Below, piece after piece: positions 1 to 64,000 of a DNA stretch of 64,000 bases (position 1 is the first letter of the stretch; each line of letters starts with the position of its first letter). Below the pieces are notes generated by a model. The model worked only from the letters and a program-made list of their open reading frames with translations, ran no database searches and had not been told where the DNA came from. The translations under genes and the position numbers were made by a program. The DNA comes from Solimonas variicoloris DSM 15731 (lineage in GTDB: Bacteria > Pseudomonadota > Gammaproteobacteria > Nevskiales > Nevskiaceae), in NCBI RefSeq assembly GCF_000382285.1, contig NZ_KB907925.1:1-64000 (forward strand), given 5' to 3'.

Positions 1-220
1 CCAGGTCGGCGTACATCCGCTTGAGCTGCGACAGCTCGGCTTCCAGCTCCTTGGTCCGCTTCAGATCGGAGGCTTCCATGCCGCCGTATTTCGACTTCCA
101 GCTGTAGTACGTCGGCTCGCTGATTCCGGCTTTGCGGCAGATATCCTTCACCAGCATGCCGGCGTCAGCCTGCTTCAAGATCGCGATGATCTGCGTCTCG
201 GTAAAACGCGACTTCTTCAT
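1..220 (-). CDS. IS3-family transposase OrfA (partial, runs off left edge)
   Basis: The reverse strand translates from ATG at 220 as MKKSRFTETQIIAILKQADA and continues through a helix-turn-helix (about residues 20-50, ending KYGG), then starts a Leu/Glu-rich coiled region before the window edge. This is the DNA-binding first reading frame of IS3-family elements, which in complete copies is followed by a DDE-integrase OrfB expressed by frameshifting. A GGAGG-type ribosome site (223-228 on this strand) lies just upstream. OrfB and the far end lie outside the window. The near terminal inverted repeat should fall within roughly 230-310, but I could not define it. The 73 residues seen match the family strongly; whether the element is active cannot be judged. 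Confidence 0.85.
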   Translation of the reverse strand, partial: MKKSRFTETQIIAILKQADAGMLVKDICRKAGISEPTYYSWKSKYGGMEASDLKRTKELEAELSQLKRMYADL

Positions 221-302
221 GATGCCTCCTGGCAGTTACGATGCCAGAAAGCTCTGGTTATGAGTTGTTGCTCAGGCAGGGAAGCTTACGATTCGTCTTC
301 CC

Positions 303-659
303 TTGAATACCGCAGCCGACGTGAGGAAGCCGATCTCTTCGACCCTCACGCTGAGAGTGTTTGGAGCGCCGGACGATTTCGAAGTCGAAGTGACATCCAT
401 AAAGAAACCATCCGGCTGTCCTAACAATCTCATCTGGGAGACTGCGCACGGGCCCGATCGACATGACGTCATGCCCTGGCATATTGTTCGAGGCTTCTAT
501 CCAAATAGCCGCTGCATTGAGGTGTGCGGATATCCGGTTGAGGTGCGCATCGACATCCTGTCGCCCGAGATAGCTGGAGCAGCGGAAGATGAACACTTCA
601 CGGGCGGTGAGCTAAGAGTTACCGTCTTCGCAAGGCAAAAATCCCGTGTGACAAGATGA
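303..659 (+). CDS. Hypothetical protein, possibly 5'-truncated by the neighbouring IS
   Basis: An open frame of 118 codons from a TTG at 303; the frame is open back to a stop at 261-263 with no ATG or good ribosome site. The product is a soluble, mixed alpha/beta-looking protein with motifs such as TLRVFGAPDDFEVEV and CIEVCGYPVEVRIDI. I do not recognise a family. Base composition is lower in GC than the rest of the window. It ends 16 bases before the next gene, in the same direction. The missing start, next to the outer end of an IS3 element, suggests that the IS may have cut off its 5' end. The opposite strand is also open here (258-596) but reads as a low-quality shadow. Confidence 0.4.
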   Translation: MNTAADVRKPISSTLTLRVFGAPDDFEVEVTSIKKPSGCPNNLIWETAHGPDRHDVMPWHIVRGFYPNSRCIEVCGYPVEVRIDILSPEIAGAAEDEHFTGGELRVTVFARQKSRVTR

Positions 660-675
660 TCGCTTCATTGGCGTC

Positions 676-1038
676 ATGAAGAACGACTCTCTCGAGCAAT
701 TTGCGCGCAGCGTCATAGATGAGGCCGTTCCGTCAGCAGCGTTTGAACAGCTCTGCGTTCTTCGTTCCGCTGGCACACTGGAGATCCTTGACCAGATAGC
801 CAACCACATCGCTTACGGCTACAGCAGGGGCAACTGGTCCTTCGAAGATGCGGACGCCGCAATCAATCATCTCTGGGCATTTCTCTGCTCGCAGAAGGAC
901 TTCGAGATTCCGCCCTACTTCTACAGCGTCTATGAGGCGTTTGATGCTGGTGAGTACTACCACGCTGGCGACAGGAGAGACATTTCTCCAGAGGATCGCT
1001 ATACAAAGCCACTCATTGAGAAGATATTGGGTAGCTAA
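676..1038 (+). CDS. Hypothetical protein, integron-cassette-like gene
   Basis: A 120-residue soluble acidic protein starting MKNDSLEQFARSVIDEAV. It is rich in aromatic and acidic residues, has no signal peptide or membrane segment, and belongs to no family I know. Its composition (many Asp, Glu, Tyr, Phe) resembles small immunity-type or contact-dependent hypothetical proteins often carried as gene cassettes, but that is only an analogy. The stop codon is 10 bases ahead of an attC-like site in the correct orientation, which is the normal layout of an integron cassette (gene followed by attC). Lower GC than the flanks also supports foreign origin. Confidence 0.6.
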   Translation: MKNDSLEQFARSVIDEAVPSAAFEQLCVLRSAGTLEILDQIANHIAYGYSRGNWSFEDADAAINHLWAFLCSQKDFEIPPYFYSVYEAFDAGEYYHAGDRRDISPEDRYTKPLIEKILGS

Positions 1039-1048
1039 TGACGGTACC

Positions 1049-1126
1049 GCCCAACCAAGCACTCCATCCGCCGTCCTTGCCGCCGCTTCGCCTCGTCAAG
1101 GCCGCGGCTGATTTTTGGCGTTATGC
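1049..1126 (+). other. attC-like integron recombination site (78 bp)
   Basis: The segment opens with GCCCAAC (1049-1055, matching RYYYAAC) and closes with GTTATGC (1120-1126, close to GTTRRRY and the same core found in Vibrio cholerae repeats). Between them is an imperfect inverted repeat with a central stem CCTTG (1075-1079) / CAAGG (1097-1101) and outer pairing of the CCGCCG and CCGCGG blocks. Length 78 bp lies in the usual attC range. Spacing fits cassette organisation: the upstream gene stops 10 bases before it and the next ATG is 11 bases after it. No integron integrase is present in the window. Confidence 0.6.
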
Positions 1127-1136
1127 ATAGCGGGCT

Positions 1137-1382
1137 ATGGAAACTCTCGTTCAATACGGCGGTTTCTTTCTTGCGCTGGCGTTCGTCGTGGTTGGCCTAT
1201 TTGCTGCGGTCCGCGGGGTTTTGGTCAAGAGGCGAAAAGCGGTCCTTGTGGGTTTGATTTGTCTGCTTTTGGGCATCGCTTGGTTCGCGTTCGAAAGTCA
1301 TGCAGAGTTCTGGGCGGTGGACGGCTGCTTGGACTCCGGCGGTCGGTACAACCATGAGGCGCAGCGGTGTGAGCGCGAGTGA
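1137..1382 (+). CDS. Small membrane protein, hypothetical
   Basis: An 81-residue protein starting METLVQYGGFFLALAFVVVG, 11 bases after the attC-like core. Two hydrophobic helices (about residues 8-26 and 36-53) are separated by a short basic loop (VKRRKA), placing the loop in the cytoplasm. A Cys-containing tail (CLDSGGRYNHEAQRCE) follows, probably periplasmic and perhaps disulfide-bonded. That tail pattern recurs in uncharacterised small membrane proteins of accessory DNA. Its position suggests the next cassette in a degraded array, but no clear attC follows it. Function unknown. Confidence 0.55.
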   Translation: METLVQYGGFFLALAFVVVGLFAAVRGVLVKRRKAVLVGLICLLLGIAWFAFESHAEFWAVDGCLDSGGRYNHEAQRCERE

Positions 1383-1481
1383 GTGCATGACCGGCAGTTC
1401 AACCCGACGGTCACGCTTTCGGCGCGCCCGCTGTTAATCACGCACTCAAAATGGAAGTGACGGGTCCGCCAGGCTTTGGAC

Positions 1482-1589
1482 ATGACCATGCGCTCTACGG
1501 CGAAGACGCGCGCGATCGAGATTGCGCTCACCCTGCTCGTGGTCGGGTATGCGTGGCGTTGGCCGCGCACGCCGGAGCCATCGGCCTGA
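1482..1589 (+). CDS. Possible small single-helix membrane peptide
   Basis: ATG at 1482 opens a 35-codon frame (MTMRSTAKTRAIEIALTLLV and a short tail) with one hydrophobic segment of about 16 residues. It lies in the otherwise empty 1383-1683 interval between the accessory patch and the DUF4386 gene. There is no clear ribosome site, so it may be a chance frame or the remnant of a larger membrane gene. Apart from this frame I see nothing recognisable in the interval. Confidence 0.2.
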   Translation: MTMRSTAKTRAIEIALTLLVVGYAWRWPRTPEPSA

Positions 1590-1683
1590 TGCGCTGCTGC
1601 AAGCGGCCGTCGCCGAACGCGAATCGTCGACTCCAGCAAAATCCATTTCCTCGCCTGCATTTCATCAACACGGACGCGATCGC

Positions 1684-2385
1684 ATGATGACCCAGCGCAA
1701 AATCAGCCGATTGGCCGGCCTTCTGTACCTCGTCGTGGTCGTCACGGGCATGTTCAGCCTGGCTTATGTCCCTTCGCAGATCAATGTCGCGGACGATTTC
1801 CAGGCAACGGCGCGCAACATCGTTTCTTCCGAACCGCTGTTCCGTTACGGCATTGCCAGCTTCATGGTCATGCAGGTCGCCTTTCTGCTGTTGCCGCTGG
1901 CGCTGTTCCAGCTCTTTCGCGATGTCGATCGCTGCGCGGCGGCGCTCATGGTGGCCTTCGCGGTCGTCAGCGTGCCGATCGGTCTGGCCAGTCTGGCGAA
2001 CCGGCTCGATGCGCTGTCGCTGCTGACCGATCCTTATTTCGGCCGCGCCCTTGCACCCGAACCCTTGCAGGCCGCCGCGAAGGCGGCGCTCGGCGCGTAC
2101 GGCACGGGCCTGCTCATCACCAAGCTGTTCTGGGGTCTGTGGCTGCTGCCGTTCGGCTACCTGGTCGTGAAGTCTGGCTTCCTGCCGAAACTCCTCGGCC
2201 TCTTCCTGATGCTGGGTTGTCTCGGCTACATGATCAACGTGTTCGGCGAGCTTCTCGTTCCGAACTACGCCCTGACGCCGGTTGCGAACTATGCGGGCTT
2301 GCCGGCCGCCATAGGCGAGATCGGCACCTGTCTGTGGCTTCTGCTGGTGGGTGCCCGCGAGCCGAAGGCCGGCGTGGCCGGATAG
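1684..2385 (+). CDS. DUF4386 family membrane protein
   Basis: A 233-residue polytopic inner-membrane protein beginning MMTQRKISRLAGLLYLVVVV. The N-terminal KISRLAGLLYL pattern, about six hydrophobic helices, and a C-terminal GFLPKLLGLFLMLGCLGYM segment are characteristic of DUF4386 proteins, whose role is unknown. The frame stays open further upstream to 1522, but that stretch translates to low-complexity residues lacking family features. The double ATG at 1684/1687 is therefore the natural start, although the ribosome site is weak. From here on, base composition and codon use match the rest of the chromosome, marking the right boundary of the accessory patch. Confidence 0.75.
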   Translation: MMTQRKISRLAGLLYLVVVVTGMFSLAYVPSQINVADDFQATARNIVSSEPLFRYGIASFMVMQVAFLLLPLALFQLFRDVDRCAAALMVAFAVVSVPIGLASLANRLDALSLLTDPYFGRALAPEPLQAAAKAALGAYGTGLLITKLFWGLWLLPFGYLVVKSGFLPKLLGLFLMLGCLGYMINVFGELLVPNYALTPVANYAGLPAAIGEIGTCLWLLLVGAREPKAGVAG

Positions 2386-2456
2386 CGGCGCATCGAGCGC
2401 GCCGACGCGCACCCCGCTAGGCTTGGCCGGTCCGCCTGAAACGAAACGCCTCGACG

Positions 2457-3200
2457 ATGCCGCTGCATATCCCCGGTTACCGCCGCTACGTCACCCTCCT
2501 GGTTGCCGTCTACGCGGCGCTATGGCTGGCGCTGGCGATCACGCCGTTCGACCGTCACGACTGGATGCTGGAGAACGCGCTGGTCGTCGCCTTCGGCCTC
2601 GGTCTGTGGGCCTCGCACAAGCATTTCATCTTCTCGCGTGTCTCGTACACGCTGATCTTCATCTATCTGTGCCTGCACGCGGTCGGTGCGCATTACACCT
2701 ACGCCGAGGTTCCGTACGAAGCCTGGTGGCAGAGCCTGACCGGGCAGAGCTTCAACGCGATGCTGGGCTGGGAGCGCAACAACTTCGATCGCGTCGTGCA
2801 CTTCTCCTACGGCCTGCTGCTGGCCTACCCGCTGCGCGAGATCTTCCTGCGCGTCGCCGATGCGCGCGGCTTCTGGGGCTACTTCCTGCCGCTGGATTTC
2901 ACGCTGTCGACCTCGGCGCTGTACGAGCTGGTCGAATGGGGCGCGGCGGAGTTCTTCGGCGGCGACCTGGGCGTCGCCTATCTCGGCACGCAGGGCGACA
3001 TCTGGGACGCGCAGAAGGACATGGCCTGCGCGGGGCTCGGCGCGCTGCTGGCGATGCTGATCACCGCGGCCTTGAACGCCTGGCTGCAGCACGACTTCGC
3101 GCGCGACTGGAGCGAGAGCCTGAAGATCAAGGACGCCCGCCCCTACGGCGAGAACGAGATCGCGCGCATGCTCAACGAGCCGCGCGGTCCGCAGCGCTGA
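2457..3200 (+). CDS. DUF2238 (YjdF-like) inner-membrane protein
   Basis: A 247-residue membrane protein, MPLHIPGYRRYVTLLVAVYA at the start, with six or so transmembrane segments. The conserved block with HAVGAHYTYAEVPY, the FDRVVHFSYGLLLAYP motif, SALYELVEWG and the YLGTQGDIWDAQKDM stretch are hallmarks of the DUF2238/YjdF family. Its biochemical role is not established; the buried charged and polar residues (H, E, D in helices) suggest a small-molecule or metal-related membrane function, which is inference only. It sits 71 bases after the DUF4386 gene and may be co-transcribed. It is convergent with the Roadblock operon. Confidence 0.8.
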   Translation: MPLHIPGYRRYVTLLVAVYAALWLALAITPFDRHDWMLENALVVAFGLGLWASHKHFIFSRVSYTLIFIYLCLHAVGAHYTYAEVPYEAWWQSLTGQSFNAMLGWERNNFDRVVHFSYGLLLAYPLREIFLRVADARGFWGYFLPLDFTLSTSALYELVEWGAAEFFGGDLGVAYLGTQGDIWDAQKDMACAGLGALLAMLITAALNAWLQHDFARDWSESLKIKDARPYGENEIARMLNEPRGPQR

Positions 3201-3204
3201 GGGC

Positions 3205-3231
3205 AAAAAAATGCCCGGACGAGCCGGGCAT
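3205..3231 (-). terminator. Rho-independent terminator of the Roadblock/GTPase operon
   Basis: A perfect 8-bp stem (3211-3218 with 3224-3231, loop ACGAG) carries six A residues (3205-3210) on its left, giving a U-tract on the minus strand just after the Roadblock gene ending at 3255. It closes the minus-strand operon and separates it from the convergent DUF2238 gene. Confidence 0.8.
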
Positions 3232-3254
3232 TCGCGCCTGACGCAGTCAGTCCC

Positions 3255-3662
3255 TTACGGGCAGTAGGCCTTCATCTGCGGCAGCGCCGCACGCAGGGCC
3301 GCCCAGCCCATGCCGAGGTTGGCGCGCTTGGTGGTGATCAGCACGGCGAGCGCGTTCGGCTTGTCCGGCACCACCGACATGAAGTGGAAGGTGGCCTCGG
3401 TGGTCATCTGCACTTCCTTGATGGAGTTGGTGATCTCGCGGCCGCGCTGCGCGGACAGCAGCTTCTCGACAGTGCCCACGGTCTTGCCGCGGAACATGTC
3501 GACAGCGGCGGCGGCGACGGCGTCGAGGTAGCTCTGCGTGAAGTACGGCACGTTGTGGGCGACCGACAGCAGCAGGCCGGAGCTGAGGTCGACAACGGCG
3601 ATGGCGAGCGATTCGTTGACGTCGCGCAGCACCGTGTTGCAGATCTCGTTGAGGTTCTTCAT
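3255..3662 (-). CDS. Roadblock/LC7-domain protein A
   Basis: A 135-residue protein starting MKNLNEICNTVLRDVNESLA. The whole length fits a Roadblock/LC7 fold: a helix, then beta strands around LAIAVVDLSSGLLLSVAH, a long amphipathic helix, and a C-terminal strand-helix. Known Roadblock proteins (for example MglB) dimerise and act as GTPase-activating or scaffolding partners of Ras-like GTPases; that this one does so is inferred from its neighbours. It is the last gene of a five-gene minus-strand operon, 63 bases after a second Roadblock gene and two genes after the GTPase. The separate spacing and its own ribosome site (GGAGAAG) could allow a different expression level. Confidence 0.8.
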   Translation of the reverse strand: MKNLNEICNTVLRDVNESLAIAVVDLSSGLLLSVAHNVPYFTQSYLDAVAAAAVDMFRGKTVGTVEKLLSAQRGREITNSIKEVQMTTEATFHFMSVVPDKPNALAVLITTKRANLGMGWAALRAALPQMKAYCP

Positions 3663-3725
3663 GACTTCTCCTTGGTGAAACCTGGGATGGGGAAACAGGG
3701 ACGGCTTGAACGAATTTCAGGCAAC

Positions 3726-4145
3726 TCAGGCAGCGCGCGCGTACTGGCCGAGCTCCTCGCCGATGGCGACGCAGCACTTCCGGCACTGCAGCAGCAGGTG
3801 GCCGAACGCGCTTTGCGCGTCGACCAGCACCAGCAGCACGAGGTGGTGCACGCCGCCATCGGGGATCGACATCACGACGACCTTGCCGCTGTCGCCGTCG
3901 ACGATGATGTCGCGGCAGCCGTCGAGCCCGGCCTCGCGGGCGGTCGCGGCGCAGAGGCCGTACATGGCGCCGGCCATCGCCGCGAGCTTGGCGGTCGGCG
4001 CCGTGTCGTCGATCGCGGCGGCGAGCGCGAAGCCGTCGTCGCTGGCGAGCACGGCGCCGCGCAGGCCGGGCACGTCGTTGCGCATCTGGCTGAGGTGCGG
4101 CAGCGCGTGGCGCAATGCCCACTGGCGCAGGGATTCGGCGTTCAT
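3726..4145 (-). CDS. Roadblock/LC7-domain protein B
   Basis: A 139-residue protein starting MNAESLRQWALRHALPHLSQ. The pattern GLRGAVLASDDGFALAAAID followed by a helix-rich segment and the strand KVVVMSIPDGGVHHLVLLVLV is typical of Roadblock/MglB-like proteins. A CRKC pair near the C-terminus could bind metal or form a disulfide. Its ATG overlaps the GTPase stop by four bases (ATGA), so the two are translationally coupled and are the most likely physical partners. It differs in sequence from the downstream Roadblock protein, so the pair may form a heterodimer or two homodimers. Confidence 0.8.
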   Translation of the reverse strand: MNAESLRQWALRHALPHLSQMRNDVPGLRGAVLASDDGFALAAAIDDTAPTAKLAAMAGAMYGLCAATAREAGLDGCRDIIVDGDSGKVVVMSIPDGGVHHLVLLVLVDAQSAFGHLLLQCRKCCVAIGEELGQYARAA

Positions 4146-4675
4146 GTGCAGGCCTCCAGCTGGCTGAGCAGGACGTGGACCATCATCAGCACGTCGTCGC
4201 GGCGGCGGACGTCTACCGACAGCACCGGCAGCAGCAGCGCCTCGCCGGCGAGCAGATCGGCGTAGGCGTCGACCGTCGGTTGCGGGTGCGACTCGGTGCG
4301 GCCGACGCCGATCACCAGGCGCGCGCCTTCGGCGAAGTCGCGGAAATGGCGCAGGTACTCGCGCACATCGTCGAGCGGCGCCGGCCGCGAGTTGTCGACC
4401 AGCAGGATCACGCCGAGCGCGCCGTTGGCGAGCACGCGCCACATGAAGTCGAAGCGCAGCTGGCCGGGCGTGCCGATCAGCTGGATGCGGCTGCCGTCGT
4501 CGAGCGTGAACTCGCCGTAGTCGAGCGCGACCGTGGTGGTGTCCTTGTCGAACAGCGCGCGGTCGTGATTGACGGCCTCGGTCGTCACCGGCGGAATCTC
4601 ACTGAGCGCGGCGATCGACGTGGTCTTGCCGGCGCCCATCGAGCCGGCGAAGACGATCTTGCGGGCGGTCGTCAT
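4142..4675 (-). CDS. MglA/COG2229-like small GTPase
   Basis: A 177-residue single-domain GTPase. The P-loop G11SMGAGKT18 is canonical. The switch regions show DKDTTTVALDYGEF (candidate G2 Thr) and LIGTPGQLRFDFMW, the prokaryotic form in which the Asp of DxxG is replaced by Gly, as in the COG2229/MglA-like group. The usual NKxD guanine-specificity motif is not recognisable; GVGRTE occupies the position, also seen in this group. It acts in the cytosol as a nucleotide switch, presumably controlled by the adjacent Roadblock proteins. It starts two bases after the upstream gene and overlaps Roadblock B by four bases. Family assignment is firm; output is unknown. Confidence 0.88.
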   Translation of the reverse strand: MTTARKIVFAGSMGAGKTTSIAALSEIPPVTTEAVNHDRALFDKDTTTVALDYGEFTLDDGSRIQLIGTPGQLRFDFMWRVLANGALGVILLVDNSRPAPLDDVREYLRHFRDFAEGARLVIGVGRTESHPQPTVDAYADLLAGEALLLPVLSVDVRRRDDVLMMVHVLLSQLEACT

Positions 4676-4677
4676 CG

Positions 4678-5571
4678 TCACAGTCCGAGCCGGCGGCGGA
4701 TGCGGCCGAGCAGGCCGCGCACGCCGTCGTCGAGCGTGGCCGCCGGCCGCGGCAGCGGCGCGGCGAGCGCACCCTCGCTGCCCGCATAGCCGGCCATCAG
4801 GCAGCCGCCGAGAAAAGCCTCGACCTCCGGCACCGGCACCGCGGCGGCGGCGGCGGCGGCGCCCGGCGACGTCGCCTGGCGCGCGAACAGCGCGGCGAGC
4901 CGCACGAACTCCGGCCGGTGCGGCAGCGCGCCGAAGTCGGGCCAGCGACGCAGGCGGTAGACGCCGGGCTGCACGCGCGCCTCGCCGACGCCGGCCATCC
5001 ACATCAGCCAGGTCAGCGCGCCTTCGACGGCGGTAACGGGTGCCGGCGCGTCGTCGCGGTGCCAGTCGGCGGCGGTCGCGTGCTGCGCGAGCAGCGGCGC
5101 GCTGCTGCGGTAGCGGCCGGCGACGAAGTCGGCCTCGACCCGCACGCGGCCATCGCTGAGCCGCAGCACGGTCTCGTCGTCGCGACGCGAGCGCAGGCAT
5201 TCGGCGAGCGTGCCGCGGCCGTCGCCGCGCGTCGCCGGAGCAGCCGGCGCGGCGACACTCGCAGCGGCGGTCGCGGCAGCCGGCGCCGCGGCGGACTTCG
5301 CCGCGCCCAGGCACGCCGAAGCCTGATCGAGCACGGCGATCACCGCCGCCACGCGCAGCGGCGCATTGAGACGCAGCTCGCCGTCGCCGCCGTAGCGGAT
5401 CGTCAGCGCCTTGCCGGCGTCGAGCCCGGGCACGGCGATGCAGGCGTCGACCGGCCCGCTGTCGCGGAACGCCCACGGCTCGCGCGTCTTGCCGGACAGC
5501 AGGCTGAGGTAGGACTTGATCAGCAGGGTTTCCTTGTCGCCGAGCCCGGCGGTGGTGAGCGTGCGTTGCAT
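4678..5571 (-). CDS. Unrecognised 297-residue protein of the GTPase operon
   Basis: Starts MQRTLTTAGLGDKETLLIKS. The first 100 or so residues look like a compact alpha/beta domain. Then comes an Ala/Pro-rich linker (about residues 90-125) and a C-terminal half rich in Arg, Trp and Ala, containing a run of Ala residues encoded by a GCG/GCC triplet repeat near 4846-4862. No catalytic motif, signal peptide or transmembrane helix is visible. I do not recognise a family. Being wedged between the phosphoesterase (11-base gap) and the GTPase (2-base gap), it is likely a cytosolic adaptor or effector of the switch. Inference only. Confidence 0.65.
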   Translation of the reverse strand: MQRTLTTAGLGDKETLLIKSYLSLLSGKTREPWAFRDSGPVDACIAVPGLDAGKALTIRYGGDGELRLNAPLRVAAVIAVLDQASACLGAAKSAAAPAAATAAASVAAPAAPATRGDGRGTLAECLRSRRDDETVLRLSDGRVRVEADFVAGRYRSSAPLLAQHATAADWHRDDAPAPVTAVEGALTWLMWMAGVGEARVQPGVYRLRRWPDFGALPHRPEFVRLAALFARQATSPGAAAAAAAVPVPEVEAFLGGCLMAGYAGSEGALAAPLPRPAATLDDGVRGLLGRIRRRLGL

Positions 5572-5582
5572 GGGATCGTCCT

Positions 5583-7106
5583 TCAGGTACCGGTGCGCAG
5601 CCGGTCCATCAGCGCGCCGGGAAAGTCCTGCGCCGCCATGTCGCGCAGCGTCAGCTCGACGTCGTACGGCGCTCGGAAAAAATGGATCTGCGTGGTCGCC
5701 GGATTGAACACCGCCCACTGCGCGTCGAGGCTGCCGCCGCGCGGCTGGCCGACCGAGCCGGGGCAGATCAGCGCTTCGCGATAATCGAGCAGCGACTGCT
5801 CGGCCTCGTCGCTGAAGCCGCTGCGCTGCGGCGTCGCGTAGAAGATGCCGGCGATGTGGCTGTGCCCGTGAAAGGCCCAGCGCAGGCCGTGCTCGGCGAG
5901 ATAGCGCAGGTTGTCCTCGTAGGTCATGCGGTAGACGTAGGCGCGGAAGAACGCCGGGTCCATCGGCGCGCCGTGCTGCGCTACCCAGCCCTCGCGCTCG
6001 AGCCGCGTCGGCAGCTGTCCCAGCCAGCCGCGCGCCTCATCGCCGAGCCGCTGCCGCGTCCACTCGACGACGCGCGCCGCGGTCGCGGTGAACCCTTCGG
6101 CCGTGCTGGTGCCGGCGACGGCGTCGTCGTGATTGCCGCGCACCACCTCGAAACCGCTGTCGCGCACGAGCTCGATGCACTCGGCCGGATGCGGGCCGTA
6201 GCCGACGATGTCGCCGAGCACGATGCCGCGATCGACGCCGAGCCGGCGCAGTCCGGCGAGCGCCGTTTCCAGCGCCGGACGGTTGGCGTGAATGTCGGCG
6301 AGCAGCGCGAACGGCCGCTGCTCGTGGAGCGTCGCGCGCGTGCGCGAATGCGGCTGCGCGCCGAGCAGCCCTTCAATGAAACCGTCGAGACGGCGCGACT
6401 GGTCGTCGCCGTTGTAGTAGAGGCCGCGGATGCCGTCGGCGACACGCCGGCATGCGCCGGCGTCGCCGAACTCGCCGACGATCGCCTGACGCACGGTCTG
6501 ACCGAGCATCTGCGCGAACTTCGGCGTCAGCGTGCGCAGCTTGCGGATCAGCACGCCGACCGACTGGCTGAAGTGCGCGAAGTCGTCCCAGGGATAGACG
6601 TCGTCGTCGAGGTAATGCAGCTGGCCGGCGTCGTCGACCGCGAAGTTGGACAGGCCCTCGTCGAGCCGCACGCGAAAGCGCGCGGCGATGCGCAGGTACA
6701 TCTGCAGCATGGCGCGCACGTGGCGGAAGAACACCATCGCGTCTTCCTCGGCCTGCGGCAGATGCAGCGCGCGCAGCCGCGGCGTGACGTTGCCGAGCCA
6801 GACGCCAGCCTGCGGACCTTGATCCTCGGTCACGATCAGCCAGGTGCGCGCCGGGTGATAGACGCCGTACAGGCGCTCGCGCAGCAGGGTTTCCTCGGTC
6901 TGTTCGCGCAGGCCCTGCGCGGGTCCGGCCAGACGCAGCTTGAGCACGTGCTGCGGCGAGGCCTGGATGCGCGTCAGCGGCCGGCCGGTGAACTCGCCGT
7001 CGTGGCCGAGCGCCTGCGCCGGCAAGGCGAAGAGTTCGAGCGCGAGATCGGGCGAACACGCCAGCGCGGGGTCGATGGCCCCGATGATGTCGATGCGTGT
7101 CGCCAA
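5583..7106 (-). CDS. Metallophosphoesterase with kinase-like N-terminal domain
   Basis: A 507-residue soluble protein and first gene of the operon. The C-terminal half is a calcineurin-like phosphoesterase with all metal motifs: D271xH273, GD299IVGYG, GNHD (324-327), a His near 378 and GHSH (414-417). It resembles the YfcE/serine-threonine-phosphatase-like group. The N-terminal 260 residues contain an HVLKLRL lysine (K56), then LDEGLSNFAVDD (148-159) and YLDDD (165-169). This is the order and spacing of a kinase-fold ATP-binding Lys, catalytic-loop Asn and metal-binding Asp, so the protein may fuse a kinase-like and a phosphatase domain. The C-terminal call is firm; the N-terminal one is inference. 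Confidence 0.85.
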   Translation of the reverse strand: MATRIDIIGAIDPALACSPDLALELFALPAQALGHDGEFTGRPLTRIQASPQHVLKLRLAGPAQGLREQTEETLLRERLYGVYHPARTWLIVTEDQGPQAGVWLGNVTPRLRALHLPQAEEDAMVFFRHVRAMLQMYLRIAARFRVRLDEGLSNFAVDDAGQLHYLDDDVYPWDDFAHFSQSVGVLIRKLRTLTPKFAQMLGQTVRQAIVGEFGDAGACRRVADGIRGLYYNGDDQSRRLDGFIEGLLGAQPHSRTRATLHEQRPFALLADIHANRPALETALAGLRRLGVDRGIVLGDIVGYGPHPAECIELVRDSGFEVVRGNHDDAVAGTSTAEGFTATAARVVEWTRQRLGDEARGWLGQLPTRLEREGWVAQHGAPMDPAFFRAYVYRMTYEDNLRYLAEHGLRWAFHGHSHIAGIFYATPQRSGFSDEAEQSLLDYREALICPGSVGQPRGGSLDAQWAVFNPATTQIHFFRAPYDVELTLRDMAAQDFPGALMDRLRTGT

Positions 7107-7250
7107 AAAATCGTCCCCCCGAAACCCGCGTCGTTAAAGTCGTTGCGCGAATTCTTGACGCTGCGGGAGGTGCGCGGGCTCGTCGAACGCCGAGCGGTAG
7201 CCTCAGGCTGATAAGGCGTACGGGAAACCCCGACGGGGATAGCCCGGCAT

Positions 7251-7670
7251 TCAGGCCGGCAGCGCGTAGGTGCCGCTGGCGTGCGCGACGGTCACGCCGG
7301 GCGCGGCGGCCGTCGACAGGCGTACTTCCATCGCCGCGAGGCGACGGCCGAGCTTGAGGAAGCTGGCCTCGCCGATCACGTCGCCAGGCCGGGCCTTGGC
7401 GAGGAAGCGGATGTTGATGTCGCTGGTCACCGCCATCAGCTGCGCGCCGACGTGGCCGAGCACCAGCGCGTACATCGCGCTGTCGGCGGCGGTGAACAGC
7501 GTCGGACCCGAAATCACTTCGCCGGGCCGCAGCATCGCCGCATCGAACGGCAGACGCACGCGCGCATAACCGGAACGCAGTTCGTCGACGCACAGGCCGC
7601 CGCGCCCGGCGGCGACCAGGCCCTCGCGAATCAGCGCCTCGACCGCGGCGGCATCGAGCTTCAGATCCAT
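7251..7670 (-). CDS. PaaI-type hotdog thioesterase
   Basis: A 139-residue hotdog-fold protein starting MDLKLDAAAVEALIREGLVA. The block GEVISGPTLFTAADSAMYALV matches the hotdog long helix of PaaI-like acyl-CoA thioesterases, where a Gly-Pro loop and an acidic residue position the thioester. The NIRFLAKARPGDV strand is also typical. It probably hydrolyses a medium-chain or aryl acyl-CoA in the cytosol; substrate unknown. The ATG lies 10 bases inside the end of the upstream TauE gene, so the two are translationally coupled. Confidence 0.8.
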   Translation of the reverse strand: MDLKLDAAAVEALIREGLVAAGRGGLCVDELRSGYARVRLPFDAAMLRPGEVISGPTLFTAADSAMYALVLGHVGAQLMAVTSDINIRFLAKARPGDVIGEASFLKLGRRLAAMEVRLSTAAAPGVTVAHASGTYALPA

Positions 7671-8398
7671 CCGTATCCTCTCAGAGCATCCCAGATCAGT
7701 TTGAGCGACAGCGTCACCAGGATGGCGCGGAACAGGCGCGCGAAGCCGCGCTCGCTGATGCGGCCATTGAGGCGCTTGCCGACGATCGTGCCGAGGATGA
7801 CGGCAAGGCACAGCGGCACCAGACGCTGCGGCGCGGCCAGCGCCGAGAACCCGACCAGCCCGTAGGCGAGCACACGCAGGCCGTGGCCCAGCATCTGCGT
7901 CATCGCCAGCGTGCCGATCACCGTTTCCTTGCGCCACTCCGGCCGGAAGAACAGGCGGCCCACGAACAGGCCGGTGGCGCCGACGAACAGGCCGATGCTG
8001 CCGTTGAGAAAGCCGGCGATCAGGAAGGCCGGCCGCGCCGGCAGCGGCTGCGTGCGCGCCTGCGGCGCCAGCGAGGCGAGGATCAGTCCGGCGAGCACCA
8101 GCTTGACGATGTTGCCGTCGACGCCGGCGACGAAGGGCGCGACCAGCAGCGTCGCCGGGATGCCGGCGAGCAGGAACCAGCCAGCCGCCGACCACTCGAC
8201 GTCGCGCACGTAGGCGACGGTGCGCGAACTGTTGGCGACGAACTGCACGGCGGCGAACAGCGGCACGGCCTCGGCCGGCGGCATGCCGAGCGCATAGAAG
8301 ACGCCGATCAGGATCGTGCCGCCGCCGAGTCCGGCTGCGCCGGACAGCGTCGCGGTCAGGAAGCCGACGACCACGATCGCCAGATCGAGGGCCGTCAT
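7661..8398 (-). CDS. TauE/SafE family membrane permease
   Basis: A 245-residue inner-membrane protein with about eight hydrophobic segments. The N-terminal half-repeat SGAAGLGGGTILIGVFYALG and the second half-repeat GFLNGSIGLFVGATGLFVGR are the signature internal repeat of TauE/SafE/YfcA proteins. Members export sulfite, sulfoacetate or other organic anions; the substrate here cannot be deduced. The 3' end overlaps the thioesterase start by 10 bases, making a two-gene unit, perhaps with the EF-hand lipoprotein upstream (13-base gap). Confidence 0.85.
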   Translation of the reverse strand: MTALDLAIVVVGFLTATLSGAAGLGGGTILIGVFYALGMPPAEAVPLFAAVQFVANSSRTVAYVRDVEWSAAGWFLLAGIPATLLVAPFVAGVDGNIVKLVLAGLILASLAPQARTQPLPARPAFLIAGFLNGSIGLFVGATGLFVGRLFFRPEWRKETVIGTLAMTQMLGHGLRVLAYGLVGFSALAAPQRLVPLCLAVILGTIVGKRLNGRISERGFARLFRAILVTLSLKLIWDALRGYGWI

Positions 8399-8411
8399 CG
8401 CCGTGCGCGCC

Positions 8412-8717
8412 TCAGAGCGGGCGCGGCGCCGGACCCGGCGCCGGCAGGCGGTTGCCGTCGGCCTGCACGCGCCGCCAGACCAGGTAGCTGCGCAGCTCGG
8501 CGTAGGTGATGCGGCCGTTGCCGTCGGTGTCGACGTCCTCGAACTTCACGCCGCTCAGCGGCAGGCGCGTGAACTCCTCGGGCGTCAGCTGCTCGTCGCC
8601 GTCAAGGTCGGCGGCCTTGAAGGCATCGAGGATCTGCTGGCGAGGCGTCGGGCTGGCCGCGCATGCCGACAGCAGGATCGCCGCGGCGGACAGCAGGAAA
8701 ATCGGAAGGTCGCGCAT
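8412..8717 (-). CDS. EF-hand lipoprotein
   Basis: A 101-residue lipoprotein starting MRDLPIFLLSAAAILLSAC, with a lipobox (LSAC) whose Cys is residue 19. Two EF-hand calcium loops follow, D37LDGDEQLTPEE48 and D63TDGNGRITYAE74, each with the canonical oxygen ligands and a closing Glu. It is therefore a calcium-binding envelope lipoprotein, probably facing the periplasm. The frame is open upstream to an ATG at 8741, but the start at 8717 gives a clean signal peptide. A Pro-rich tail ends the protein. It precedes the TauE gene in the same direction. Confidence 0.8.
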   Translation of the reverse strand: MRDLPIFLLSAAAILLSACAASPTPRQQILDAFKAADLDGDEQLTPEEFTRLPLSGVKFEDVDTDGNGRITYAELRSYLVWRRVQADGNRLPAPGPAPRPL

Positions 8718-8813
8718 GTGCCGGCATTGTGCCGCATCCATGCCGGGTGCGCCCCGCGACGCGGCGACGGGTGCGCCCGTGGGCGGCGACCGCAGCCGCC
8801 GCCCACGACACGC

Positions 8814-11800
8814 TCAGCGCCGCGCGCGACGACGGCCGAGCGCCGCGGCCAGCAGGCCGAGCAGCACCGACAGCGGCATCGCACCGCCGTTGTTGCCGTC
8901 GCTCGTGCCGCCGGTCGAGTCACCGCCGGTGGTGCCACCGGTGGTGGTGCCGGTGCCGCCGGTGGTAGCGCCCGTCGTGGCGCCCGTCGTCGTACCGCCG
9001 GTCGTCGCGCCACCGGTCGTGGTACCGCCGGTGGTGGTGCCGCCCGTCGTATCCCCGGTCGTGCTACCGCCGGTCGTACCGCCGGTCGTGGTCCCACCCG
9101 TGGTGCTGCCACCTGTGGTCGTACCGCCGGTCGTATCACCGGTCGTGCTGCCGCCCGTGGTCGTACCGCCGGTGGTGCCGCCGGGCGGCGTGACCGTGCA
9201 CTGCGCGTCGTCGGCGCTGACGGCATTGAACACGGCGCCGCTGTTGCCGGTGAGAACGAGATTGTCGATCGCCCAGCCGTAGCCGCCGTTGAGCGCATCG
9301 CTGGCGACATGGAAGCGCAGCCGCGCGGTCTTGCCGGCGAGCCGTTCGGCGAAGTCGAGCACCGAGGTCTGCAGGCCACGGTTGCGGTTGACGAAGCCGC
9401 GGTGGCCGGTGACCTGCGCCCGGCCGCTGTAGCCGTTCTTCGTGAAGCGTGCGCCGAAGTCGGTGACGTCGGTCCAGGTCGCGCCGTCGTCGACGCTGAC
9501 CTCGACGAAGCCGCCGTCGTAGCCGAGGCCGAGCACCGGCAGCGGCAGCAGCGACTCGAAGTCGTAATGGTGATCGAAGCTCACCGAGAAACTGCCGCCG
9601 GCCGGCACCGAGAACGCCGGCGTGACGAGATACAGGTCGGTCGCCGTTTCCGGGTCCGGCGCGTACCAGACGTGGCCGCTGCCGAGCTCGTCGTTGTCGT
9701 CGACGATCTCCCACTGCACGGTCGTGCCCCGCGAGACGCGCGTCCAGCCGGATGCCGCGAGCGCCGGATACTCGAAGTCGTCGCGGTTGGCGGTCCTGGC
9801 GATGTCGTAGTTGGCGAGCAGTTCGAGGCTCGTCGCCGGCGGATACTCGACCGCCGGGTCGGCCGAAGCCGGCGCGTCGAGCGCCAGCGTCAGCGCGATC
9901 TTCAGCGGCGAGGCCACACCCTGCGCGAGCGCGACGTCGAGCGTCGCGTACGCGCTCTGGCCGATCGCCGGCGCGACGAAGCTGAGCTGGCCGGCGCCGG
10001 GCGACAGGCCGGCGGCGTCGCTGCCGAGCGTCGCGGTGACGGTCTCGCCCGGCGTGTACGCGCCGTTGTTGAACAGCGCGAAGCGCAGGCGCGCCGACTC
10101 GCCGGCATCGAGGATGCCGTCGCCGTCGCAGCCGTCGAAGCCGTCGGCGGTGGCGCCGATGCCGGCGACCAGCGTCGGCGCCGGCGCGGCGAAGGCCACG
10201 TCGCTCTCGACGACGCCGGCGTTGTCGGTACTGCTGCGCGACGGCGCGACCGCATGCAGGCCGAGGCCGCGCTTGGCGAACGCGCGCGCCGCCAGCGCGT
10301 AGTCGGCCGGATCGGTCGCCAGCGCCGCGGCGAGCACGCCGTCGCGCGCTTCGGTGAAGGTCGGCGACGACGGCGTCATCTTCAGGCCGGCGATCACGTA
10401 GTCCTTCATCCGCGCCTGCGCGGTCGCGAAATCGTGATGGTTGAGCAGCGCCGCGTAGACCTCCCACAGCATGTTGGCCCAGACCTCGCCGACGTTGTGG
10501 ACCTCGGCGTTGTCGGCGCCGTCGGCGCCGAACGCGACCGGCGCACCCTCGATCGCCACGCCGGTTTCGATGTGCTTGAAGCGCAGCGGATTGACCGTCA
10601 TCTGCGTCGAGTACGGCGCGCGACGGATGCCGAAGTAGTAGCTCGGGATCACGTAGAAGCCGGTCGGGTACGCGCCCTGATAGCGCTCGTTGCCGGCCAC
10701 TTCGCGGTCCTCCGGCCGCACCGCGAGCAGCAGCGAGGCGATGTCGCTCCAGCCCTCGCCCATGCCGCCGCCCTGCGTGTTCGACAGGCCGGAGCCGTCG
10801 CTGACGAGGCGGTTGCTGACGTGGTGGAAGAACTCGTGCGCGATCACCAGCTCGTCGAGCGTGCCGTCGTAGTCGATCGAGGCTTCGCGCCGCAGATGCA
10901 TGCTGACGGTCTGGCCGGCGGCGAGCCGGTCCTTGATCGTCTGGCCGTCGTCCTTGCGGATCATCACCGCCGGCAGCAGGTAGAGCGCGTCGGTGGACAG
11001 GCCGATCGGGATCGGCAGATCGGCGTTGCCCATCGCGATCGGATCGCCGTCGCCGTTGTTGACGACGATCATCGCCTTGGCGCCGGACAGCGTCGCGAAC
11101 TGCTCCTTGGTCGTGAACGAGCAGTTGCCGCGATCGATCAGTGCGATCTTGCCGAGCAGCGAGAGCTGCGGCGGCGCCGGCAGCGTGGTGCCGGTGATCG
11201 GCAGGCTCAGCGTGCCGGCGCAGCCGTCGGTCGGATCGCCGACGATATCGGCGGCGAGCACGACGTCGCCGCTCAGGTCGAAGGTGTTGGGACCGAAGCT
11301 CGCGCCGGTGAACTTCAGCGGCGCCGACGGCTCGGGCGCGGTGATCGCGACCTCGCCGCGCAGCGGACCGTCGAACAGGTACATCTGCATCGTCGGCGAA
11401 CTGCCGTCGGCCGGCGTCGCCATGTTGGCGTTGTTGCGCCCCGACGAGTCCTGGCCCTGCGCCGAGATCGCGTCGCCGTCGACGCCGCCGCGGCCGTAGT
11501 TGTCGTTCTGCGCGTTGCCGGACGCCTCGTCGAAGCCGTGGTCGTACCACCAGTCGTGCAGCCAGTTGTTCATGTAGAACAGGTTGACGATGGCGGCGTT
11601 CCTGGCGTCCGCGGTCGACGGATCGTCGTCGGCGTGGATCGGATAGTCGAAGCTGCGCTCGCCGCTCAGCGCCACGCGCAGATCGCCCGAACCCGGGATG
11701 TAACCGTCGCCGGTGATGGTGCCGATCGGGTCCGGCAGGTTCAGCGGCAGGCCCAGCTGCGGACCGGTATCGAGGAAGGCGTCGGCGTTGTTGCCGGTGG

Positions 11801-12836
11801 TGGTCGTGGCGTCGTTGGCGAGCCACGGATCGCCGGTCGAGATCGGGCCGCTGACCAGGGTCACGGCGTTGGCCGTCGCGCTGACACGCGGCAGGACCTC
11901 GTCGATGGCATGGCCCGGGAACGGCAGATAGCCATTGCCGAGCGGCGCGTCGTACGGCTGATGGATGCCGGCGGCGTCGGCGAACACGCGATAGGTGAAC
12001 GGCTGGGCCGCCTCGTAGGCGACCAGATCCTTGGCGAACAGCGTGCTGCCGTCCTCGCCGAACACGAAGGACCAGGCGACCGTGCCGGGCGCACCGGCGC
12101 GGCGGCCGAAGACCTCGACGTAGTACGCCGGCACGAGGCGGTCGGCGAGCGCGTAGTAGACCGCCTTGCTGCGCGGCGCACGGCTCAGCGCGAAACCGTC
12201 CGGCACCACGTCGAGTGCGTAGGACTGATAGCCGCCGCGCGCCTGCGTCGCGCGCACGGCATTGCCGGCGACGCTGACGCCGAGCCGGCGCAGCGCGGCG
12301 CTGACCGCCGGCGCGCCGCCGCTGCCGGCGAAGGCGCCGGCCTGCTTCACGGCAGCGCTGGCGGCGAAGTAGCCGGACGCGGCGACCGGCCGGCCGCTGG
12401 CATCGAGCATGACGCTGACGCGGCGGTTGAAGACCTCGATGCCGCCGACGCGCTGCGCGAAGCGCGCGACCACCGGGCCGTGGCCGCGGTCCTGCAGATC
12501 GAGCAGCGTCGCGCTCTCGACGCTCGACGCCGGCAGCGCCAGGCGGCCGGCGGCCTTGCGCAGATACTGGCGGGCAAAGGTTTCGAGCTGCGCCTTGCGC
12601 GCGGCCTTGCCGATCTTGCCGACCACCGGCGCGCGCGCATCGCTCGCGGCCCAGACGAAGCTCGCGCCGCCGAGCGCGGACGCGTCGGCCGGCACCGCAC
12701 CGCGCGGCAGCGCGCCGGCGATCGCCGTCTTCTGCTGCTGCGCCCAGAAGGCATCGTAGTTGGCCGGCTGGCCGCCGGACGCACCCGCCGCCGCGGCCGC
12801 GCCGAGCAGCGCGCCGGTCAGAATCACCCGCTTCAT
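8814..12836 (-). CDS. Secreted M36 (fungalysin-like) metalloprotease with GlyGly-CTERM anchor
   Basis: A 1340-residue multidomain exoprotein. A signal peptide (residues 1-20) and an FTP-type propeptide come first. The peptidase domain has H667EFFHH with the downstream GEGWSD (E694), the zinc site of family M36; a protease-associated (PA) segment (IDRGNCSFTTKEQF) lies about residues 520-640. C-terminal beta-rich domains (around 1000-1210) follow, then a long Thr/Gly stalk (about 1218-1305) and a terminal GlyGly-CTERM signal: Gly-Gly, one hydrophobic helix and a GRRRARR tail. Such tails are cut by rhombosortase in type II-secreted surface proteins. No rhombosortase or type II genes are in the window. 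The start at 12836 is chosen for the signal peptide. Confidence 0.9.
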   Translation of the reverse strand: MKRVILTGALLGAAAAAGASGGQPANYDAFWAQQQKTAIAGALPRGAVPADASALGGASFVWAASDARAPVVGKIGKAARKAQLETFARQYLRKAAGRLALPASSVESATLLDLQDRGHGPVVARFAQRVGGIEVFNRRVSVMLDASGRPVAASGYFAASAAVKQAGAFAGSGGAPAVSAALRRLGVSVAGNAVRATQARGGYQSYALDVVPDGFALSRAPRSKAVYYALADRLVPAYYVEVFGRRAGAPGTVAWSFVFGEDGSTLFAKDLVAYEAAQPFTYRVFADAAGIHQPYDAPLGNGYLPFPGHAIDEVLPRVSATANAVTLVSGPISTGDPWLANDATTTTGNNADAFLDTGPQLGLPLNLPDPIGTITGDGYIPGSGDLRVALSGERSFDYPIHADDDPSTADARNAAIVNLFYMNNWLHDWWYDHGFDEASGNAQNDNYGRGGVDGDAISAQGQDSSGRNNANMATPADGSSPTMQMYLFDGPLRGEVAITAPEPSAPLKFTGASFGPNTFDLSGDVVLAADIVGDPTDGCAGTLSLPITGTTLPAPPQLSLLGKIALIDRGNCSFTTKEQFATLSGAKAMIVVNNGDGDPIAMGNADLPIPIGLSTDALYLLPAVMIRKDDGQTIKDRLAAGQTVSMHLRREASIDYDGTLDELVIAHEFFHHVSNRLVSDGSGLSNTQGGGMGEGWSDIASLLLAVRPEDREVAGNERYQGAYPTGFYVIPSYYFGIRRAPYSTQMTVNPLRFKHIETGVAIEGAPVAFGADGADNAEVHNVGEVWANMLWEVYAALLNHHDFATAQARMKDYVIAGLKMTPSSPTFTEARDGVLAAALATDPADYALAARAFAKRGLGLHAVAPSRSSTDNAGVVESDVAFAAPAPTLVAGIGATADGFDGCDGDGILDAGESARLRFALFNNGAYTPGETVTATLGSDAAGLSPGAGQLSFVAPAIGQSAYATLDVALAQGVASPLKIALTLALDAPASADPAVEYPPATSLELLANYDIARTANRDDFEYPALAASGWTRVSRGTTVQWEIVDDNDELGSGHVWYAPDPETATDLYLVTPAFSVPAGGSFSVSFDHHYDFESLLPLPVLGLGYDGGFVEVSVDDGATWTDVTDFGARFTKNGYSGRAQVTGHRGFVNRNRGLQTSVLDFAERLAGKTARLRFHVASDALNGGYGWAIDNLVLTGNSGAVFNAVSADDAQCTVTPPGGTTGGTTTGGSTTGDTTGGTTTGGSTTGGTTTGGTTGGSTTGDTTGGTTTGGTTTGGATTGGTTTGATTGATTGGTGTTTGGTTGGDSTGGTSDGNNGGAMPLSVLLGLLAAALGRRRARR
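8909..9185 (-). repeat. In-frame Thr/Gly-coding microsatellite-like repeat of the M36 protease
   Basis: About 275 bp of short imperfect tandem repeats built from units reading ACC-ACC-GGC-GGC and variants on the coding strand, giving runs of TTGG, TTTGG and STTGD. Unit boundaries are in multiples of three, so copy changes keep the frame. It codes for the flexible stalk between the enzyme and its membrane anchor. Confidence 0.85.
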
Positions 12837-12978
12837 GAATCGCCCCCGTGACGGTTCTGACCGTCGAATCCTGAATTTCCCTGGACGGATCAGAGCAACA
12901 ACGGTGCCGGGCACGCGCAGGAAAATGCCGCGTCGGCGGCGCCTGAGATTCCCTCAGTATCGTTTTACTATCGGACTT

Positions 12979-12993
12979 CCCCCGTTTCGGGGG
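12979..12993 (-). terminator. Hairpin after mgtE, possible weak terminator
   Basis: A perfect six-base G/C stem (CCCCCG, TTT loop, CGGGGG) lies six bases beyond the mgtE stop on the minus strand. There is no clear U-tract, so it may be only a stabilising 3' hairpin. The rest of 12837-12999 shows nothing else recognisable. Confidence 0.35.
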
Positions 12994-12999
12994 CCGCGC

Positions 13000-14172
13000 T
13001 CAAAGCACCAGCGTGCTGGCCAGCAGCAGCATCAGGCCCATGCCGGCGATGTCGGTGCCGGTGGTCAGGAAGATGCTGGAGGCGGTGACCGGATCGGCGC
13101 CGCAGCGCCGCAGCAGCAGCGGCACCATCACCCCGAACAGGCCGGACAGCGTGCAGGCGCCGACCATCGCCAGCCAGATCACCAGCGCCAGCATCGGCGC
13201 CTGCGGATTGTGCGCGTGCGCCGCCGTCCACCACATCGCCGCCGCCGCGACCGCGCCGGTGAAAGCGCCGTTGAGCGCGCCGAGCAGCAGCTCCTTGCCG
13301 AGCAGGCGGCGCACCGGATAGCGCGCCAGATCGCCGAGCGTGAGGCCGCGCAGCGTGATCGCCAGCGCCTGGCAGCCGGTGTTGCCGCTCTGCCCGGCGA
13401 GGATCGGCAGGAAGGCGGCGAGCGCGACGATCTGCGAGATCGTGCCCTCGAACAGCGCAACCACGAAGCCGGCGAGGAAGGCGGTGAGCAGATTGATCTG
13501 CAGCCACGGATGGCGCATGCGGAAGGCCTGCCAGAGGTTCGTGTAGACGCGTTCCTCCTTGTCGACGCCGACCATCTGGCCGGACTGCGCGGTGATCTCG
13601 ATCGCCTGCCGCTCGAACAACCGCCAGCCGCGCAAGGTGCCGAGCACGCGGCCGGCGTCATCGACGACCGGATAGACCGGATAGTGGCGATGCACCGCGG
13701 CCTTGATCGCCTCGCCGGCCGGCGTCGACGCGGCGAACGCGAACGGCGACGGCAGCATCAGCTCGGACAGCGCCTGATCCGGCCGCGACAGCAGCAGGTC
13801 GCGGATCACGACCAGGCCGCTGAGGCGCTCGTCGGCGCCGCTGGTGTAGAGATAGGTGATCTGGCGCGCATCGCGGCTGGCGCGCAGGAATTCGATCGCG
13901 TCCTGCACCGTCGCGCTTTCCGGCAGCACGGCGGCGATCGGCTCCATCAGATCGGCGACGGTGCCGGGCAGCTCGAGCGCGGTGGTCGCGGTCTCGACCG
14001 GGCGCAGGCCCGGCGGCAGGTGCGTCTGCACGTCGCGCGCGAACTGTCGCGGCAGGCGTTCGAGCACCGCCTGCACGCGCTCCGCCGGCTCGCCGCGCAG
14101 CAGTTCCGCGGCATCGAGCGGGACGCGGCTCGCCGCCGCCCGCACCAGATCCTGCAAGCCCTGATCGTCCAT
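13000..14172 (-). CDS. mgtE: MgtE-type magnesium transporter
   Basis: A 390-residue protein with a reduced N-terminal MgtE domain (PLDAAELLRGEP...), a CBS-domain pair (about 80-205; ITYLYTSGADERLSGLVVIR and HYPVYPVVDDAGRVLGTL), and a C-terminal five-helix membrane domain. The signature PILAGQSGNTGCQALAI loop is present. MgtE is a Mg2+-gated channel in the inner membrane; the cytosolic N and CBS domains sense Mg2+. At 390 residues it is shorter than the usual 450, the loss being in the N domain, so gating may differ. It stands alone on the minus strand, divergent from the GST gene. Confidence 0.9.
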   Translation of the reverse strand: MDDQGLQDLVRAAASRVPLDAAELLRGEPAERVQAVLERLPRQFARDVQTHLPPGLRPVETATTALELPGTVADLMEPIAAVLPESATVQDAIEFLRASRDARQITYLYTSGADERLSGLVVIRDLLLSRPDQALSELMLPSPFAFAASTPAGEAIKAAVHRHYPVYPVVDDAGRVLGTLRGWRLFERQAIEITAQSGQMVGVDKEERVYTNLWQAFRMRHPWLQINLLTAFLAGFVVALFEGTISQIVALAAFLPILAGQSGNTGCQALAITLRGLTLGDLARYPVRRLLGKELLLGALNGAFTGAVAAAAMWWTAAHAHNPQAPMLALVIWLAMVGACTLSGLFGVMVPLLLRRCGADPVTASSIFLTTGTDIAGMGLMLLLASTLVL

Positions 14173-14297
14173 GCCGCCTCCCTGCGCCGCGCGCCGGCAT
14201 CACCGCGCCGCACCGCGTTTGACTTCGTCCGGGCGCCGGCGATACTGCCGGCCGCGCCGCGATCTTACGCCGCCCACCCTTCATCGAGTCCACCGCG

Positions 14298-14906
14298 ATG
14301 CTGACCCTTTACGGCATGACCGGTTCCGGCAACTGCCACAAGCCGGCCCTGCTGATGCACCAGCTCGGCATTCCCTTCCAGTGGCACGAGCTCGACATCC
14401 TGCACGGCGCTTCGCGCACGCCGGAGTTCCTCGCCAAGAACCCGAACGGCCGCGTGCCGCTGCTCGAACTCGACGACGGCCGCTGTCTCGCCGAATCGAA
14501 CGCGATGCTCTGCTACCTCGCCGACGGCTCGCCGCTGTTTCCGGACCAGCGCTGGCAGCGCGCGCAGATCCTGCAGTGGCTGTTCTTCGAGCAGTACAGC
14601 CACGAGCCGTACATCGCCACCGTGCGTTTCTGGGTGCACTACCTCGGCAAGGCCGAGGAATGGGCGCAGAAGATCCGCGAGACGATGCCGCGCGGCTACG
14701 CCGCGCTCGGCGTGATGGAGACGCAGCTGGCGAAGACGCCGTTCCTCGCCGGCGAGGCCTACACGATCGCCGACATCGCGCTGTGGGCGTACACGCATGT
14801 CGCGCCGCAGGGCGGCTACTCGCTCGCCGACTATCCGCAGATCCGCGCCTGGCTGGCGCGCGTCGAGGCGCAGCCCGGCTTCGTGCCGATGCGCGACCGG
14901 CCGTGA
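14298..14906 (+). CDS. Glutathione S-transferase family protein
   Basis: A 202-residue two-domain GST. The thioredoxin-like N domain (1-80) begins MLTLYGMTGSGNCHKPALLM and includes the cis-Pro motif NPNGRVPLLEL and the glutathione-contacting ESNAML. An all-helical C domain follows with the conserved FLAGEAYTIADIALWAY motif. It is cytosolic and would conjugate or reduce an electrophile with glutathione; the catalytic residue (Ser or Cys near residues 10-13) and substrate are uncertain. The stop overlaps the GTG start of the next gene. Confidence 0.9.
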   Translation: MLTLYGMTGSGNCHKPALLMHQLGIPFQWHELDILHGASRTPEFLAKNPNGRVPLLELDDGRCLAESNAMLCYLADGSPLFPDQRWQRAQILQWLFFEQYSHEPYIATVRFWVHYLGKAEEWAQKIRETMPRGYAALGVMETQLAKTPFLAGEAYTIADIALWAYTHVAPQGGYSLADYPQIRAWLARVEAQPGFVPMRDRP

Positions 14907-15373
14907 TCGCCGACGCCGCCGCGCTGGTACCGGCCGCGCGCCTCGCCCTGCTCGGTGCCGGCGTCTTCTTCCTCGCCGGCCTTCTCAGCGGCATCTGGAA
15001 GTACGCGCACATCGCCCAGCGCGACGACGCGCAGGCGCCGGCCTACGTCGACATCGCCCACCGCGCGGCGCTGCTGTACGCCTTCGCCGCGCTGCTGCTC
15101 GCGCAGTTCGCGCAGCTGTCGGCGTGGAGCGCCGCGGTCAATCTGTGGGCGACGGCGCTGCCGCTGGCGTTCTTCGCCGCGGCGATCGGCGGCTATGCGT
15201 TGCACGGCTGGCTCGACGACACCGACAACCAGTTCCGCCGGCCGCAGCGTGTCGGACGCCGGACGCTGCCCAAGCACGGCCTCGCGGCCTTCATGGTGCT
15301 GCTGGTGATCGCCGAGGTCGGCGGCTTCGCCGTCCTGTTCGCCGGCCTGCTGCGCGCGTTCGGACTGCTCTGA
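14903..15373 (+). CDS. Four-helix membrane protein, hypothetical
   Basis: A 156-residue protein with GTG start overlapping the GST stop (GTGA), so it is translationally coupled. Four hydrophobic segments are visible (about 8-30, 52-72, 80-102 and 128-152). A DTDNQFRRPQRVGRRTLPKH loop between helices three and four is strongly basic. I do not recognise a family with certainty; it resembles small uncharacterised integral membrane proteins found beside GST genes. It converges with the LysR gene 13 bases away. Confidence 0.65.
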   Translation: MIADAAALVPAARLALLGAGVFFLAGLLSGIWKYAHIAQRDDAQAPAYVDIAHRAALLYAFAALLLAQFAQLSAWSAAVNLWATALPLAFFAAAIGGYALHGWLDDTDNQFRRPQRVGRRTLPKHGLAAFMVLLVIAEVGGFAVLFAGLLRAFGLL

Positions 15374-15386
15374 GCGGCGGACCGCT

Positions 15387-16325
15387 TCAGGGCGTGCCGA
15401 GGTTCGGCTCGTGCGCCTCGGGCGCGTGCAGATCGCGCAGCAGCTGCGCGTCGCCGAGCACGCGCTGGCGAAACCACGCCAGCGCGCGGCCTTCCTCGCC
15501 GGCGCGCCAGGCCACGTGCAGGATCGCCGGCGCGCGCGGCGCCTCGATCTCGCGCCGGATCAGTTCGCCGCTGCCCAGGTGCGGGGCGACCATGTACTCG
15601 GGCAGAAAGCCGACGCCGAGACCGACGATCTGCGCCGCGAGCTTGGCGGCGAGCGTCGGCACGATCAGCGTGTCCTGGCCGTCGAGGATGCCGGTCGAGC
15701 GCGGCGCCAGCTTGCGCGAGGAGTCGGCCGCGACCACGGCGCGATGCCGCACGATCTGCTCGAACTGCAGCGGCTCCGGCAGGTCGGCGAGTGGATGGTG
15801 GCGGGCGACCGCGAACTCGAACGGCACCGAGCACCAGCGCCGGCTGGCGAGGCCGTAGCCCTGCGGCATCTCGCCGGCGGCGCCGATCGTCAGATCGGCG
15901 CGACGATCGATCAGCGCATCCCAGGCACCGCCGAAGGTCTCGCGCGTCAGGCGGATGCGCGTGCCGGAGACCAGCGCGTCGAACTCGGCGATCAGCGGAA
16001 ACAGCAGTTCGAGCGGGATGATCTCGTCGACCGCCAGCGTCAGCTGCGTCTCCCAGCCGTTGCTGACGCGCTTGACGCAGTTCTCCAGGCTCTGCGCCTG
16101 GCGCAGCAGCTCGCGGCCACGCTCGACCAGCGCCTGTCCGGCCTCGGTCAGTCTGGCGCGCTTGCCGCTGCGGTCGAACAGCTGCACACCGAGGTCCGAC
16201 TCCAGCTTCTGCACCGTATAGGTGACGGCCGACGGCACGCGATGCAGCACCTCGGCCGCCTTGGCGAAACTGCCCTGCTGGTCGATCGCGTCGAGCGTTT
16301 CCAGGGCATCGAGAGTCAAGCGCAT
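15387..16325 (-). CDS. LysR-family transcriptional regulator
   Basis: A 312-residue LysR regulator. The N-terminal winged helix-turn-helix (residues 1-60) reads MRLTLDALETLDAIDQQGSF followed by AKAAEVLHRVPSAVTYTVQK. The C-terminal effector domain (about 90-300) has the usual two-lobe periplasmic-binding-like pattern. It is divergent from the pirin gene across a 126-bp region, the classic LysR arrangement, so it probably controls pirin and itself. The shared region 16326-16451 contains AT-rich stretches suited to a LysR box, but I did not find a convincing palindrome. The effector is unknown; YhaK-type pirins are often regulated this way. Confidence 0.9.
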   Translation of the reverse strand: MRLTLDALETLDAIDQQGSFAKAAEVLHRVPSAVTYTVQKLESDLGVQLFDRSGKRARLTEAGQALVERGRELLRQAQSLENCVKRVSNGWETQLTLAVDEIIPLELLFPLIAEFDALVSGTRIRLTRETFGGAWDALIDRRADLTIGAAGEMPQGYGLASRRWCSVPFEFAVARHHPLADLPEPLQFEQIVRHRAVVAADSSRKLAPRSTGILDGQDTLIVPTLAAKLAAQIVGLGVGFLPEYMVAPHLGSGELIRREIEAPRAPAILHVAWRAGEEGRALAWFRQRVLGDAQLLRDLHAPEAHEPNLGTP

Positions 16326-16451
16326 GTTCAGTAGCCCTGAAGGACCCGGTCAAAACATTCCGATTTTGCAGCGGGGACCACGCCCTTATTTTGCTCATAT
16401 TCCGGCGGCGGCGCCCAGCCGCGACGCCGACCATGCATGCGGAGAAAGAAG

Positions 16452-17150
16452 ATGATCGGCGTCAGACCCGGCAGCGAGCGCGGCCATGTGGAGCACGGCT
16501 GGCTCGATGCGCATCACAGCTTTTCGTTCAGCAGCTACCACGACCCGCAGCGCATGGGCTTCGGCGCGCTGCGCGTCATCAACGAGGATCGCGTCGTGCC
16601 GACCGCCGGCTTTCCGCCGCACGGCCACCGCGACATGGAGATCATCACCTACGTGCTCGGCGGCGAACTGCGCCACCGCGACTCGACCGGCGGCGCCGGC
16701 GTGCTGCGCCACGGCGAGCTGCAGGTGATGAGCGCCGGCCGCGGCATCCAGCACAGCGAGGTCAATCCGTCGGCGCGCGAGCCGCTGCACCTGCTGCAGA
16801 TCTGGATCGAGCCGGCGGTGACCGGCAAGCCGGCCTCGTACCGCCAGGCGCCGCTCGACGGCGAAGCGCTGCGCCAGGGCTTCGCGGCCGTGGTCGGGCC
16901 GCGCGGCGCCGACACGCCGTTCCATATCGACCAGGACGCCTGGCTGCACATCGCCTGGCCGGCGGCCGGCGCCACGCTGCGGCAGACGCTCGACCCGAAG
17001 CGCCGCTACTACCTGCACGTCGCGCGCGGCAGCGTCGAAAGCGGCGGCCGGCATCTGCAAGCCGGCGACGCGCTGACGCTCGAAGGCGAAGCGGCGCTCG
17101 AACTGCGCGCCGGCGCGGCCGCCGAGCTGCTGCTGTTCGATCTCGCCTGA
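16452..17150 (+). CDS. Pirin family protein (bicupin)
   Basis: A 232-residue pirin starting MIGVRPGSERGHVEHGWLDA. The N-terminal cupin carries the metal ligands in PHGHRDMEI (two His) and HSEVNP plus a following Glu, as in pirin/YhaK. Pirins are iron-containing redox-sensing or quercetinase-like proteins of the cytosol. A frame extending to 16437 exists, but GGAG at 16441-16444, seven bases before the ATG at 16452, fixes the shorter start. It is divergent from the LysR gene, its likely regulator. Confidence 0.88.
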   Translation: MIGVRPGSERGHVEHGWLDAHHSFSFSSYHDPQRMGFGALRVINEDRVVPTAGFPPHGHRDMEIITYVLGGELRHRDSTGGAGVLRHGELQVMSAGRGIQHSEVNPSAREPLHLLQIWIEPAVTGKPASYRQAPLDGEALRQGFAAVVGPRGADTPFHIDQDAWLHIAWPAAGATLRQTLDPKRRYYLHVARGSVESGGRHLQAGDALTLEGEAALELRAGAAAELLLFDLA

Positions 17151-17248
17151 GGCCCGGGCCGGCCGGCGCGGGCGATGCGTGGCCGCACCGGCGACGCCGC
17201 GGCGGGTCTGCCCGGCCCGCCGGAGCGGACTGCCGCGCGCGGCAGGTC

Positions 17249-18214
17249 CTAGCGGAAATCGGCGGCGACGTGGATCGAGAAGTCGGGCGAGGACTCGGTG
17301 ATGATGTCTTCCTGCAGACCGAGCCAGGCCGAGACGGTCGGCGTCGGCCGGTAGCGGAAGCCGAACGCGAGCTGGCCGCCCATCTGCGCGAGCGCGTCGA
17401 GTTCGGAGTCGTCGTAGAGCGGGCCGTGCAGGTAGAGCTGCACGCCGGCGTCGAGCGTGCGCGTCAGCGCGTAGCCGAGCGAAGCCCAGCCGAACGGGAT
17501 CACGGTCTTCTGCTGGTCTTCGAGCGGACCGTCGGCGCGCACTGCGGACAGGCCGGCGGCGAGCGCGCCGCTCCAGTCGCCGGAATGGCCGAGCGTGTAC
17601 GGCTGCTCGTACCAGAGCGCGCCGCCGAGGCCGCCGCCGGCGAGACGGTCGGCGTCGCCGGTCGGCAGCTGCAGCATCGCCCGCCAGCAGCCACCGCCGT
17701 CGCCGCAGCGCGCGACGCCGAGGCGCGCGTCGCCGAGGCCGCTGTGGCTATCCTCGACATCGAGCACGGTCTGGCCGTCGCGCACGTAGCGGTAGTGGTA
17801 CAGGTCGCGCGGCTCGTACTCGCGGCCGCCGTTCGGCAGACCGAACCAGTCGTGCCAGTTCTCGATCAGGCTGTCGAGCGAACCGCCGCTGGTGAACAGC
17901 AGCGGCAGTTCGGCGCCGAGCTGCCAGCGGCCGAACGCGAGCCGGCCGCCGAGGCCGACGCGCACGCTCTCGCCGTCGAGCAGCAGCGACTCGCGGCTGT
18001 TCTGGTCGGCGACGTATTCGTTGGTCCAGTCGACAGCGACGCGCGCGCCGCTGCTGCCGCCGACGTCGGCCAGCGGCGTCGGCAGCGGCGCGTGGCGCGC
18101 CAGCGCCGCCTGGTTGAAGGTGCCGAACACGAAAGGCTCGGCGGCGCGGGCGGGCAGGGCGGCAGCGGCGGCGAGCACGGCGCACAGCAGCGGCAGACGG
18201 CGGTCGGTCGGCAT
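17249..18214 (-). CDS. DUF3187 outer-membrane-like protein
   Basis: A 321-residue secreted protein with an N-terminal signal peptide (MPTDRRLPLLCAVLAAAAAL, cleavage after ARA). The mature part has repeated amphipathic strands, many Tyr/Trp residues and a terminal Phe-Arg, consistent with an outer-membrane beta-barrel. Blocks such as VDWTNEYVADQNSRESLLLD match the DUF3187 family, whose function is unknown. The frame continues upstream beyond the start, but only as antisense of aroG. It is divergent from the DAHP synthase gene. Confidence 0.8.
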   Translation of the reverse strand: MPTDRRLPLLCAVLAAAAALPARAAEPFVFGTFNQAALARHAPLPTPLADVGGSSGARVAVDWTNEYVADQNSRESLLLDGESVRVGLGGRLAFGRWQLGAELPLLFTSGGSLDSLIENWHDWFGLPNGGREYEPRDLYHYRYVRDGQTVLDVEDSHSGLGDARLGVARCGDGGGCWRAMLQLPTGDADRLAGGGLGGALWYEQPYTLGHSGDWSGALAAGLSAVRADGPLEDQQKTVIPFGWASLGYALTRTLDAGVQLYLHGPLYDDSELDALAQMGGQLAFGFRYRPTPTVSAWLGLQEDIITESSPDFSIHVAADFR

Positions 18215-18287
18215 CGAGAGGTCCGGCGAGAAAGGGTCGGCGGCGATTGTGCCCGGCCCGGCCTTGAGGGGAAACACCCAGCGTCGC

Positions 18288-18338
18288 CGCGAACCTGCTA
18301 GCATCGGCGCCCCGATGTAGGTTTCAAGCAGGTTCGCG
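18288..18338 (+). promoter_or_regulatory. Nested inverted repeat in the leader of the DAHP synthase gene
   Basis: A perfect 12-bp inverted repeat (18288-18299 with 18327-18338) encloses a second stem, CATCGG (18302-18307) with CCGATG (18312-18317). The right arm ends two bases before the ATG at 18341 and covers the presumed ribosome site (AGGTTCGC). It could be an operator for an aromatic-amino-acid regulator or an RNA structure hiding the ribosome site. Which it is cannot be told from sequence. Confidence 0.55.
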
Positions 18339-18340
18339 TC

Positions 18341-19408
18341 ATGCGTCTCGTCACCGAAAACACCCGAATCCAGTCGATCCGTCCGGTCTCCACGCCGGCG
18401 CAGGTCCAGGCCGAACTGCCGGCGAGCGAGAACGCCGCGCAGACGACCTTCAACGCGCGCCGCGAGATCCAGGACGTGCTCTACGGCCGCGACGATCGCC
18501 TGCTGGTGATCGTCGGCCCGTGCTCGATCCACGACCCGAAGGCGGCGATCGAATACGCCGAGAAGCTCAAGACGCTGCGCGCGCAGCTCGACAAGCACCT
18601 GCTGATCCTGATGCGCGTCTATTTCGAGAAGCCGCGCACCACGGTCGGCTGGAAAGGCCTGATCAACGATCCGGACCTCAACGACGGCTTCGACATCAAC
18701 AAGGGTCTGCGCATGGGCCGCGAGCTGCTGCTCAAGCTCAACGACATGGGCATCCCGGCCGGCGTCGAGTACCTCGACATCCTCACCCCGCAGTACCTGA
18801 CCGACCTCGTCGCCTGGGGCGCGATCGGCGCGCGCACCACCGAGTCGCAGCTGCATCGCGAGCTGGCGTCGGCGCTGTCCTGCCCGGTCGGCTTCAAGAA
18901 CGGCACCGAAGGCTCGGTGAAGGTCGCGGTCGACGCGGTGATGTCGGCCAAGCATCCGCACCGCTTCCTGTCGCTGACCCAGGAAGGCCACGTGGCGATC
19001 TTCGAGACCAAGGGCAACGAGGACTGCCACATCATCCTGCGCGGCGGCAGCGCCGGCACCAACTACGACGCCAAGAGCGTCGACGCGGCCTGCGCGGCGC
19101 TGACCAAGGCCGGCCTGCGCCCGCAGGTCATGATCGACTTCAGCCACGCCAACTCGAGCAAGCAGCACAAGCGCCAGATCGTCGTCGGCCATGACGTCGG
19201 CCACCAGATCGCCGGCGGCGACGAACGCATCATCGGCTGCATGATCGAGTCGCATCTCGTCGAGGGCCGCCAGGACATCGGCCCGAACATGTGCTACGGC
19301 CAGTCGATCACCGACGCCTGCATCCACTGGGACGATACCGCCGAGCTGCTGCGCCACCTCGCCACCTGCGTCGAACAGCGCCGCCTGCGCCAGGTGCGCA
19401 CGGCCTGA
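18341..19408 (+). CDS. aroG: 3-deoxy-7-phosphoheptulonate (DAHP) synthase, class I
   Basis: A 355-residue AroG/AroF/AroH-type enzyme that condenses phosphoenolpyruvate with erythrose 4-phosphate, the first step of the shikimate pathway in the cytosol. Visible motifs are the substrate-binding VGPCSIHD, KPRTTVGWKGL, GARTTESQLHRELAS, the metal-ligand Cys of GPCS, and DFSHANSSKQHKRQ. Length equals the E. coli isoenzymes. The N-terminal extension forms the allosteric site for aromatic amino acids in this class; which amino acid inhibits here cannot be read off, so the aroG symbol is by similarity only. The leader has a nested inverted repeat and a terminator follows. Confidence 0.93.
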   Translation: MRLVTENTRIQSIRPVSTPAQVQAELPASENAAQTTFNARREIQDVLYGRDDRLLVIVGPCSIHDPKAAIEYAEKLKTLRAQLDKHLLILMRVYFEKPRTTVGWKGLINDPDLNDGFDINKGLRMGRELLLKLNDMGIPAGVEYLDILTPQYLTDLVAWGAIGARTTESQLHRELASALSCPVGFKNGTEGSVKVAVDAVMSAKHPHRFLSLTQEGHVAIFETKGNEDCHIILRGGSAGTNYDAKSVDAACAALTKAGLRPQVMIDFSHANSSKQHKRQIVVGHDVGHQIAGGDERIIGCMIESHLVEGRQDIGPNMCYGQSITDACIHWDDTAELLRHLATCVEQRRLRQVRTA

Positions 19409-19427
19409 AGCCTCGCAAGCGGATGTG

Positions 19428-19454
19428 AAAAAGCCGGGCACTGCCCGGCTTTTT
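19428..19454. terminator. Bidirectional terminator between aroG and DUF3617
   Basis: A 12-bp perfect stem (19428-19439 with 19443-19454, loop ACT) has five A on one side and five T on the other, so it works for aroG on the plus strand and for the convergent DUF3617 gene on the minus strand. Confidence 0.85.
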
Positions 19455-19477
19455 CATTGCCCGCGAATCCGGTGGCG

Positions 19478-19936
19478 CTATTCGTCGCCGGCGGCACCGC
19501 CAGCCGCCGCTTCGCCGTACTCGCCGCAGTCGGCCGCGACCCAGCGGCTTTCCGCCTGCAGGTCGAGCCGGATCGGCGTGACGTCCTTGCCGATCCGCGT
19601 CTGCCCGTCGAAGCGGTAGCGCATGACGTAGTGGGTCGGCGCGTCGACCTTGATCTCGACCTGGCCCTTGCCGCTCTGCTCGGCGCTCTGGCACTGGTAG
19701 TCGTAGGCGAGCACGCGCGCATCGTCGCGGACCTTGCTCAGCGTGCAGTCCTTCGGCAGATCCTTGACGAAGTTGTTGGCGCTGCGCGCATCCTCCGGCG
19801 TCACGCAGTCATGCTCGGTGCTGCGCTCGCCGTTGAGCGTCTGCTCCGACTTCCACAGGCCCGGCTTGACCACCGGTGCCGCCGTCGCCGCCAGCGGCAG
19901 CGCCAGCAGCAGTCCTCCCATTGTCTTGCGCAGCAT
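19478..19936 (-). CDS. DUF3617 periplasmic protein
   Basis: A 152-residue secreted protein starting MLRKTMGGLLLALPLAATAA. The mature sequence begins with KPGLWKSEQTLNGE and has the two conserved Cys (DCVTPEDA... and KDCTLSKV), the pattern of DUF3617 proteins that follow a P-G-x-W start. Function unknown; the periplasm is the likely location. Two adjacent ATG codons exist (19939 and 19936). GGAGG lies three bases from the first and six from the second, so 19936 is preferred. Upstream, 19937-20008 remains open but has no signal character. Confidence 0.78.
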   Translation of the reverse strand: MLRKTMGGLLLALPLAATAAPVVKPGLWKSEQTLNGERSTEHDCVTPEDARSANNFVKDLPKDCTLSKVRDDARVLAYDYQCQSAEQSGKGQVEIKVDAPTHYVMRYRFDGQTRIGKDVTPIRLDLQAESRWVAADCGEYGEAAAGGAAGDE

Positions 19937-20035
19937 CATCGACCTCCATCGGCTTGATCGCCGCGACCTTAAGGGCAAGCGGCGGTCCAGGTCCGCCAGA
20001 TGCTTCACAGTCGCCGGCGCAATGTGCGCCGGCGC

Positions 20036-20065
20036 AAAAAAGAAACCCGCCAGTCGGCGGGTTTC
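20036..20065 (-). terminator. Terminator of the CocE-type hydrolase gene
   Basis: A perfect stem (GAAACCCGCC with GGCGGGTTTC; 20042-20051 and 20056-20065) is followed on the minus strand by a run of six U (20036-20041). It lies 24 bases beyond the hydrolase stop. Confidence 0.85.
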
Positions 20066-20088
20066 GCAGCAGCAGCGGCGCGGCGTCT

Positions 20089-22032
20089 TCAGTTGAGCGC
20101 GCTCGCCGGCACCACCGGCAGCACCACGCTCGACGGATGCTCGGCGTCGCTGTAGACGGTCAGCGCGCCAACCAGCGATTGCAGCAGCGTCGGGATCGGC
20201 GGCACGCCCTGTGGCAGGTCGCTGGCGCCGACGGCGACGCGCAGCTTGTGGCCCTTGGCGATCAGCGCACTGGTCGCGAAGATCTCGACCGGCACCAGCA
20301 CCACGTTGCCGGCGCCGACTGCCTGCACCGAGTCCTGCGTGTACGGATGCCAGGGCTGGATCATCTGCCCGTCGAGCGTGCGCGAACGGCTGGCGTCGAC
20401 GGCGCGCAGCGAGGCGGTCTGGATGCCGTTGCTCAGCGACTTGGCGATGCCGTTCTCGTCGACGTCGTCAACGCGCACCGACAGGCCGGCGTCGAGCGCG
20501 CTCGTCGACATCCAGATGTCGGCCTGGATCGGGCCGTTGAGGTAGTAGTCCTCCGCCATCGGCGGCGTCTCGTACTTCACCGACAGCGTCTCGGCGGTAT
20601 TGCTGTTCTCGAAGCACGGCAGCGGCAGGTAGCCGAGGATGCCGGCGGTCCATTGCGAGGCGCTGATCGAGCACAGGCCTTCGATCGGCAGCTGCAGGAC
20701 AGTGTTGGACGCTTCGTCGGCGGCCGGCGCTTCTTCGCTGAGGCTCTTGTCGGCGCGCAGGTAGAGGCGCTGCGCGCGCGCGTCCGGATGCGGCCAGTCG
20801 CTCGCCGTCGCGTAGTGTCCGTAGCCTTTGACGTACTGGGTGACGTTCGGCTGGCGATCGGCGCCGACCTTCATGCCCTTCACGTACTGGTCGAACCATT
20901 GCAGCTGGATGTGATTGAGCGGCGGCACGCCGTCGGCCGGCAGGCCGGCGCCGAACGCCGCCTCGAGGTGCGTCCACGGCCCGATCAGCAGCTTGGCCGG
21001 CGCGTGCCGCTTGATGCGTTCGTAGCTGATCGGCTCACTGCGCTGGAACAGGTCGTGCAGGCCGCCGACGACGAAGGTCGGCACGCGGATCTCGCCGTCG
21101 GCTTCGAGCGGCGAACGCACCGCCCAGAAGTCGCCGTCGTAGGCCGTCTCCGGCGCGCCGGCCAGCGCGCGCAGGATGGTCGGCACCTGGAAATTGGCGA
21201 CGGCGCTGAGCAGATGTTCGAGCGTCGCCGGAATGCCGGTCGCCGGATCGGTGATGAGCGTCGGATTGGTCAGGCCGAGCACCGAGACCAGGCCGAGCCA
21301 GATCGGGATGAAAGTCGGATTGACCTGGCCGCCGGTGAAGACGATGTCGCGGTAGCCGTCGCCGATCGGCACGATCGGGAACGCCGCCTTGACCGCGGGA
21401 TGCCCCTGCGCGGCGGTGATGATCGCGGTGATGCCGAGATACGAGACGCCGTAGACGCCGATGCGGCCGTCGCTGAACGACTGCTTCGTCACCCAGTCGA
21501 CGACTTCGGCGTAGTCGGCCTGCTCCTCCGCGCCGAACGCCTCCCACTCGCCCTGCGACTGGCCGGTGCCGCGCACGTCGACGACGACCGTCGCGTAGCC
21601 GCGCTCGACGATGTACGGATCGGCGCCGCCGATGGCGCTGACGACGCTGCCGGCGGCGCCGTTGTAGCTGGTCTGCACCAGCACCACCGGCAGCGGCTCG
21701 GTGACGGCGTTGCCGTCGGCATCGGCCGGCAGCGTCACGTAGGTGGCGAGCTTCACGCCGTCGCGCATCGTGATGTACTGCAGCGGCAGGGTCTTGGTGC
21801 CCGGATAGAGCGGCGCCGGATCGTAGTCGCTCCACACCGCCCTGGCGTTGGCGGTGATCGGCGCCGCCGCCGCGGCCGGCTCGGCGCGCGTGCCGAGCGT
21901 GGTCCACCTGGCGCTGCCGCCCTGCGCCGGCGGCGAGCTGCTGCCGCAGGCGGCGAGCAGCGTCAGCAGCGCGGCGGCGGCGACCATCCGGGCCGGCTTC
22001 GCGCGGCGCGCGAACGAGACTTCCCTGTCCAT
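20089..22032 (-). CDS. CocE/NonD family (S15-like) hydrolase lipoprotein
   Basis: A 647-residue alpha/beta hydrolase. After a basic N-terminus a hydrophobic segment ends in LLAAC, a lipobox with Cys29, so it is a lipoprotein of the cell envelope. The Xaa-Pro-peptidase/cocaine-esterase core shows YITMRDGVKLATYVTLP, VVVDVRGTGQSQGEW, the nucleophile GVS197YLG, GGLHDLFQ (Asp region) and GPWTHLEA (His region). A C-terminal jelly-roll domain (NGPIQADIWMST...) ends it. It would cleave an ester or acyl-peptide bond; substrate unknown. A GGGGGAG ribosome site precedes the ATG. It lies just downstream of the fatty acyl reductase, suggesting an ester or lipid role. Confidence 0.85.
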   Translation of the reverse strand: MDREVSFARRAKPARMVAAAALLTLLAACGSSSPPAQGGSARWTTLGTRAEPAAAAAPITANARAVWSDYDPAPLYPGTKTLPLQYITMRDGVKLATYVTLPADADGNAVTEPLPVVLVQTSYNGAAGSVVSAIGGADPYIVERGYATVVVDVRGTGQSQGEWEAFGAEEQADYAEVVDWVTKQSFSDGRIGVYGVSYLGITAIITAAQGHPAVKAAFPIVPIGDGYRDIVFTGGQVNPTFIPIWLGLVSVLGLTNPTLITDPATGIPATLEHLLSAVANFQVPTILRALAGAPETAYDGDFWAVRSPLEADGEIRVPTFVVGGLHDLFQRSEPISYERIKRHAPAKLLIGPWTHLEAAFGAGLPADGVPPLNHIQLQWFDQYVKGMKVGADRQPNVTQYVKGYGHYATASDWPHPDARAQRLYLRADKSLSEEAPAADEASNTVLQLPIEGLCSISASQWTAGILGYLPLPCFENSNTAETLSVKYETPPMAEDYYLNGPIQADIWMSTSALDAGLSVRVDDVDENGIAKSLSNGIQTASLRAVDASRSRTLDGQMIQPWHPYTQDSVQAVGAGNVVLVPVEIFATSALIAKGHKLRVAVGASDLPQGVPPIPTLLQSLVGALTVYSDAEHPSSVVLPVVPASALN

Positions 22033-22233
22033 CGTTTCTCCCCCTCTTCTTCGGGCTGGCGCGCCTGCGTGCGAAGACGCGGCGCTTTGGGCGCGACTGT
22101 AGCGCCGGCACGAGCGCGCGGCCTTGGCTGCAAGCGCGATCGCCGCCGGCGCGACGGCCAGCGCCGGCGCCACGAAAAAGGCCGGCGGCCGTCGCCGCCG
22201 GCCCGAAGCGCGGCCGCAATCGCCGGAGGACGC

Positions 22234-24231
22234 CTAGAAGTGCTCGCCCTTGAACAGGTTGGCGAACACCACCTGCTCCAGCGTCGGCTTGGCGCCTTCC
22301 TTGCGACCCTTGGCGGCGTCCGACGACGGGAACAGATGGAAGCCCTTGTTGAGGATGTAGTCGTTGAGCTTCGGCCACAGCGCGTACGAAACCGCGGCGG
22401 CGGTGCCGAGCGGCGTGGCGATCGACTTCGGCCGGCTGAGCAGCGCCTTCATCACCGTGTCGCCGGCCTTCTCCGGCGACCACGCCGGCACGTAGTCGTA
22501 GAGCTTGGTCGGCGCGATCATCGGCGTGCGCACCAGCGGCATGTAGATCGCCGTGACCTCGATGTTCTTGTGCTTGACCTCGGCCGACAGGCAGCGCGAG
22601 AACGCGTCGAGCGCGGCCTTGGAGGCGACGTAGGCCGAGAAGCGCGCGGCGTTGGCGAGCACGCCGATCGAGCTGATGTTGATGATGTGGCCGCTCTTGT
22701 GCTTCGCCATCGACGGCAGGAAGTTCATGATCATGCGCACGGCGCCGAAGTAGTTCAGCTGCATGGTGCGCTCGAAGTCGTGGAAGCGGTCGAACGACTC
22801 GAACACCGAGCGGCGGATCGAGCGGCCGGCGTTGTTGATCAGGATGTCGACATGGCCGAAGTCGCGCAGGATCGCCTGCGAGCACTCGTCGATCGCGTTG
22901 AGGTCGTTGAGGTCGCAGGGATAGACATGCGCCTCGCCGCCGGCGAGTTCGATGATCTGCTGCAGTTCTTCGAGCTTCTCGCGCTTGCGCGAGACCAGCA
23001 CGACCTTGGCGCCGGCCGCGGCGAGCTTCTTCGACACGACCAGGCCGATGCCGCGCGAGGCTCCGGTGACGACGGCGACCTTGCCGGTCAGCTTCTGCAC
23101 CGCGCCGCGCGGCACGCGGGTCTCGACGTCGAGGAACTTCTCCCAGTACTGCCACAGCTTGTCGGCGTAGTCGCGGATGTCCGGGCACTGCACGCCGGTG
23201 CCCTTGAGCGCCGCGCGCGTGTTGCGATCGTCGAACACCGTGCGGTTGCCGACGTAGGCGACCACCGACAGCGGCACGCCGATCGCCTTGGAGACCCGCT
23301 TCTCGACGGCCGGCCCCCAGCTGCTGCCGGCGACGCGGCCCTTGACCTGCCCGGCCAGCTCGCGCACCGCCGGCGGCAGCGCCGGCAGTTCGAGGCGGCG
23401 CGCGAACTCCGGTCCGTGCGCGACTTCGAGCAGGGTCTGCAGCAGGTCGCCGACGCTCGGCGACTTCGACTGGATCAGGCAGAAGCACTGGCCGTCGCGG
23501 CCCTTCTCGTGCGCGATGGTGACGATCGCTTTGGCGACGTAGTCGACCGGCACGATCGGCACCTTGCCGCCCTCGATGCCGAGCAGCGGCAGCCACTTCG
23601 GCACCGCGTAGCTGAGCTTCTGGATGGTCTTGAAGAAGTAGTAGGGGCCGTCGATCTTGTCCATCTCGCCGCTTTCCGACGAGCCGACGACGACGCCCGG
23701 CCGGTAGATGCGGAACGGAACCTTGCTTTCCTCGCGGACGATCTTCTCGGACTGGAACTTCGAGCGGTAGTACGGGTGCTCGAGCTTCTGGCCCTCGTCG
23801 AACATGTCCTCGGTGAAACGGCCGTTGTAGCCGTTGCCGGCGACGGCGACGCTCGAAACGTGGTGCAGATGCACGTCGCCGCCGAGGCCGTTGGCGAACT
23901 CGACGAGATGGCGCGTGCCCTCGATGTTGATGCGGTCGGCCTGCGCGTCGCTCATCGCCATGTCATAGACGGCGGCGAGATGGAAGACGTGCGCGACATG
24001 GCCCTTGAGCTTCTTGCGCTCGGCCTCGTCGATCAGACCGGGCTCGGTGACATCGCCGTGCACCGCGACCAGCCGCTCGCCCGCCTCGCCGAAGCGCGCC
24101 TGCAGCGCCTCGAACTTGTCCTGCGAGCCGGGCCGCACCAGCACGTAGACCTTCGCCTCGGCACGCTGCAGCAGCTCGCCGACCAGAAATTTGCCGATGA
24201 AACCCGTCGCACCAGTCACGAAATAGTTCAT
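22234..24231 (-). CDS. Two-domain fatty acyl-CoA reductase (SDR-SDR)
   Basis: A 665-residue protein made of two short-chain dehydrogenase domains. The N-terminal extended SDR/male-sterility-type domain has G7ATGFIG13 and the active-site Y154YRSK158. The C-terminal classical SDR has TG390ASRGIG, NNAG, Ser near 520 and Y534VASK538. This order and length match the fatty acyl reductases of Marinobacter (about 660 residues), which reduce fatty acyl-CoA through the aldehyde to the fatty alcohol with NADPH, and mycobacterial FcrA-like proteins. The product could feed wax-ester synthesis; no wax-ester synthase is in the window. The hydrolase gene follows in the same direction 201 bases on. Confidence 0.85.
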   Translation of the reverse strand: MNYFVTGATGFIGKFLVGELLQRAEAKVYVLVRPGSQDKFEALQARFGEAGERLVAVHGDVTEPGLIDEAERKKLKGHVAHVFHLAAVYDMAMSDAQADRINIEGTRHLVEFANGLGGDVHLHHVSSVAVAGNGYNGRFTEDMFDEGQKLEHPYYRSKFQSEKIVREESKVPFRIYRPGVVVGSSESGEMDKIDGPYYFFKTIQKLSYAVPKWLPLLGIEGGKVPIVPVDYVAKAIVTIAHEKGRDGQCFCLIQSKSPSVGDLLQTLLEVAHGPEFARRLELPALPPAVRELAGQVKGRVAGSSWGPAVEKRVSKAIGVPLSVVAYVGNRTVFDDRNTRAALKGTGVQCPDIRDYADKLWQYWEKFLDVETRVPRGAVQKLTGKVAVVTGASRGIGLVVSKKLAAAGAKVVLVSRKREKLEELQQIIELAGGEAHVYPCDLNDLNAIDECSQAILRDFGHVDILINNAGRSIRRSVFESFDRFHDFERTMQLNYFGAVRMIMNFLPSMAKHKSGHIINISSIGVLANAARFSAYVASKAALDAFSRCLSAEVKHKNIEVTAIYMPLVRTPMIAPTKLYDYVPAWSPEKAGDTVMKALLSRPKSIATPLGTAAAVSYALWPKLNDYILNKGFHLFPSSDAAKGRKEGAKPTLEQVVFANLFKGEHF

Positions 24232-24585
24232 TCGTGTTCCCCTGTTTGTCGTTGTCTTGGGTGCCGCGCATCTTAGCGAACCGCCGCCGCGACGGCGCTC
24301 GCCGGCGCACGCCTCGCCGCTGCGGCGCCGGCCAAGCGGCCGCCGCAGCGCCGCCGGCAGGCGAGGTTACCGCGAAACCGCCGTGGCGATGAACGGCGAC
24401 GAGGTCTTGACCGGCGTCAACCGGCACCCGCGTGACGATCCCGACAATAGCGCCGCCCGCGCGGCCGTCACGGACCAAGGGGCGCGCGGCAACGCTCCCG
24501 ACCGCATCGGGAACGCCGCGCGGCCGCAGGCCCGCACTCGCCGCTCCGGCTGGTCAGGCCGCGACGCTTTCGCAATGGAGATCTG
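24232..24585. other. Gene-free divergent interval
   Basis: These 354 bases separate the start of the fatty acyl reductase from the start of the FadL gene and should hold both promoters. I see no convincing coding frame, hairpin terminator, repeat or strong sigma-70 pair. GGAG at 24576-24579 is the ribosome site of the FadL ATG at 24586. Confidence 0.5.
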
Positions 24586-24633
24586 CATGTCCCCCTCTTC
24601 CGCAGTGTCCGTCTCAGCGCGCTGGCCACGGTC
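24586..24633 (+). other. Out-of-frame original start of the FadL gene (frameshift in a C run)
   Basis: ATG at 24586 has an ideal ribosome site (GGAG, six-base spacing) but reads out of frame with the porin. Reading from the porin backwards gives PLFRSVRLSALATVVL leading into GTPAAFA, a textbook signal peptide. Adding one base to the C5 run at 24590-24594 joins the ATG to it. So the frame is broken here by one missing base, through mutation, slippage variation or sequencing error. Confidence 0.7.
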
Positions 24634-26013
24634 GTGCTCGGCACGCCGGCGGCGTTCGCATCCGGCTACAACTTCGGCACGCAGAGCGTCACCGCGCAGA
24701 GCACCGCCAACGCCAACGGCGCCGAAGCCAACGACGCCTCGGTGATCTACGGCAATCCGGCCGGCATGTCGCGCCTGGCCGGCACGCAGTTCTCGCTGAT
24801 CGCCAACGTCGTGCTGCCGCAACTCGAGTTCAAGGAACGCGGCACGACCAGCAACGGCCTCGGCCTGCCGGTCGACAGCGACAACGGCGGCGATCCGGTG
24901 AAGACCACCTTCGTGCCGCACTTCTATCTGACGCACCGGCTCAGCCCGCGTGTCGTCGCCGGTCTCGGCCTCTACGTGCCGTTCGGCGCCAAGGTCGAGT
25001 ACGACAACGGTTTCGCCGGCCGCTACTACGCGACCAAGACCGCGGTCGAGATGCTCAACATCAACCCGTCGCTGTCGTTCAAGTTCGACGAGCACCAGAG
25101 CTTCGGCATCGGCCTGGTCGCGCAGTACGCCAAGGGCGCGCTGGCCCGCCAGGTCAGCGCCGCGCAGACGATGTACGGCATCGGCACCGAGCTGGGCCTG
25201 CCGGCCGGCACCGTGCAGGCGCTCGCGGTCGGCGCGCTCGGCGTCGAGGACCTGCGCTTTCACATCCAGGGCGATTCCTGGGGCATGGGCTACAACCTCG
25301 GCTACTTCTACGAGCTGAACCCGCACACCCGCTTCGGCCTCGCCTACCGCTCGGAGATCAAGCAGAAGCTCGCCGGCGACGCGATGCTGCAGAACAGCGC
25401 ACCGCTGGCCACCTACATCGCCAGCGGCCCGCTGGCGCCGTACGCCGACGCCATCTTCGCCAACTTCCCGACCACCGCGCACGGCCACCTCAACGTGACG
25501 ACGCCGCAATCGGTGTCGCTGAACGCCTGCCACGAGCTCAGCGCGCGTCTGGCGCTGATGGGCGACGTCACCTGGACCGGCCACAGCAGCCTGCAGCACC
25601 TGACGATCGAGGCCCGGCCAATCACCACGACCTACATCAAGACCGACTGGGACGATACCTGGAAGGCCTCGGTCGGCGCCTCGTACGCGATGACGGCGGC
25701 GTGGAAGCTGCGCGGCGGCTACATGTACGACCAGTCGCCGGTGACGGACCGCACCGAGGTGCTGCCGACGCTGCCCGACAACGACCGCCAGTGGCTGTCG
25801 CTCGGCACGACCTGGCAGATGTCGAATCGCAGCTCGATCGACATGGCCTACAGCTACGTGTTCATCCAGAACCAGCGCATCGACCGCCGCTACGACGACG
25901 AAGGCCATCCGAACAGCACCGCGGCCGGCGAGACCGAGACCCAGGGCCACGTCGCCGGCAGCTTCAAGTCGCATCTGCAGATCATCGGCCTGCAGTGGAA
26001 CTACGCGTTCTGA
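24634..26013 (+). CDS. OmpP1/FadL-type outer-membrane transport protein (5' frameshift)
   Basis: The intact frame from a GTG at 24634 encodes 459 residues. It starts inside a signal peptide (cleavage after PAAFA), then SGYNFGTQSVTAQSTANANG and ASVIYGNPAGMSRL, the N-terminal NPAG motif of FadL-type barrels. Alternating amphipathic strands follow, ending in LQWNYAF with the terminal Phe used for outer-membrane insertion. FadL proteins import long-chain fatty acids and hydrocarbons. The real start is probably the ATG at 24586, one base out of frame (separate entry). As it stands the protein would lack half its signal sequence and may not be exported. It is divergent from the fatty acyl reductase, consistent with lipid use. 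Confidence 0.85.
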   Translation: MLGTPAAFASGYNFGTQSVTAQSTANANGAEANDASVIYGNPAGMSRLAGTQFSLIANVVLPQLEFKERGTTSNGLGLPVDSDNGGDPVKTTFVPHFYLTHRLSPRVVAGLGLYVPFGAKVEYDNGFAGRYYATKTAVEMLNINPSLSFKFDEHQSFGIGLVAQYAKGALARQVSAAQTMYGIGTELGLPAGTVQALAVGALGVEDLRFHIQGDSWGMGYNLGYFYELNPHTRFGLAYRSEIKQKLAGDAMLQNSAPLATYIASGPLAPYADAIFANFPTTAHGHLNVTTPQSVSLNACHELSARLALMGDVTWTGHSSLQHLTIEARPITTTYIKTDWDDTWKASVGASYAMTAAWKLRGGYMYDQSPVTDRTEVLPTLPDNDRQWLSLGTTWQMSNRSSIDMAYSYVFIQNQRIDRRYDDEGHPNSTAAGETETQGHVAGSFKSHLQIIGLQWNYAF

Positions 26014-26103
26014 GCGCCCGCCCTACGTGGCGCAGCACCCGGCGCCGGACGGCTCACCGCCCGGCGCTTTGCTTTGGCGCGCCCGGACGGCGGCGGGCCG
26101 GAC

Positions 26104-26466
26104 TCAGGGCCTGAGCAGCTCGGCCTCGACGACCCAGCCGGAGGCGTTCGGCGCATCGACCAGCCACCACGAGCCGCGGGCGTTGAGCACGCGCGACTTG
26201 AGGCGCACCAGCGTGCCGGCCGGCAGATGGTCGCCGGCCTCCGCGTTCGGCAGCGGCGTCAGGCGCAGCGCGGTCGGCGCCTTCAGCGCCACCGCGTCGC
26301 CGGCCTTGAGCGCCGCCGACACGCCCGGCGGCAGCAGGCCTTCCGGCTTCAGCGGCGCCGAGATGTTCTTGGGCGCCGCCGGTTGCGGCGCCTCGCTCGC
26401 GCAGCCGGCGAACGCCATGACGACCGCGATCGTCGCGGCGCGGACTGCGATGGTTTTCTGATGCAT
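26104..26466 (-). CDS. SH3-like domain lipoprotein
   Basis: A 120-residue protein starting MHQKTIAVRAATIAVVMAFAG with a lipobox ending at FAGC (Cys about residue 22). The C-terminal half, LTPLPNAEAGDHLPAGTLVR to SGWVVEAEL, has the beta-strand pattern and terminal GWV of bacterial SH3-like domains that bind peptidoglycan or stem peptides. It is probably anchored in the envelope. A GTG directly before the ATG is possible, but ATG at 26466 is used. It is convergent with the FadL gene and about 165 bases downstream of the SDR gene. Specific role unknown. Confidence 0.7.
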   Translation of the reverse strand: MHQKTIAVRAATIAVVMAFAGCASEAPQPAAPKNISAPLKPEGLLPPGVSAALKAGDAVALKAPTALRLTPLPNAEAGDHLPAGTLVRLKSRVLNARGSWWLVDAPNASGWVVEAELLRP

Positions 26467-26630
26467 CACTCCCCCTCGGCTGTGCCGGCCCTGAAGGCCG
26501 GCGCGCCTTTATAAGGTGCCGGCCGGCGGCGGACAATCGCCGCCGTCCCGCGCAGCTTGCCGCGGCGCACGAAAGCATGGTGGCGGCACCGCGGCAGCGG
26601 CCGCCGGCGGGCGACCAGCGGCGCCGGCGC

Positions 26631-27455
26631 TCACCTGCGCTCGCGGAAATCGTCCATCGAGTGATAGACGCCGAACACGCGATCGGCGAACCAGTCGAAC
26701 AGGCGCAGCGGCAGCAGACCCTTGAGCGCGTTCGACAGGTACACGGTCCACGGCAGGATCAGGCGGCCGCGGCCGCGCTTCATCGCCCGCCAGACGCGAT
26801 CGACGACGTACTGCGGCGTCATCACCGGCGTCATCAGCATCGGCTTGGCACCGTCGAACATGCCGGTCGCGATATAGGTCGGGCATACCGTCAGCACCTT
26901 GAGATGCGCATGCCCGGCCTGCGCCAGTTCCAGGCGCAGCGAATCGCTCCAGCCGGTGCACGACCACTTCGACGCGCAGTAGACGCTCATGCGCGGATTC
27001 GAGACCAGGCTCGCCGCCGAGGAGATGTTGACGATGCAGCGCTCGCGCGAGCGGTCGGCGATCATCGCCGGCAGGAACTCGCGGGCGATGTACATCGGCG
27101 CCAGCGCGTTGATCGCCATCGTCATCTCGATGTCCTTCTGCGAATCGTGCTCCCAGAAGTACTTGCCGCGGATGATGCCGGCGTTGTTGATGATGATGTC
27201 CGGCGTGCCCAGCGTTTCGCGCAGCTCGGCGGCGGCGGCGGCGATGGCCGCGCGCTGTGCGACGTCGACGACCTGGGCGACGACGCGCAGGCCCTGCTCG
27301 CGCAGTTCGGCGGCGGTCCGGTCGAGCTCGGCGGCGTTGATGTCCCAGAGCGCGACCGCGCTCGCACGCTCGCGCGCCGCGAGCTGCGCGTACAGCTTGC
27401 CCATGCCCATCGCCGCGCCCGTGATGAGCAGCGTCTTGCCTGCGACCGTATCCAT
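26631..27455 (-). CDS. Short-chain dehydrogenase/reductase
   Basis: A 274-residue classical SDR. The Rossmann motif is TGAAMGMGK (residues 12-20), followed by an Asp at the end of strand two (LWDINAAE), which favours NAD(H), then INNAG, ISSAAS with the catalytic Ser, and Y-C-A-S-K. The C-terminal part (GRGRLILPWTVYLSNALKGL) is hydrophobic, as in membrane-associated SDRs acting on lipids. Family members near fatty acyl reductases often handle fatty alcohols or acylglycerols, but the substrate here is inferred only from context. Confidence 0.85.
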   Translation of the reverse strand: MDTVAGKTLLITGAAMGMGKLYAQLAARERASAVALWDINAAELDRTAAELREQGLRVVAQVVDVAQRAAIAAAAAELRETLGTPDIIINNAGIIRGKYFWEHDSQKDIEMTMAINALAPMYIAREFLPAMIADRSRERCIVNISSAASLVSNPRMSVYCASKWSCTGWSDSLRLELAQAGHAHLKVLTVCPTYIATGMFDGAKPMLMTPVMTPQYVVDRVWRAMKRGRGRLILPWTVYLSNALKGLLPLRLFDWFADRVFGVYHSMDDFRERR

Positions 27456-27519
27456 GTCCTGACCTCCCGTTGTCGGCCGGCGAGTCTAGGAACGGGCCGC
27501 CGCCGCCGGCCAGCGCCGC

Positions 27520-27960
27520 TCAGACGTCGAGCGCGAAGCGTTCGGCCAATCGCCGGCGCAGCGTCGCCAGCGCGGTGCCGGCGTCGTCGGCGCCGTAGGG
27601 GCGCGGCGGCAGGCGGCCCCAGACCGGGGCCGGCCAGGCCGGATCGCTCTGCCGGCGCACGATATGGTGCACGTGCAGCTGCGGCACCATGTTGCCGAGC
27701 GCGGCGACGTTGAGCTTGTCGCCGCCGTACAGCGCCATCAGCTCGCGGCCGAGCGCACTGGATTCGCGCAGCAGCTGCAACTGGTCGGCCTCATCGAGCT
27801 CGTGGATTTCGCGGATCGCGGCCCGGCGCGGCACCAGAATCAGCCACGGATACTGGGCGTCGTTCATCAGCAGCACGCGCGACAGCGGCCAGTCGCCGAC
27901 GCGCAGCGTGTCGGCGGCGAGACGATCGTGCAGTTCGAAACGGTCGGATACGGGGGACAT
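27520..27960 (-). CDS. HIT domain protein
   Basis: A 146-residue histidine-triad protein starting MSPVSDRFELHDRLAADTLR. The nucleotide-binding fold has the LNVAALGNMVPQ segment and the triad QLH96VH98H99IV. HIT hydrolases and transferases act on nucleotide-phosphate bonds in the cytosol; this form, with WLILVPRRA and GNMVPQLHVH, resembles the FHIT/Ap4A-hydrolase-like proteins common in gammaproteobacteria. The start at 27960 follows a good ribosome-like stretch; the longer open frame upstream runs through the promoter region. It is divergent from the NAD-binding protein gene. Confidence 0.85.
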   Translation of the reverse strand: MSPVSDRFELHDRLAADTLRVGDWPLSRVLLMNDAQYPWLILVPRRAAIREIHELDEADQLQLLRESSALGRELMALYGGDKLNVAALGNMVPQLHVHHIVRRQSDPAWPAPVWGRLPPRPYGADDAGTALATLRRRLAERFALDV

Positions 27961-27984
27961 GGCGGCTCTCGGTGCGGTGCCATA

Positions 27985-28013
27985 CTGCCAGCGCGCGTGG
28001 CAATGCGTATATA
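27985..28013 (+). promoter_or_regulatory. Candidate sigma-70 promoter for the NAD(P)-binding protein gene
   Basis: CTGCCA (27985-27990) and TATATA (28008-28013) are 17 bases apart, each matching four of six consensus bases. This is the most AT-rich spot between the divergent HIT and NAD-binding genes, about 74 bases before the ATG at 28088. Prediction by eye only. Confidence 0.3.
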
Positions 28014-28087
28014 GAATTGTCATGCCGTGCGGCGCCACGATCGGGCACCACACGAACCGGCGGTAGACAACAAGGGGATAGCATCGC

Positions 28088-28750
28088 ATGGAGCGCAGCG
28101 CACTCGTCGCCGGAGCGTCGGGGCTGGTGGGGCATCGCGTGGTCGATCGGCTGCTGCGCGATCCGGCCTATACGCGCGTCGTCGTGCTCGCACGGCGGCC
28201 GCTCGGCCTCGAGCATCCGCAGCTGACGACGATCCTCACCGACTTCGGCGAACTCGCCACGCTCGGTGCGGCGCTCGCCGTCGACGACGTGTTCTGCTGC
28301 CTCGGCACGACGCTGCGTGCGGCGGGTTCGAAGGACGCGTTCGCCGACGTCGACTACCGCATGGTCGTCGATCTGGCGCGCGCCACGCACGCTGCCGGCG
28401 CCCAGCAGTTCATCGTGATTTCCGCGGTCGGCGCCAGCGAGCACGCGCTCGCCTACTACTCGCGCGTCAAGGGCCGCATGGAGGCGGCGGTACGCGCGAT
28501 CGGCTTCGAAGCCGTGCACATCGTGCGGCCGTCGCTGCTGCTCGGCGAGCGCCGCGAATTCCGGCGTGGCGAAGCCTACGCGCAGCGCTTCGCGCCGCTG
28601 CTGGCGAAGCTCGCCGCCGGACCGCTGCAGCGCTACCGACCGGTGCCGGCCGACGAGGTCGCCGAGGCGATGCTGCGGCTGGCGCTGCGCGGCGAGCGCG
28701 GCGCGCACGTCCACCATCTGCCGCTGCCCGACGACAACGACGCCGACTGA
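28088..28750 (+). CDS. NAD(P)-binding Rossmann protein, TIP30/YwnB-like
   Basis: A 220-residue atypical SDR starting MERSALVAGASGLVGHRVVD. The dinucleotide motif G9ASGLVG is followed by basic residues at the end of strand two (LARRP), favouring NADPH. Further blocks are DDVFCCLGTTLRAAGSKDAF, FIVISAVGAS and YYSRVKGRMEAAV (Y-x-x-x-K). These fit the HTATIP2/TIP30-like family of NAD(P)H-binding proteins, whose bacterial substrates are unknown. The protein is cytosolic. The gene stands alone between a promoter-like region and the antiporter. Confidence 0.82.
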   Translation: MERSALVAGASGLVGHRVVDRLLRDPAYTRVVVLARRPLGLEHPQLTTILTDFGELATLGAALAVDDVFCCLGTTLRAAGSKDAFADVDYRMVVDLARATHAAGAQQFIVISAVGASEHALAYYSRVKGRMEAAVRAIGFEAVHIVRPSLLLGERREFRRGEAYAQRFAPLLAKLAAGPLQRYRPVPADEVAEAMLRLALRGERGAHVHHLPLPDDNDAD

Positions 28751-28827
28751 ATCCCCGCGCGCCGCCTTGATCGTCCGCGCGCGGCGCGCCACAGTGCCAT
28801 GACCATGAACATCACCCGAGGCCGCCC

Positions 28828-30021
28828 GTGAGCGCCGCGCCCGAAGCCGCCGCGCATTCCGACGAATTGCTGCTGACGCTGTTCATCATGTTCGCCGCGG
28901 CCAAGCTGCTGGCCGAGGTGTTCGAACGCCTGCGCCAGCCCTCGGTGGTCGGCGAGATCCTCGCCGGCGTGCTGATCGGCCCGAGCGTGCTCGGCTGGGT
29001 CGAGCCCGGCCTGCTCACCCAGACACTGTCGGAACTCGGCGTGATCTTCCTGCTGTTCTCGGTCGGTCTCGAGACCAAACCGAGTTCGATCGCCCAGGTC
29101 GGCCGCACCGCCGGTGTCGTCGCCGTGCTCGGCGTCGCCGTGCCCTTCGTCGCCGGCTGGGGCTATATGTCGGCAACCGGACACAGCGATATCGAGTCGC
29201 TGTTCCTCGGCGCGGCGATGGTCGCGACCAGCGTCGGCATCACCGCCCGCGTGCTGTCCGGCATGGGTCTGCTGCACCTGATTTCGAGCCGCGTGATTCT
29301 CGGCGCCGCGGTGATCGACGACATTCTCGGCCTGCTGGTGCTGGCGGTGGTGGCGAGCATGGCCGGCGGCAGCATCAATTACACCGAGATCGGCCTGACC
29401 GCGGCGCTGTCGATCGGCTTCGTGGTGCTGGTCGCCGCGGTCGGCTCGCGCGTGATGACGCGCCTGACGCCGACCCTCGTCTCGATGCGCATCGGCCACT
29501 CGCTGCTGGCCGGCGCGATCGTGCTGTGCTTCGGCCTCGCCGCGGTCGCCGCCGAGATCGGCATCGCCGCGATCATCGGCGCCTTCCTCGCCGGCATGGC
29601 GCTGGCCGAGGCGACCGAGGGCTCGCACGATGTCCACCAGCAGGTGCGCGGCATCACCGAGTTCTTCACGCCGTTCTTTCTCGTCGCGATCGGCATGCAG
29701 CTCAAGCTCGACGTGCTCGCCAGCCCCGAAACCCTGCTCGGCGCGGTGATCGTCACGCTGCTGGCGGTCGTCACCAAGTTCTTCGGCTGCGGCCTCGGCG
29801 CGATCCATCTCGGCTGGCATCGCGCCGCGCAGATCGGCGTCGGCATGGCGCCGCGCGGCGAGGTCGGCATCGTCGTCGCGCAGATCGGCCTCGGCCTCGG
29901 CGTGATCTCCGATCACGTATTCGCGATCGTGCTGTTCATGGCGGTGGCGACGACGATGATCGCGCCGCCGCTGCTGGTGCCGCTGTTCCGCGCCGATCGC
30001 GCGGCGGACGCGGAACCCTAG
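28828..30021 (+). CDS. CPA2 family cation:proton antiporter
   Basis: A 397-residue integral membrane protein with about 12 helices and GTG start. The N-terminal block LLAEVFERLRQPSVVGEILAG and the paired RQPSVVGE/LIGPSVLG motif, FLLFSVGLETKPS, the IDDILGLLVLAVV helix with two Asp of the ion site, and AAIIGAFLAGMALAE are characteristic of the KefB/NapA-type (CPA2) exchangers. It would exchange Na+ or K+ for protons across the inner membrane. It lacks the C-terminal RCK/TrkA nucleotide-binding domain of KefB/KefC. It converges with the PPK2 gene 16 bases away. Confidence 0.88.
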   Translation: MSAAPEAAAHSDELLLTLFIMFAAAKLLAEVFERLRQPSVVGEILAGVLIGPSVLGWVEPGLLTQTLSELGVIFLLFSVGLETKPSSIAQVGRTAGVVAVLGVAVPFVAGWGYMSATGHSDIESLFLGAAMVATSVGITARVLSGMGLLHLISSRVILGAAVIDDILGLLVLAVVASMAGGSINYTEIGLTAALSIGFVVLVAAVGSRVMTRLTPTLVSMRIGHSLLAGAIVLCFGLAAVAAEIGIAAIIGAFLAGMALAEATEGSHDVHQQVRGITEFFTPFFLVAIGMQLKLDVLASPETLLGAVIVTLLAVVTKFFGCGLGAIHLGWHRAAQIGVGMAPRGEVGIVVAQIGLGLGVISDHVFAIVLFMAVATTMIAPPLLVPLFRADRAADAEP

Positions 30022-30037
30022 AACCCGGCGCGCCGGC

Positions 30038-30919
30038 TCATTCGCCTTCGAGCTGCTTGCGCAGCCTGGCGAGCTGGGCGCGCGCGTCGGCTTCGAGCCG
30101 CGGGTAACGCAGGTCGAGCTGGCGCAGGCGGGCGACGATGAGCGCCGCCACCGTCGCGCGCATATACGCCTTGTCGTCGGCCGGGATCGCGTACCACGGC
30201 GCCCAGGACTTCGAGGTCGCGTTGAGCAGGTCCTCGTAGGCGGCCTGGTAGTCGTTCCAGCGCGCGCGGTTGGCGAGATCGTCGGCCTCGAACTTCCAGT
30301 TCTTGTCGGGCTCGTCGAGGCGGGCCAGCAGGCGCTTGCGCTGCTCGGCGCGCGACACGTGCAGGAAGAACTTGAGGATCACTGTGCCGTTGCGCGCCAG
30401 GTGCCGCTCGAAGTCGGAAATCGATTCGTAGCGCTCGCGCCACAGCTTGGCCTCGTCCTTCGGCCGCCACGGCAGGCGCTGCGCGTCGAGGTTGTCCGGA
30501 TGCACGCGCACCGTCAGCACTTCCTCGTACCAGCTGCGGTTGAAGACGCCGATGCGGCCGCGCTCCGGCAGCTGGCGGATGCAGCGCCACAGGAAATCGT
30601 GATCGAGCTCCTCGGCGCTCGGCCGCTTGAACGAGGACACCTGGCAGCCGGCCGGATTGACGCCGGTCAGCACCGCGCGGATCGTGCTGTCCTTGCCGGC
30701 CGCGTCCATCGCCTGGAAGACCAGCAGCACGGCGTGGCGGTTGTCGGCGTAGAGCCTCCGCTGCAGCTCGTCGAGCGCCTCGACCTCGACCGCGAGCCGG
30801 GCCTTGGCCAGATCCTTGTCGGCATCCTTCGGCGGCGCAGTGCCGGCCTTGCCGACGCGAAAGCCGCCGTCGAACGGCACCAGATAGGGGCTGGCGACGA
30901 AGTCGGTGTGCTCGGACAT
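30038..30919 (-). CDS. Polyphosphate kinase 2 family protein
   Basis: A 293-residue PPK2. The Walker A-like QAMD72AAGKDS is followed by the PPK2 block VNPAGCQVSSFKRPS, the Walker B-like RIGVFNRSWYEEVL and the lid-region RYESISDFERHL. A KNWKFEADD segment and a C-terminal WYAIPADDKAYMRA motif complete the fold. These cytosolic enzymes transfer phosphate between polyphosphate and nucleoside mono- or diphosphates; whether class I or III cannot be decided by eye. It starts four bases after the hemolysin III gene, so the two are co-transcribed. Confidence 0.92.
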   Translation of the reverse strand: MSEHTDFVASPYLVPFDGGFRVGKAGTAPPKDADKDLAKARLAVEVEALDELQRRLYADNRHAVLLVFQAMDAAGKDSTIRAVLTGVNPAGCQVSSFKRPSAEELDHDFLWRCIRQLPERGRIGVFNRSWYEEVLTVRVHPDNLDAQRLPWRPKDEAKLWRERYESISDFERHLARNGTVILKFFLHVSRAEQRKRLLARLDEPDKNWKFEADDLANRARWNDYQAAYEDLLNATSKSWAPWYAIPADDKAYMRATVAALIVARLRQLDLRYPRLEADARAQLARLRKQLEGE

Positions 30920-30923
30920 CGCC

Positions 30924-31652
30924 TCAGCCGTTCGGCCCCGGCACCACGTAGAAGAAGATCGCGAAATACTGCAGCACGCTGCCGGCGAGCACGAACAGGT
31001 GCCAGATCGCATGGTGGTAGCGCAGGCGTTCCCAGACGTAGAACACCACGCCGCCGCTGTAGGCGAGGCCGCCGGCCAGCGTCAGCAGCAGGCCGCCGGT
31101 CGCCAGACGTTCGAGGATCGGCTGAATGGCGACGACCGCGCACCAGCCCATCGCCAGATAGATGACCAGCGACAGCTTCTCGTAGCGGCCGGTCGCGAAG
31201 ATCTTGAACACCACGCCGATCGCGGCCAGCCCCCAGGTCAGCGCGAACAGGCTCCAGCCCCAGGTGCCGTGCAGCGTCACCAGCGTGAACGGCGTGTAGG
31301 TGCCGGCGATCAGAAAGTAGATCATCGAGTGGTCGATGACGCGCAGTACCTTCTTGGCGCCCGGCAGCGGGATCGAGTGGTACAGCGTCGAGGCCGTGTA
31401 CATCAGCACCAGCGTCGCGCCGAATACCGCGGAGGCGATGACGTGCCACTCGTTGCCGTACAGGGCCGCGCGTGCGACCAGCGCGGTCAGGCCGACGATC
31501 GCCAGCAGCACGCCGACGCCGTGCGTCACCGCGTGCGCGATCTCCTCGCCGAGCGAGTACAGCGAATCGGGAATTTCGAGCGGACCGATGTGATGCCCAT
31601 GCAGCGCCGGCTCGTGCAGGTCGTGCAGATTCTTTTCGGTACGGGTCGCCAT
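30924..31652 (-). CDS. Hemolysin III / YqfA-like (PAQR) membrane protein
   Basis: A 242-residue protein with a hydrophilic N-terminus (MATRTEKNLHDLHEP) and seven transmembrane helices. Conserved residues of the progestin-and-adipoQ-receptor/hemolysin III family are visible: YSLGEEIAHAVTHGVG, LYHSIP, DHSMIYFLIAGTYTPF and the C-terminal IWHLFVLAGS His. These His/Asp/Ser residues form a zinc site in the eukaryotic relatives, which act as lipid hydrolases. Bacterial members (YqfA, TrhA) influence membrane lipid homeostasis. ATG at 31652 is used. The gene leads into PPK2. Confidence 0.88.
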   Translation of the reverse strand: MATRTEKNLHDLHEPALHGHHIGPLEIPDSLYSLGEEIAHAVTHGVGVLLAIVGLTALVARAALYGNEWHVIASAVFGATLVLMYTASTLYHSIPLPGAKKVLRVIDHSMIYFLIAGTYTPFTLVTLHGTWGWSLFALTWGLAAIGVVFKIFATGRYEKLSLVIYLAMGWCAVVAIQPILERLATGGLLLTLAGGLAYSGGVVFYVWERLRYHHAIWHLFVLAGSVLQYFAIFFYVVPGPNG

Positions 31653-31737
31653 GCGCAACGCGGAAAGCTCAAGCGGATCGGGGCTTGAGCTTACACGCCT
31701 GCGGCCGGCCGGCAAGGGCCGGCGCAGGCGAACGGCG

Positions 31738-32178
31738 CTACAGGCGCTCGACGCGCAGCGTCGCGCCGTCGGCGGCGACGACGCGGACCTGGGCGCCGGC
31801 CGGCATGTCGCCCGCCCCGCTGATGCGCCACTGCGAATCGTCGACGCGCAGCGTGCCGATGCCGTTCACCAGCGGCTCGCTGAGCGTGAACTGGCGACCG
31901 ACGTAGGACTGGCCGCGGCGGTTCAGCGTCGGCTGATCGGCCGCCGGCGCATCCGGCCGCCAGCGCCGCCAGGCAAGCACGGCGGCGATCGCCAGCACGC
32001 CGAAGATGATGAACTCGGCCTTCCAGCCGAGCGCCGGCACGATCAGCGCGAGCAGGCCGACGACGGCGGCCGACACGCCCATCCACAGGAAGACGGCGCC
32101 GGGCAGCACCGCTTCCAGGGTCAGGAACACCAGGCCGGCGACCCACCAGTGCCACCAGACGATGCCGTCGAGCGCCAT
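31738..32178 (-). CDS. NfeD family membrane protein
   Basis: A 146-residue protein with three hydrophobic helices in the first 70 residues and a C-terminal OB-fold domain (QSYVGRQFTLSEPLVNGIGT to GATLRVERL). This is the short NfeD form, which partners SPFH/stomatin proteins and affects membrane microdomains. It begins nine bases after the SPFH gene, the normal QmcA-NfeD pair. Confidence 0.88.
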   Translation of the reverse strand: MALDGIVWWHWWVAGLVFLTLEAVLPGAVFLWMGVSAAVVGLLALIVPALGWKAEFIIFGVLAIAAVLAWRRWRPDAPAADQPTLNRRGQSYVGRQFTLSEPLVNGIGTLRVDDSQWRISGAGDMPAGAQVRVVAADGATLRVERL

Positions 32179-32187
32179 GGCCGCTCC

Positions 32188-33129
32188 TTACTTGCCGCCC
32201 GCCGCTTTCTTGGCGAGCTCGGCGATGCCGCCGATCGCGCCGATCACGCTCGAAGCTTCGAGCGGCATCAGCACCAGCTTCTCGTTCGGGCTGGTGGCGA
32301 TGCGCGCCAGTGCGTCGACGTATTTCTGCGCAACAAAGTAGTTGATCGCCTGCACGTCGCCCTTGGCGATCGCCTCGCTGACCATCGCCGTCGCCTTGGC
32401 CTCGGCCTCGGCCGAACGCTCGCGGCCTTCGGCGTCGCGGAACGCCGCTTCCTTGCGGCCTTCGGCCTCCAGGATCTGTTCCTGCTTCTGCGCCTCGGCG
32501 GCGAGAATCTGCGCCTGGCGCTCGCCCTCGGCCTTGAGGATCGCCGCCTGGCGGAAGCCTTCGGCGTCGAGGATGTTGGCGCGCTTCTCGCGCTCGGCCT
32601 TCATCTGCCGCGCCATCGCCTCGACCAGCGTCGGCGGCGGACGGATGTCCTTGATCTCGATGCGCGTGACCTTGATGCCCCACGGCGTGGTCGCGCTGTC
32701 GACCACCGACAGCAGCTTGGTGTTGATGTGATCGCGCTGGCTGAGCAGTTCGTCGAGATCCATCGAGCCCATGACCGTGCGCAGATTGGTCATCGTCAGC
32801 TGCATGATCGCGAATTCGAGGCTCTGCACCTCATACGCGGCCTTCGGCGCGTCGAGCACCTGGAAGAACACCACGCCGTCGACGCCGACCATGGCGTTGT
32901 CCTTGGTGATGACCTCCTGCGAGGGCACATCGAGCACCTGCTCCATCATCGACAGCTTTTTACCGATGCTGTCGACGTACGGAATCATCCAGTGCAGGCC
33001 GGGCTCGAAGGTCGCGCGGTACTTGCCGAAGCGCTCGATCGTGTACTCGCGGCCCTGCGGCACGGTGACGACGCCCTTCCACAGCGTCACCAGCGCGAAG
33101 ACGACGAAGATGATCGGAATCAGTTCCAT
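32188..33129 (-). CDS. qmcA: SPFH/stomatin-like membrane protease modulator (QmcA)
   Basis: A 313-residue protein with an N-terminal membrane anchor (MELIPIIFVVFALVTLWKGV), an SPFH domain (VPQGREYTIERFGKYRATFE through IEIKDIRPPPTLVEAMARQM) and a long Glu/Ala/Arg coiled coil (about 185-245) that mediates oligomerisation. In E. coli, QmcA forms large inner-membrane complexes that functionally overlap with HflKC and FtsH. It is paired with the NfeD gene downstream. Confidence 0.9.
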   Translation of the reverse strand: MELIPIIFVVFALVTLWKGVVTVPQGREYTIERFGKYRATFEPGLHWMIPYVDSIGKKLSMMEQVLDVPSQEVITKDNAMVGVDGVVFFQVLDAPKAAYEVQSLEFAIMQLTMTNLRTVMGSMDLDELLSQRDHINTKLLSVVDSATTPWGIKVTRIEIKDIRPPPTLVEAMARQMKAEREKRANILDAEGFRQAAILKAEGERQAQILAAEAQKQEQILEAEGRKEAAFRDAEGRERSAEAEAKATAMVSEAIAKGDVQAINYFVAQKYVDALARIATSPNEKLVLMPLEASSVIGAIGGIAELAKKAAGGK

Positions 33130-33247
33130 GCCAGCCCTACCCGGTGAGCGCCGTCGAGTGACGGCAGGCCGATTCTAGCAACCGCACGCGCCGCATTCGT
33201 GACGGTGCCGTCAGACGGCCCCGGCACGCGCGCTGCCGGTGCGCGCC

Positions 33248-33661
33248 TCAGGCGGCTTCGGCGGCCGCCATCTGCTTGATGCGCTCGACCATCGCGTAGA
33301 AGCCGTTGCGGCGGTTCATCGAGATATTGCTCTCCAGGCCGAGGCGCTCGAAGGCATTGCCGATGTCGAGCGCGAGGATCTGCTGCGGCGTCTTGCCGGA
33401 GGTCAGCATGAACAGCACGGCGATCAGACCCTTGACGATGTGCGCGTCGGAATCGCCGCGGAATTCCAGGGTCTTCGGCGGCCCCGGCCGGACCTCGTGC
33501 GTCAGCCACACCTGCGACATGCAGCCGCGCACCTTGTTGGCGTCGACGTGCGCGCCGTCCGGCATCGGCGGCAGCTTGCGGCCGAGCTCGATGAGGTAGC
33601 GGTAGCGCTCCTCCCAGTCGCCGAGCATTTCGAAGGTTTCGGCCAGTTCATCGACATTCAT
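33248..33661 (-). CDS. sufE: SufE family Fe-S assembly protein
   Basis: A 137-residue SufE. The start MNVDELAETFEMLGDWEERY, the motif ANKVRGC47MSQVWLTHE with the sulfur-accepting Cys47, and GDSDAHIVKGLIAVLFMLTSGKTP are diagnostic. SufE accepts persulfide from a SufS/CsdA-type cysteine desulfurase and stimulates it during iron-sulfur cluster assembly in the cytosol. No desulfurase or suf operon is near, so it may be the CsdE-type stand-alone paralogue. It is divergent from msrP across 116 bp. Confidence 0.9.
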   Translation of the reverse strand: MNVDELAETFEMLGDWEERYRYLIELGRKLPPMPDGAHVDANKVRGCMSQVWLTHEVRPGPPKTLEFRGDSDAHIVKGLIAVLFMLTSGKTPQQILALDIGNAFERLGLESNISMNRRNGFYAMVERIKQMAAAEAA

Positions 33662-33777
33662 GGCACTGCGCGTCCGGATTTCGTGTTCGTTCGTACAAGC
33701 GCATATGGTAGCGGCGAACGCCCGGCGTCCGCCGTGGTCCATGCCGGACCGTTCTCGTCCCTCACCGGAGCCACCGC

Positions 33778-34722
33778 ATGCTGATCCGCATCCTGCCGCC
33801 GCACGCGCTGCGCGAATCCGACGTCACGCCGGAAGCGCTGTACCTCAGCCGCCGCCGCGTGCTCAGCGGCCTCGGCGCCGCGGCGCTGGCGCTGCCGGGT
33901 CTGGCCGCGGCGAAAGCCGCGGCGCCGGCGCTGGCGGCGCTGAACGTCGCCGCCCGTCGCGACCAGGCCGGCGGCGAGAAAGTGACCGACTTCGAGACCG
34001 TCAGCACCTACAACAACTACTACGAGTTCGGCAGCGACAAGGACGATCCCGCGCGCAACGCCGGCTCGCTGAAGACACGGCCGTGGACCGTCGTCGTCGA
34101 CGGCGAATGCGAGGCGCCGGGCCGCGCCGACATCGACGCCCTGATCGCCGGCCGCCTCGAGGAACGCATCTACCGGCATCGCTGCGTCGAAGCCTGGAGC
34201 ATCGTCGTGCCCTGGGTCGGCCTGCCGCTCGGCGACTTCCTCAAGCGCTACAAGCCGACCTCGAAGGCCAGGTACGTCGCCTTCGAGACCCTGTACGACC
34301 CGAAGCAGATGCCGGACACGCGCTACGGCGTGCTCGACTGGCCGTACGTCGAGGGCCTGCGCCTCGACGAGGCCATGCACCCGCTGACGATGCTCACCGT
34401 CGGCATGTACGGGCGCGTGCTGCCGAACCAGAACGGCGCGCCGCTGCGCCTGACGGTGCCGTGGAAGTACGGCTTCAAGAGCATCAAGTCGATCGTGCGC
34501 ATCCGCTTCGTCGAGAAACAGCCGCCGACCACCTGGAACCGCATGGCGGCGAACGAGTACGGCTTCTATTCGAACGTCAATCCGCACGTCGACCATCCGC
34601 GCTGGAGCCAGGCCAAGGAACGCCGCCTCGGCGAGCTTTTCAAGCGCGACACCCTGATGTTCAACGGTTATCCGGAAGTCGCCTCGCTCTATGCCGGCAT
34701 GGACCTGAAGCAGAACTACTGA
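33778..34722 (+). CDS. msrP: Protein-methionine-sulfoxide reductase, catalytic subunit
   Basis: A 314-residue molybdoenzyme. The twin-arginine signal [17 protein letters not shown] (about 24-40) exports it folded to the periplasm. The molybdopterin-coordinating Cys136 lies in RHRC136VEAWS, and the NNYYEFG and [11 protein letters not shown] blocks match YedY/MsrP. It repairs oxidised methionines in envelope proteins, taking electrons from the membrane haem protein MsrQ encoded next. Its stop overlaps the msrQ start (TGATG). Length is typical. Confidence 0.95.
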
Positions 34723-35348
34723 TGCCGGCGCCGAGTGCGAAAGCGCGGCTCTGGCTGTTGCGCCTCGCCGCCTGGACGCTGGGCCTCGCGCCGCTGCTGT
34801 GGCTGGCCGTCCGCGTGCTGCAGTCGCGGCTCGGCGCCAACCCGGTCGAGTTCCTCGAACACTACGCCGGCGACTGGTCGCTGCGCCTGCTGCTGGCGAC
34901 GCTGGCGATGACGCCGCTGCGTCGCGCGACCGGCTGGTCCGAGCCGGTCCGCGTGCGGCGCGTGCTCGGCCTGTGGGCGTTCTTCTGGATCTGCCTGCAT
35001 TTCGCGATCTACCTGACCTTCGATCTCGAAGGCTCGCCGGCGGCGCTCGCCGACGATCTCGTCAAGCGCAGCTACATCACGATCGGCTTCGCGGCGTGGC
35101 TGCTGCTGCTGCCGCTCGCCATCACCTCGACGCAGGGCTGGCAGCGGCGCCTGAAACGGCGCTGGACGCAGCTGCACCGGCTGATCTACGCGGCGGCGCT
35201 GCTCGGCGTGCTGCACTACCTGTGGCTGGTCAAGGCCGACCGGCGCGAACCCTTGCTGTACCTGGCGCTGCTGCTGGTCCTGCTCGGCTGGCGCCTGCCG
35301 TGGCGCGGTATACTCCGCGGCCATCCGCCGCCCCGCCGCACTCCGTGA
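34722..35348 (+). CDS. msrQ: MsrQ haem-binding membrane subunit
   Basis: A 208-residue inner-membrane protein with about six helices of the ferric-reductase-like type. It starts [20 protein letters not shown]; key blocks are [29 protein letters not shown] with a haem His, and [20 protein letters not shown] with two more His. It passes electrons from the quinone pool or flavin reductase to MsrP. Start and stop overlap msrP and rph respectively (TGATG and GTGA), so all three genes are translated as a coupled run. Confidence 0.93.
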
Positions 35349-36070
35349 CCGATCCCCTGCTCCGCGCCTCCGGCCGCCGCGCCGACGAGCTTCGCCCCGT
35401 TTCGATCGTCCGCGGCTACACCAAACACGCCGAGGGCTCGGTGCTCGTCAGCTTCGGCGACACGCGCGTGCTGTGCACCGCCAGCGTCGAGGAACGCGGT
35501 CCGGCGTGGAAGAAGGAAGGCGGCTGGGTCACCGCCGAATACGGCATGCTGCCGCGCGCCACGCACGACCGCAGCCGCCGCGAGGCCGCGCTGGGCAAGC
35601 AGTCCGGCCGCACGCAGGAAATCCAGCGCCTGATCGGCCGCTCGCTGCGCGCCTGCGTCGATCTCGACGCGCTCGGCCCGTACACGATCACCATCGACTG
35701 CGACGTGCTGCAGGCTGACGGGGGCACGCGCACCGCGGCGATCACCGGCGGCTACGTCGCGCTCGCCGACGCGATCGCGGCCGTGCGCAAGACCGGCAAG
35801 ATCAAGAAGAACCCGCTGTTCGGCCAGATCGCCGCGGTCTCGGTCGGCATCCACGCCGGCAAGCCGGTGCTCGATCTCGACTACCGCGAGGATTCCGGCT
35901 GCGAGTGCGACATGAACGTCGTCATGAACGAGGCCGGCCAGTTCATCGAGGTGCAGGGCACCGCCGAGGGCCACGCCTTCCGCCGCGACGAGCTGAACCA
36001 GCTGCTCGATCTCGCCACCCAGGGCATCGCCCAGCTGATCGAGGCACAGCGCGCCGCGCTGCAGGGCTGA
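35345..36070 (+). CDS. rph: RNase PH
   Basis: A 241-residue RNase PH with GTG start overlapping the msrQ stop. It shows the family start ([20 protein letters not shown]), [30 protein letters not shown] and [16 protein letters not shown], and the phosphate-binding and catalytic [18 protein letters not shown]. The enzyme trims 3' ends of tRNA precursors using phosphate. It is complete, unlike the frameshifted gene of E. coli K-12. The following RdgB-domain gene is a frequent neighbour. Confidence 0.96.
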
Positions 36071-36074
36071 TCGG

Positions 36075-37121
36075 GTGCAGATCCGGCCGTACCGCGACAG
36101 CGACGCCGATGCCGTCGTCGCGCTGTGGCAGGACTGCGGACTGACGCGCCCCTGGAACGACCCGCGCCGCGACATCGCCCGCAAGCAGGCGCTGCAGGCC
36201 GAAGGCTTCCTGGTCGCCATGCTCGACGAGGCGATCGTCGGCAGCGTGATGGCCGGATACGACGGCCACCGCGGCTGGGTCAACTACCTGGCCGTGCATC
36301 CGGCGCATCGCCACCGCGGCATCGGCCGCACGCTGATGGCCGCCGCCGAGACCTACGTCGCCAGTCTCGGCGCGCCGAAACTCAATCTGCAGGTGCGCGA
36401 CGGCAACCTCGACGCCGTGCTGTTCTACGAACGCCTCGGCTATGCGCGCGACGCCGTGCTCAGCTACGGCAAGCGCCTGATCAGCGACGGGCCGCGTGCC
36501 TCGGCCGCCGAGCCGGACCGCGGCGAGCTGGTGCTGGCCTCGCGCAACGCCAAGAAGCTCGGCGAAATGCAGGCGCTGCTCGCGCCGCTCGGCTATCGCC
36601 TGCGCCTGGTGTCCGAGTTCAGCGACGTCGAACCCGAGGAATCGGCGCCGAGCTTCGTCGAGAATGCCCTGATCAAGGCCCGCCACGCCGCGCGCGTCTC
36701 GGGCCTGCCAGCGCTCGCCGACGATTCGGGCCTCGAAGTCGAAGCGCTGAACGGCGCGCCCGGCGTGCGCTCGGCGCGCTACGCCGGCATCGACGCGAGT
36801 CAGACCGAACGCGACCGCGCCAACAACGCCAGGCTGCTCGACGCGCTGCGCGAGGTGCCGGACGACCGGCGCGGCGCGCGCTTCGTCAGCGTGCTGGCGA
36901 TGCTGCGGCACGCCGACGATCCGGTACCGCTGCTCGCGCAGGGCTTCTGGAACGGCCGCATCCTGCGTGCGCCGCAGGGCGCCAACGGCTTCGGCTACGA
37001 CCCGCTGTTCTGGGTCGCCGAACGCGCCTGCAGCGCTGCCGAACTGCCGCCGGCGCTGAAGAACCGCCTCTCGCACCGCGCCCGCGCCAGCGCCGAGCTG
37101 CTGCGCCAGCTGCAGCGGTGA
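36075..37121 (+). CDS. Fusion of a YpeA-type GNAT acetyltransferase with RdgB (XTP/dITP pyrophosphatase)
   Basis: A 348-residue two-domain protein with GTG start four bases after rph. Residues 1-135 are a complete GNAT domain very like E. coli Ype[32 protein letters not shown], the acetyl-CoA loop [12 protein letters not shown] and [14 protein letters not shown]. Residues 150-348 are a complete RdgB/HAM1 nucleotidase: [51 protein letters not shown] and [10 protein letters not shown]. RdgB removes deaminated purine nucleotides (XTP, dITP) from the pool. Both halves keep their key residues, with a 10-15 residue linker. RdgB alone is the usual rph neighbour; the fusion is uncommon to my knowledge. 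Confidence 0.92.
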
Positions 37122-37193
37122 AGCCGGTGCGCGGCGACGTGGACAGCGCAGCCTTCGTCCCGGGCGCAAGCCCGGCGCCGCAGCGCGCCGCGG

Positions 37194-37359
37194 CCGGGCG
37201 AGCGCCGGGCCGGATGGCCGTTCAGGGCCGTCCGCGGATCGGCTGCCGATGAAGACCCGGACTGCCATCCCTGACGAGACCTCGGTGCCGGATCGAGCCC
37301 CGGCCCGGCCATCCTTGTCCGGGCGATCGCCGGGCCGGACTGCCATTCAAGGCCGTCCG
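37194..37359 (+). repeat. Two copies of a 41-bp direct repeat flanking the hemW start
   Basis: Copy one is 37194-37234, copy two 37319-37359. Both begin CCGGGCGA and run through CGCCGGGCCGGA to GGCCGTCCG, differing at about six positions. A shorter related piece (CCGGACTGCCATCCC) lies between them near 37258. Copy two contains the palindrome GGCGATCGCC. It looks like a dispersed intergenic element; copy two falls inside the predicted hemW reading frame. Confidence 0.75.
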
Positions 37360-38523
37360 GCTGATCCGGCGATCCCACTGTCCCTTTATCTGCATTTTCC
37401 GTGGTGCGTGCGCAAATGCCCGTACTGCGACTTCAACTCGCACGCGCTGCGCGGCGAGATTCCGGAAGACGCCTACGTCGACGCGCTGCTGCGCGATCTC
37501 GATTTCGAGCTGCGCGAGCTGCCGGACGCGCGGCCGCTGACGAGCATCTTCATGGGCGGCGGCACGCCGAGCCTGTTCTCGGACCGCGCGATCGGTCGCG
37601 TGCTCGACGGCGTGAACCGGCGCCTGCCGTTCGCGCCCGACATCGAGATCACGCTGGAAGCCAACCCCGGCACGGCCGAGGCAGCGCACTTCGCCGGCTA
37701 CGTCGCCGCTGGCGTCAACCGCCTGTCGATCGGCGTGCAAAGCCTGAACGACGCGCACCTGAAGCGGCTCGGCCGCATTCATGATCGCGGCGAGGCGATC
37801 GCCGCCTACCAGCTCGCGCGCCGCGCCGGCTTTGCCAACGTCAATCTGGATCTGATGTACGCGCTGCCGCAGCAGACGCCGGACGAGGCCGCCGCCGATC
37901 TGCGCGCGGCGCTGGCGCTGGCCCCCGAACACCTCTCGTACTACCAGCTGACGCTGGAGCCGAACACCGAATTCGGCGCGCGGCCACCCGCAGTGCCCGA
38001 CGACGAGCAGGCCTGGGACATGCAGCTGCAGGGCCAGGCCCTGCTCGCCGCGCACGGCTACGCGCAGTACGAGGTATCGGCCTACGCGCAGCCGGACCGG
38101 CGCGCGCGCCACAACCTGAACTACTGGCGCTTCGGCGACTACCTCGGCATCGGCTCCGGCGCGCACGGCAAGCGCAGCCTCGCGGACGACGCACCGACCG
38201 GCGACGGCCTGCAGGTCGAGCGCCGCGCCCGGCACAAGCATCCGCGTACCTACCTCGAACGCGCCGGCGACGATGGCGCTGTGCAGGAGCGGCGCCGCGT
38301 GACGGCAGCCGAACTGCCGCTCGAATTCCTGATGAACGCGCTGCGCCTCAACGATGGCTTCGCCATCGCCGACTATCGCGCGCGCACCGGCCTCGACTGG
38401 GCGGCGCTGGCGCCGGCCGCGACGGCGCGGGCACGCGGCCTGATCGAGGAACGCGACGGCCACGTGCGACCGACCGAGCTCGGCCACCGCCACCTCAACG
38501 GCCTGCTCGGACTCTTTCTCTGA
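37249..38523 (+). CDS. hemW: HemW, radical SAM haem chaperone
   Basis: A 424-residue protein of the HemW/HemN-like radical SAM group. The cluster motif is C53VRKC57PYC60DF, preceded by LSLYLHFPW, and followed by IFMGGGTPSLFS, LEANPGTAEA, RLSIGVQSLNDAHLKRLGR, LDLMYALPQQT and YEVSAYAQ. HemW binds haem and delivers it to respiratory enzymes; it lacks the CxxxCxxCxC variant of true coproporphyrinogen dehydrogenase. Normally the protein begins only a few residues before the LYLHFP strand. Here the only in-frame starts are ATG 37249 or GTG 37285, giving a 30-40 residue Arg/Pro-rich leader encoded partly by a repeat element. The start is uncertain. Confidence 0.92.
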   Translation: MKTRTAIPDETSVPDRAPARPSLSGRSPGRTAIQGRPADPAIPLSLYLHFPWCVRKCPYCDFNSHALRGEIPEDAYVDALLRDLDFELRELPDARPLTSIFMGGGTPSLFSDRAIGRVLDGVNRRLPFAPDIEITLEANPGTAEAAHFAGYVAAGVNRLSIGVQSLNDAHLKRLGRIHDRGEAIAAYQLARRAGFANVNLDLMYALPQQTPDEAAADLRAALALAPEHLSYYQLTLEPNTEFGARPPAVPDDEQAWDMQLQGQALLAAHGYAQYEVSAYAQPDRRARHNLNYWRFGDYLGIGSGAHGKRSLADDAPTGDGLQVERRARHKHPRTYLERAGDDGAVQERRRVTAAELPLEFLMNALRLNDGFAIADYRARTGLDWAALAPAATARARGLIEERDGHVRPTELGHRHLNGLLGLFL

Positions 38524-38608
38524 AGCGTCCTGCGCGCATGACGCGCGCCTGGCGCTCTGCGACACTGAGCCGGCATCCACAGGCGCAAGCGTCGCCCGGA
38601 GCCACGCC

Positions 38609-38800
38609 ATGCTCGAGGAAGTCGTCGTCACCTGTCCGGCCTGCTGGGAGGAAATCGCCCTGGCGATCGACCGGTCCGCCGGCGATGAGCAGGTCTACGC
38701 CGAGGATTGCCCGGTCTGCTGCCGGCCGATGACGGTGCGCGTGCAGGTCCGGGCCGACGGCGAAGGCTGTACAGTGAATGTGGAACCGGAAAGCGACTGA
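38609..38800 (+). CDS. CPXCG-motif cysteine-rich small protein
   Basis: A 63-residue protein, MLEEVVVTCPACWEEIALAI at the start, with two zinc-knuckle pairs, CPAC and CPVC (followed by C). This matches the small CPXCG cysteine-rich family of unknown function, presumed to bind one zinc. It lies 15 bases before the RDD gene and 85 after hemW. Confidence 0.8.
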   Translation: MLEEVVVTCPACWEEIALAIDRSAGDEQVYAEDCPVCCRPMTVRVQVRADGEGCTVNVEPESD

Positions 38801-38815
38801 AGGAAGGCCGCAGCG

Positions 38816-39280
38816 ATGGACGAAGTCAGCGAGATGAGCGTCGGCAACGCCGGCGCGACGATCCCGACGGTGCACTACGTCGGCTTCTGGGCGCGCGTGT
38901 TCGCGAGCCTGGTCGACTCGATCGTCGTGCTGTTCGCGCTGGTGCCGATGGCGCTGCTGCTCGGCCTGTTCGGCATCGGCATCAACGAGGAAGATCCGTA
39001 CGCGCAGCTGACGGTGCAGCTGATGATCGGCGCCGTGGTGCTGGTGTTCTGGCTGACGCGCATGGCGACGCCCGGCAAGATGATCATCAACGCCGTCATC
39101 GTCGATGCCACCACCTTCGGCAAGCCGAGCTGGAAGCAGTACCTGGCGCGCTATCTCGGCTACTTCGTGTCGACGCTGCCGTTCTGCCTCGGCCTGCTGT
39201 GGGTCGCCTTCGACGCACGCAAGCAGGGCTGGCACGACAAGATCGCCGGTACCGTCGTCATCCGCCAGCCGCAGAACTGA
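38816..39280 (+). CDS. RDD family membrane protein
   Basis: A 154-residue inner-membrane protein. The family-defining region is GFWARVFASLVDSIVVLFAL (R and D inside the first helix), followed by a second helix pair and LTRMATPGKMIINAVIVDA. The C-terminal QGWHDKIAGTVVI is also typical. RDD proteins may act in ion transport or membrane homeostasis; function here is not known. Probably co-transcribed with the CPXCG gene. Confidence 0.85.
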   Translation: MDEVSEMSVGNAGATIPTVHYVGFWARVFASLVDSIVVLFALVPMALLLGLFGIGINEEDPYAQLTVQLMIGAVVLVFWLTRMATPGKMIINAVIVDATTFGKPSWKQYLARYLGYFVSTLPFCLGLLWVAFDARKQGWHDKIAGTVVIRQPQN

Positions 39281-39289
39281 AGCGCGGAC

Positions 39290-39318
39290 TTGCGATCGCG
39301 GCGAGGCGACATTAAACT
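39290..39318 (+). promoter_or_regulatory. Candidate promoter of the type-B L31 gene
   Basis: TTGCGA (39290-39295) and TAAACT (39313-39318), 17 bases apart, each match four of six consensus positions and lie 36 bases before the L31 start. No obvious Zur-type AT palindrome was seen. Prediction by eye. Confidence 0.35.
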
Positions 39319-39354
39319 TCGCGCCCTTTCGAGCTTTTGCGTGAAGGTTTTCCC

Positions 39355-39597
39355 ATGAGAGACGGCATCCACCCCGAGTATCGCCCGGTCGCGTTTAAGG
39401 ACGGCGCCGCTGATCACGTGTTCATCATCGGTTCGACGGTGAAGACCCGGGAAACGATCACGATCGACGGCACCGAGTACCCGCTGGTCAACCTCGACAC
39501 CTCCAGCCTGTCGCACCCGTTCTACACGGGCAAGCAGAAGGTCGTCGACACCGGCGGTCGCGTCGGCAAGTTCAAGGCGCGCTACGGCAAGAAGTAA
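39355..39597 (+). CDS. rpmE2: 50S ribosomal protein L31, type B
   Basis: An 80-residue L31 starting [20 protein letters not shown]. It lacks the four zinc-binding Cys of the type-A protein and has the type-B insertions and ending ([20 protein letters not shown]). In many bacteria type B replaces the zinc form under zinc limitation and is repressed by Zur; no Zur site is evident here. A start at 39355 with AAGG upstream is chosen over a possible GTG 18 bases earlier. A strong terminator follows. Confidence 0.95.
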
Positions 39598-39624
39598 GCC
39601 CAGCCGTCGGTCGCAGGACCCGAA

Positions 39625-39649
39625 GGCCGCGCGCAAGCGCGGCCTTTTT
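39625..39649 (+). terminator. Terminator of rpmE2
   Basis: A perfect eight-base GC stem (39625-39632 with 39637-39644, loop GCAA) is followed by five T, 28 bases after the rpmE2 stop. Confidence 0.92.
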
Positions 39650-39784
39650 CGTTGCCCGGCCGCCCGGATTTGCTGCAGCGCCAACCCCGGCCGCGTCCTG
39701 CGGCCGTGTGCGCAAAGGCCCCCGCGCCGTGACAATGCGCGCCCTCTAATTTCGCGCATCCAGGCAGAAGGCACTGCGACGATC

Positions 39785-41053
39785 ATGAACGCTTCCGACC
39801 CAACGCCGGCCAAGCTGCAGCAGGCCGCGCTCGACTACCACGAATTCCCGCGCCCCGGAAAACTCGGCATCGCGATCACCAAGCCGGTCGAAGGCCCCGG
39901 CGACCTGTCGCTGGCCTACAGCCCGGGCGTCGCCGAACCGGTGCGGGCGATCCAGCAGGACGCCGAAGCGGCCTACCGCTACACCGCCAAGGGCAATCTC
40001 GTCGCCGTGATCTCGAACGGCACCGCCGTGCTCGGCCTCGGCGACTGCGGCGCGCTGGCCGGCAAGCCGGTGATGGAAGGCAAGGCGGTGCTGTTCAAGA
40101 AGTTCGCCGACATCGACGTCTTCGATATCGAGGTCGATACCAAAGACCCGCAGGAATTCATCGACACCGTCGCCCGCATCAGCGGCACCTTCGGCGGCAT
40201 CAATCTCGAGGACATCGCCGCGCCGGCCTGCTTCGAGATCGAGCGGGCGCTGGTCGAGCGCTGCGACATCCCGGTCTTCCACGACGACCAGCACGGCACC
40301 GCGATCGTGCTCTGCGCCGGCCTGCTCAACGCGCTGGAACTGCAGGGCAAGACGATCGAGACGGCGCGCATCGTCTGCCTCGGCGCCGGCGCCGCCGGCA
40401 TCGCCTCGATGCGTCTCGCGCTCGAACTCGGGGCGCGGCGCGAGAACCTGCTGCTGGTCGACCGCAAGGGCGTGATCCACACCGGCCGCGACGACTACGC
40501 GACGCTGAATCCAGAGAAGCGCGAGTTCGCCGCCGAGCCCTCGGAGCGCCGCACGCTGCCCGGCGCGCTGGCCGGCGCCGACGTCTTCATCGGCCTGTCG
40601 GGCCCGGACCTGGTCCGCGACGAATGGCTGATGCTGATGAACGAACGGCCGATCGTCTTCGCGCTGTCGAACCCGGTGCCGGAAATCCGCCCGGAAGTGG
40701 CACTGAAAGTGCGTAAGGACCTGATCATGGCAACCGGACGCAGCGACTACCCCAATCAGGTCAACAACGTCCTGTGCTTCCCGTTCCTGTTCCGTGGCGC
40801 GCTCGACGTGCGCGCCCGGCACATCAACGGCGCCATGAAGGTCGCCGCGGTCCGCGCCCTGGCGGCCCTGGCCCGGCAAGCGGTGCCGGCGGAAGTGCTG
40901 GCCGCATATGGGTTAAAATCGCTGTCGTTCGGTCCGGAGTACATCATCCCCACGCCGCTCGACCCCCGCCTGCGCGATGTCGTGGCGCCGGCGGTTGCCC
41001 GCGCGGCTGTCGACAGTGGCGTCGCGCGGCTGTCGGCACTCCGCCCGGCTTAA
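39785..41053 (+). CDS. Malic enzyme (short form, no phosphotransacetylase domain)
   Basis: A 422-residue malic enzyme that oxidatively decarboxylates malate to pyruvate. Motifs include [47 protein letters not shown], the metal site [20 protein letters not shown], the Rossmann [12 protein letters not shown] and [14 protein letters not shown]. Its sequence type is that of MaeB, but MaeB is about 760 residues with a C-terminal phosphotransacetylase-like domain; here only the enzyme domain is present. The cofactor is probably NADP, by family. It lies 27 bases upstream of citrate synthase. Confidence 0.92.
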
Positions 41054-41080
41054 CTATCCCCAGTTCAAGAAGAGGTCATC

Positions 41081-42373
<1,293 letters not shown>

Positions 42374-42392
42374 AACCGCGTTCCCGGCCGTA

Positions 42393-42424
42393 CGAAAAAG
42401 CCCTCCGCAAGGAGGGCTTTTTCG
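42393..42424. terminator. Bidirectional terminator after gltA
   Basis: Perfect stem AAAAAGCCCTCC / GGAGGGCTTTTT with a GCAA loop, extended by CG pairs at both ends. A-run and T-run flank it symmetrically, 19 bases after the gltA stop. Confidence 0.92.
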
Positions 42425-42496
42425 TGGGCGCTGCCGGACGCCGCGGTGGTGCGCGCCCGGTTCCGCCCGTCGCGGCGGAGCCGCTATGCTGCGCGC

Positions 42497-42859
42497 ATGG
42501 CCAACGACCCCCGCGTCTTCTTCGCCGCCGAGCGCACGCTGCTGGCCTGGATCCGGACCGGGCTGACGATCGTCGCGCTCGGCTTCGTGGTCGAGCGCTT
42601 CGGCCTGTTCCTGCGCCTGCTCGCGCTCGAACTGCCGCAGGCGCGCGCCGACGCGGGCGGGCTGTCCGGTCCGCTCGGCGTCGTGCTGGTCGTGTTCGGC
42701 AGCCTGACGATCGCGCTCGGCGCCGTGCAGCATCGCCGCTACCTGCGCCATCTGCCGGCCGAGGACCGGCCGCCCGGCTATTCGAGCGCGGCGGCGACGG
42801 CGCTCGCGCTGCTGATCGCCGCGCTCGGCCTCGCGCTGGCCGTCTATCTCGCGCGCTGA
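42497..42859 (+). CDS. DUF202 (YidH-like) membrane protein
   Basis: A 120-residue protein starting MANDPRVFFAAERTLLAWIR, the conserved AAERTLLAWIRTGL motif of DUF202, with three hydrophobic helices (about 23-44, 59-77 and 97-117). Role unknown; the family sits in the inner membrane. ATG at 42497 is preferred because the conserved motif begins directly after it. It is convergent with a lipoprotein gene four bases away. Confidence 0.85.
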   Translation: MANDPRVFFAAERTLLAWIRTGLTIVALGFVVERFGLFLRLLALELPQARADAGGLSGPLGVVLVVFGSLTIALGAVQHRRYLRHLPAEDRPPGYSSAAATALALLIAALGLALAVYLAR

Positions 42860-42863
42860 GCGC

Positions 42864-43376
42864 TCAGAGGCGCTTGCCGAAGTCGTCGAAGGCGTCGCGG
42901 ACCGTGCGCTTGGCGACGTTCAGCGCATCGCCGCCGAGCACGCCCTTGCGCAGCTTGCCCTCGGTATGCGTCGCATAGAGGATGTGACCGTCCGGGCCGC
43001 GCAGCTGGATGTCGACGGCGATCAGCGCCTGACCGGCGCGGCCGCGGAAGATCGGCGGAATCAGGCGGATGCCGCGGTTGCCGTAGTTGGCGTTGATCGT
43101 CACCACGATCGTCGGCGCCTTGGCCGGCGCCTTCACCCAGACCGCCTTCTTGCTGCGCACCAGCGTCACCAGCTGGGTCTGTGCCTCGGTCTTCAGCTCT
43201 TCGTTGTAGCGCTTGGCATCGTCGGTCTGCGAGGTCGAGCTGACCGTGATCGGCGTGAACACGTACTGCTTGGCCGTCACCGGCGCCTGCGGCGCGTTGG
43301 TGACGTTGTTGCGGATCGTCGTGCCGCAGGCGGCGAGCAGGCTCAGGCACAGCAACAGCAGGCAGCGGTGCAGCAT
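42864..43376 (-). CDS. Lipoprotein, DUF4410-like, hypothetical
   Basis: A 170-residue lipoprotein, MLHRCLLLLCLSLLAACGTT at its start, with lipobox LAAC (Cys17). The mature region has KQYVFTPITVSS, a helix, TIVVTINANYGNRGIRLIPP and IAVDIQLRGPDGHILYATHT, a beta-rich fold resembling lipoproteins with DUF4410-type domains; this match is tentative. Probably outer-membrane or periplasm-facing. It lies downstream of corA in the same direction (85 bases). Confidence 0.7.
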   Translation of the reverse strand: MLHRCLLLLCLSLLAACGTTIRNNVTNAPQAPVTAKQYVFTPITVSSTSQTDDAKRYNEELKTEAQTQLVTLVRSKKAVWVKAPAKAPTIVVTINANYGNRGIRLIPPIFRGRAGQALIAVDIQLRGPDGHILYATHTEGKLRKGVLGGDALNVAKRTVRDAFDDFGKRL

Positions 43377-43461
43377 GCGGGTTTCCTTGAACGAAGGCGG
43401 TGGCGCTAGTGTGCCGCGCCGGCGTCGGCGACGCTGTACGAAATCGGCGTGGCCAGCGCTT

Positions 43462-44424
<963 letters not shown>

Positions 44425-44499
44425 GGCGCCGCACCTTAGCAGGCCGACGGCGCCGCGCAAGCGCGCACAGCGGTCCACGCACGGCGACGGTGCGGACAA

Positions 44500-44527
44500 C
44501 GAAAAAGGCCATCCGACGGGATGGCCT
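44500..44527 (-). terminator. Terminator of mdh
   Basis: Perfect 11-base stem (44502-44512 with 44517-44527, loop GACG). The minus-strand transcript from mdh ends in a U run made by the five A at 44500-44504. It is 109 bases beyond the mdh stop. Confidence 0.85.
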
Positions 44528-44635
44528 TTCTCTTGACGCACCGGCAGCGACTTGCCGGGTGGCTCGCGCCGGCGCCTTTCGTCCTGGCGGCGATCCCGCG
44601 CTACGCGCGGGGCCCTCGCCGCGTGACGAAAGGCT

Positions 44636-45613
44636 TTACTTCAACAGCTCTTCGATCGCGGCGCGCTCTTCGCGGAGCTCGGTCTCGGTGGCGGTCATGC
44701 GGCCGCGCGAGAATTCGTCGACCGACAGGCCCTGCACGATCTCGTACTTGCCGTTGGCGCAGGTCACCGGGTAGCCGTAGACGACGCCCGGCTTGATGCC
44801 GTACGAGCCGTCCGACGGAATGCCCATGCTGACCCACTTGCCGTTGGTGCCGAGCGCCCAGTCGCGCATGTGGTCGACCGCCGACGAGGCCGCCGAGGCC
44901 GCCGACGACAGGCCGCGCGCCTTGATGATGGCGGCGCCGCGCTGCTGCACGGTCGGGATGAAGTCGGACTCGATCCAGGCCTGGTCGACGAGGCTCTTGG
45001 CCGGCTTGCCGGCGACCGTCGCGTGGCTGATGTCCGGGTACTGGGTCGCCGAGTGGTTGCCCCAGATGATCATCTTCTCGATGTCGGTGGTCTTGGTGCC
45101 GGTCTTGGCGGCGAGCTGGCTCAGCGCGCGGTTGTGGTCGAGGCGGACCATCGCGGTGAACTGCTTCGGATCGAGCGACTTGGCGTTGCTCTGCGCGATC
45201 AGCGCGTTGGTGTTGGCCGGGTTGCCGACGACCAGCACCTTGACGTCACGGCTGGCCTTGGCGTCGAGCGCCTTGCCCTGCACCGAGAAGATCTTGGCGT
45301 TGGCTTCGAGCAGGTCCTTGCGCTCCATGCCCGGGCCGCGCGGACGCGCGCCGACCAGCAGGGCGTAGTCGGTGCCATCGAAGGCTTCCATCGGGTCGGC
45401 CGAGGCGATCACTTCCGAGACCAGCGGGAAGGCGCAGTCGTCGACTTCCATCACCGTGCCCTTGAGCTTCTCGAGGGCGTCCGGAATGTCCAGGAGCTGG
45501 AGAATGACCGGCTGGTCGGGACCGAGCATCGAGCCGCTGGCGACGCGGAAGATAAGCGAATAGGCGATCTGGCCGGCGGCGCCGGTGATGGCGACCTTGA
45601 CGGGCTTCTTCAT
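44636..45613 (-). CDS. mdh: Malate dehydrogenase
   Basis: A 325-residue NAD-dependent malate dehydrogenase of the type common in Burkholderia and Xanthomonas relatives. Motifs: [82 protein letters not shown] and the catalytic [13 protein letters not shown] (His). It interconverts malate and oxaloacetate in the citric-acid cycle. ATG at 45613 is preceded by GGAGTG. It is monocistronic, with its own terminator. Confidence 0.96.
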
Positions 45614-45751
45614 ATGGACACTCCGAATAAAGAACGGGCAGGTACCACTTTTGGGGGCCGCAATTCTAAACAATTCGGCATGGGCGGGTAGAAATTCATC
45701 ACGGCACGGCCGGCGCCGGACCGGCAAGCCGTATCCGCCCGCGCGGAGCGC

Positions 45752-48253
45752 TCAGACCAGCACGCGGCGCGGCGGCGTGCGCAGTGTCGTGCGCAGCGAC
45801 AGCCAGCCGAGCACGGCGACGAGCAGGGCGCCGCTCGCCATGCCGATCAGCCACAGCAGCGGCCGCGGCCCGTACGGAATGTGGAAGACCTGTGCGGCGA
45901 GCGCCCAGGCCAGCGTCTGCGCGGCGATCGCGGCGACGCCGCCGGCCAGCGCACCGAGCACCGCGTACTCGGCGAGCAGGCCGCGCGCGATCAGGCCGGT
46001 GCCGGCGCCGAGCGTGCGCAGCAGCGCGGTCTCGCGCACGCGTTCGGCGCGCGTGCCCTCGATCGCCGCGAGCAGCACCGCGAGCCCGGCGGCGAGCGTG
46101 AACAGGAAGATGAATTCCACCGCGCGCACGATGCGGTCGATGATGCCGCGCACCTGGCTCATCAGCGCGTCGACGTCGAGCACGGTCACGTTCGGGAACT
46201 GCGTGATCAGCTCGCGCAGCAGCGCGCGGCGTTCGGCCGGCAGATAGAAACTCGTCAGGTACTGGCGCGGCACCGTATCGGCGACCGCGCCGTCCGGCGC
46301 GAGCAGGAAGAAGTTCGGCTTGAAGCTGTCCCAGTCGACGGTGCGGAAATTCTTGACCGTGAAGGTCTGCTGCTCGCCGGCGAAATCCAGCGTCAGCGTG
46401 TCGCCGATTTTCAAGTTGAGGCGCTCGATCGCGTACTTGTCGGCCGACAGCCAGGCCTGGCCGTGGCCGGCCGCGCCCCACCACTCGCCTTCGGTGATGC
46501 GGTTGTCGGGGTTCAGCGTGTCGCTCCACGACAGATTGAAGTCGCGATTGATCCAGCGCTGCGTCTCCGGGTCCGGGAACGACTCGGCGGTGACTTCCTG
46601 GCCGTTGAGCGCGACGAGGCGGCCGCGCGCCATCGGCCACAGAGTGATGTCGGCGTAACCGTGCGCGGCGAAGAAATCCTTCAGCGGCGCGAGCTGCTCG
46701 GTCTGGATGTTGATGAGGAACTGGTTCGGCGTGTCCGGCGGCAGCTTCTTCTGCCAGCTCGCCAGCAGATCCTCGCGCACCACCGAAACCAGCAACAGGG
46801 CCAGCAGCGCCAGGCCGAGCGCCGTTACCTGCGCGATGGTCGCCGCGCGCCGCCGCGCGATATTGCCCAAGCCGAAACGCCAGGCGAAACCGCGGCCACC
46901 GGCGGCACGGCGCAGCGGCGTCAGCGCCCGCACCAGCAGCCATGCGGCGAGCGTCAGCGCCGCCAGCGTCGCAGCGCTGCCGGCGAGCACCCAGCCGGCG
47001 AGCACGATGTCGCCGGTCGCGAACCACAGCAGCGCCGCGGCCGTCGCCAGCGCGACCAGCGTCACCGCACGACTCGACGCCCCGCCGTCGTCGCTGCGCT
47101 GGAACACGCGCAGCGGCGGCGTGTTGCGCGCCGCCAGCAGCGGCGGCGCGGCGAAGCCGAGCAGCAGCAGCAGGCCGAGCGCGGTCGCGCCGGCCAGCGG
47201 CCACAGCGGCGCCGGCGGCAACGCCAGCTGCAGCAGACCGGCGAGCACGCGCGCCAGCACCTCCTGCGCGAGATAGGCGAGCGCCGCGCCGGCGAGTCCG
47301 GCGGCGAGTCCGAGCAGCAGCAGCTGCAGCAGCAGCGCCTGCGTCAGGAACGCACGCCGCGCGCCGAGGCACTTGAGCAGCGCGATCTCGTCGCGCAGCT
47401 TGTCGCCGTACTGACGCGCCGCCAGCGCCACCGCCGCGCAGGCCAGCAGCGTCGCCGCGAGCACGGCGATGTCGAGGAACTGGCCGGCGCGTTCGATCGC
47501 GTTGCGCAGTTCCGGACGCGCATCCTGCGGCGTCACCAGGCGCACGCCGCGCGGCGGCGGCTCGGCCTGCAGCTGCGCGAGCGCGGCGCGCTCGCCGGCC
47601 ACGTAGAGGCCGTACTGGGCGCGGCTGCCGACCGTCAGCAGGCCGCTCGCCGGCAGATCGGCGGCGTTGATGATCAGGCGTGGCGCCAGATCGGCGAAGC
47701 CATTGCCGCGATCCGGTTCGTTGTCGACGCTGGCGGCGACGCGCAGCGTCAGCCGTCCCGCCTGCAGCGTCGCGCCGGGCACCAGCTGCAGGTCCTGCCA
47801 GAGACGCGCGTCGACCCAGGCGCTGCCGGGCGGCGGCGCGCCGTGCGCAACCTGCGCCGGCGCGAACGGCTCCGGCGCCAGACGCAGCTCGCCGCGCAGC
47901 GGATAGCCGTCGCCGACCGCCTTGATCGACGCCAGCGACGAGGCCTCGCCGGCGAACACCACGCTGCTGAATTGCGTGACGTCGAGCGTGCGCAAACCGA
48001 GCGCGGCGGCGCGCTCACGCAGCGGCGCCGGCAGCGCGTCGCGCGAGCGGTAGACGAGATCGGCGCCGAGCGTGTCGCCGCTCTGCTCGGCGATCGCCTG
48101 CCGCACGCGCTCGGTGAACAGGCGCACCGAGCCGGTCGCGGCGACCGCGATCGCCAGCGCCAGCAGCACGATCAGCAGCTCGCCGGAGCGCCAGCCGCGG
48201 CGCAGGCGGCGCAGGGCGAACGCGAAAGCACCGGCCGGCGTCGTGCCGCTCAT
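45752..48253 (-). CDS. FtsX-like ABC transporter permease (YbbP type)
   Basis: An 833-residue inner-membrane protein. One N-terminal helix is followed by a large periplasmic domain (about 45-255), then three helices, a middle helix pair, a second periplasmic domain (about 490-690) and three C-terminal helices. This two-fold FtsX/MacB-like architecture and position next to a YbbA ATPase match YbbP, a MacB-superfamily mechanotransmission permease thought to act on envelope lipids or lipoproteins. Its ATG overlaps the ATPase stop by four bases. Substrate unknown; the tesA neighbour suggests a lipid link. Confidence 0.88.
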
Positions 48254-48924
48254 GTCTGCAGCCGTCCGCCGGCGAGCGTCACGCGGCGCGCGCAGCGCGC
48301 GGCGAGCGGGAGGTCGTGCGTGACCAGCACCAGCGTTGTGCCCTGCGCGCGGTTCAGCTCGAACAGCAGCTCGATGATGCGCGCGCCGGTCGCGGTGTCG
48401 AGATTGCCGGTCGGCTCGTCGGCGAACAGGATCTGCGGCTCGCCGCAGAATGCGCGCGCCAGCGCCACGCGCTGCTGCTCGCCGCCCGACAGCTGCTGCG
48501 GGTAATGATCGAGCCGCGCGGCGAGGCCGACGCGATCGAGCGCGGCGCGCGCCCGCGCCTGCGGATCGTCGAGGCCGGCGAGTTCGGCCGGCAGCATGAC
48601 GTTCTCGAGCGCGGTGAAGCCGGCCAGCAGCTGGAACGACTGGAAGACGAAGCCGACGCGGCCGGCGCGCAGCTGCGCGCGGGCGTCCTCGTCGAGCCCG
48701 GTCAGCGAAGTGCCGGCCAGCTCGATCTCGCCGCGCGTCGGCAGGTCCAGACCGGCAAGCAGCGACAGCAGTGTGGTCTTGCCGGAGCCGCTGCTGCCGA
48801 CGATGGCCAGCGATTCGCCAGCAGCGACCGTCAGGTCGACGCCGTCGAGGATCGTCAGCGGCTGGCCGCCGCTGCTAACCTGCTTGACCACCCCTGTTGC
48901 GCGAACGGCAATGTTCGAAGCCAT
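48250..48924 (-). CDS. ABC transporter ATPase (YbbA type)
   Basis: A 224-residue ATPase of the LolD/MacB group. Walker A is [12 protein letters not shown], the Q-loop FVFQSFQLL, the signature [14 protein letters not shown], Walker [13 protein letters not shown] and the switch His VTHD. It powers the FtsX-like permease encoded next (four-base overlap). Its start codon overlaps the start of the divergent tesA gene (CATG shared on both strands). The same divergent pair exists in E. coli. Confidence 0.93.
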
Positions 48925-49576
48925 GCTGAAACGTTTCTCCACGCAAGTCCTGATCGGCTGCCTGCTGCTGTGCGCCGCGCCCTTCGCGGCGGCGGCCGAC
49001 GCGGCGAACACAGCCGCCGGCGGCGACGCGCCGGTGTGGCTGGTCCTGGGCGACAGCATCAGCGCGGCCTACGGCATCCCGCAGTCGCGCGGCTGGGTCG
49101 CGCTGCTGCAGCAGCGCCTGCGCGACCGAGGCTATAACGCGCGGGTCGTCAATGCCAGCGTCAGCGGCGAGACCACCGCCGGCGGTCTGGCGCGGCTGCC
49201 GGCGCTGCTCGCCCGGCACCGGCCGAAGGTGGTGCTGATCGAACTCGGCGGCAACGACGGCCTGCGCGCGCTGCCGATCGCCAGGCTGCGCGACAACCTC
49301 ACGCAGCTGGTCGGCCTGTCGCGCCAGGCCGGCGCGCGCGCCGCCGTGTTCGAGATGCTGCTGCCGAGCAACTACGGGCCGGATTACGTGGCGCAGTTCA
49401 CCGCCAGCTTCGGCCTCGTCGCCAAGGCGCAGCGCGCGACGCTGGTGCCGTTCCTGCTCGCGCCGATCGCCACCGATCCGGCCGCGTTCCAGGACGACGG
49501 CATCCATCCGACCGCCGCCGTGCAGGAACGCCTGCTCGACACCGTCTGGCCGGCGCTGGAGCCGCTGGCGCGCTAA
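48923..49576 (+). CDS. tesA: Multifunctional acyl-CoA thioesterase/lysophospholipase, SGNH hydrolase
   Basis: A 217-residue periplasmic esterase. A signal peptide ([20 protein letters not shown], cleavage after AAA) is followed by the GDSL/SGNH blocks: GDS45ISAAYG with the nucleophile, VSGETTAGG, GGNDGL and the Asp-His pair in DGIHP. TesA hydrolyses acyl-CoA thioesters and lysophospholipids. An alternative ATG lies 12 bases upstream (48911). Either start overlaps the divergent ATPase gene, so the promoter must lie inside it. Confidence 0.92.
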   Translation: MLKRFSTQVLIGCLLLCAAPFAAAADAANTAAGGDAPVWLVLGDSISAAYGIPQSRGWVALLQQRLRDRGYNARVVNASVSGETTAGGLARLPALLARHRPKVVLIELGGNDGLRALPIARLRDNLTQLVGLSRQAGARAAVFEMLLPSNYGPDYVAQFTASFGLVAKAQRATLVPFLLAPIATDPAAFQDDGIHPTAAVQERLLDTVWPALEPLAR

Positions 49577-49614
49577 ACCCCGGTTCATCGGGTCCGCGCC
49601 CCGACGGCGCGCTG

Positions 49615-49638
49615 ACGGCCGCTTCATGCGGCCGTTTT
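49615..49638 (+). terminator. Terminator of tesA
   Basis: Stem ACGGCCGC (49615-49622) with GCGGCCGT (49628-49635), loop TTCAT, followed by TTT; 38 bases after tesA. The U-tract is short. The remaining interval to 49815 holds only simple GC-rich repeats with GTTTCGCCC-like words. Confidence 0.65.
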
Positions 49639-49815
49639 CGCGTCCGCGCCGCCCGCGTACCGCGTCCGCCGCATCGTTCTCCCCGGCCGTTTAGCCAGCC
49701 GTCTCGCCTGCCCTTTCGCCCACCGTTTCGCCCGCCATAGCGGCGACCTGCATCCATCCGCCGGCGCGGCGCGTATTGGCCGGCACACGTCATCGCAGGG
49801 GCAGGTGGTTCCTTC

Positions 49816-51090
49816 ATGAAGATCGCCGTCGTCGGCTCGGGCATTTCCGGACTTTCGGCCGCCTGGTGCCTCGCGCACCGGCACGACGTCGTGCTCTACG
49901 AGCAGGACGCGCGCGTCGGCGGCCACACCAACACGGTAACGGTCGACACGCCGCGCGGACCGCTGGCGATCGATACCGGCTTCATCGTCTGCAATCCGGC
50001 CAACTACCCGAACTTCTACGGCCTGCTCGACGCGCTCGGCGTCGCCCGCCAAGACACCGACATGTCGCTCGGCGTGTCGGTCGCCGGCGGCCGCGTCGAA
50101 TGGGCCGGCGACGAGAACCTGCTGAAGGTCTTCGCGCAGCCCTCGCTGCTCGTCTCGGCCGAGCACTGGCGCATGCTGGCGGCGATCGCGCGTTTCAATG
50201 CCGAGATCAAGCGACGCCTCGACGAGGACACGCTGCCCGACATCACGCTCGGCGAGTTCCTGGAACGCGGCCGCTATCCGATGAGCCTGCGCGTGCGCTA
50301 CGTGGCGGCGATGGCCGGCCCGATCTGGAGCACGTCGACGGCCGGCACCATGGTCTTTCCGCTGCCCGCCTTCGCGCGCTTCTTCGACGCGCACGGTCTG
50401 CTCAACGTCTACCGGCGGCCGCAGTGGCAGACCGTGGTCGGCGGCTCGCGCCGCTACGTCGACGCGCTGTTGCGCGGCTTCGCCGGCGAGCTGCGCAGCG
50501 GCCTGCCGGTGACGGCGCTGCGCCGCGGCGATGACGGCGTCTGGGTGCGCAGCGAAGACCGCGAGACCCGCTACGACGCCGTGGTCTGCGCCACGCACAG
50601 CGATCAGGCGCTGCGCCTGCTGGCCGACGCCGACGCCGCCGAGCGCGCCGTGCTCGGCGACGTGCCGTATGCCGACAACGTCGCCTATCTGCACACCGAC
50701 ACCACCCTGATGCCGCGCCGGCGCCGCGCCTGGTCGAGCTGGAACGCGCTGCTCGCGCACGACGCGCTCGACGACGCGCCGATCGGCGTCAGCTACTGGA
50801 TGAATCCGCTGCAGCGGCTCACCGAGCCGACGCCGTACATCGTCACGCTCAACCCGCCGCGGCCGCCGCGCGCCGGCACGGTGTTGTACCGGACGCACTA
50901 CGCGCACCCGCAGTACCGGCCGCAGACGATCCGCGCCCAGCAGCGCCTGCCGCAGATCCAGGGCCGGCGCGGCATCTGGTGGGCGGGCGCCTGGACGGGT
51001 TACGGCTTTCACGAGGACGGCCTGAAATCCGGACTGCGCGCCGTGCAGGGCCTCGACGCCGCCTGCCTGCCGCGATGGGCGCGCCTGTGA
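49816..51090 (+). CDS. FAD-dependent amine-oxidase-like oxidoreductase (COG2907 type)
   Basis: A 424-residue flavoprotein. The N-terminal dinucleotide motif VVGSGISGLSAAWCLA is followed by the FAD-ribose Glu (YEQDARVGGHTNTV) and FIVCNPANYPNFYGLLDALG, AGPIWSTSTAGTMVFPLPAF and the C-terminal GIWWAGAWTGYGFHEDGLKS that closes the FAD site. The family is a phytoene-desaturase/amine-oxidase relative found almost always upstream of DUF1365 and cyclopropane-fatty-acid synthase, as here; related clusters modify unsaturated membrane fatty acids. Substrate not proven. It is the first gene of a five-gene plus-strand operon. Confidence 0.88.
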   Translation: MKIAVVGSGISGLSAAWCLAHRHDVVLYEQDARVGGHTNTVTVDTPRGPLAIDTGFIVCNPANYPNFYGLLDALGVARQDTDMSLGVSVAGGRVEWAGDENLLKVFAQPSLLVSAEHWRMLAAIARFNAEIKRRLDEDTLPDITLGEFLERGRYPMSLRVRYVAAMAGPIWSTSTAGTMVFPLPAFARFFDAHGLLNVYRRPQWQTVVGGSRRYVDALLRGFAGELRSGLPVTALRRGDDGVWVRSEDRETRYDAVVCATHSDQALRLLADADAAERAVLGDVPYADNVAYLHTDTTLMPRRRRAWSSWNALLAHDALDDAPIGVSYWMNPLQRLTEPTPYIVTLNPPRPPRAGTVLYRTHYAHPQYRPQTIRAQQRLPQIQGRRGIWWAGAWTGYGFHEDGLKSGLRAVQGLDAACLPRWARL

Positions 51091-51848
51091 CGCCGCGCGG
51101 CGAAGCCGGCTGCCTGTACGAGGCGCGCGTCATGCACCGGCGCCGCGTCGCGCCGTTGTACCGCTTCGTCTATCGCGTGTTCTATCTGTTCGTCGACGTC
51201 GATCGCGTCGACGAGCTGGCCGGCCGCCTGCGCGGCTTCTCGCACAATCGCTTCAACCTGCTGTCGCTGCACGACGCCGACCACGGCGACGGTCGCGGCC
51301 TGCGCGCCTGGGCCGAGGCGCTGCTGCAACGCCACGGCATCGCCCTCGACGGCGGCCGCATCCGCCTGCTCGCCTTTCCGCGCGTGCTCGGCCACGCCTT
51401 CAATCCGCTGAGCCTGTGGTACTGCGAGCACGCCGACGGCTCGCTGCGGGCCGTGATCGCCGAAGTGCGCAACACCTTCGGCGAGCGCCACAGCTACCTG
51501 CTCGCGCGCGGCGGCGCGCCGCTGGCGTACGGCGAGATGCCGGCGCAGGACAAGTGCTTCCACGTCTCGCCGTTCTTCGCTCTGACCGGCCGCTACCGCT
51601 TCGCGCTCGACGCGCCGGACGCCCGCCTGCGCGTGCACATCGCGCTCGAACACGGCGCGCAGCCGCGGCTCGACGCGACGATCACCGGCAGCCGCGTGCC
51701 GCTGCGCGACGCGACGCTCGTGCGCGCAGTCGCGCGCCTGCCGTGGCTGGCCCTGAAGGTGCTCGGCGCGATCCACTGGCAGGCCCTGAAGCTGTGGCTG
51801 CGCGGCGCCCGCGTCCATGCCCGGCCGTCGCCGCCCGGCATCCGCTGA
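51075..51848 (+). CDS. DUF1365 protein
   Basis: A 257-residue cytosolic protein. The conserved blocks are LYEARVMHRRRVAPLYRFVY, DVDRVDELAGRL, FSHNRFNLLSLHDADHGDG, LLAFPRVLGHAFNPLSLWYC and EVRNTFGERHSYLL, all diagnostic of DUF1365. Its role is unknown, but it is regularly encoded between an FAD oxidoreductase and a CFA-type methyltransferase. The start may be ATG 51075 (16-base overlap with the previous gene) or GTG 51087 (GTGA overlap); both are coupled. One of the two is certain to be near right because LYEARVMH lies only 13 residues in. Confidence 0.87.
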   Translation: MGAPVTPRGEAGCLYEARVMHRRRVAPLYRFVYRVFYLFVDVDRVDELAGRLRGFSHNRFNLLSLHDADHGDGRGLRAWAEALLQRHGIALDGGRIRLLAFPRVLGHAFNPLSLWYCEHADGSLRAVIAEVRNTFGERHSYLLARGGAPLAYGEMPAQDKCFHVSPFFALTGRYRFALDAPDARLRVHIALEHGAQPRLDATITGSRVPLRDATLVRAVARLPWLALKVLGAIHWQALKLWLRGARVHARPSPPGIR

Positions 51849-51897
51849 ACGATCTGACATCCCTACGCCGAAGACCTTTTCCAGACGGAGCCCCAAG

Positions 51898-53211
51898 ATG
51901 AGCGAATCCGAACTGCAGGTGCGTGCCGACCTCGACGCGCCGCTGCCGCCCGACGCCTTCTCGCCGCCGCTGCCCGCGGCGCTGCGCCGCGGCGGCATCG
52001 GACTGCGCCTGCGCGCGATGCTCTACATGCTCGGCGGCCTGCGTGTCGGCAGCCTCGACGTGACGCTGCCGAACGGCGAGACGCGCCACCTGCGCGGCCG
52101 CGAGCCGGGACCGCACGGCGTGCTGCAGGTGCGCTCGGCGGCGCTGATCACTCAGGTGCTGCGCGGTGGCGAAGTCGGCTTCGGCGAAGCCTACATGGCC
52201 GGTCACTGGGATTCGCCCGACCTCACCGCCTTGCTGATGGTGCTGTACCGCAACGAGCCGCACTATCGCGGGCCGTACGAGAAGAATCCGCTCGGCCGGC
52301 TGTACGGCTGGCTCGGCCACCGCCTGCGCGCCAACACGCGCCGTCAGGCGCGCGCCAACATCGCCCACCACTACGACCTCGGCAATGACTTCTACCGGCT
52401 CTGGCTCGACGAAACCATGGCGTACTCGTCGGCGCTGTTCCCGCGCCGCGAAGGATCGGCGGCGCGGGTCGCCGGCGACGACGACGACGACGACGCCACC
52501 ACGCTGGCGCGCGCGCAGCGCGCCAAGTTCCGGGCGATGGCCGAGCGCCTGCAGCTGCAGCCGGAGCACCATCTGCTCGAGATCGGCTCCGGCTGGGGCG
52601 GCTTCGCGATCCACGCGGCGCAGCAGTACGGCTGCCGCGTCACCTCGATCACGCTGTCGGCCGAGCAGCTCGCCGCCGCGCAGGCGCACGCCGCCGCCGC
52701 CGGCGTCGCCGGGCGCGTGCGCTTCGAACTGCGCGACTACCGCGACCTGCGCGAGACCTACGATCGCGTCGTCTCGATCGAAATGTACGAGGCGGTCGGC
52801 GAGGCCTGGTGGCCGGCGTACTTCGCGGCGATCCAGCGTGCGCTCAAGCCCGGCGGCATCGCCGCGCTGCAGGGCATCACCATCAGCCCGACGATCTTCG
52901 AGGCTTACCGGCGCAAGCGTGATTTCATCCAGAAGTACATCTTTCCCGGCGGCATGCTGTGTCCGCCCGGACGCTTCCAGGACCTCGCGCTCGGCGCCGG
53001 CCTCAAGCCCGAGGACGCGCGCTTCTTCGGTGTCGATTACGCCGAGACGCTGGCCTTCTGGCACCGCAACGTGCTCGCCCAGCGCGAGGCGATCGTCGCC
53101 CGCTTCGACGAGCGCTTCCTGCGCCTGTGGCGCTACTACCTGGCGTATTGCGAATGCGGCTTTCGCGTCGGCAGCATCGACCTGATGCAGATCACGCTGC
53201 GCCGCGACTAG
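51898..53211 (+). CDS. Cyclopropane-fatty-acid-phospholipid synthase family methyltransferase
   Basis: A 437-residue S-adenosylmethionine-dependent enzyme. An N-terminal lipid-binding domain precedes ANIAHHYDLGNDFYRLWLDE, the SAM motif LLEIGSGWGGFAIHAAQQYG and DRVVSIEMYEAVGEAWWPAY, and the KRDFIQKYIFPGGML segment, all characteristic of CFA synthases. It adds methylene or methyl groups to unsaturated acyl chains of membrane lipids. A poly-Asp insert (GDDDDDDATT near 194-203) between domains is unusual. GGAG precedes ATG 51898 by seven bases. Confidence 0.92.
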   Translation: MSESELQVRADLDAPLPPDAFSPPLPAALRRGGIGLRLRAMLYMLGGLRVGSLDVTLPNGETRHLRGREPGPHGVLQVRSAALITQVLRGGEVGFGEAYMAGHWDSPDLTALLMVLYRNEPHYRGPYEKNPLGRLYGWLGHRLRANTRRQARANIAHHYDLGNDFYRLWLDETMAYSSALFPRREGSAARVAGDDDDDDATTLARAQRAKFRAMAERLQLQPEHHLLEIGSGWGGFAIHAAQQYGCRVTSITLSAEQLAAAQAHAAAAGVAGRVRFELRDYRDLRETYDRVVSIEMYEAVGEAWWPAYFAAIQRALKPGGIAALQGITISPTIFEAYRRKRDFIQKYIFPGGMLCPPGRFQDLALGAGLKPEDARFFGVDYAETLAFWHRNVLAQREAIVARFDERFLRLWRYYLAYCECGFRVGSIDLMQITLRRD

Positions 53212-53258
53212 GCAATGGTTCGCGTCTACGATGCACGCACCGGGCGACGGAGGCGCGG

Positions 53259-53594
53259 ATGACGGGCACCCTCAAACTGATCTTCACGCTGATCCTGCTG
53301 GCGATCGTCGCCGCGACCGGCTGGGCGAGCCTGCAGGTGCCGCTCTGGCAGACGCCGCGCGCGGTGGTCAGCCACCCGTGGTTCGTCGCCACGCTGGTCG
53401 ACACCTATCTCGCCTTCTTCACGTTCTGGCTGTGGGTCGCGTACAAGGAGCGCTCGTACCCGGGGCGCGCCTTGTGGCTGGTCGCGATCTTCGCGCTCGG
53501 CAACATCGCCATGGCGGGCTACGTGCTGATCCAGCTGTGGAGGCTGCCGCGCGGCGCCGGCGTCGACGATCTGCTGCTGCGGCGCCGGCAATGA
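53259..53594 (+). CDS. DUF1475 membrane protein
   Basis: A 111-residue membrane protein, MTGTLKLIFTLILLAIVAAT at its start, with three hydrophobic helices and the conserved WFVATLVDTYLAFFTFWLWV and KERSYPGRALWLVAIF blocks of DUF1475. Function unknown. GGAGG at 53249-53253 fixes the start. It overlaps the next gene by four bases (ATGA), tying it to the lipid-modification operon. Confidence 0.82.
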   Translation: MTGTLKLIFTLILLAIVAATGWASLQVPLWQTPRAVVSHPWFVATLVDTYLAFFTFWLWVAYKERSYPGRALWLVAIFALGNIAMAGYVLIQLWRLPRGAGVDDLLLRRRQ

Positions 53595-54079
53595 GCGGTG
53601 CCGCCCATCGCTCGCTCTGGCAGCGCCGCCTCGTCGACCCGGTCGTCGCGCAGCTGCGCCAGGGCATCACGCCGGACCGGATCGCGCTGACGCTGGCGCT
53701 GGCGACCGTGCTCGGCGTCTTCCCGATCCTCGGCGCGACCACCTTCCTGTGCGCGCTCGCGGCGATCTGGCTGCGTCTCAACCAGCCGGTGATGCAGCTG
53801 GCCAACTATCTGCTGACGCCGCTGCACCTGGCCTTGCTGCTGCCGTTCTACCGCGCCGGCGAGATGCTGTTCGGGCAGGCGCACGTGCCGATCTTCTCGG
53901 TCGGCGAACTGCTCGCCCGCTTCCAGACCGACCCGCTGCAGTTCGTCGTCGACTACGGCCGCGTCGCGCTCTACGGCATCTGCGTCTGGGCGCTGCTCGC
54001 GCCGTTCGCCGCCGCGCTGCTGTACCTGACGTTGCGCCCGGCGCTGCAACAGCTCGCACGACGCGTGCGGCCGGCCTGA
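53591..54079 (+). CDS. DUF2062 membrane protein
   Basis: A 162-residue protein, MSGAAHRSLWQRRLVDPVVA at its start, with RQGITPDRIALTLALATVLGVFPILGATT, the amphipathic-to-membrane pattern of DUF2062, and the LNQPVMQLANYLLTPLHLAL region. About three transmembrane helices. DUF2062 proteins occur near lipid and glycosyltransferase genes, with no established activity. It is the last gene of the operon. Confidence 0.83.
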   Translation: MSGAAHRSLWQRRLVDPVVAQLRQGITPDRIALTLALATVLGVFPILGATTFLCALAAIWLRLNQPVMQLANYLLTPLHLALLLPFYRAGEMLFGQAHVPIFSVGELLARFQTDPLQFVVDYGRVALYGICVWALLAPFAAALLYLTLRPALQQLARRVRPA

Positions 54080-54093
54080 TCCCAAGCGGCGCG

Positions 54094-54684
54094 CTAGGCG
54101 GCGTGACGCAGCGCCGCCGGCGCCGGCGCGTACGGGCCGGCGTCGCTGCGCCGCGCGAGTTCGTCGAGCAGGTGCAGGCCCTCGGCCCAGTCACCGAGCC
54201 CGGAATCGGCGTTGACGTGGCCGCGCGCGCCGATGTCGACGAAGCGGCTGCCCCAGGCGCCGGCCCAGCGTCGCGCGGCCGCCTGCGGCAGCCACGGATC
54301 GTCGCGGCTCGCGACCAGCGTGCTGGCGAACGGCAGCGGCGCCTGCGCCAGGCGCGCGGCGACGCCGAACTTGTCGGGATCGGCCGGCGCCACCAGCAGC
54401 GCGGCGGCGATCAGATCCGACTGGAACGCCGCTGCGCGCACGCTCGCCAGGCAGCCGAAGCTGTGCGCGACGATCAACACCGGCGCATCGGCCTGCAACA
54501 CCGCCTCGACGATGCGCCGCGCCCACGCGTCGAGATCGGCGACGTTCCAGTCCGCCTGTTCGACGCGTCGCCAGTGTGGATGGCGACGCGCCCAGCGCGT
54601 CTGCCAGTGCGCCTCGCCGCTGCCGCGCAGTCCCGGCGCGACCAGCACCGGTCCCGCCCACTTCACCGCTTCGCCTGCATCCAT
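54094..54684 (-). CDS. RBBP9/YdeN-type alpha/beta hydrolase
   Basis: A 196-residue serine hydrolase. The start region VLVAPGLRGSGEAHWQTRWA, the nucleophile elbow VAHSFGCLASV (Ser), LLVAPADPDKFGV and the C-terminal His in IGARGHVNADSGLGDW define the RBBP9/YdeN family; the catalytic Asp lies in ASRDDPWL. The protein is cytosolic; natural substrate unknown. ATG at 54684 with GGGAG nine bases upstream is preferred over a GTG at 54717 that overlaps its own ribosome site. Convergent with the DUF2062 gene. Confidence 0.87.
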   Translation of the reverse strand: MDAGEAVKWAGPVLVAPGLRGSGEAHWQTRWARRHPHWRRVEQADWNVADLDAWARRIVEAVLQADAPVLIVAHSFGCLASVRAAAFQSDLIAAALLVAPADPDKFGVAARLAQAPLPFASTLVASRDDPWLPQAAARRWAGAWGSRFVDIGARGHVNADSGLGDWAEGLHLLDELARRSDAGPYAPAPAALRHAA

Positions 54685-54825
54685 CGCGTCCGCTCCCGCG
54701 CCGGATTCTGCCGGCACTCCGATATCACGCGGCCAGCGTAGGCGGGCCGGCGGTGCGAAGGAAGCGTTCCGGGGTTCTTTGCTTAGACGGCTTTGCGCCG
54801 GCGCCGCGCGGCGCGAGGGCGCGGC

Positions 54826-55176
54826 TCAGAGCAGCTGGAGCACGTTCTCCGGCGGCCGCCCGATCGCGGCGCGGCCGCGGTAGACGACGATCGGCCGTTC
54901 CATCAGTTTCGGATGGCTCGCCAGCACGTCGAGCCATTGCTCGTCGCTGTAGCCGTTGTCTCTGGCCAGGCCGAGCTCGGCGAACAGCTCTTCCTTGGTG
55001 CGCACGATGTCGAGCGGTTTGACGCCGAGCCGCTGGCACAGCTCGCGCAGCTCGGCCTTCGCCAGCGGCTGCTGCAGGTATTCGACGACCGGCAGCTCGA
55101 CGCCGCGCGCCTGCAGCAGCTGGAGCGTTTCGCGGCTCTTCGAGCAGCGCGGGTTGTGCAGGATGCAGTCTTTCAT
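54826..55176 (-). CDS. ArsC/Spx-family arsenate-reductase-like protein
   Basis: A 116-residue thioredoxin-fold protein starting MKDCILHNPRCSKSRETLQL. The active-site Cys11 lies in HNPRC11SKSRE, as in glutaredoxin-dependent arsenate reductases (ArsC). The cis-Pro region HPKLMERPIVV and a final GRPPENVLQLL are standard, and length is right for the YffB/ArsC group. A stand-alone gene without ars neighbours could be a general reductase, so arsenate specificity is not proven. Confidence 0.88.
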   Translation of the reverse strand: MKDCILHNPRCSKSRETLQLLQARGVELPVVEYLQQPLAKAELRELCQRLGVKPLDIVRTKEELFAELGLARDNGYSDEQWLDVLASHPKLMERPIVVYRGRAAIGRPPENVLQLL

Positions 55177-55231
55177 CGGCGGCGGTCGTTGCGGATCGGC
55201 CCCGCACCATAGCATCGGCCGGCGCCGCGCT

Positions 55232-56536
55232 TCAGCTGCACCAGCGCTGCCGGTTCGGCGGCTGCGTGCGGCGGAAGTGGCGGAAGTTGGCGCCGAGGTA
55301 GCTGGCCTTGAGGTCGATCGTGTGCATTGCCGTGCCGTCGTCGAGCCGGCGCATCGCCACGCCTTCCATCTCGCCGAGCGCGCCGGAGGCGTCGGGCGCG
55401 AGCGTCAACAGCGGCAGCACCGTGCCGGTGTCGAGATTGATCTTGTAGACGCTCTTGGCGGCGTCGTCGCGCGTCAGGTACAGCGCGCCTTCGTAGACCT
55501 CGCCGCCCTGGATCCGGTCGAGCGTCGTGCCCAGCGGCAGCGCGCGCAGCCACGCGAATTCATGATCGAGATCGTAGACGTTGATTCGATCCATCTGCGA
55601 CCAGTCGCCGCTGTAGGCGACGCGCCGCGCGGCATCGAGCGCGACCCAGGCGACGTGCGCCTGATGCGGCGCCAGCGCATGGGCCTGGCCGCGATAGGCC
55701 AGCGTCTGCGCGTCGTACAGCGCGATCAGCGGATGGGCGTAGGCGTCGTCCTCGATCGGCACGTAGAGCGTGCCGTCGAGCACGTCGACGTCGCCGATGT
55801 GATTGCTGCCCTGCTCGCGCAGCACGGCCGGGATCGCCGACAGGTCGCCGGCCTCGGCGCGGTATTGCGCGTCGGTGCGCTGCAGCCCGTAGCGCCACGA
55901 GAAGAACCAGCTCTGGCCGTCGTGCGCCAGGCCCTGCGAGCGCAGCATCGTCTGCACGCCGAAATAGGCCATGCTGTCCTGCGTCCAGGCTTCGCCGTCG
56001 AGCGCCGCGACGAAGGCGTCGACCGCGCTGCGCTCGTCGGCCAGCCCGTCGGCGGTGCCGCGCCAGGCGCGGACGCGCGTTTCGAGTTCGGCATCGGACA
56101 GCGACGCGATCGGCAGCGGCTCGGCGCTGGCCGCAACATCCGGCAGCTGCAGGCCGCTGCCGGCGTCGCCGTCGGTATCGAGGCTGTAGAGGAAGCGCGC
56201 GAGGCGGCGCAGCGGCGGCGGGTACGCGCAGCCGCCGGCCAGCGCGTACGGGGTGACGACGGCGCCGCCCTCGCTTTCGCCGAGCAGCACGTCGCCGATC
56301 GACAGGCGCAGCGGCCGGCCCGGCCGGTATTCGAAGCGGCCTTCGGCATCGGTCGTGCCGGCGACCTCGGCGGATCGGTACTGCAGGCCGGCGATCGGCG
56401 CGAGGCCGGCGCCGGTGCCGCCTTCGAAGACGCCGGCCGCCGGCGGCCCGGCTTCCGGCGCGGCATCGCCGCCGGAACCGCAGTGGGCGAGCAGCGGGCA
56501 CAGGATCAGGACAGCGACGGAACGGCGAAGGAACAT
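55232..56536 (-). CDS. Unrecognised lipoprotein with beta-propeller-like C-terminal half
   Basis: A 434-residue lipoprotein, MFLRRSVAVLILCPLLAHCG at its start, with lipobox LAHC (Cys19). Residues 35-95 resemble a carboxypeptidase-regulatory-like strand domain (AGTTDAEGRFEYRPGRPLRL SIGDV). The C-terminal 220 residues have repeating strand-turn units (HIGDVDVLDGTLYVPIEDD, GGEVYEGALYLTRDD, SVYKINLDTGTVLPLL), as in beta-propeller or YncE-like proteins. No catalytic motif is evident, and I cannot name a family. It stands alone. Confidence 0.6.
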   Translation of the reverse strand: MFLRRSVAVLILCPLLAHCGSGGDAAPEAGPPAAGVFEGGTGAGLAPIAGLQYRSAEVAGTTDAEGRFEYRPGRPLRLSIGDVLLGESEGGAVVTPYALAGGCAYPPPLRRLARFLYSLDTDGDAGSGLQLPDVAASAEPLPIASLSDAELETRVRAWRGTADGLADERSAVDAFVAALDGEAWTQDSMAYFGVQTMLRSQGLAHDGQSWFFSWRYGLQRTDAQYRAEAGDLSAIPAVLREQGSNHIGDVDVLDGTLYVPIEDDAYAHPLIALYDAQTLAYRGQAHALAPHQAHVAWVALDAARRVAYSGDWSQMDRINVYDLDHEFAWLRALPLGTTLDRIQGGEVYEGALYLTRDDAAKSVYKINLDTGTVLPLLTLAPDASGALGEMEGVAMRRLDDGTAMHTIDLKASYLGANFRHFRRTQPPNRQRWCS

Positions 56537-56670
56537 CGGCGGCAATCTCGTGCAGGCAAGGCACGACTCTAGAAGCACCGCCGTGGCGAATTCGCGACAG
56601 TCGGCCCCAGATTCCGGCGGCGGCCGGCGGCGCGTCGCTAGAATGCCGGCGCGCCCGCCACCGACTGCCG

Positions 56671-57549
56671 ATGAACCAGACCCCGCCGACCGCACCCGAT
56701 ACCGGCATCGCCGGCGGTCTGGCGTTCGTGGTGCTGTGGAGCACCGGCTACATCGCCGCTGCCGCCGCGCTGCACGGCAGCGGACCGTTCACGCTGGCGG
56801 TCGTGCGCTTCGGCGGCTCGGCGCTGCTGATCGGCCTGTGGCTGCTGCTGCGCCGCGCGGCCCCCGCTTCGTCCCGCGCGCTGGCGCATGCGGCGATCGC
56901 CGGCGTGCTGCTGCAGGCGGGCTTCTTCGGCTTCACCTACGCCGGCCTGCGCGCCGGCGTGCCGGCCGCGGCGGCCGGCCTGATCACCGGCCTGATGCCG
57001 CTGACGACGGCGGCCGGCGCGGCGCTGCTGCTCGGCGAATCGCTGCATCGCAATGCCGTGCTGGGCCTCGGCCTCGGCCTCGCCGGCGTGCTGTTCGTGG
57101 TGCTGCCGGATCTGCGCGCGACCGGGCCGCTGCTCGGCTACCTGAGCATGGGCGCGGCGCTGCTGTCGCTGAGCCTGGGCACGCTCTACCAGAAGCGCCA
57201 CGCGAGCGCGCTCGATCCGCGGCTGGCGCTGGTCGTGCAGCTGACCGCCTCGCTGTGCGTGCTGCTGCCGTTCGCGTGGCGGCTGGAGCATCTGGCGCTG
57301 CAGCTGCAACCGCAGGTGATCGCCGGCATCGCCTGGGTCATCCTCGTCAATTCCTGCAGCGGCCTGCTGCTGTATCTGTGGCTGCTGCGGCATGGCGCCG
57401 CCGGGCGTGTCGCCAGCCTGTTCTATCTGGTGCCGCCGGTGACGGCCGTGTTCGCCGCGCTGGTCCTGCACGCCCGCTTCGGCTGGCACGACGCGGCCGG
57501 TTTCACGCTGGCGGCGGCCGGCGTCTGGCTCGGCCAGCGCCGCGCCTGA
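56671..57549 (+). CDS. EamA/DMT-family exporter
   Basis: A 292-residue inner-membrane protein with ten transmembrane helices arranged as two EamA repeats. The first begins LAFVVLWSTGYIAAAAALHG, the second GYLSMGAALLSLSLGTLYQK. Motifs RFGGSALLIGLWLLLRR and LVPPVTAVFAALVL match RhtA/YdcZ-like drug/metabolite transporters that export amino acids or metabolites. Substrate unknown. The gene is on its own. Confidence 0.87.
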   Translation: MNQTPPTAPDTGIAGGLAFVVLWSTGYIAAAAALHGSGPFTLAVVRFGGSALLIGLWLLLRRAAPASSRALAHAAIAGVLLQAGFFGFTYAGLRAGVPAAAAGLITGLMPLTTAAGAALLLGESLHRNAVLGLGLGLAGVLFVVLPDLRATGPLLGYLSMGAALLSLSLGTLYQKRHASALDPRLALVVQLTASLCVLLPFAWRLEHLALQLQPQVIAGIAWVILVNSCSGLLLYLWLLRHGAAGRVASLFYLVPPVTAVFAALVLHARFGWHDAAGFTLAAAGVWLGQRRA

Positions 57550-57670
57550 GCGCCCGGCGGCCTGCCGCGCGGGCGCGGGCCACGAAATGGGGCCGTCCGG
57601 CGCTTTTCGTTCATCGCCGGTTGCGGCGGATGCCGGTAGACTTCGCGCGTTTTTCCAACGGAGCAGGCAT

Positions 57671-58366
57671 TTGCGCCCGATCGCCGCCTTCGTTCTGAGC
57701 ATGCTGCTGTGCAGCTGTGCGCACTACGCCACGCCCGGCGGGCCGGCCCCGCTCGCCGAACTCGGCGCCGCCGCCGACGCGGCGACGCAACCGCCATCCC
57801 CGCAGCTGCCGATGACGCTCGCCATCGTCCGCATCCAGGCGCCCGGCTACCGCTCGGCCTCGGCGACGGCGCTCGGCGGCGGCCGCTACAGCGTGCTGCC
57901 CGGCAGCGAGCCGCAGACCTCGCTCGCCGCGCTCGCGCAGTGGCCGCTGGTCGGCACGGCGATCGCGCTCGATCCGGCGCTGCTGCCGCGGAGCTTCGAA
58001 ACGCTCGACGCCCTGCGCCTGGCGGCCGCCAAGCGGCAGGCCGACGTGCTGTTCTTCTACACCGTCGACACCCGCTTCGAGGCCGACGGCCAGTCCTACG
58101 CGGCCGCCAGCGAGCTGCCGATCGGCAAGGCACCGCCGGCCGGCGCGCGCCTGCTCAGCACCGCCAGCGGGCGCTTCGTCGACGTGCGCACCGGCTACCC
58201 GTTCGGCGGCGCCGAAGGCCGCGCCGAGAGCGGCGATCTGGCCTCGGCCTGGAAGACGCCGGCCGCGCTCGACGCGCGGCGCCTCGATGCCGAGCGCCAG
58301 GCGCGCGACGCGCTGTTTGCCGACGCGGCGAAGACCTGGCAGCAGATCGCCGCCCGCTACCAATGA
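57671..58366 (+). CDS. Unrecognised lipoprotein with TTG start
   Basis: A 231-residue lipoprotein. TTG at 57671 lies seven bases after GGAG (57660-57663) and gives MRPIAAFVLSMLLCSCAHYA, a clean signal with lipobox LCSC (Cys14 or 16). The frame is open further upstream to 57587 but without signal character, so the rare TTG start is preferred. The mature protein has alternating strands and helices (PMTLAIVRIQAPGY, ADVLFFYTVDTRFEAD, GARLLSTASGRFVDVRTGY) reminiscent of the GNA1162/CsgG-like fold of stress lipoproteins; this is weak. The large secreted protein gene follows 82 bases later. Confidence 0.65.
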   Translation: MRPIAAFVLSMLLCSCAHYATPGGPAPLAELGAAADAATQPPSPQLPMTLAIVRIQAPGYRSASATALGGGRYSVLPGSEPQTSLAALAQWPLVGTAIALDPALLPRSFETLDALRLAAAKRQADVLFFYTVDTRFEADGQSYAAASELPIGKAPPAGARLLSTASGRFVDVRTGYPFGGAEGRAESGDLASAWKTPAALDARRLDAERQARDALFADAAKTWQQIAARYQ

Positions 58367-58448
58367 ACGCGACGGCGACCCTGAAACTGCCATGGCGCCC
58401 TGCGCACCCGTTCCCGTGAGCGCCGCTCACAAACCCGACGAATCCCCC

Positions 58449-61121
58449 ATGCGTTCCCGTTTCCTTCTTCCGCTGCTGGCCGCCTTGAGCTGCGGCCTCG
58501 CCGAGGCGGCGGCGCCCGCGCCGTTCGACCTCGCCGGCCCGACGCTCGACGCTGTCATCACGCGCGGCAACACCATCCTGCCGGCCTCCGAAGTGCCGAA
58601 CCTGCAGGAAGGCGACCGCATCTGGATCAAGCCGGAGTTCCCGCCATCGCAGTCGGCGCATTACCTGATGGTCGCCGTGTTCCTGACCGGCTCGACCAAT
58701 CCGCCGCCGGAGGAATGGTTCTTCCCGTGCAAGACCTGGACGGGCAAGTGCGCGCGCGAGGGCCTGACGGTGACGGTGCCCAAGGGCGCGCAGCAGGCGC
58801 TGCTGTTCCTCGCGCCGGAAACCAGCGGCGACTTCAAGGGCATCGTCGGCGCGGTGCGCGGCCGGCCCGGCGCCTTCGTGCGCGCCAGCCAGGACCTCAA
58901 TCAGGCCTCGCTCGACCGCTCGCGCCTCGACCGTTACGTCGCCGCCGTGCGCACGCTGAGCTACGGCGATCCGGCGGTACTGCGGCAGACCGCGCCGCTG
59001 CTGGCGCGCAGCCTGTCGATCAAGGTCGACGACAAGTGTCTCGACAAGATTCCGCAGCTGCAGGCGCCGTGCCTGACGCAGGGCCAGGAGTCGCTGATCC
59101 TCAACGACGGCCACAGCATGTCGATCGCCGACACGCTGACCTCGGGCGCGGCCGCCGATCTGGTGATGGCGGCGAGCGCCACGCCGGAACTCGGCTACGG
59201 CGTCTACAGCCCGTACATCGCCTCCGTGCTCGACATGGTGCGCATCTTCGACTCGTTCAGCACCGCGCAGTACCAGTACATCCCGGCGCTGGTCTCGCAC
59301 AAGGGCGACAAGCTGGCGCTGTCGCTGAACACGCCGCCGTCGTTCTACAACCCGAAATCGGTGCTGGTGGTGGCGTTGCCGGCGATCGAGGAACCGCATC
59401 TGCCGCCGCTGCACGCCGTCGATCCGACCGAGATCTACTGCGCGTCGCGTACCGATCTCGTGCTGCCGGTCGAGGGCGCGCCGCTGGCCTTCTCGACCAA
59501 CTTCGCGCACGACATCACGCTGACGCTGCGCGGCCAGGACGGCAAGACCGTGCGCCTGCCGGCGCGCGCCGACGCCGTGCGCGGCGGCTATGTCGTCAAC
59601 ACCGCCGCGCTCAAGCCGGCGCAACTCGGCAACGACGTGCGCGGCACGCTGATGGGCTATTGGGGCTTCGAGCCCTACGAAGGCCCGAGCTTCCGCCTGC
59701 GCAACGCGCGCGCCAACGCCTGGGCGCTCGCCGACGGCGACGACGACGCGCTGATCGTCGGCCGCCCGGACACCGTGCACCTGCGCACCGACAGCGTCAG
59801 CTGCGTCGACAACATCATGCTGCGCGACCCGGCCGGCAAGGAGCTGAAGGCCGAGTGGAAACCGCTCAAGCCCGGCCTCGTCGAAGTCACGCTGCCGCTG
59901 CAGGACGCGCAGCCCGGCACCGTCAACCTGCTGATCGACCAGTACGGCACCGACGAGCCGCACCAGATCCCGCTCAAGGTCTTCGCCAGCCGCGCCCGCC
60001 TCGACGGCTTCGCGATTCACGCCGGCGACACGCGCGGCGTGCTCAAGGGCGCGCGCCTCGATGAAGTGGCGAGCCTCGCCATCGACAATCTGCTGTTCGT
60101 GCCCGGCGAGCTGTCGACGCGCGGTCGCGACGACGAGCTGCCGATGGTCACGCAGGACGCCGCGGCCGCCGCCGCGCTGCAGCCCGACAGCCACCCGACC
60201 GCGACCGTCACGCTCAAGGACGGCCGCATCGCCAAGGTCAGCGTCAGCGTCGACGACCCGCGGCCGAGCGTCGTGCTGATCGGCAAGAGCGTGCTGCCGT
60301 CGCCGACCAGCCCGAGCACCAACATCCTGCTCGCCAACCAGGACCAGCTGCCGCAGGACGCACGGCTGACGTTCTCGGTGCGCGCGCAGACGCCGGCCCG
60401 CTTCGCCCGCAACGAGACGCTGGAGATCGCCACTGTCGACGAATCGGCGACGACGACGCTGAGCATCGCCAACGGCAGCATCAAGCTGGAGACCGCGAAG
60501 GTCGCCGTCGCCACGCTCGATCCGGCCAAGGCTTTCGGCTTCTCCGCCTTCGGTCCGCTCAAGTTCCGCGCCGTGGTCGACAACGTCGCCGGCGACTGGC
60601 AGCCGCTCGCCACGCTCGTGCGCCTGCCGGTACTGCGCGAACTCAAGTGCCCCGACGACGCCAAGCTCGCCTGCCGCCTGTCCGGCAGCGACCTGTTCCT
60701 GCTCGACGCGGTGTCCGGCTCCGACAACTTCGACGGCGCCGTGCAAGTCTCCGACGGCTATCCGGGCGCGAGCCTGCCGGTGCCGCACCCGACTGACGGC
60801 CGGCTCTACATCCGCCTGCGCGACGAACCCTCGCTCGCGCACAGCGTGCACTTCGACGTGCAAACCCTGCCGCCGCCGGCCGACGACGCCGCGCGCGCGC
60901 CGGCAAGCGCGGCGCCCGCGAACGCTGCGGCTGCTGCCAACACCAGCGCCGCCACTGCCGCGCCGCCGCCGGCGGCCGGCACCGCTGCACCGAGCGCTGC
61001 GCAGGCCGCGCCGGCCGCGTCATCGCCGGTCTCGCCCGCGCAGAACCCGCCCGCGCCATCCCCCGACAACGGCACTGCCACGCAGAATCTGCAGCCCGCG
61101 ACGCCACCGGAACATCCCTGA
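58449..61121 (+). CDS. Large exported protein of unknown function
   Basis: An 890-residue protein with signal peptide MRSRFLLPLLAALSCGLAEA (cleavage near residue 20). The N-terminal part (30-150) resembles a polysaccharide-export/outer-surface strand domain (GNTILPASEVPNLQEGDRIW), and a Cys pair CKTWTGKC (about 94-101) probably forms a disulfide. The middle (150-640) has repeated beta-sandwich-like segments, and the last 60 residues are Ala/Pro/Thr/Ser-rich and disordered. I do not recognise the family. It is probably periplasmic or surface-exposed and may work with the lipoprotein encoded just upstream. Confidence 0.65.
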   Translation: MRSRFLLPLLAALSCGLAEAAAPAPFDLAGPTLDAVITRGNTILPASEVPNLQEGDRIWIKPEFPPSQSAHYLMVAVFLTGSTNPPPEEWFFPCKTWTGKCAREGLTVTVPKGAQQALLFLAPETSGDFKGIVGAVRGRPGAFVRASQDLNQASLDRSRLDRYVAAVRTLSYGDPAVLRQTAPLLARSLSIKVDDKCLDKIPQLQAPCLTQGQESLILNDGHSMSIADTLTSGAAADLVMAASATPELGYGVYSPYIASVLDMVRIFDSFSTAQYQYIPALVSHKGDKLALSLNTPPSFYNPKSVLVVALPAIEEPHLPPLHAVDPTEIYCASRTDLVLPVEGAPLAFSTNFAHDITLTLRGQDGKTVRLPARADAVRGGYVVNTAALKPAQLGNDVRGTLMGYWGFEPYEGPSFRLRNARANAWALADGDDDALIVGRPDTVHLRTDSVSCVDNIMLRDPAGKELKAEWKPLKPGLVEVTLPLQDAQPGTVNLLIDQYGTDEPHQIPLKVFASRARLDGFAIHAGDTRGVLKGARLDEVASLAIDNLLFVPGELSTRGRDDELPMVTQDAAAAAALQPDSHPTATVTLKDGRIAKVSVSVDDPRPSVVLIGKSVLPSPTSPSTNILLANQDQLPQDARLTFSVRAQTPARFARNETLEIATVDESATTTLSIANGSIKLETAKVAVATLDPAKAFGFSAFGPLKFRAVVDNVAGDWQPLATLVRLPVLRELKCPDDAKLACRLSGSDLFLLDAVSGSDNFDGAVQVSDGYPGASLPVPHPTDGRLYIRLRDEPSLAHSVHFDVQTLPPPADDAARAPASAAPANAAAAANTSAATAAPPPAAGTAAPSAAQAAPAASSPVSPAQNPPAPSPDNGTATQNLQPATPPEHP

Positions 61122-61127
61122 GGAAGT

Positions 61128-61253
61128 CTGAAAAACGCCGTCATCGCGAGGCCGCTCAGCGGCCGTGGCGATCCGGAGCCACCGGCGCAGTGCGCCGCTG
61201 GATGGCTTCGCCGCCTACGGCGACTCGCCATGACGACGGATGAGCGTTTTCAG
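61128..61253. repeat. 126-bp palindromic intergenic element
   Basis: Inner arms CGTCATCGCGAG (61139-61150) and CTCGCCATGACG (61224-61235) match at 11 of 12 bases, and outer arms CTGAAAAACGC (61128-61138) and GCGTTTTCAG (61244-61253) extend the pairing. Internal words (GCCGCTCAGCGGC, GGATGGCTTCGCC) form further hairpins. The cgtcat-cgcgag/ctcgc-atgacg edge is of the kind seen in dispersed gammaproteobacterial palindromic repeats. It starts six bases after the preceding gene. Confidence 0.75.
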
Positions 61254-61317
61254 AGCGTCCCTGAACGCCCAAGCGGCGGCGCCACCACACCGCCCCTAAC
61301 GCCGCGTTCGCAATACA

Positions 61318-61349
61318 AAAGGCCTCCGCCCAGACGGAGGCCTTTCTTC
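61318..61349 (+). terminator. Terminator after the 890-residue protein gene
   Basis: Stem AAAGGCCTCCG with CGGAGGCCTTT (61318-61328 and 61335-61345; loop CCCAGA) followed by a T-rich stretch TTTCTTCTTT. A weaker A-run on the left allows partial function in the opposite direction. Confidence 0.8.
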
Positions 61350-61520
61350 TTTGCAGCGCCCGAACCGCATCGCTCATACCTGCGGACGAGACAGCGGCCG
61401 CGCCCCTGCGGCATCATCGGTCCCGGTTCACTTGGCGCCTGGCCTCATCACGGCCTTCGCCAAAGTCAGCGCCTGTCACTGCGGAAGCCATCCTGTCCAT
61501 GGCGATTGGGGGAGAGTTGA

Positions 61521-62057
61521 ATGAGAGTGCACGCGGCTCTTCTGGCGATTCTGTTCTTCTTCGGATGCGCAACCGAGCGTGTTCCGGAGAGTCCGTACAA
61601 CAAGGGCGTTGAGGCGTATCGAACCAAGAACTACAGCGAAGCCGCTGCGCAGTGGACCATCGCGGCTGAGGCCGGCGAAGTCAGCGCGAAGAACAACCTG
61701 GCCTTCCTCCTGTTCAATGGCCTCGGGGTGGAGCCGCAACAGGACCGGGCCTTGGCGCTCTGGCAGTCGGCGGCCATGCAAGGCCATGCAGAATCTCAAT
61801 GGCACTTGGGCGGGGCCTATGAAAACGGTCAGTCCGTGAAGCAGGACCGAGCATTGGCCTACGCGTGGTACCGGTGCGCCATCGCCAGCGCCGAGCTTCA
61901 TCTCAAAGCCGGCCCCGACCCGACGGAAGAGGCCATTGCGGATGACGCGCGAAAATCCGTCATCAGCCTCACCGATCGGCTGGTTCCGACAGAGTTGCAG
62001 CGCGGGCAGCGGCTCGCAGACGAGTTCATCGCCAAGTTTGCCGTCGACGTACCCTAG
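61521..62057 (+). CDS. Sel1-repeat lipoprotein
   Basis: A 178-residue lipoprotein, MRVHAALLAILFFFGCATER at its start, with lipobox FFGC (Cys16). Two or three Sel1/TPR-like repeats span residues 25-125: AAQWTIAAEAGEVSAKNNLA, NGLGVEPQQDRALALWQSAA and HLGGAYENGQSVKQDRALAY. Sel1 repeats form a helical scaffold for protein binding. GC content is lower than in neighbours. A GGGGGAG ribosome site sits at the correct distance. No partner is evident nearby. Confidence 0.78.
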   Translation: MRVHAALLAILFFFGCATERVPESPYNKGVEAYRTKNYSEAAAQWTIAAEAGEVSAKNNLAFLLFNGLGVEPQQDRALALWQSAAMQGHAESQWHLGGAYENGQSVKQDRALAYAWYRCAIASAELHLKAGPDPTEEAIADDARKSVISLTDRLVPTELQRGQRLADEFIAKFAVDVP

Positions 62058-62296
62058 GCCGTCGTACCCGGACTCCATACGCGAGCTGTACAGGGGCCGT
62101 CGCGCGCTGTCTGCCGAGGGACGGGCGCGGGCGTCGCGGTCCGCTTGCTGGCCACGTTCGCATTCCGGAGGCGACACTTCGGCAGGCAGCAGGCGAGGCG
62201 CGTGGTGGCGATCCTTACTTGATTGCAGCGGGCCTGTCGATTTTCGCTTCGCTCGTTCGTCGTAGCTGAAACCCACCGACAATCGGAGAGCAGGCT

Positions 62297-62737
62297 ATGC
62301 GGTTCATCATCACGGCGCAGGCGAGTGCGGAGAAGAAGGCGGCTGAGCCGTCAGATTTCGACGCGGAACTCTTCAAGGCCTACATGCGCTTCAACGAGGA
62401 GATGCATCAGGCCGGCGTGCTGGTCGCCTCCGAAGGACTCAATCCCGCGGCGCCCGGCGCCCGCATCGCGGTCGCCAACGGCAGGCGCTATGTCGTGGAC
62501 GGCCCCTTTGCCGAGTCGAAAGAACTGGTGGGAGGCTTCTACCTCATCGACGTCGACTCGCTGGACGAGGCCATTGCATGGGCGCTGCGCGCACCGTGCG
62601 GCCATCATGCGGACGACATTCTGGAGATTCGCCAGCTGACGGGTGCGGGTGATCTGCCGCCCGAAATTCTGCAACTCATCAACGAAGCGGCGCCGACGTG
62701 GAGCGCGTCGGCCTGGCAGGCGCGCGACGCCAAATAG
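62297..62737 (+). CDS. YCII-family (DGPF-domain) protein
   Basis: A 146-residue cytosolic protein starting MRFIITAQASAEKKAAEPSD. The YCII-related ferredoxin-like fold has the motif YVVDGPFAESKELVGGFYLI, after which DGPF proteins are named, and a VDSLDEAIAWALRAPCGHH segment. Family members are small putative dehydratase- or dimerisation-type proteins, often beside ECF sigma factors; none is here. GGAG precedes the ATG by several bases. The interval 62058-62296 before it shows nothing further. Confidence 0.83.
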   Translation: MRFIITAQASAEKKAAEPSDFDAELFKAYMRFNEEMHQAGVLVASEGLNPAAPGARIAVANGRRYVVDGPFAESKELVGGFYLIDVDSLDEAIAWALRAPCGHHADDILEIRQLTGAGDLPPEILQLINEAAPTWSASAWQARDAK

Positions 62738-62799
62738 TCGCGGGTAACGCGTGCAGGCGCGGCGCTGCATCGTCCACAACGCGCGCTTCACTCCGCCGC

Positions 62800-63720
62800 T
62801 CACGCACGCTTGCGCGGCGAGCGGTGCGTCTTCTTGGGAGCGGCCGGCGTGGCCTTGGCGCGCGGGCGTTTGCGGGCCGGCTTCTCGGCCGCGGGGCGAT
62901 GCGCCGCCTGCGCGGGCGTGCGCCGATTGGTCGCGATGCTCTTGCGCAGCAGCGCCATGAAATCGACCACCTTGTCGGAGCCTTCGTGCGCCGGCTCGGC
63001 TTCGAGCTTGCGGGCGATGCGCGCGCCCTTGCGCTTGAGGCGTTCGCGAATCGCCCGGCTGAGCTTTTCGCGGAACTCGTCCTTGTACTGCGCCGGCCGG
63101 AAGCGGTCGCTCATCGACTCGACCAGCTGGCGCGCCATGGCGGACTCGCGCGGGCTGATGCGATGGCTTTTCGCGGTGCCGGACGGAAAGTGGTACGCGT
63201 CGCTCGCGACGAGTTCCTGCGGATAGCGCAGCAACAGCAGCTGCAGCGCGTCGCCGCTGGGCCGCACCATCGCCAGGCTCTCGCGCGTCCGGATCACGAC
63301 GCGGGCGATCGCCACTTTGTGCAGCGCCTTGAGCGTCTCGCGCAGCAGCACATAGCCTTTCTCGGCTTTCTTCGGCGGCACGAGGTAATAGGGCCGCTCG
63401 AAGTATTCGGGGCCGACTTCGGACGGGTCCACGAAAGCCTCGATGTCGACCGACTCTCTGCTCTCGGGGGCCGCGTTCCGGAAGTCCTCGTCCCGCAGCA
63501 CGACGTAATTGCCTTTCTCGTATTCGAAGGCCTTGGCGATGTCCTTCCATGGCACTTCCTCGCCGGTCTCCTCGCTGATGCGCTCGTAGCGGACGCGCGA
63601 GTTGTCGCGCGAATCGACGAGGTGAAAGTGCAGATCGACCCGGCGCTCGCCGCTCATCAGCTGCACCGGAATGTGCAGCAGTCCGAACGAGATGGCGCCA
63701 TTCCACAGCGGCTTGGCCAT
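62800..63720 (-). CDS. ku: Ku protein (bacterial NHEJ)
   Basis: A 306-residue Ku homologue starting MAKPLWNGAISFGLLHIPVQ, the conserved start of bacterial Ku. It has VRYERISEETGEEVPWKDIA, KGYVLLRETLKALHKVAIAR and the C-terminal core RQLVESMSDRFRPAQYKDEF. A Lys/Arg/Pro-rich tail (about 255-306) ends the protein and may add DNA binding. Ku homodimers encircle broken DNA ends and recruit LigD, whose gene lies 17 bases upstream in the same direction. Confidence 0.96.
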   Translation of the reverse strand: MAKPLWNGAISFGLLHIPVQLMSGERRVDLHFHLVDSRDNSRVRYERISEETGEEVPWKDIAKAFEYEKGNYVVLRDEDFRNAAPESRESVDIEAFVDPSEVGPEYFERPYYLVPPKKAEKGYVLLRETLKALHKVAIARVVIRTRESLAMVRPSGDALQLLLLRYPQELVASDAYHFPSGTAKSHRISPRESAMARQLVESMSDRFRPAQYKDEFREKLSRAIRERLKRKGARIARKLEAEPAHEGSDKVVDFMALLRKSIATNRRTPAQAAHRPAAEKPARKRPRAKATPAAPKKTHRSPRKRA

Positions 63721-63737
63721 GCGGTGCTCTCCTGGCG

Positions 63738-64000
63738 TCAGCGGCGCGGCAGCGCCTGCTCGACATCGTCGATGCCGGCCCAGGGCTCGGGCCGTTTGGC
63801 GATGCGTTCGCGGATGTTGCCGATGTGGTACTGCGCGGCCGAGCGCAGCTTCGGCAGCTCGTCCCAGCCGAGCGGCACGGCGAGCGGCGCGCCGGGGCGG
63901 GCGCGCAGGCTGTAGCTGGCGATGCTGGTGGCGCCGCGCGCATTGCGCAGATAGTCGACGAACACGTGCCCGCCGCGCCGCGCCTTGGCGGCGACGTCGA
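63738..64000 (-). CDS. ligD: LigD polymerase domain, C-terminal end (partial, runs off right edge)
   Basis: The last 87 residues of a DNA ligase D run to the right edge of the window. The sequence DVAAKARRGGHVFVDYLRNA followed by RGATSIASYSLRARPGAPLA and the closing YHIGNIRERIAKRPEPW matches the end of the LigD primase-polymerase domain. That domain lies C-terminal in the Pseudomonas-like order (phosphoesterase-ligase-polymerase). LigD fills and ligates Ku-bound ends. It precedes ku by 17 bases, making an NHEJ operon. Only the final part is visible, so domain order upstream is inferred. Confidence 0.9.
   Translation of the reverse strand, partial: DVAAKARRGGHVFVDYLRNARGATSIASYSLRARPGAPLAVPLGWDELPKLRSAAQYHIGNIRERIAKRPEPWAGIDDVEQALPRR

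What the first reader, a model, noticed from the sequence alone, without database searches (positions are those of the whole stretch)
3255..7106. Five-gene GTPase/Roadblock/phosphoesterase operon: candidate signalling module
Seen: two different Roadblock proteins, an MglA/COG2229-like GTPase, an unknown 297-residue protein and a metallophosphoesterase, in one minus-strand run with 2- to 63-base gaps, one four-base overlap and a single terminator. Known: Roadblock proteins control small GTPases such as MglA in polarity. Inference: a complete switch (GTPase, regulators, adaptor, phosphoesterase output) unlike the classical MglAB pair. The GTPase lacks recognisable NKxD and uses GTPGQ for DxxG.
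Basis: partly seen in the sequence, partly recalled or inferred. Interest (0 to 1): 0.8.

Follow-up and report, generated by a model that had tools for sequence, protein, structure and literature searches.

The report
Bacterial GTPase switch with added enzyme
This is a known but little-studied kind of bacterial molecular switch (a small GTPase with helper proteins), here joined by an extra enzyme with a phosphate-removing half and a possible kinase half; among the bacteria compared, that enzyme occurs only together with one particular version of a helper protein.

Summary
The five minus-strand genes are real and as described. Genes 2-5 (unknown protein, GTPase, two Roadblock-type proteins) match a system published in 2014 as 'Group 3 MglA' of beta/gamma-Proteobacteria (PMC4316618).

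What I did not find described is gene 1: a calcineurin-like phosphoesterase with a conserved ~250-residue N-terminal domain that has the residues and spacings of a kinase-like active site; profile comparison does not confirm a kinase. Full-length relatives occur in 14 of 369 sampled class genomes, own included. All 14 also have the Group 3-type GTPase (64 of 369) and a distinct 'PYFTQ' subtype of gene 5 (17 of 369). In 10 of the 13 other genomes gene 1 lies directly beside gene 5. None of 17 loci with the other gene-5 subtype shows it. Phylogeny leaves few independent events.

Best reading: a Group 3 MglA switch carrying a phospho-regulatory accessory. A surface-motility (type IV pilus) output is plausible, not shown.

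The parts
5583..7106 (-). Gene 1 (P1), 507 aa: N-terminal ~250-aa conserved domain with kinase-like residue pattern (K56, E77, D149-x4-N154, D167) followed by calcineurin-like metallophosphoesterase (residues ~265-500). TTG start.
   Evidence: Pfam; 15-member alignment; AlphaFold2 mean pLDDT 89.4, pTM 0.60; residues and spacing; Foldseek (phosphoesterase half only)
4678..5571 (-). Gene 2 (P2), 297 aa: conserved unknown protein of Group 3 MglA systems; alpha/beta N-terminal part, helical C-terminal part, tail IRRRLGL
   Evidence: alignment; model mean pLDDT 71.6; no significant Foldseek match; described for the group in PMC4316618
4142..4675 (-). Gene 3 (P3), 177 aa: MglA-type small GTPase (GSMGAGKT, TTTV, GTPGQ, no NKxD, DVR at G5)
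3726..4145 (-). Gene 4 (P4), 139 aa: Roadblock/LC7 protein with the conserved DG pair, MglB type
3255..3662 (-). Gene 5 (P5), 135 aa: divergent Roadblock-like protein of the 'PYFTQ' (Y) subtype
3204..3233 (-). Likely intrinsic terminator: 10-bp hairpin followed by a run of T
   Evidence: one search's consensus scan did not list it

Best explanation
The locus is a Group 3 MglA G-protein switch. Gene 3 is the GTPase; gene 4 is its MglB-type Roadblock regulator (GAP or co-GAP); gene 2 is the system's receiver-like/winged-helix adaptor that would pass the state on. Gene 5 is a second Roadblock-like protein of a distinct subtype (Y), and gene 1 is an accessory enzyme that works with it: a metallophosphoesterase fused to a probable kinase-like domain, adding and removing phosphate (or hydrolysing a nucleotide signal) so that the switch responds to a second input. 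The likeliest output is control of type IV pili and surface behaviour. Shown here: the genes, their co-conservation, and the co-occurrence and adjacency of gene 1 with Y-type gene 5. Inferred: kinase-like nature, the interaction, the direction of signalling and the output. Likelihood by step: Group 3 membership about 0.9; gene 1 functionally tied to gene 5/the switch about 0.8; kinase-like N-domain about 0.55; pilus output about 0.4.
For: Group 3 traits and gene content. Genes 2-3-4-5 together in 12 of 12 stretches from the order and, with gene 5 upstream of gene 2, in 45 of 54 Acinetobacter loci. Full-length gene 1 in 14 of 369 class genomes, all 14 with a Group 3-type GTPase (64 of 369; Fisher p 6e-12, 4e-11 without the own genome) and all 14 with Y-type gene 5 (17 of 369); in the order, 3 of 85 genomes have full-length gene 1 and all three are Y-type. 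Gene 1 directly next to gene 5 in 10 of 13 distant genomes (9 with GTPase and gene 4 also in view, 1 cut by the contig end). None of 17 N-type loci shows gene 1; the three loci with gene 1 and no gene 5 in view (L140, L141, L147) come from genomes that have Y-type gene 5 elsewhere. One clade of Y-type systems is rejected on the GTPase tree (p-AU 4e-5), so gene 5 type seems to have been exchanged against the GTPase background. Kinase-like pattern: K, E, D, N and D invariant in 15 of 15; D to N spacing 5 in 15 of 15, N to D 13 (14 rows) or 12 (1 row), K to D 83-97; Pkinase members fetched from relatives give 5 (15 of 15), 13-14 (11 of 15 measured) and 89-99 (15 of 15); predicted strands and helices fall in the matching order. 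Pilus link: 64 of 64 Group 3-type genomes have PilT over the cut-off against 245 of 305 others (p 3e-6); an mglB change in a Group 3 system altered colony spreading in Snodgrassella (PMC11112851).
Against: The kinase assignment has no statistical support: no relevant Pfam or PDB profile hit for the N-domain, and hhalign against Kdo, APH and Pkinase alignments gives probabilities of 0.8-1.1%, no better than decoys (0.1-1.9%). A catalytic-loop pattern could be measured in 13 of 20 APH and 1 of 11 Kdo members only. The Foldseek list for gene 1 showed only phosphatases/phosphoesterases among the 50 rows printed of 1576, so the N-domain fold is untested. Phylogeny cuts the gene 1/gene 5 association to a few contrasts: of 4 in gene 1, gene 5 type goes the same way in 2 and does not differ in 2; of 2 in gene 5 type, gene 1 follows in 1.5 on average; never the opposite way, but the sign test is not significant. 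Identity matrices of gene 1 and gene 5 across 11 loci correlate only weakly (0.27, p 0.09), less than gene 1 with the GTPase (0.40, p 0.013). Three genomes have Y-type gene 5 without gene 1 (G260, G321, G443); two of these match by profile without the literal motif. The gene 5 and gene 4 profiles do not align significantly. The 64 GTPase genomes were found with one profile and not each classified into a published group.
Confidence: 0.5

Rival explanations
1. Gene 1 is a nucleotide hydrolase (Ap4A- or cyclic-nucleotide-type phosphodiesterase) whose N-domain is a non-catalytic docking or sensing domain; it tunes a nucleotide signal read by the switch and does not phosphorylate proteins.
For: Nearest solved relatives of the C-domain include SapH, an asymmetric Ap4A hydrolase/phosphodiesterase (3qfm/3qfn), besides 3rqz and 1nnw. 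The N-domain has no statistically supported kinase relationship.
Against: All five kinase-type catalytic positions are invariant in 15 of 15 with similar spacings, which a docking domain would not need.
Confidence: 0.3
2. Gene 1 is only a genomic neighbour: old linkage of genes 1 and 5 with no joint function, carried along by transfer of the cluster.
For: Few independent contrasts; weak correlation of gene 1 and gene 5 identities; gene 1 is convergent with gene 5 in 8 of 10 adjacent loci, so not co-transcribed there.
Against: 14 of 14 gene 1 genomes keep Y-type gene 5, including three where the genes are not adjacent in the stretch or contig seen (G365, G259, G115), and including the Solimonas order in which gene 1 sits at the other end of the cluster.
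Confidence: 0.15
3. The output is transcription rather than pili: the adaptor (gene 2) binds DNA through a winged helix under control of the GTPase.
For: Proposed by Wuichet and Sogaard-Andersen from Phyre2 predictions (PMC4316618). The gene 2 model has helices 220-231, 236-242, 247-260 and a strand 263-266, which would suit a winged helix.
Against: Model confidence is moderate and Foldseek found no match with E under 0.001; no DNA-binding test was seen in what I read.
Confidence: 0.3
4. A novel switch unrelated to known MglA systems.
For: Divergent motifs; gene 5 has no Pfam hit.
Against: Gene content and motifs match published Group 3.
Confidence: 0.03

Closest known systems
Group 3 MglA systems of beta/gamma-Proteobacteria (Wuichet and Sogaard-Andersen 2014, PMC4316618)
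   Same: Unknown two-part protein + MglA-type GTPase + one or two MglB/Roadblock proteins; GTPGQ in G3; G4 lacking the NKxD lysine; D-x-R at G5
   Different: Gene 1 (kinase-like domain plus phosphoesterase) and the Y subtype of the second Roadblock protein are not mentioned in the sections and passages seen
Snodgrassella/Neisseria group 3 mgl locus (PMC11112851)
   Same: Group 3 GTPase with several mglB genes; an mglB change altered colony spreading
   Different: No phosphoesterase gene is mentioned in the parts read (abstract, sections 18 and 19)
Classical MglA/MglB (Group 1, Myxococcus, Thermus)
   Same: Small GTPase with Roadblock regulator
   Different: Group 1 has TVPGQ and an intrinsic Arg next to the G2 Thr; here GTPGQ and Thr
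Actinobacterial conservon (CvnA-D)
   Same: GTPase, Roadblock protein and unknown protein in one cluster; deviant G4
   Different: No histidine kinase among the five proteins here
SapH / 3rqz / 1nnw-type metallophosphoesterases
   Same: C-terminal half of gene 1 (3rqz 30-31% identity, SapH 23-24%)
   Different: Those chains are 239-258 residues long in the structures compared and have no counterpart of the N-terminal domain

Membership tests
Group 3 MglA system | GTPGQ in G3 of the GTPase (shared by Groups 2-5) | tested here: met
   (window residues 68-72); some relatives read GMPGQ or GLPGQ
Group 3 MglA system | G4 motif departing from [NT]KxD, lysine lost | tested here: met
   window VGRTE; Acinetobacter rows THID or SHLD/THLD; published trait
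Group 3 MglA system | DAR at G5 | tested here: met
   D155-x-R157 invariant in 13 of 13; window reads DVR, the five Acinetobacter rows DAR
Group 3 MglA system | Neighbouring unknown protein with conserved N- and C-terminal parts | tested here: met
Group 3 MglA system | That protein is receiver-like then winged-helix | tested here: inconclusive
   topology compatible, mean pLDDT 71.6; no significant structural match
Group 3 MglA system | One or two coupled MglB/Roadblock proteins | tested here: met
   gene 4 Robl_LC7 1.6e-10; gene 5 only through relatives, so the second one is weaker
Group 3 MglA system | GTPase branches with published Group 3 sequences | not tested
   no sequence labelled Group 3 in print was put in the trees
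Group 1 MglA/MglB | TVPGQ and intrinsic arginine finger at G2 | tested here: not met
   GTPGQ, TTTV
Conservon (Group 2) | Histidine kinase CvnA in the cluster | tested here: not met
   none of the five proteins
Calcineurin-like phosphoesterase (gene 1 C-domain) | Metal-binding residues DxH, GD, GNH, H, GHxH | tested here: met
   D271, H273, D299, N325, H326, H378, H413, H415, H417 invariant in 15 of 15; motif list recalled
Protein-kinase-like fold (gene 1 N-domain) | Conserved K, E, D-x4-N, D with kinase spacing | tested here: met
   which positions are catalytic in kinases is recalled
Protein-kinase-like fold (gene 1 N-domain) | Statistically significant profile similarity to kinase families | tested here: not met
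Protein-kinase-like fold (gene 1 N-domain) | Structural match of the N-domain to solved kinases | tested here: inconclusive
   one search printed 50 of 1576 matches, all phosphatases/phosphoesterases by title; the second aligner was not available

The most novel reading that the evidence does not exclude
Gene 1 is a bifunctional kinase/phosphatase that, paired with the Y-type Roadblock protein, reversibly phosphorylates a component of the GTPase switch, giving a bacterial Ras-like switch set by built-in phosphorylation: a regulatory layout that I found in no paper searched.
Probability: 0.25. Interest if true: 0.8.

Novelty: new variant of a known kind. Interest (0 to 1): 0.5.

Why it matters
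Group 3-type MglA systems are widespread (64 of 369 sampled class genomes by one profile; Acinetobacter too), yet no biochemistry for them turned up in what I read. A dedicated accessory enzyme tied to one Roadblock subtype gives a concrete handle: it predicts which proteins touch, and that phosphate chemistry feeds into a bacterial Ras-like switch. It would also suggest that the second Roadblock protein is a specificity adaptor and not a duplicate GAP.

Tried and rejected
Acinetobacter 'fil' operon idea: a recalled lead; searches gave nothing relevant, and the Acinetobacter cluster lies beside rplM/rpsI/SspA-like/SspB-like genes in L021 (names by my reading of the translations). Conservon and classical MglAB: rejected on content and motifs. 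Gene 5 as a plain copy of gene 4: profiles do not align. Kinase homology by profile: failed. Fold search of the gene 2 model: no significant match. Paper searches for a phosphoesterase with MglA/MglB: none relevant.

Rows dropped before counts: four GTPase genomes with best E over 1e-20 (G122, G217, G417, G438) left out of the 64; six genomes with matches near 1e-15 only left out of the 17. In the tree, 14 row names were listed to be left out: three duplicates of a locus, a contig-edge locus (L053), further GTPases of genomes already present (L143_1, L209_1), and L152, L153, L156, L165, L179 with their extra rows. These last five lie in genomes that have gene 1, show no gene 5 in view, and would have counted as mismatches if scored by genome. 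Rows of 140 residues or fewer were not used; L209 was scored as having gene 1 from its genome, and L206 and L208 as Y-type from the profile match, not the literal motif. Some 'no gene 5' labels come from loci with only about 1.5 kb of flank. The Y-type group given to the AU test was chosen after the quick tree had been seen, and long branches are present.
Full report
What is there. The minus strand carries five tightly packed genes at 7106-3255: gene 1 metallophosphoesterase (507 aa), gene 2 unknown (297 aa), gene 3 small GTPase (177 aa), gene 4 Roadblock/LC7 (139 aa), gene 5 a divergent Roadblock-like protein (135 aa). Pfam supports genes 1, 3 and 4 and gives nothing significant for gene 2 and nothing for gene 5. 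The TTG start of gene 1 lines up with the starts chosen for its relatives. A hairpin with a T-run follows gene 5, though the simple consensus scan did not list it. The genome has one match to the Roadblock family, gene 4, and one match to gene 5. The nearest named GTPase is that of Solimonas flava (99% identity).

Core module. GTPase relatives were found in 13 of 85 genomes of the order and at 60 loci of a public genome collection: one Solimonas, 54 Acinetobacter, one MAG labelled Klebsiella and four cyanobacteria. Genes 2, 3, 4 and 5 stand together in that order in all 12 stretches taken from the other order genomes. In 45 of the 54 Acinetobacter loci gene 5 is found upstream of gene 2 and genes 2-3-4 follow; 9 show no gene 5, some of them at contig ends, and two (L064, L071) have interrupted or fragmented genes. 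The cyanobacterial loci show only genes 3 and 4. So the core is genes 2-5 in these Proteobacteria, and order is flexible.

It is a published kind. Wuichet and Sogaard-Andersen 2014 (PMC4316618; I read sections 13 and 18 in full and passages of others) define Group 3 MglA of beta/gamma-Proteobacteria: a conserved unknown protein (receiver-like and winged-helix by Phyre2), a GTPase and one or two MglB proteins, with GTPGQ shared by Groups 2-5, a deviant G4 in Groups 2 and 3, and a DAR motif at G5. The window meets the motif and gene-content features; the fold of gene 2 stayed inconclusive and no tree with published Group 3 sequences was made.

What is new here: gene 1. In a sample of 369 class genomes, full-length relatives (query start at residue 24 or before, end at 500 or after) occur in 14, own included, at 37-44% identity to the window protein outside the own genome; the other 54 genomes with a match have only stretches that begin at residue 213 or later, mostly the phosphoesterase half. 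In the order, 3 of 85 genomes have it full-length (G000, G040, G046), all of this genus, and the other ten GTPase-bearing genomes do not. All 14 class genomes carry a Group 3-type GTPase, which 64 of 369 have when four weak matches are dropped (Fisher p 6e-12, or 4e-11 without the own genome). Around the 13 other gene 1 copies, 9 loci show GTPase, gene 4 and gene 5 beside it, one shows gene 5 and then the contig ends, and 3 show no module gene in the stretch. In the 10, gene 1 abuts gene 5: convergent in 8, downstream of it on the same strand in 2 (L139, L149). In Solimonas it sits at the opposite end, upstream of gene 2.

Gene 1 goes with one gene 5 subtype. Gene 5 comes in a PYFTQ (Y) form and a GNTE (N) form. 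In one search, every locus with both gene 1 and a visible gene 5 has the Y form, and 0 of 17 N-form loci has gene 1 in view. Across the 369 genomes the Y form is in 17 (matches at E below 1e-50): the 14 with gene 1, plus G260, G321 and G443 without it; G260 and G321 match the profile but not the literal motif. Where gene 1 is not next to the module (G365, G259, G115) the Y form is still in the genome. Across 11 loci Y-type gene 5 is the best conserved of the four proteins compared, mean identity 65% against 49% GTPase, 39% gene 1 and 32% gene 4. GTPase and gene 4 identities correlate best (0.62, p 0.0005), as expected of a switch and its regulator. On the quick GTPase tree the Solimonas pair (window, L077) falls among N-type systems (SH-aLRT 87, not starred), and holding all Y-type systems as one clade is rejected (p-AU 4e-5; group chosen after the first tree was seen). 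So gene 5 type seems to have been exchanged against the GTPase background, with gene 1 going along. Limits: of 4 independent contrasts in gene 1, gene 5 type goes along in 2 and does not differ in 2; never the opposite, but too few for significance, and gene 1 and gene 5 identities correlate weakly (0.27, p 0.09).

What gene 1 may do. The C-domain has the full metal-binding set, invariant in 15 of 15, and resembles 3rqz, 1nnw and the Ap4A hydrolase SapH. The N-domain (1-250) has no relevant Pfam or PDB profile match. Its invariant residues K56 (in a strand), E77 (in the next helix), D149-x4-N154 (in a loop after a long helix) and D167 (after two short strands) match kinase catalytic positions in order and spacing, measured against Pkinase members from relatives, and for the D-N-D part against 13 of 20 APH members. 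The kinase meaning of these positions is recalled. Profile-profile comparison with Kdo, APH and Pkinase alignments is not significant, while those three families find each other at 97-98% probability. I therefore call it kinase-like by pattern only. The AlphaFold2 model is confident per residue (mean pLDDT 89.4) but less so in overall arrangement (pTM 0.60).

Output. All 64 Group 3-type genomes have PilT over the family cut-off against 245 of 305 others (p 3e-6), confounded by small genomes and kinship. In Snodgrassella (PMC11112851; abstract and sections 18 and 19 read) a change in an orphan mglB of a Group 3 system altered colony spreading on soft agar; the authors connect it to type IV pili. 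This makes a pilus output plausible, not shown.

Verdict. Observation confirmed; core already known; gene 1 with Y-type gene 5 is a new variant worth testing. I found no paper on it in the searches, which cover open-licence PMC papers only.

Noticed in passing
L078:13719-14636, L080:1756-2673, L082:14642-15565 (L079 likewise): In four genomes of one related genus a second, solitary gene 2 relative lies about 4.4-5.3 kb beyond the module on the opposite strand; in the aligned copy (L078) the conserved C-terminal IRxxLGL tail is missing.
   Followed up: no
window 4681-4701 (C-terminus of gene 2) and relatives: A short basic tail (IRRRLGL or similar) ends most of the gene 2 proteins aligned and could be a docking motif.
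   Followed up: no
window 8814-12914, minus strand: Long ORF that looks like a secreted zinc metalloprotease (HEFFHH) with a Thr-Gly repeat tail and an end (GGAMPLSVLLGLLAAALGRRRARR) resembling a GlyGly-CTERM sorting signal; names from memory, no search run.
   Followed up: no
L064:5974-8287 and L071:4977-6948: In Acinetobacter ursingii the GTPase frame stops early with a gap of about 1.5 kb before gene 4, as if interrupted; in A. variabilis gene 2 is in two pieces and the GTPase frame is short.
   Followed up: no
L017: A contig labelled Klebsiella pneumoniae (MAG) whose GTPase is 59% identical to the window's and falls on the tree with the Solimonas relatives; the label may be wrong.
   Followed up: no
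L209:2656-3676 (G365) and G259:C157:4207-5058: Two Y-type gene 5 copies in tandem; in L209 they lie about 13 kb from the GTPase genes and gene 1 is on another contig.
   Followed up: partly
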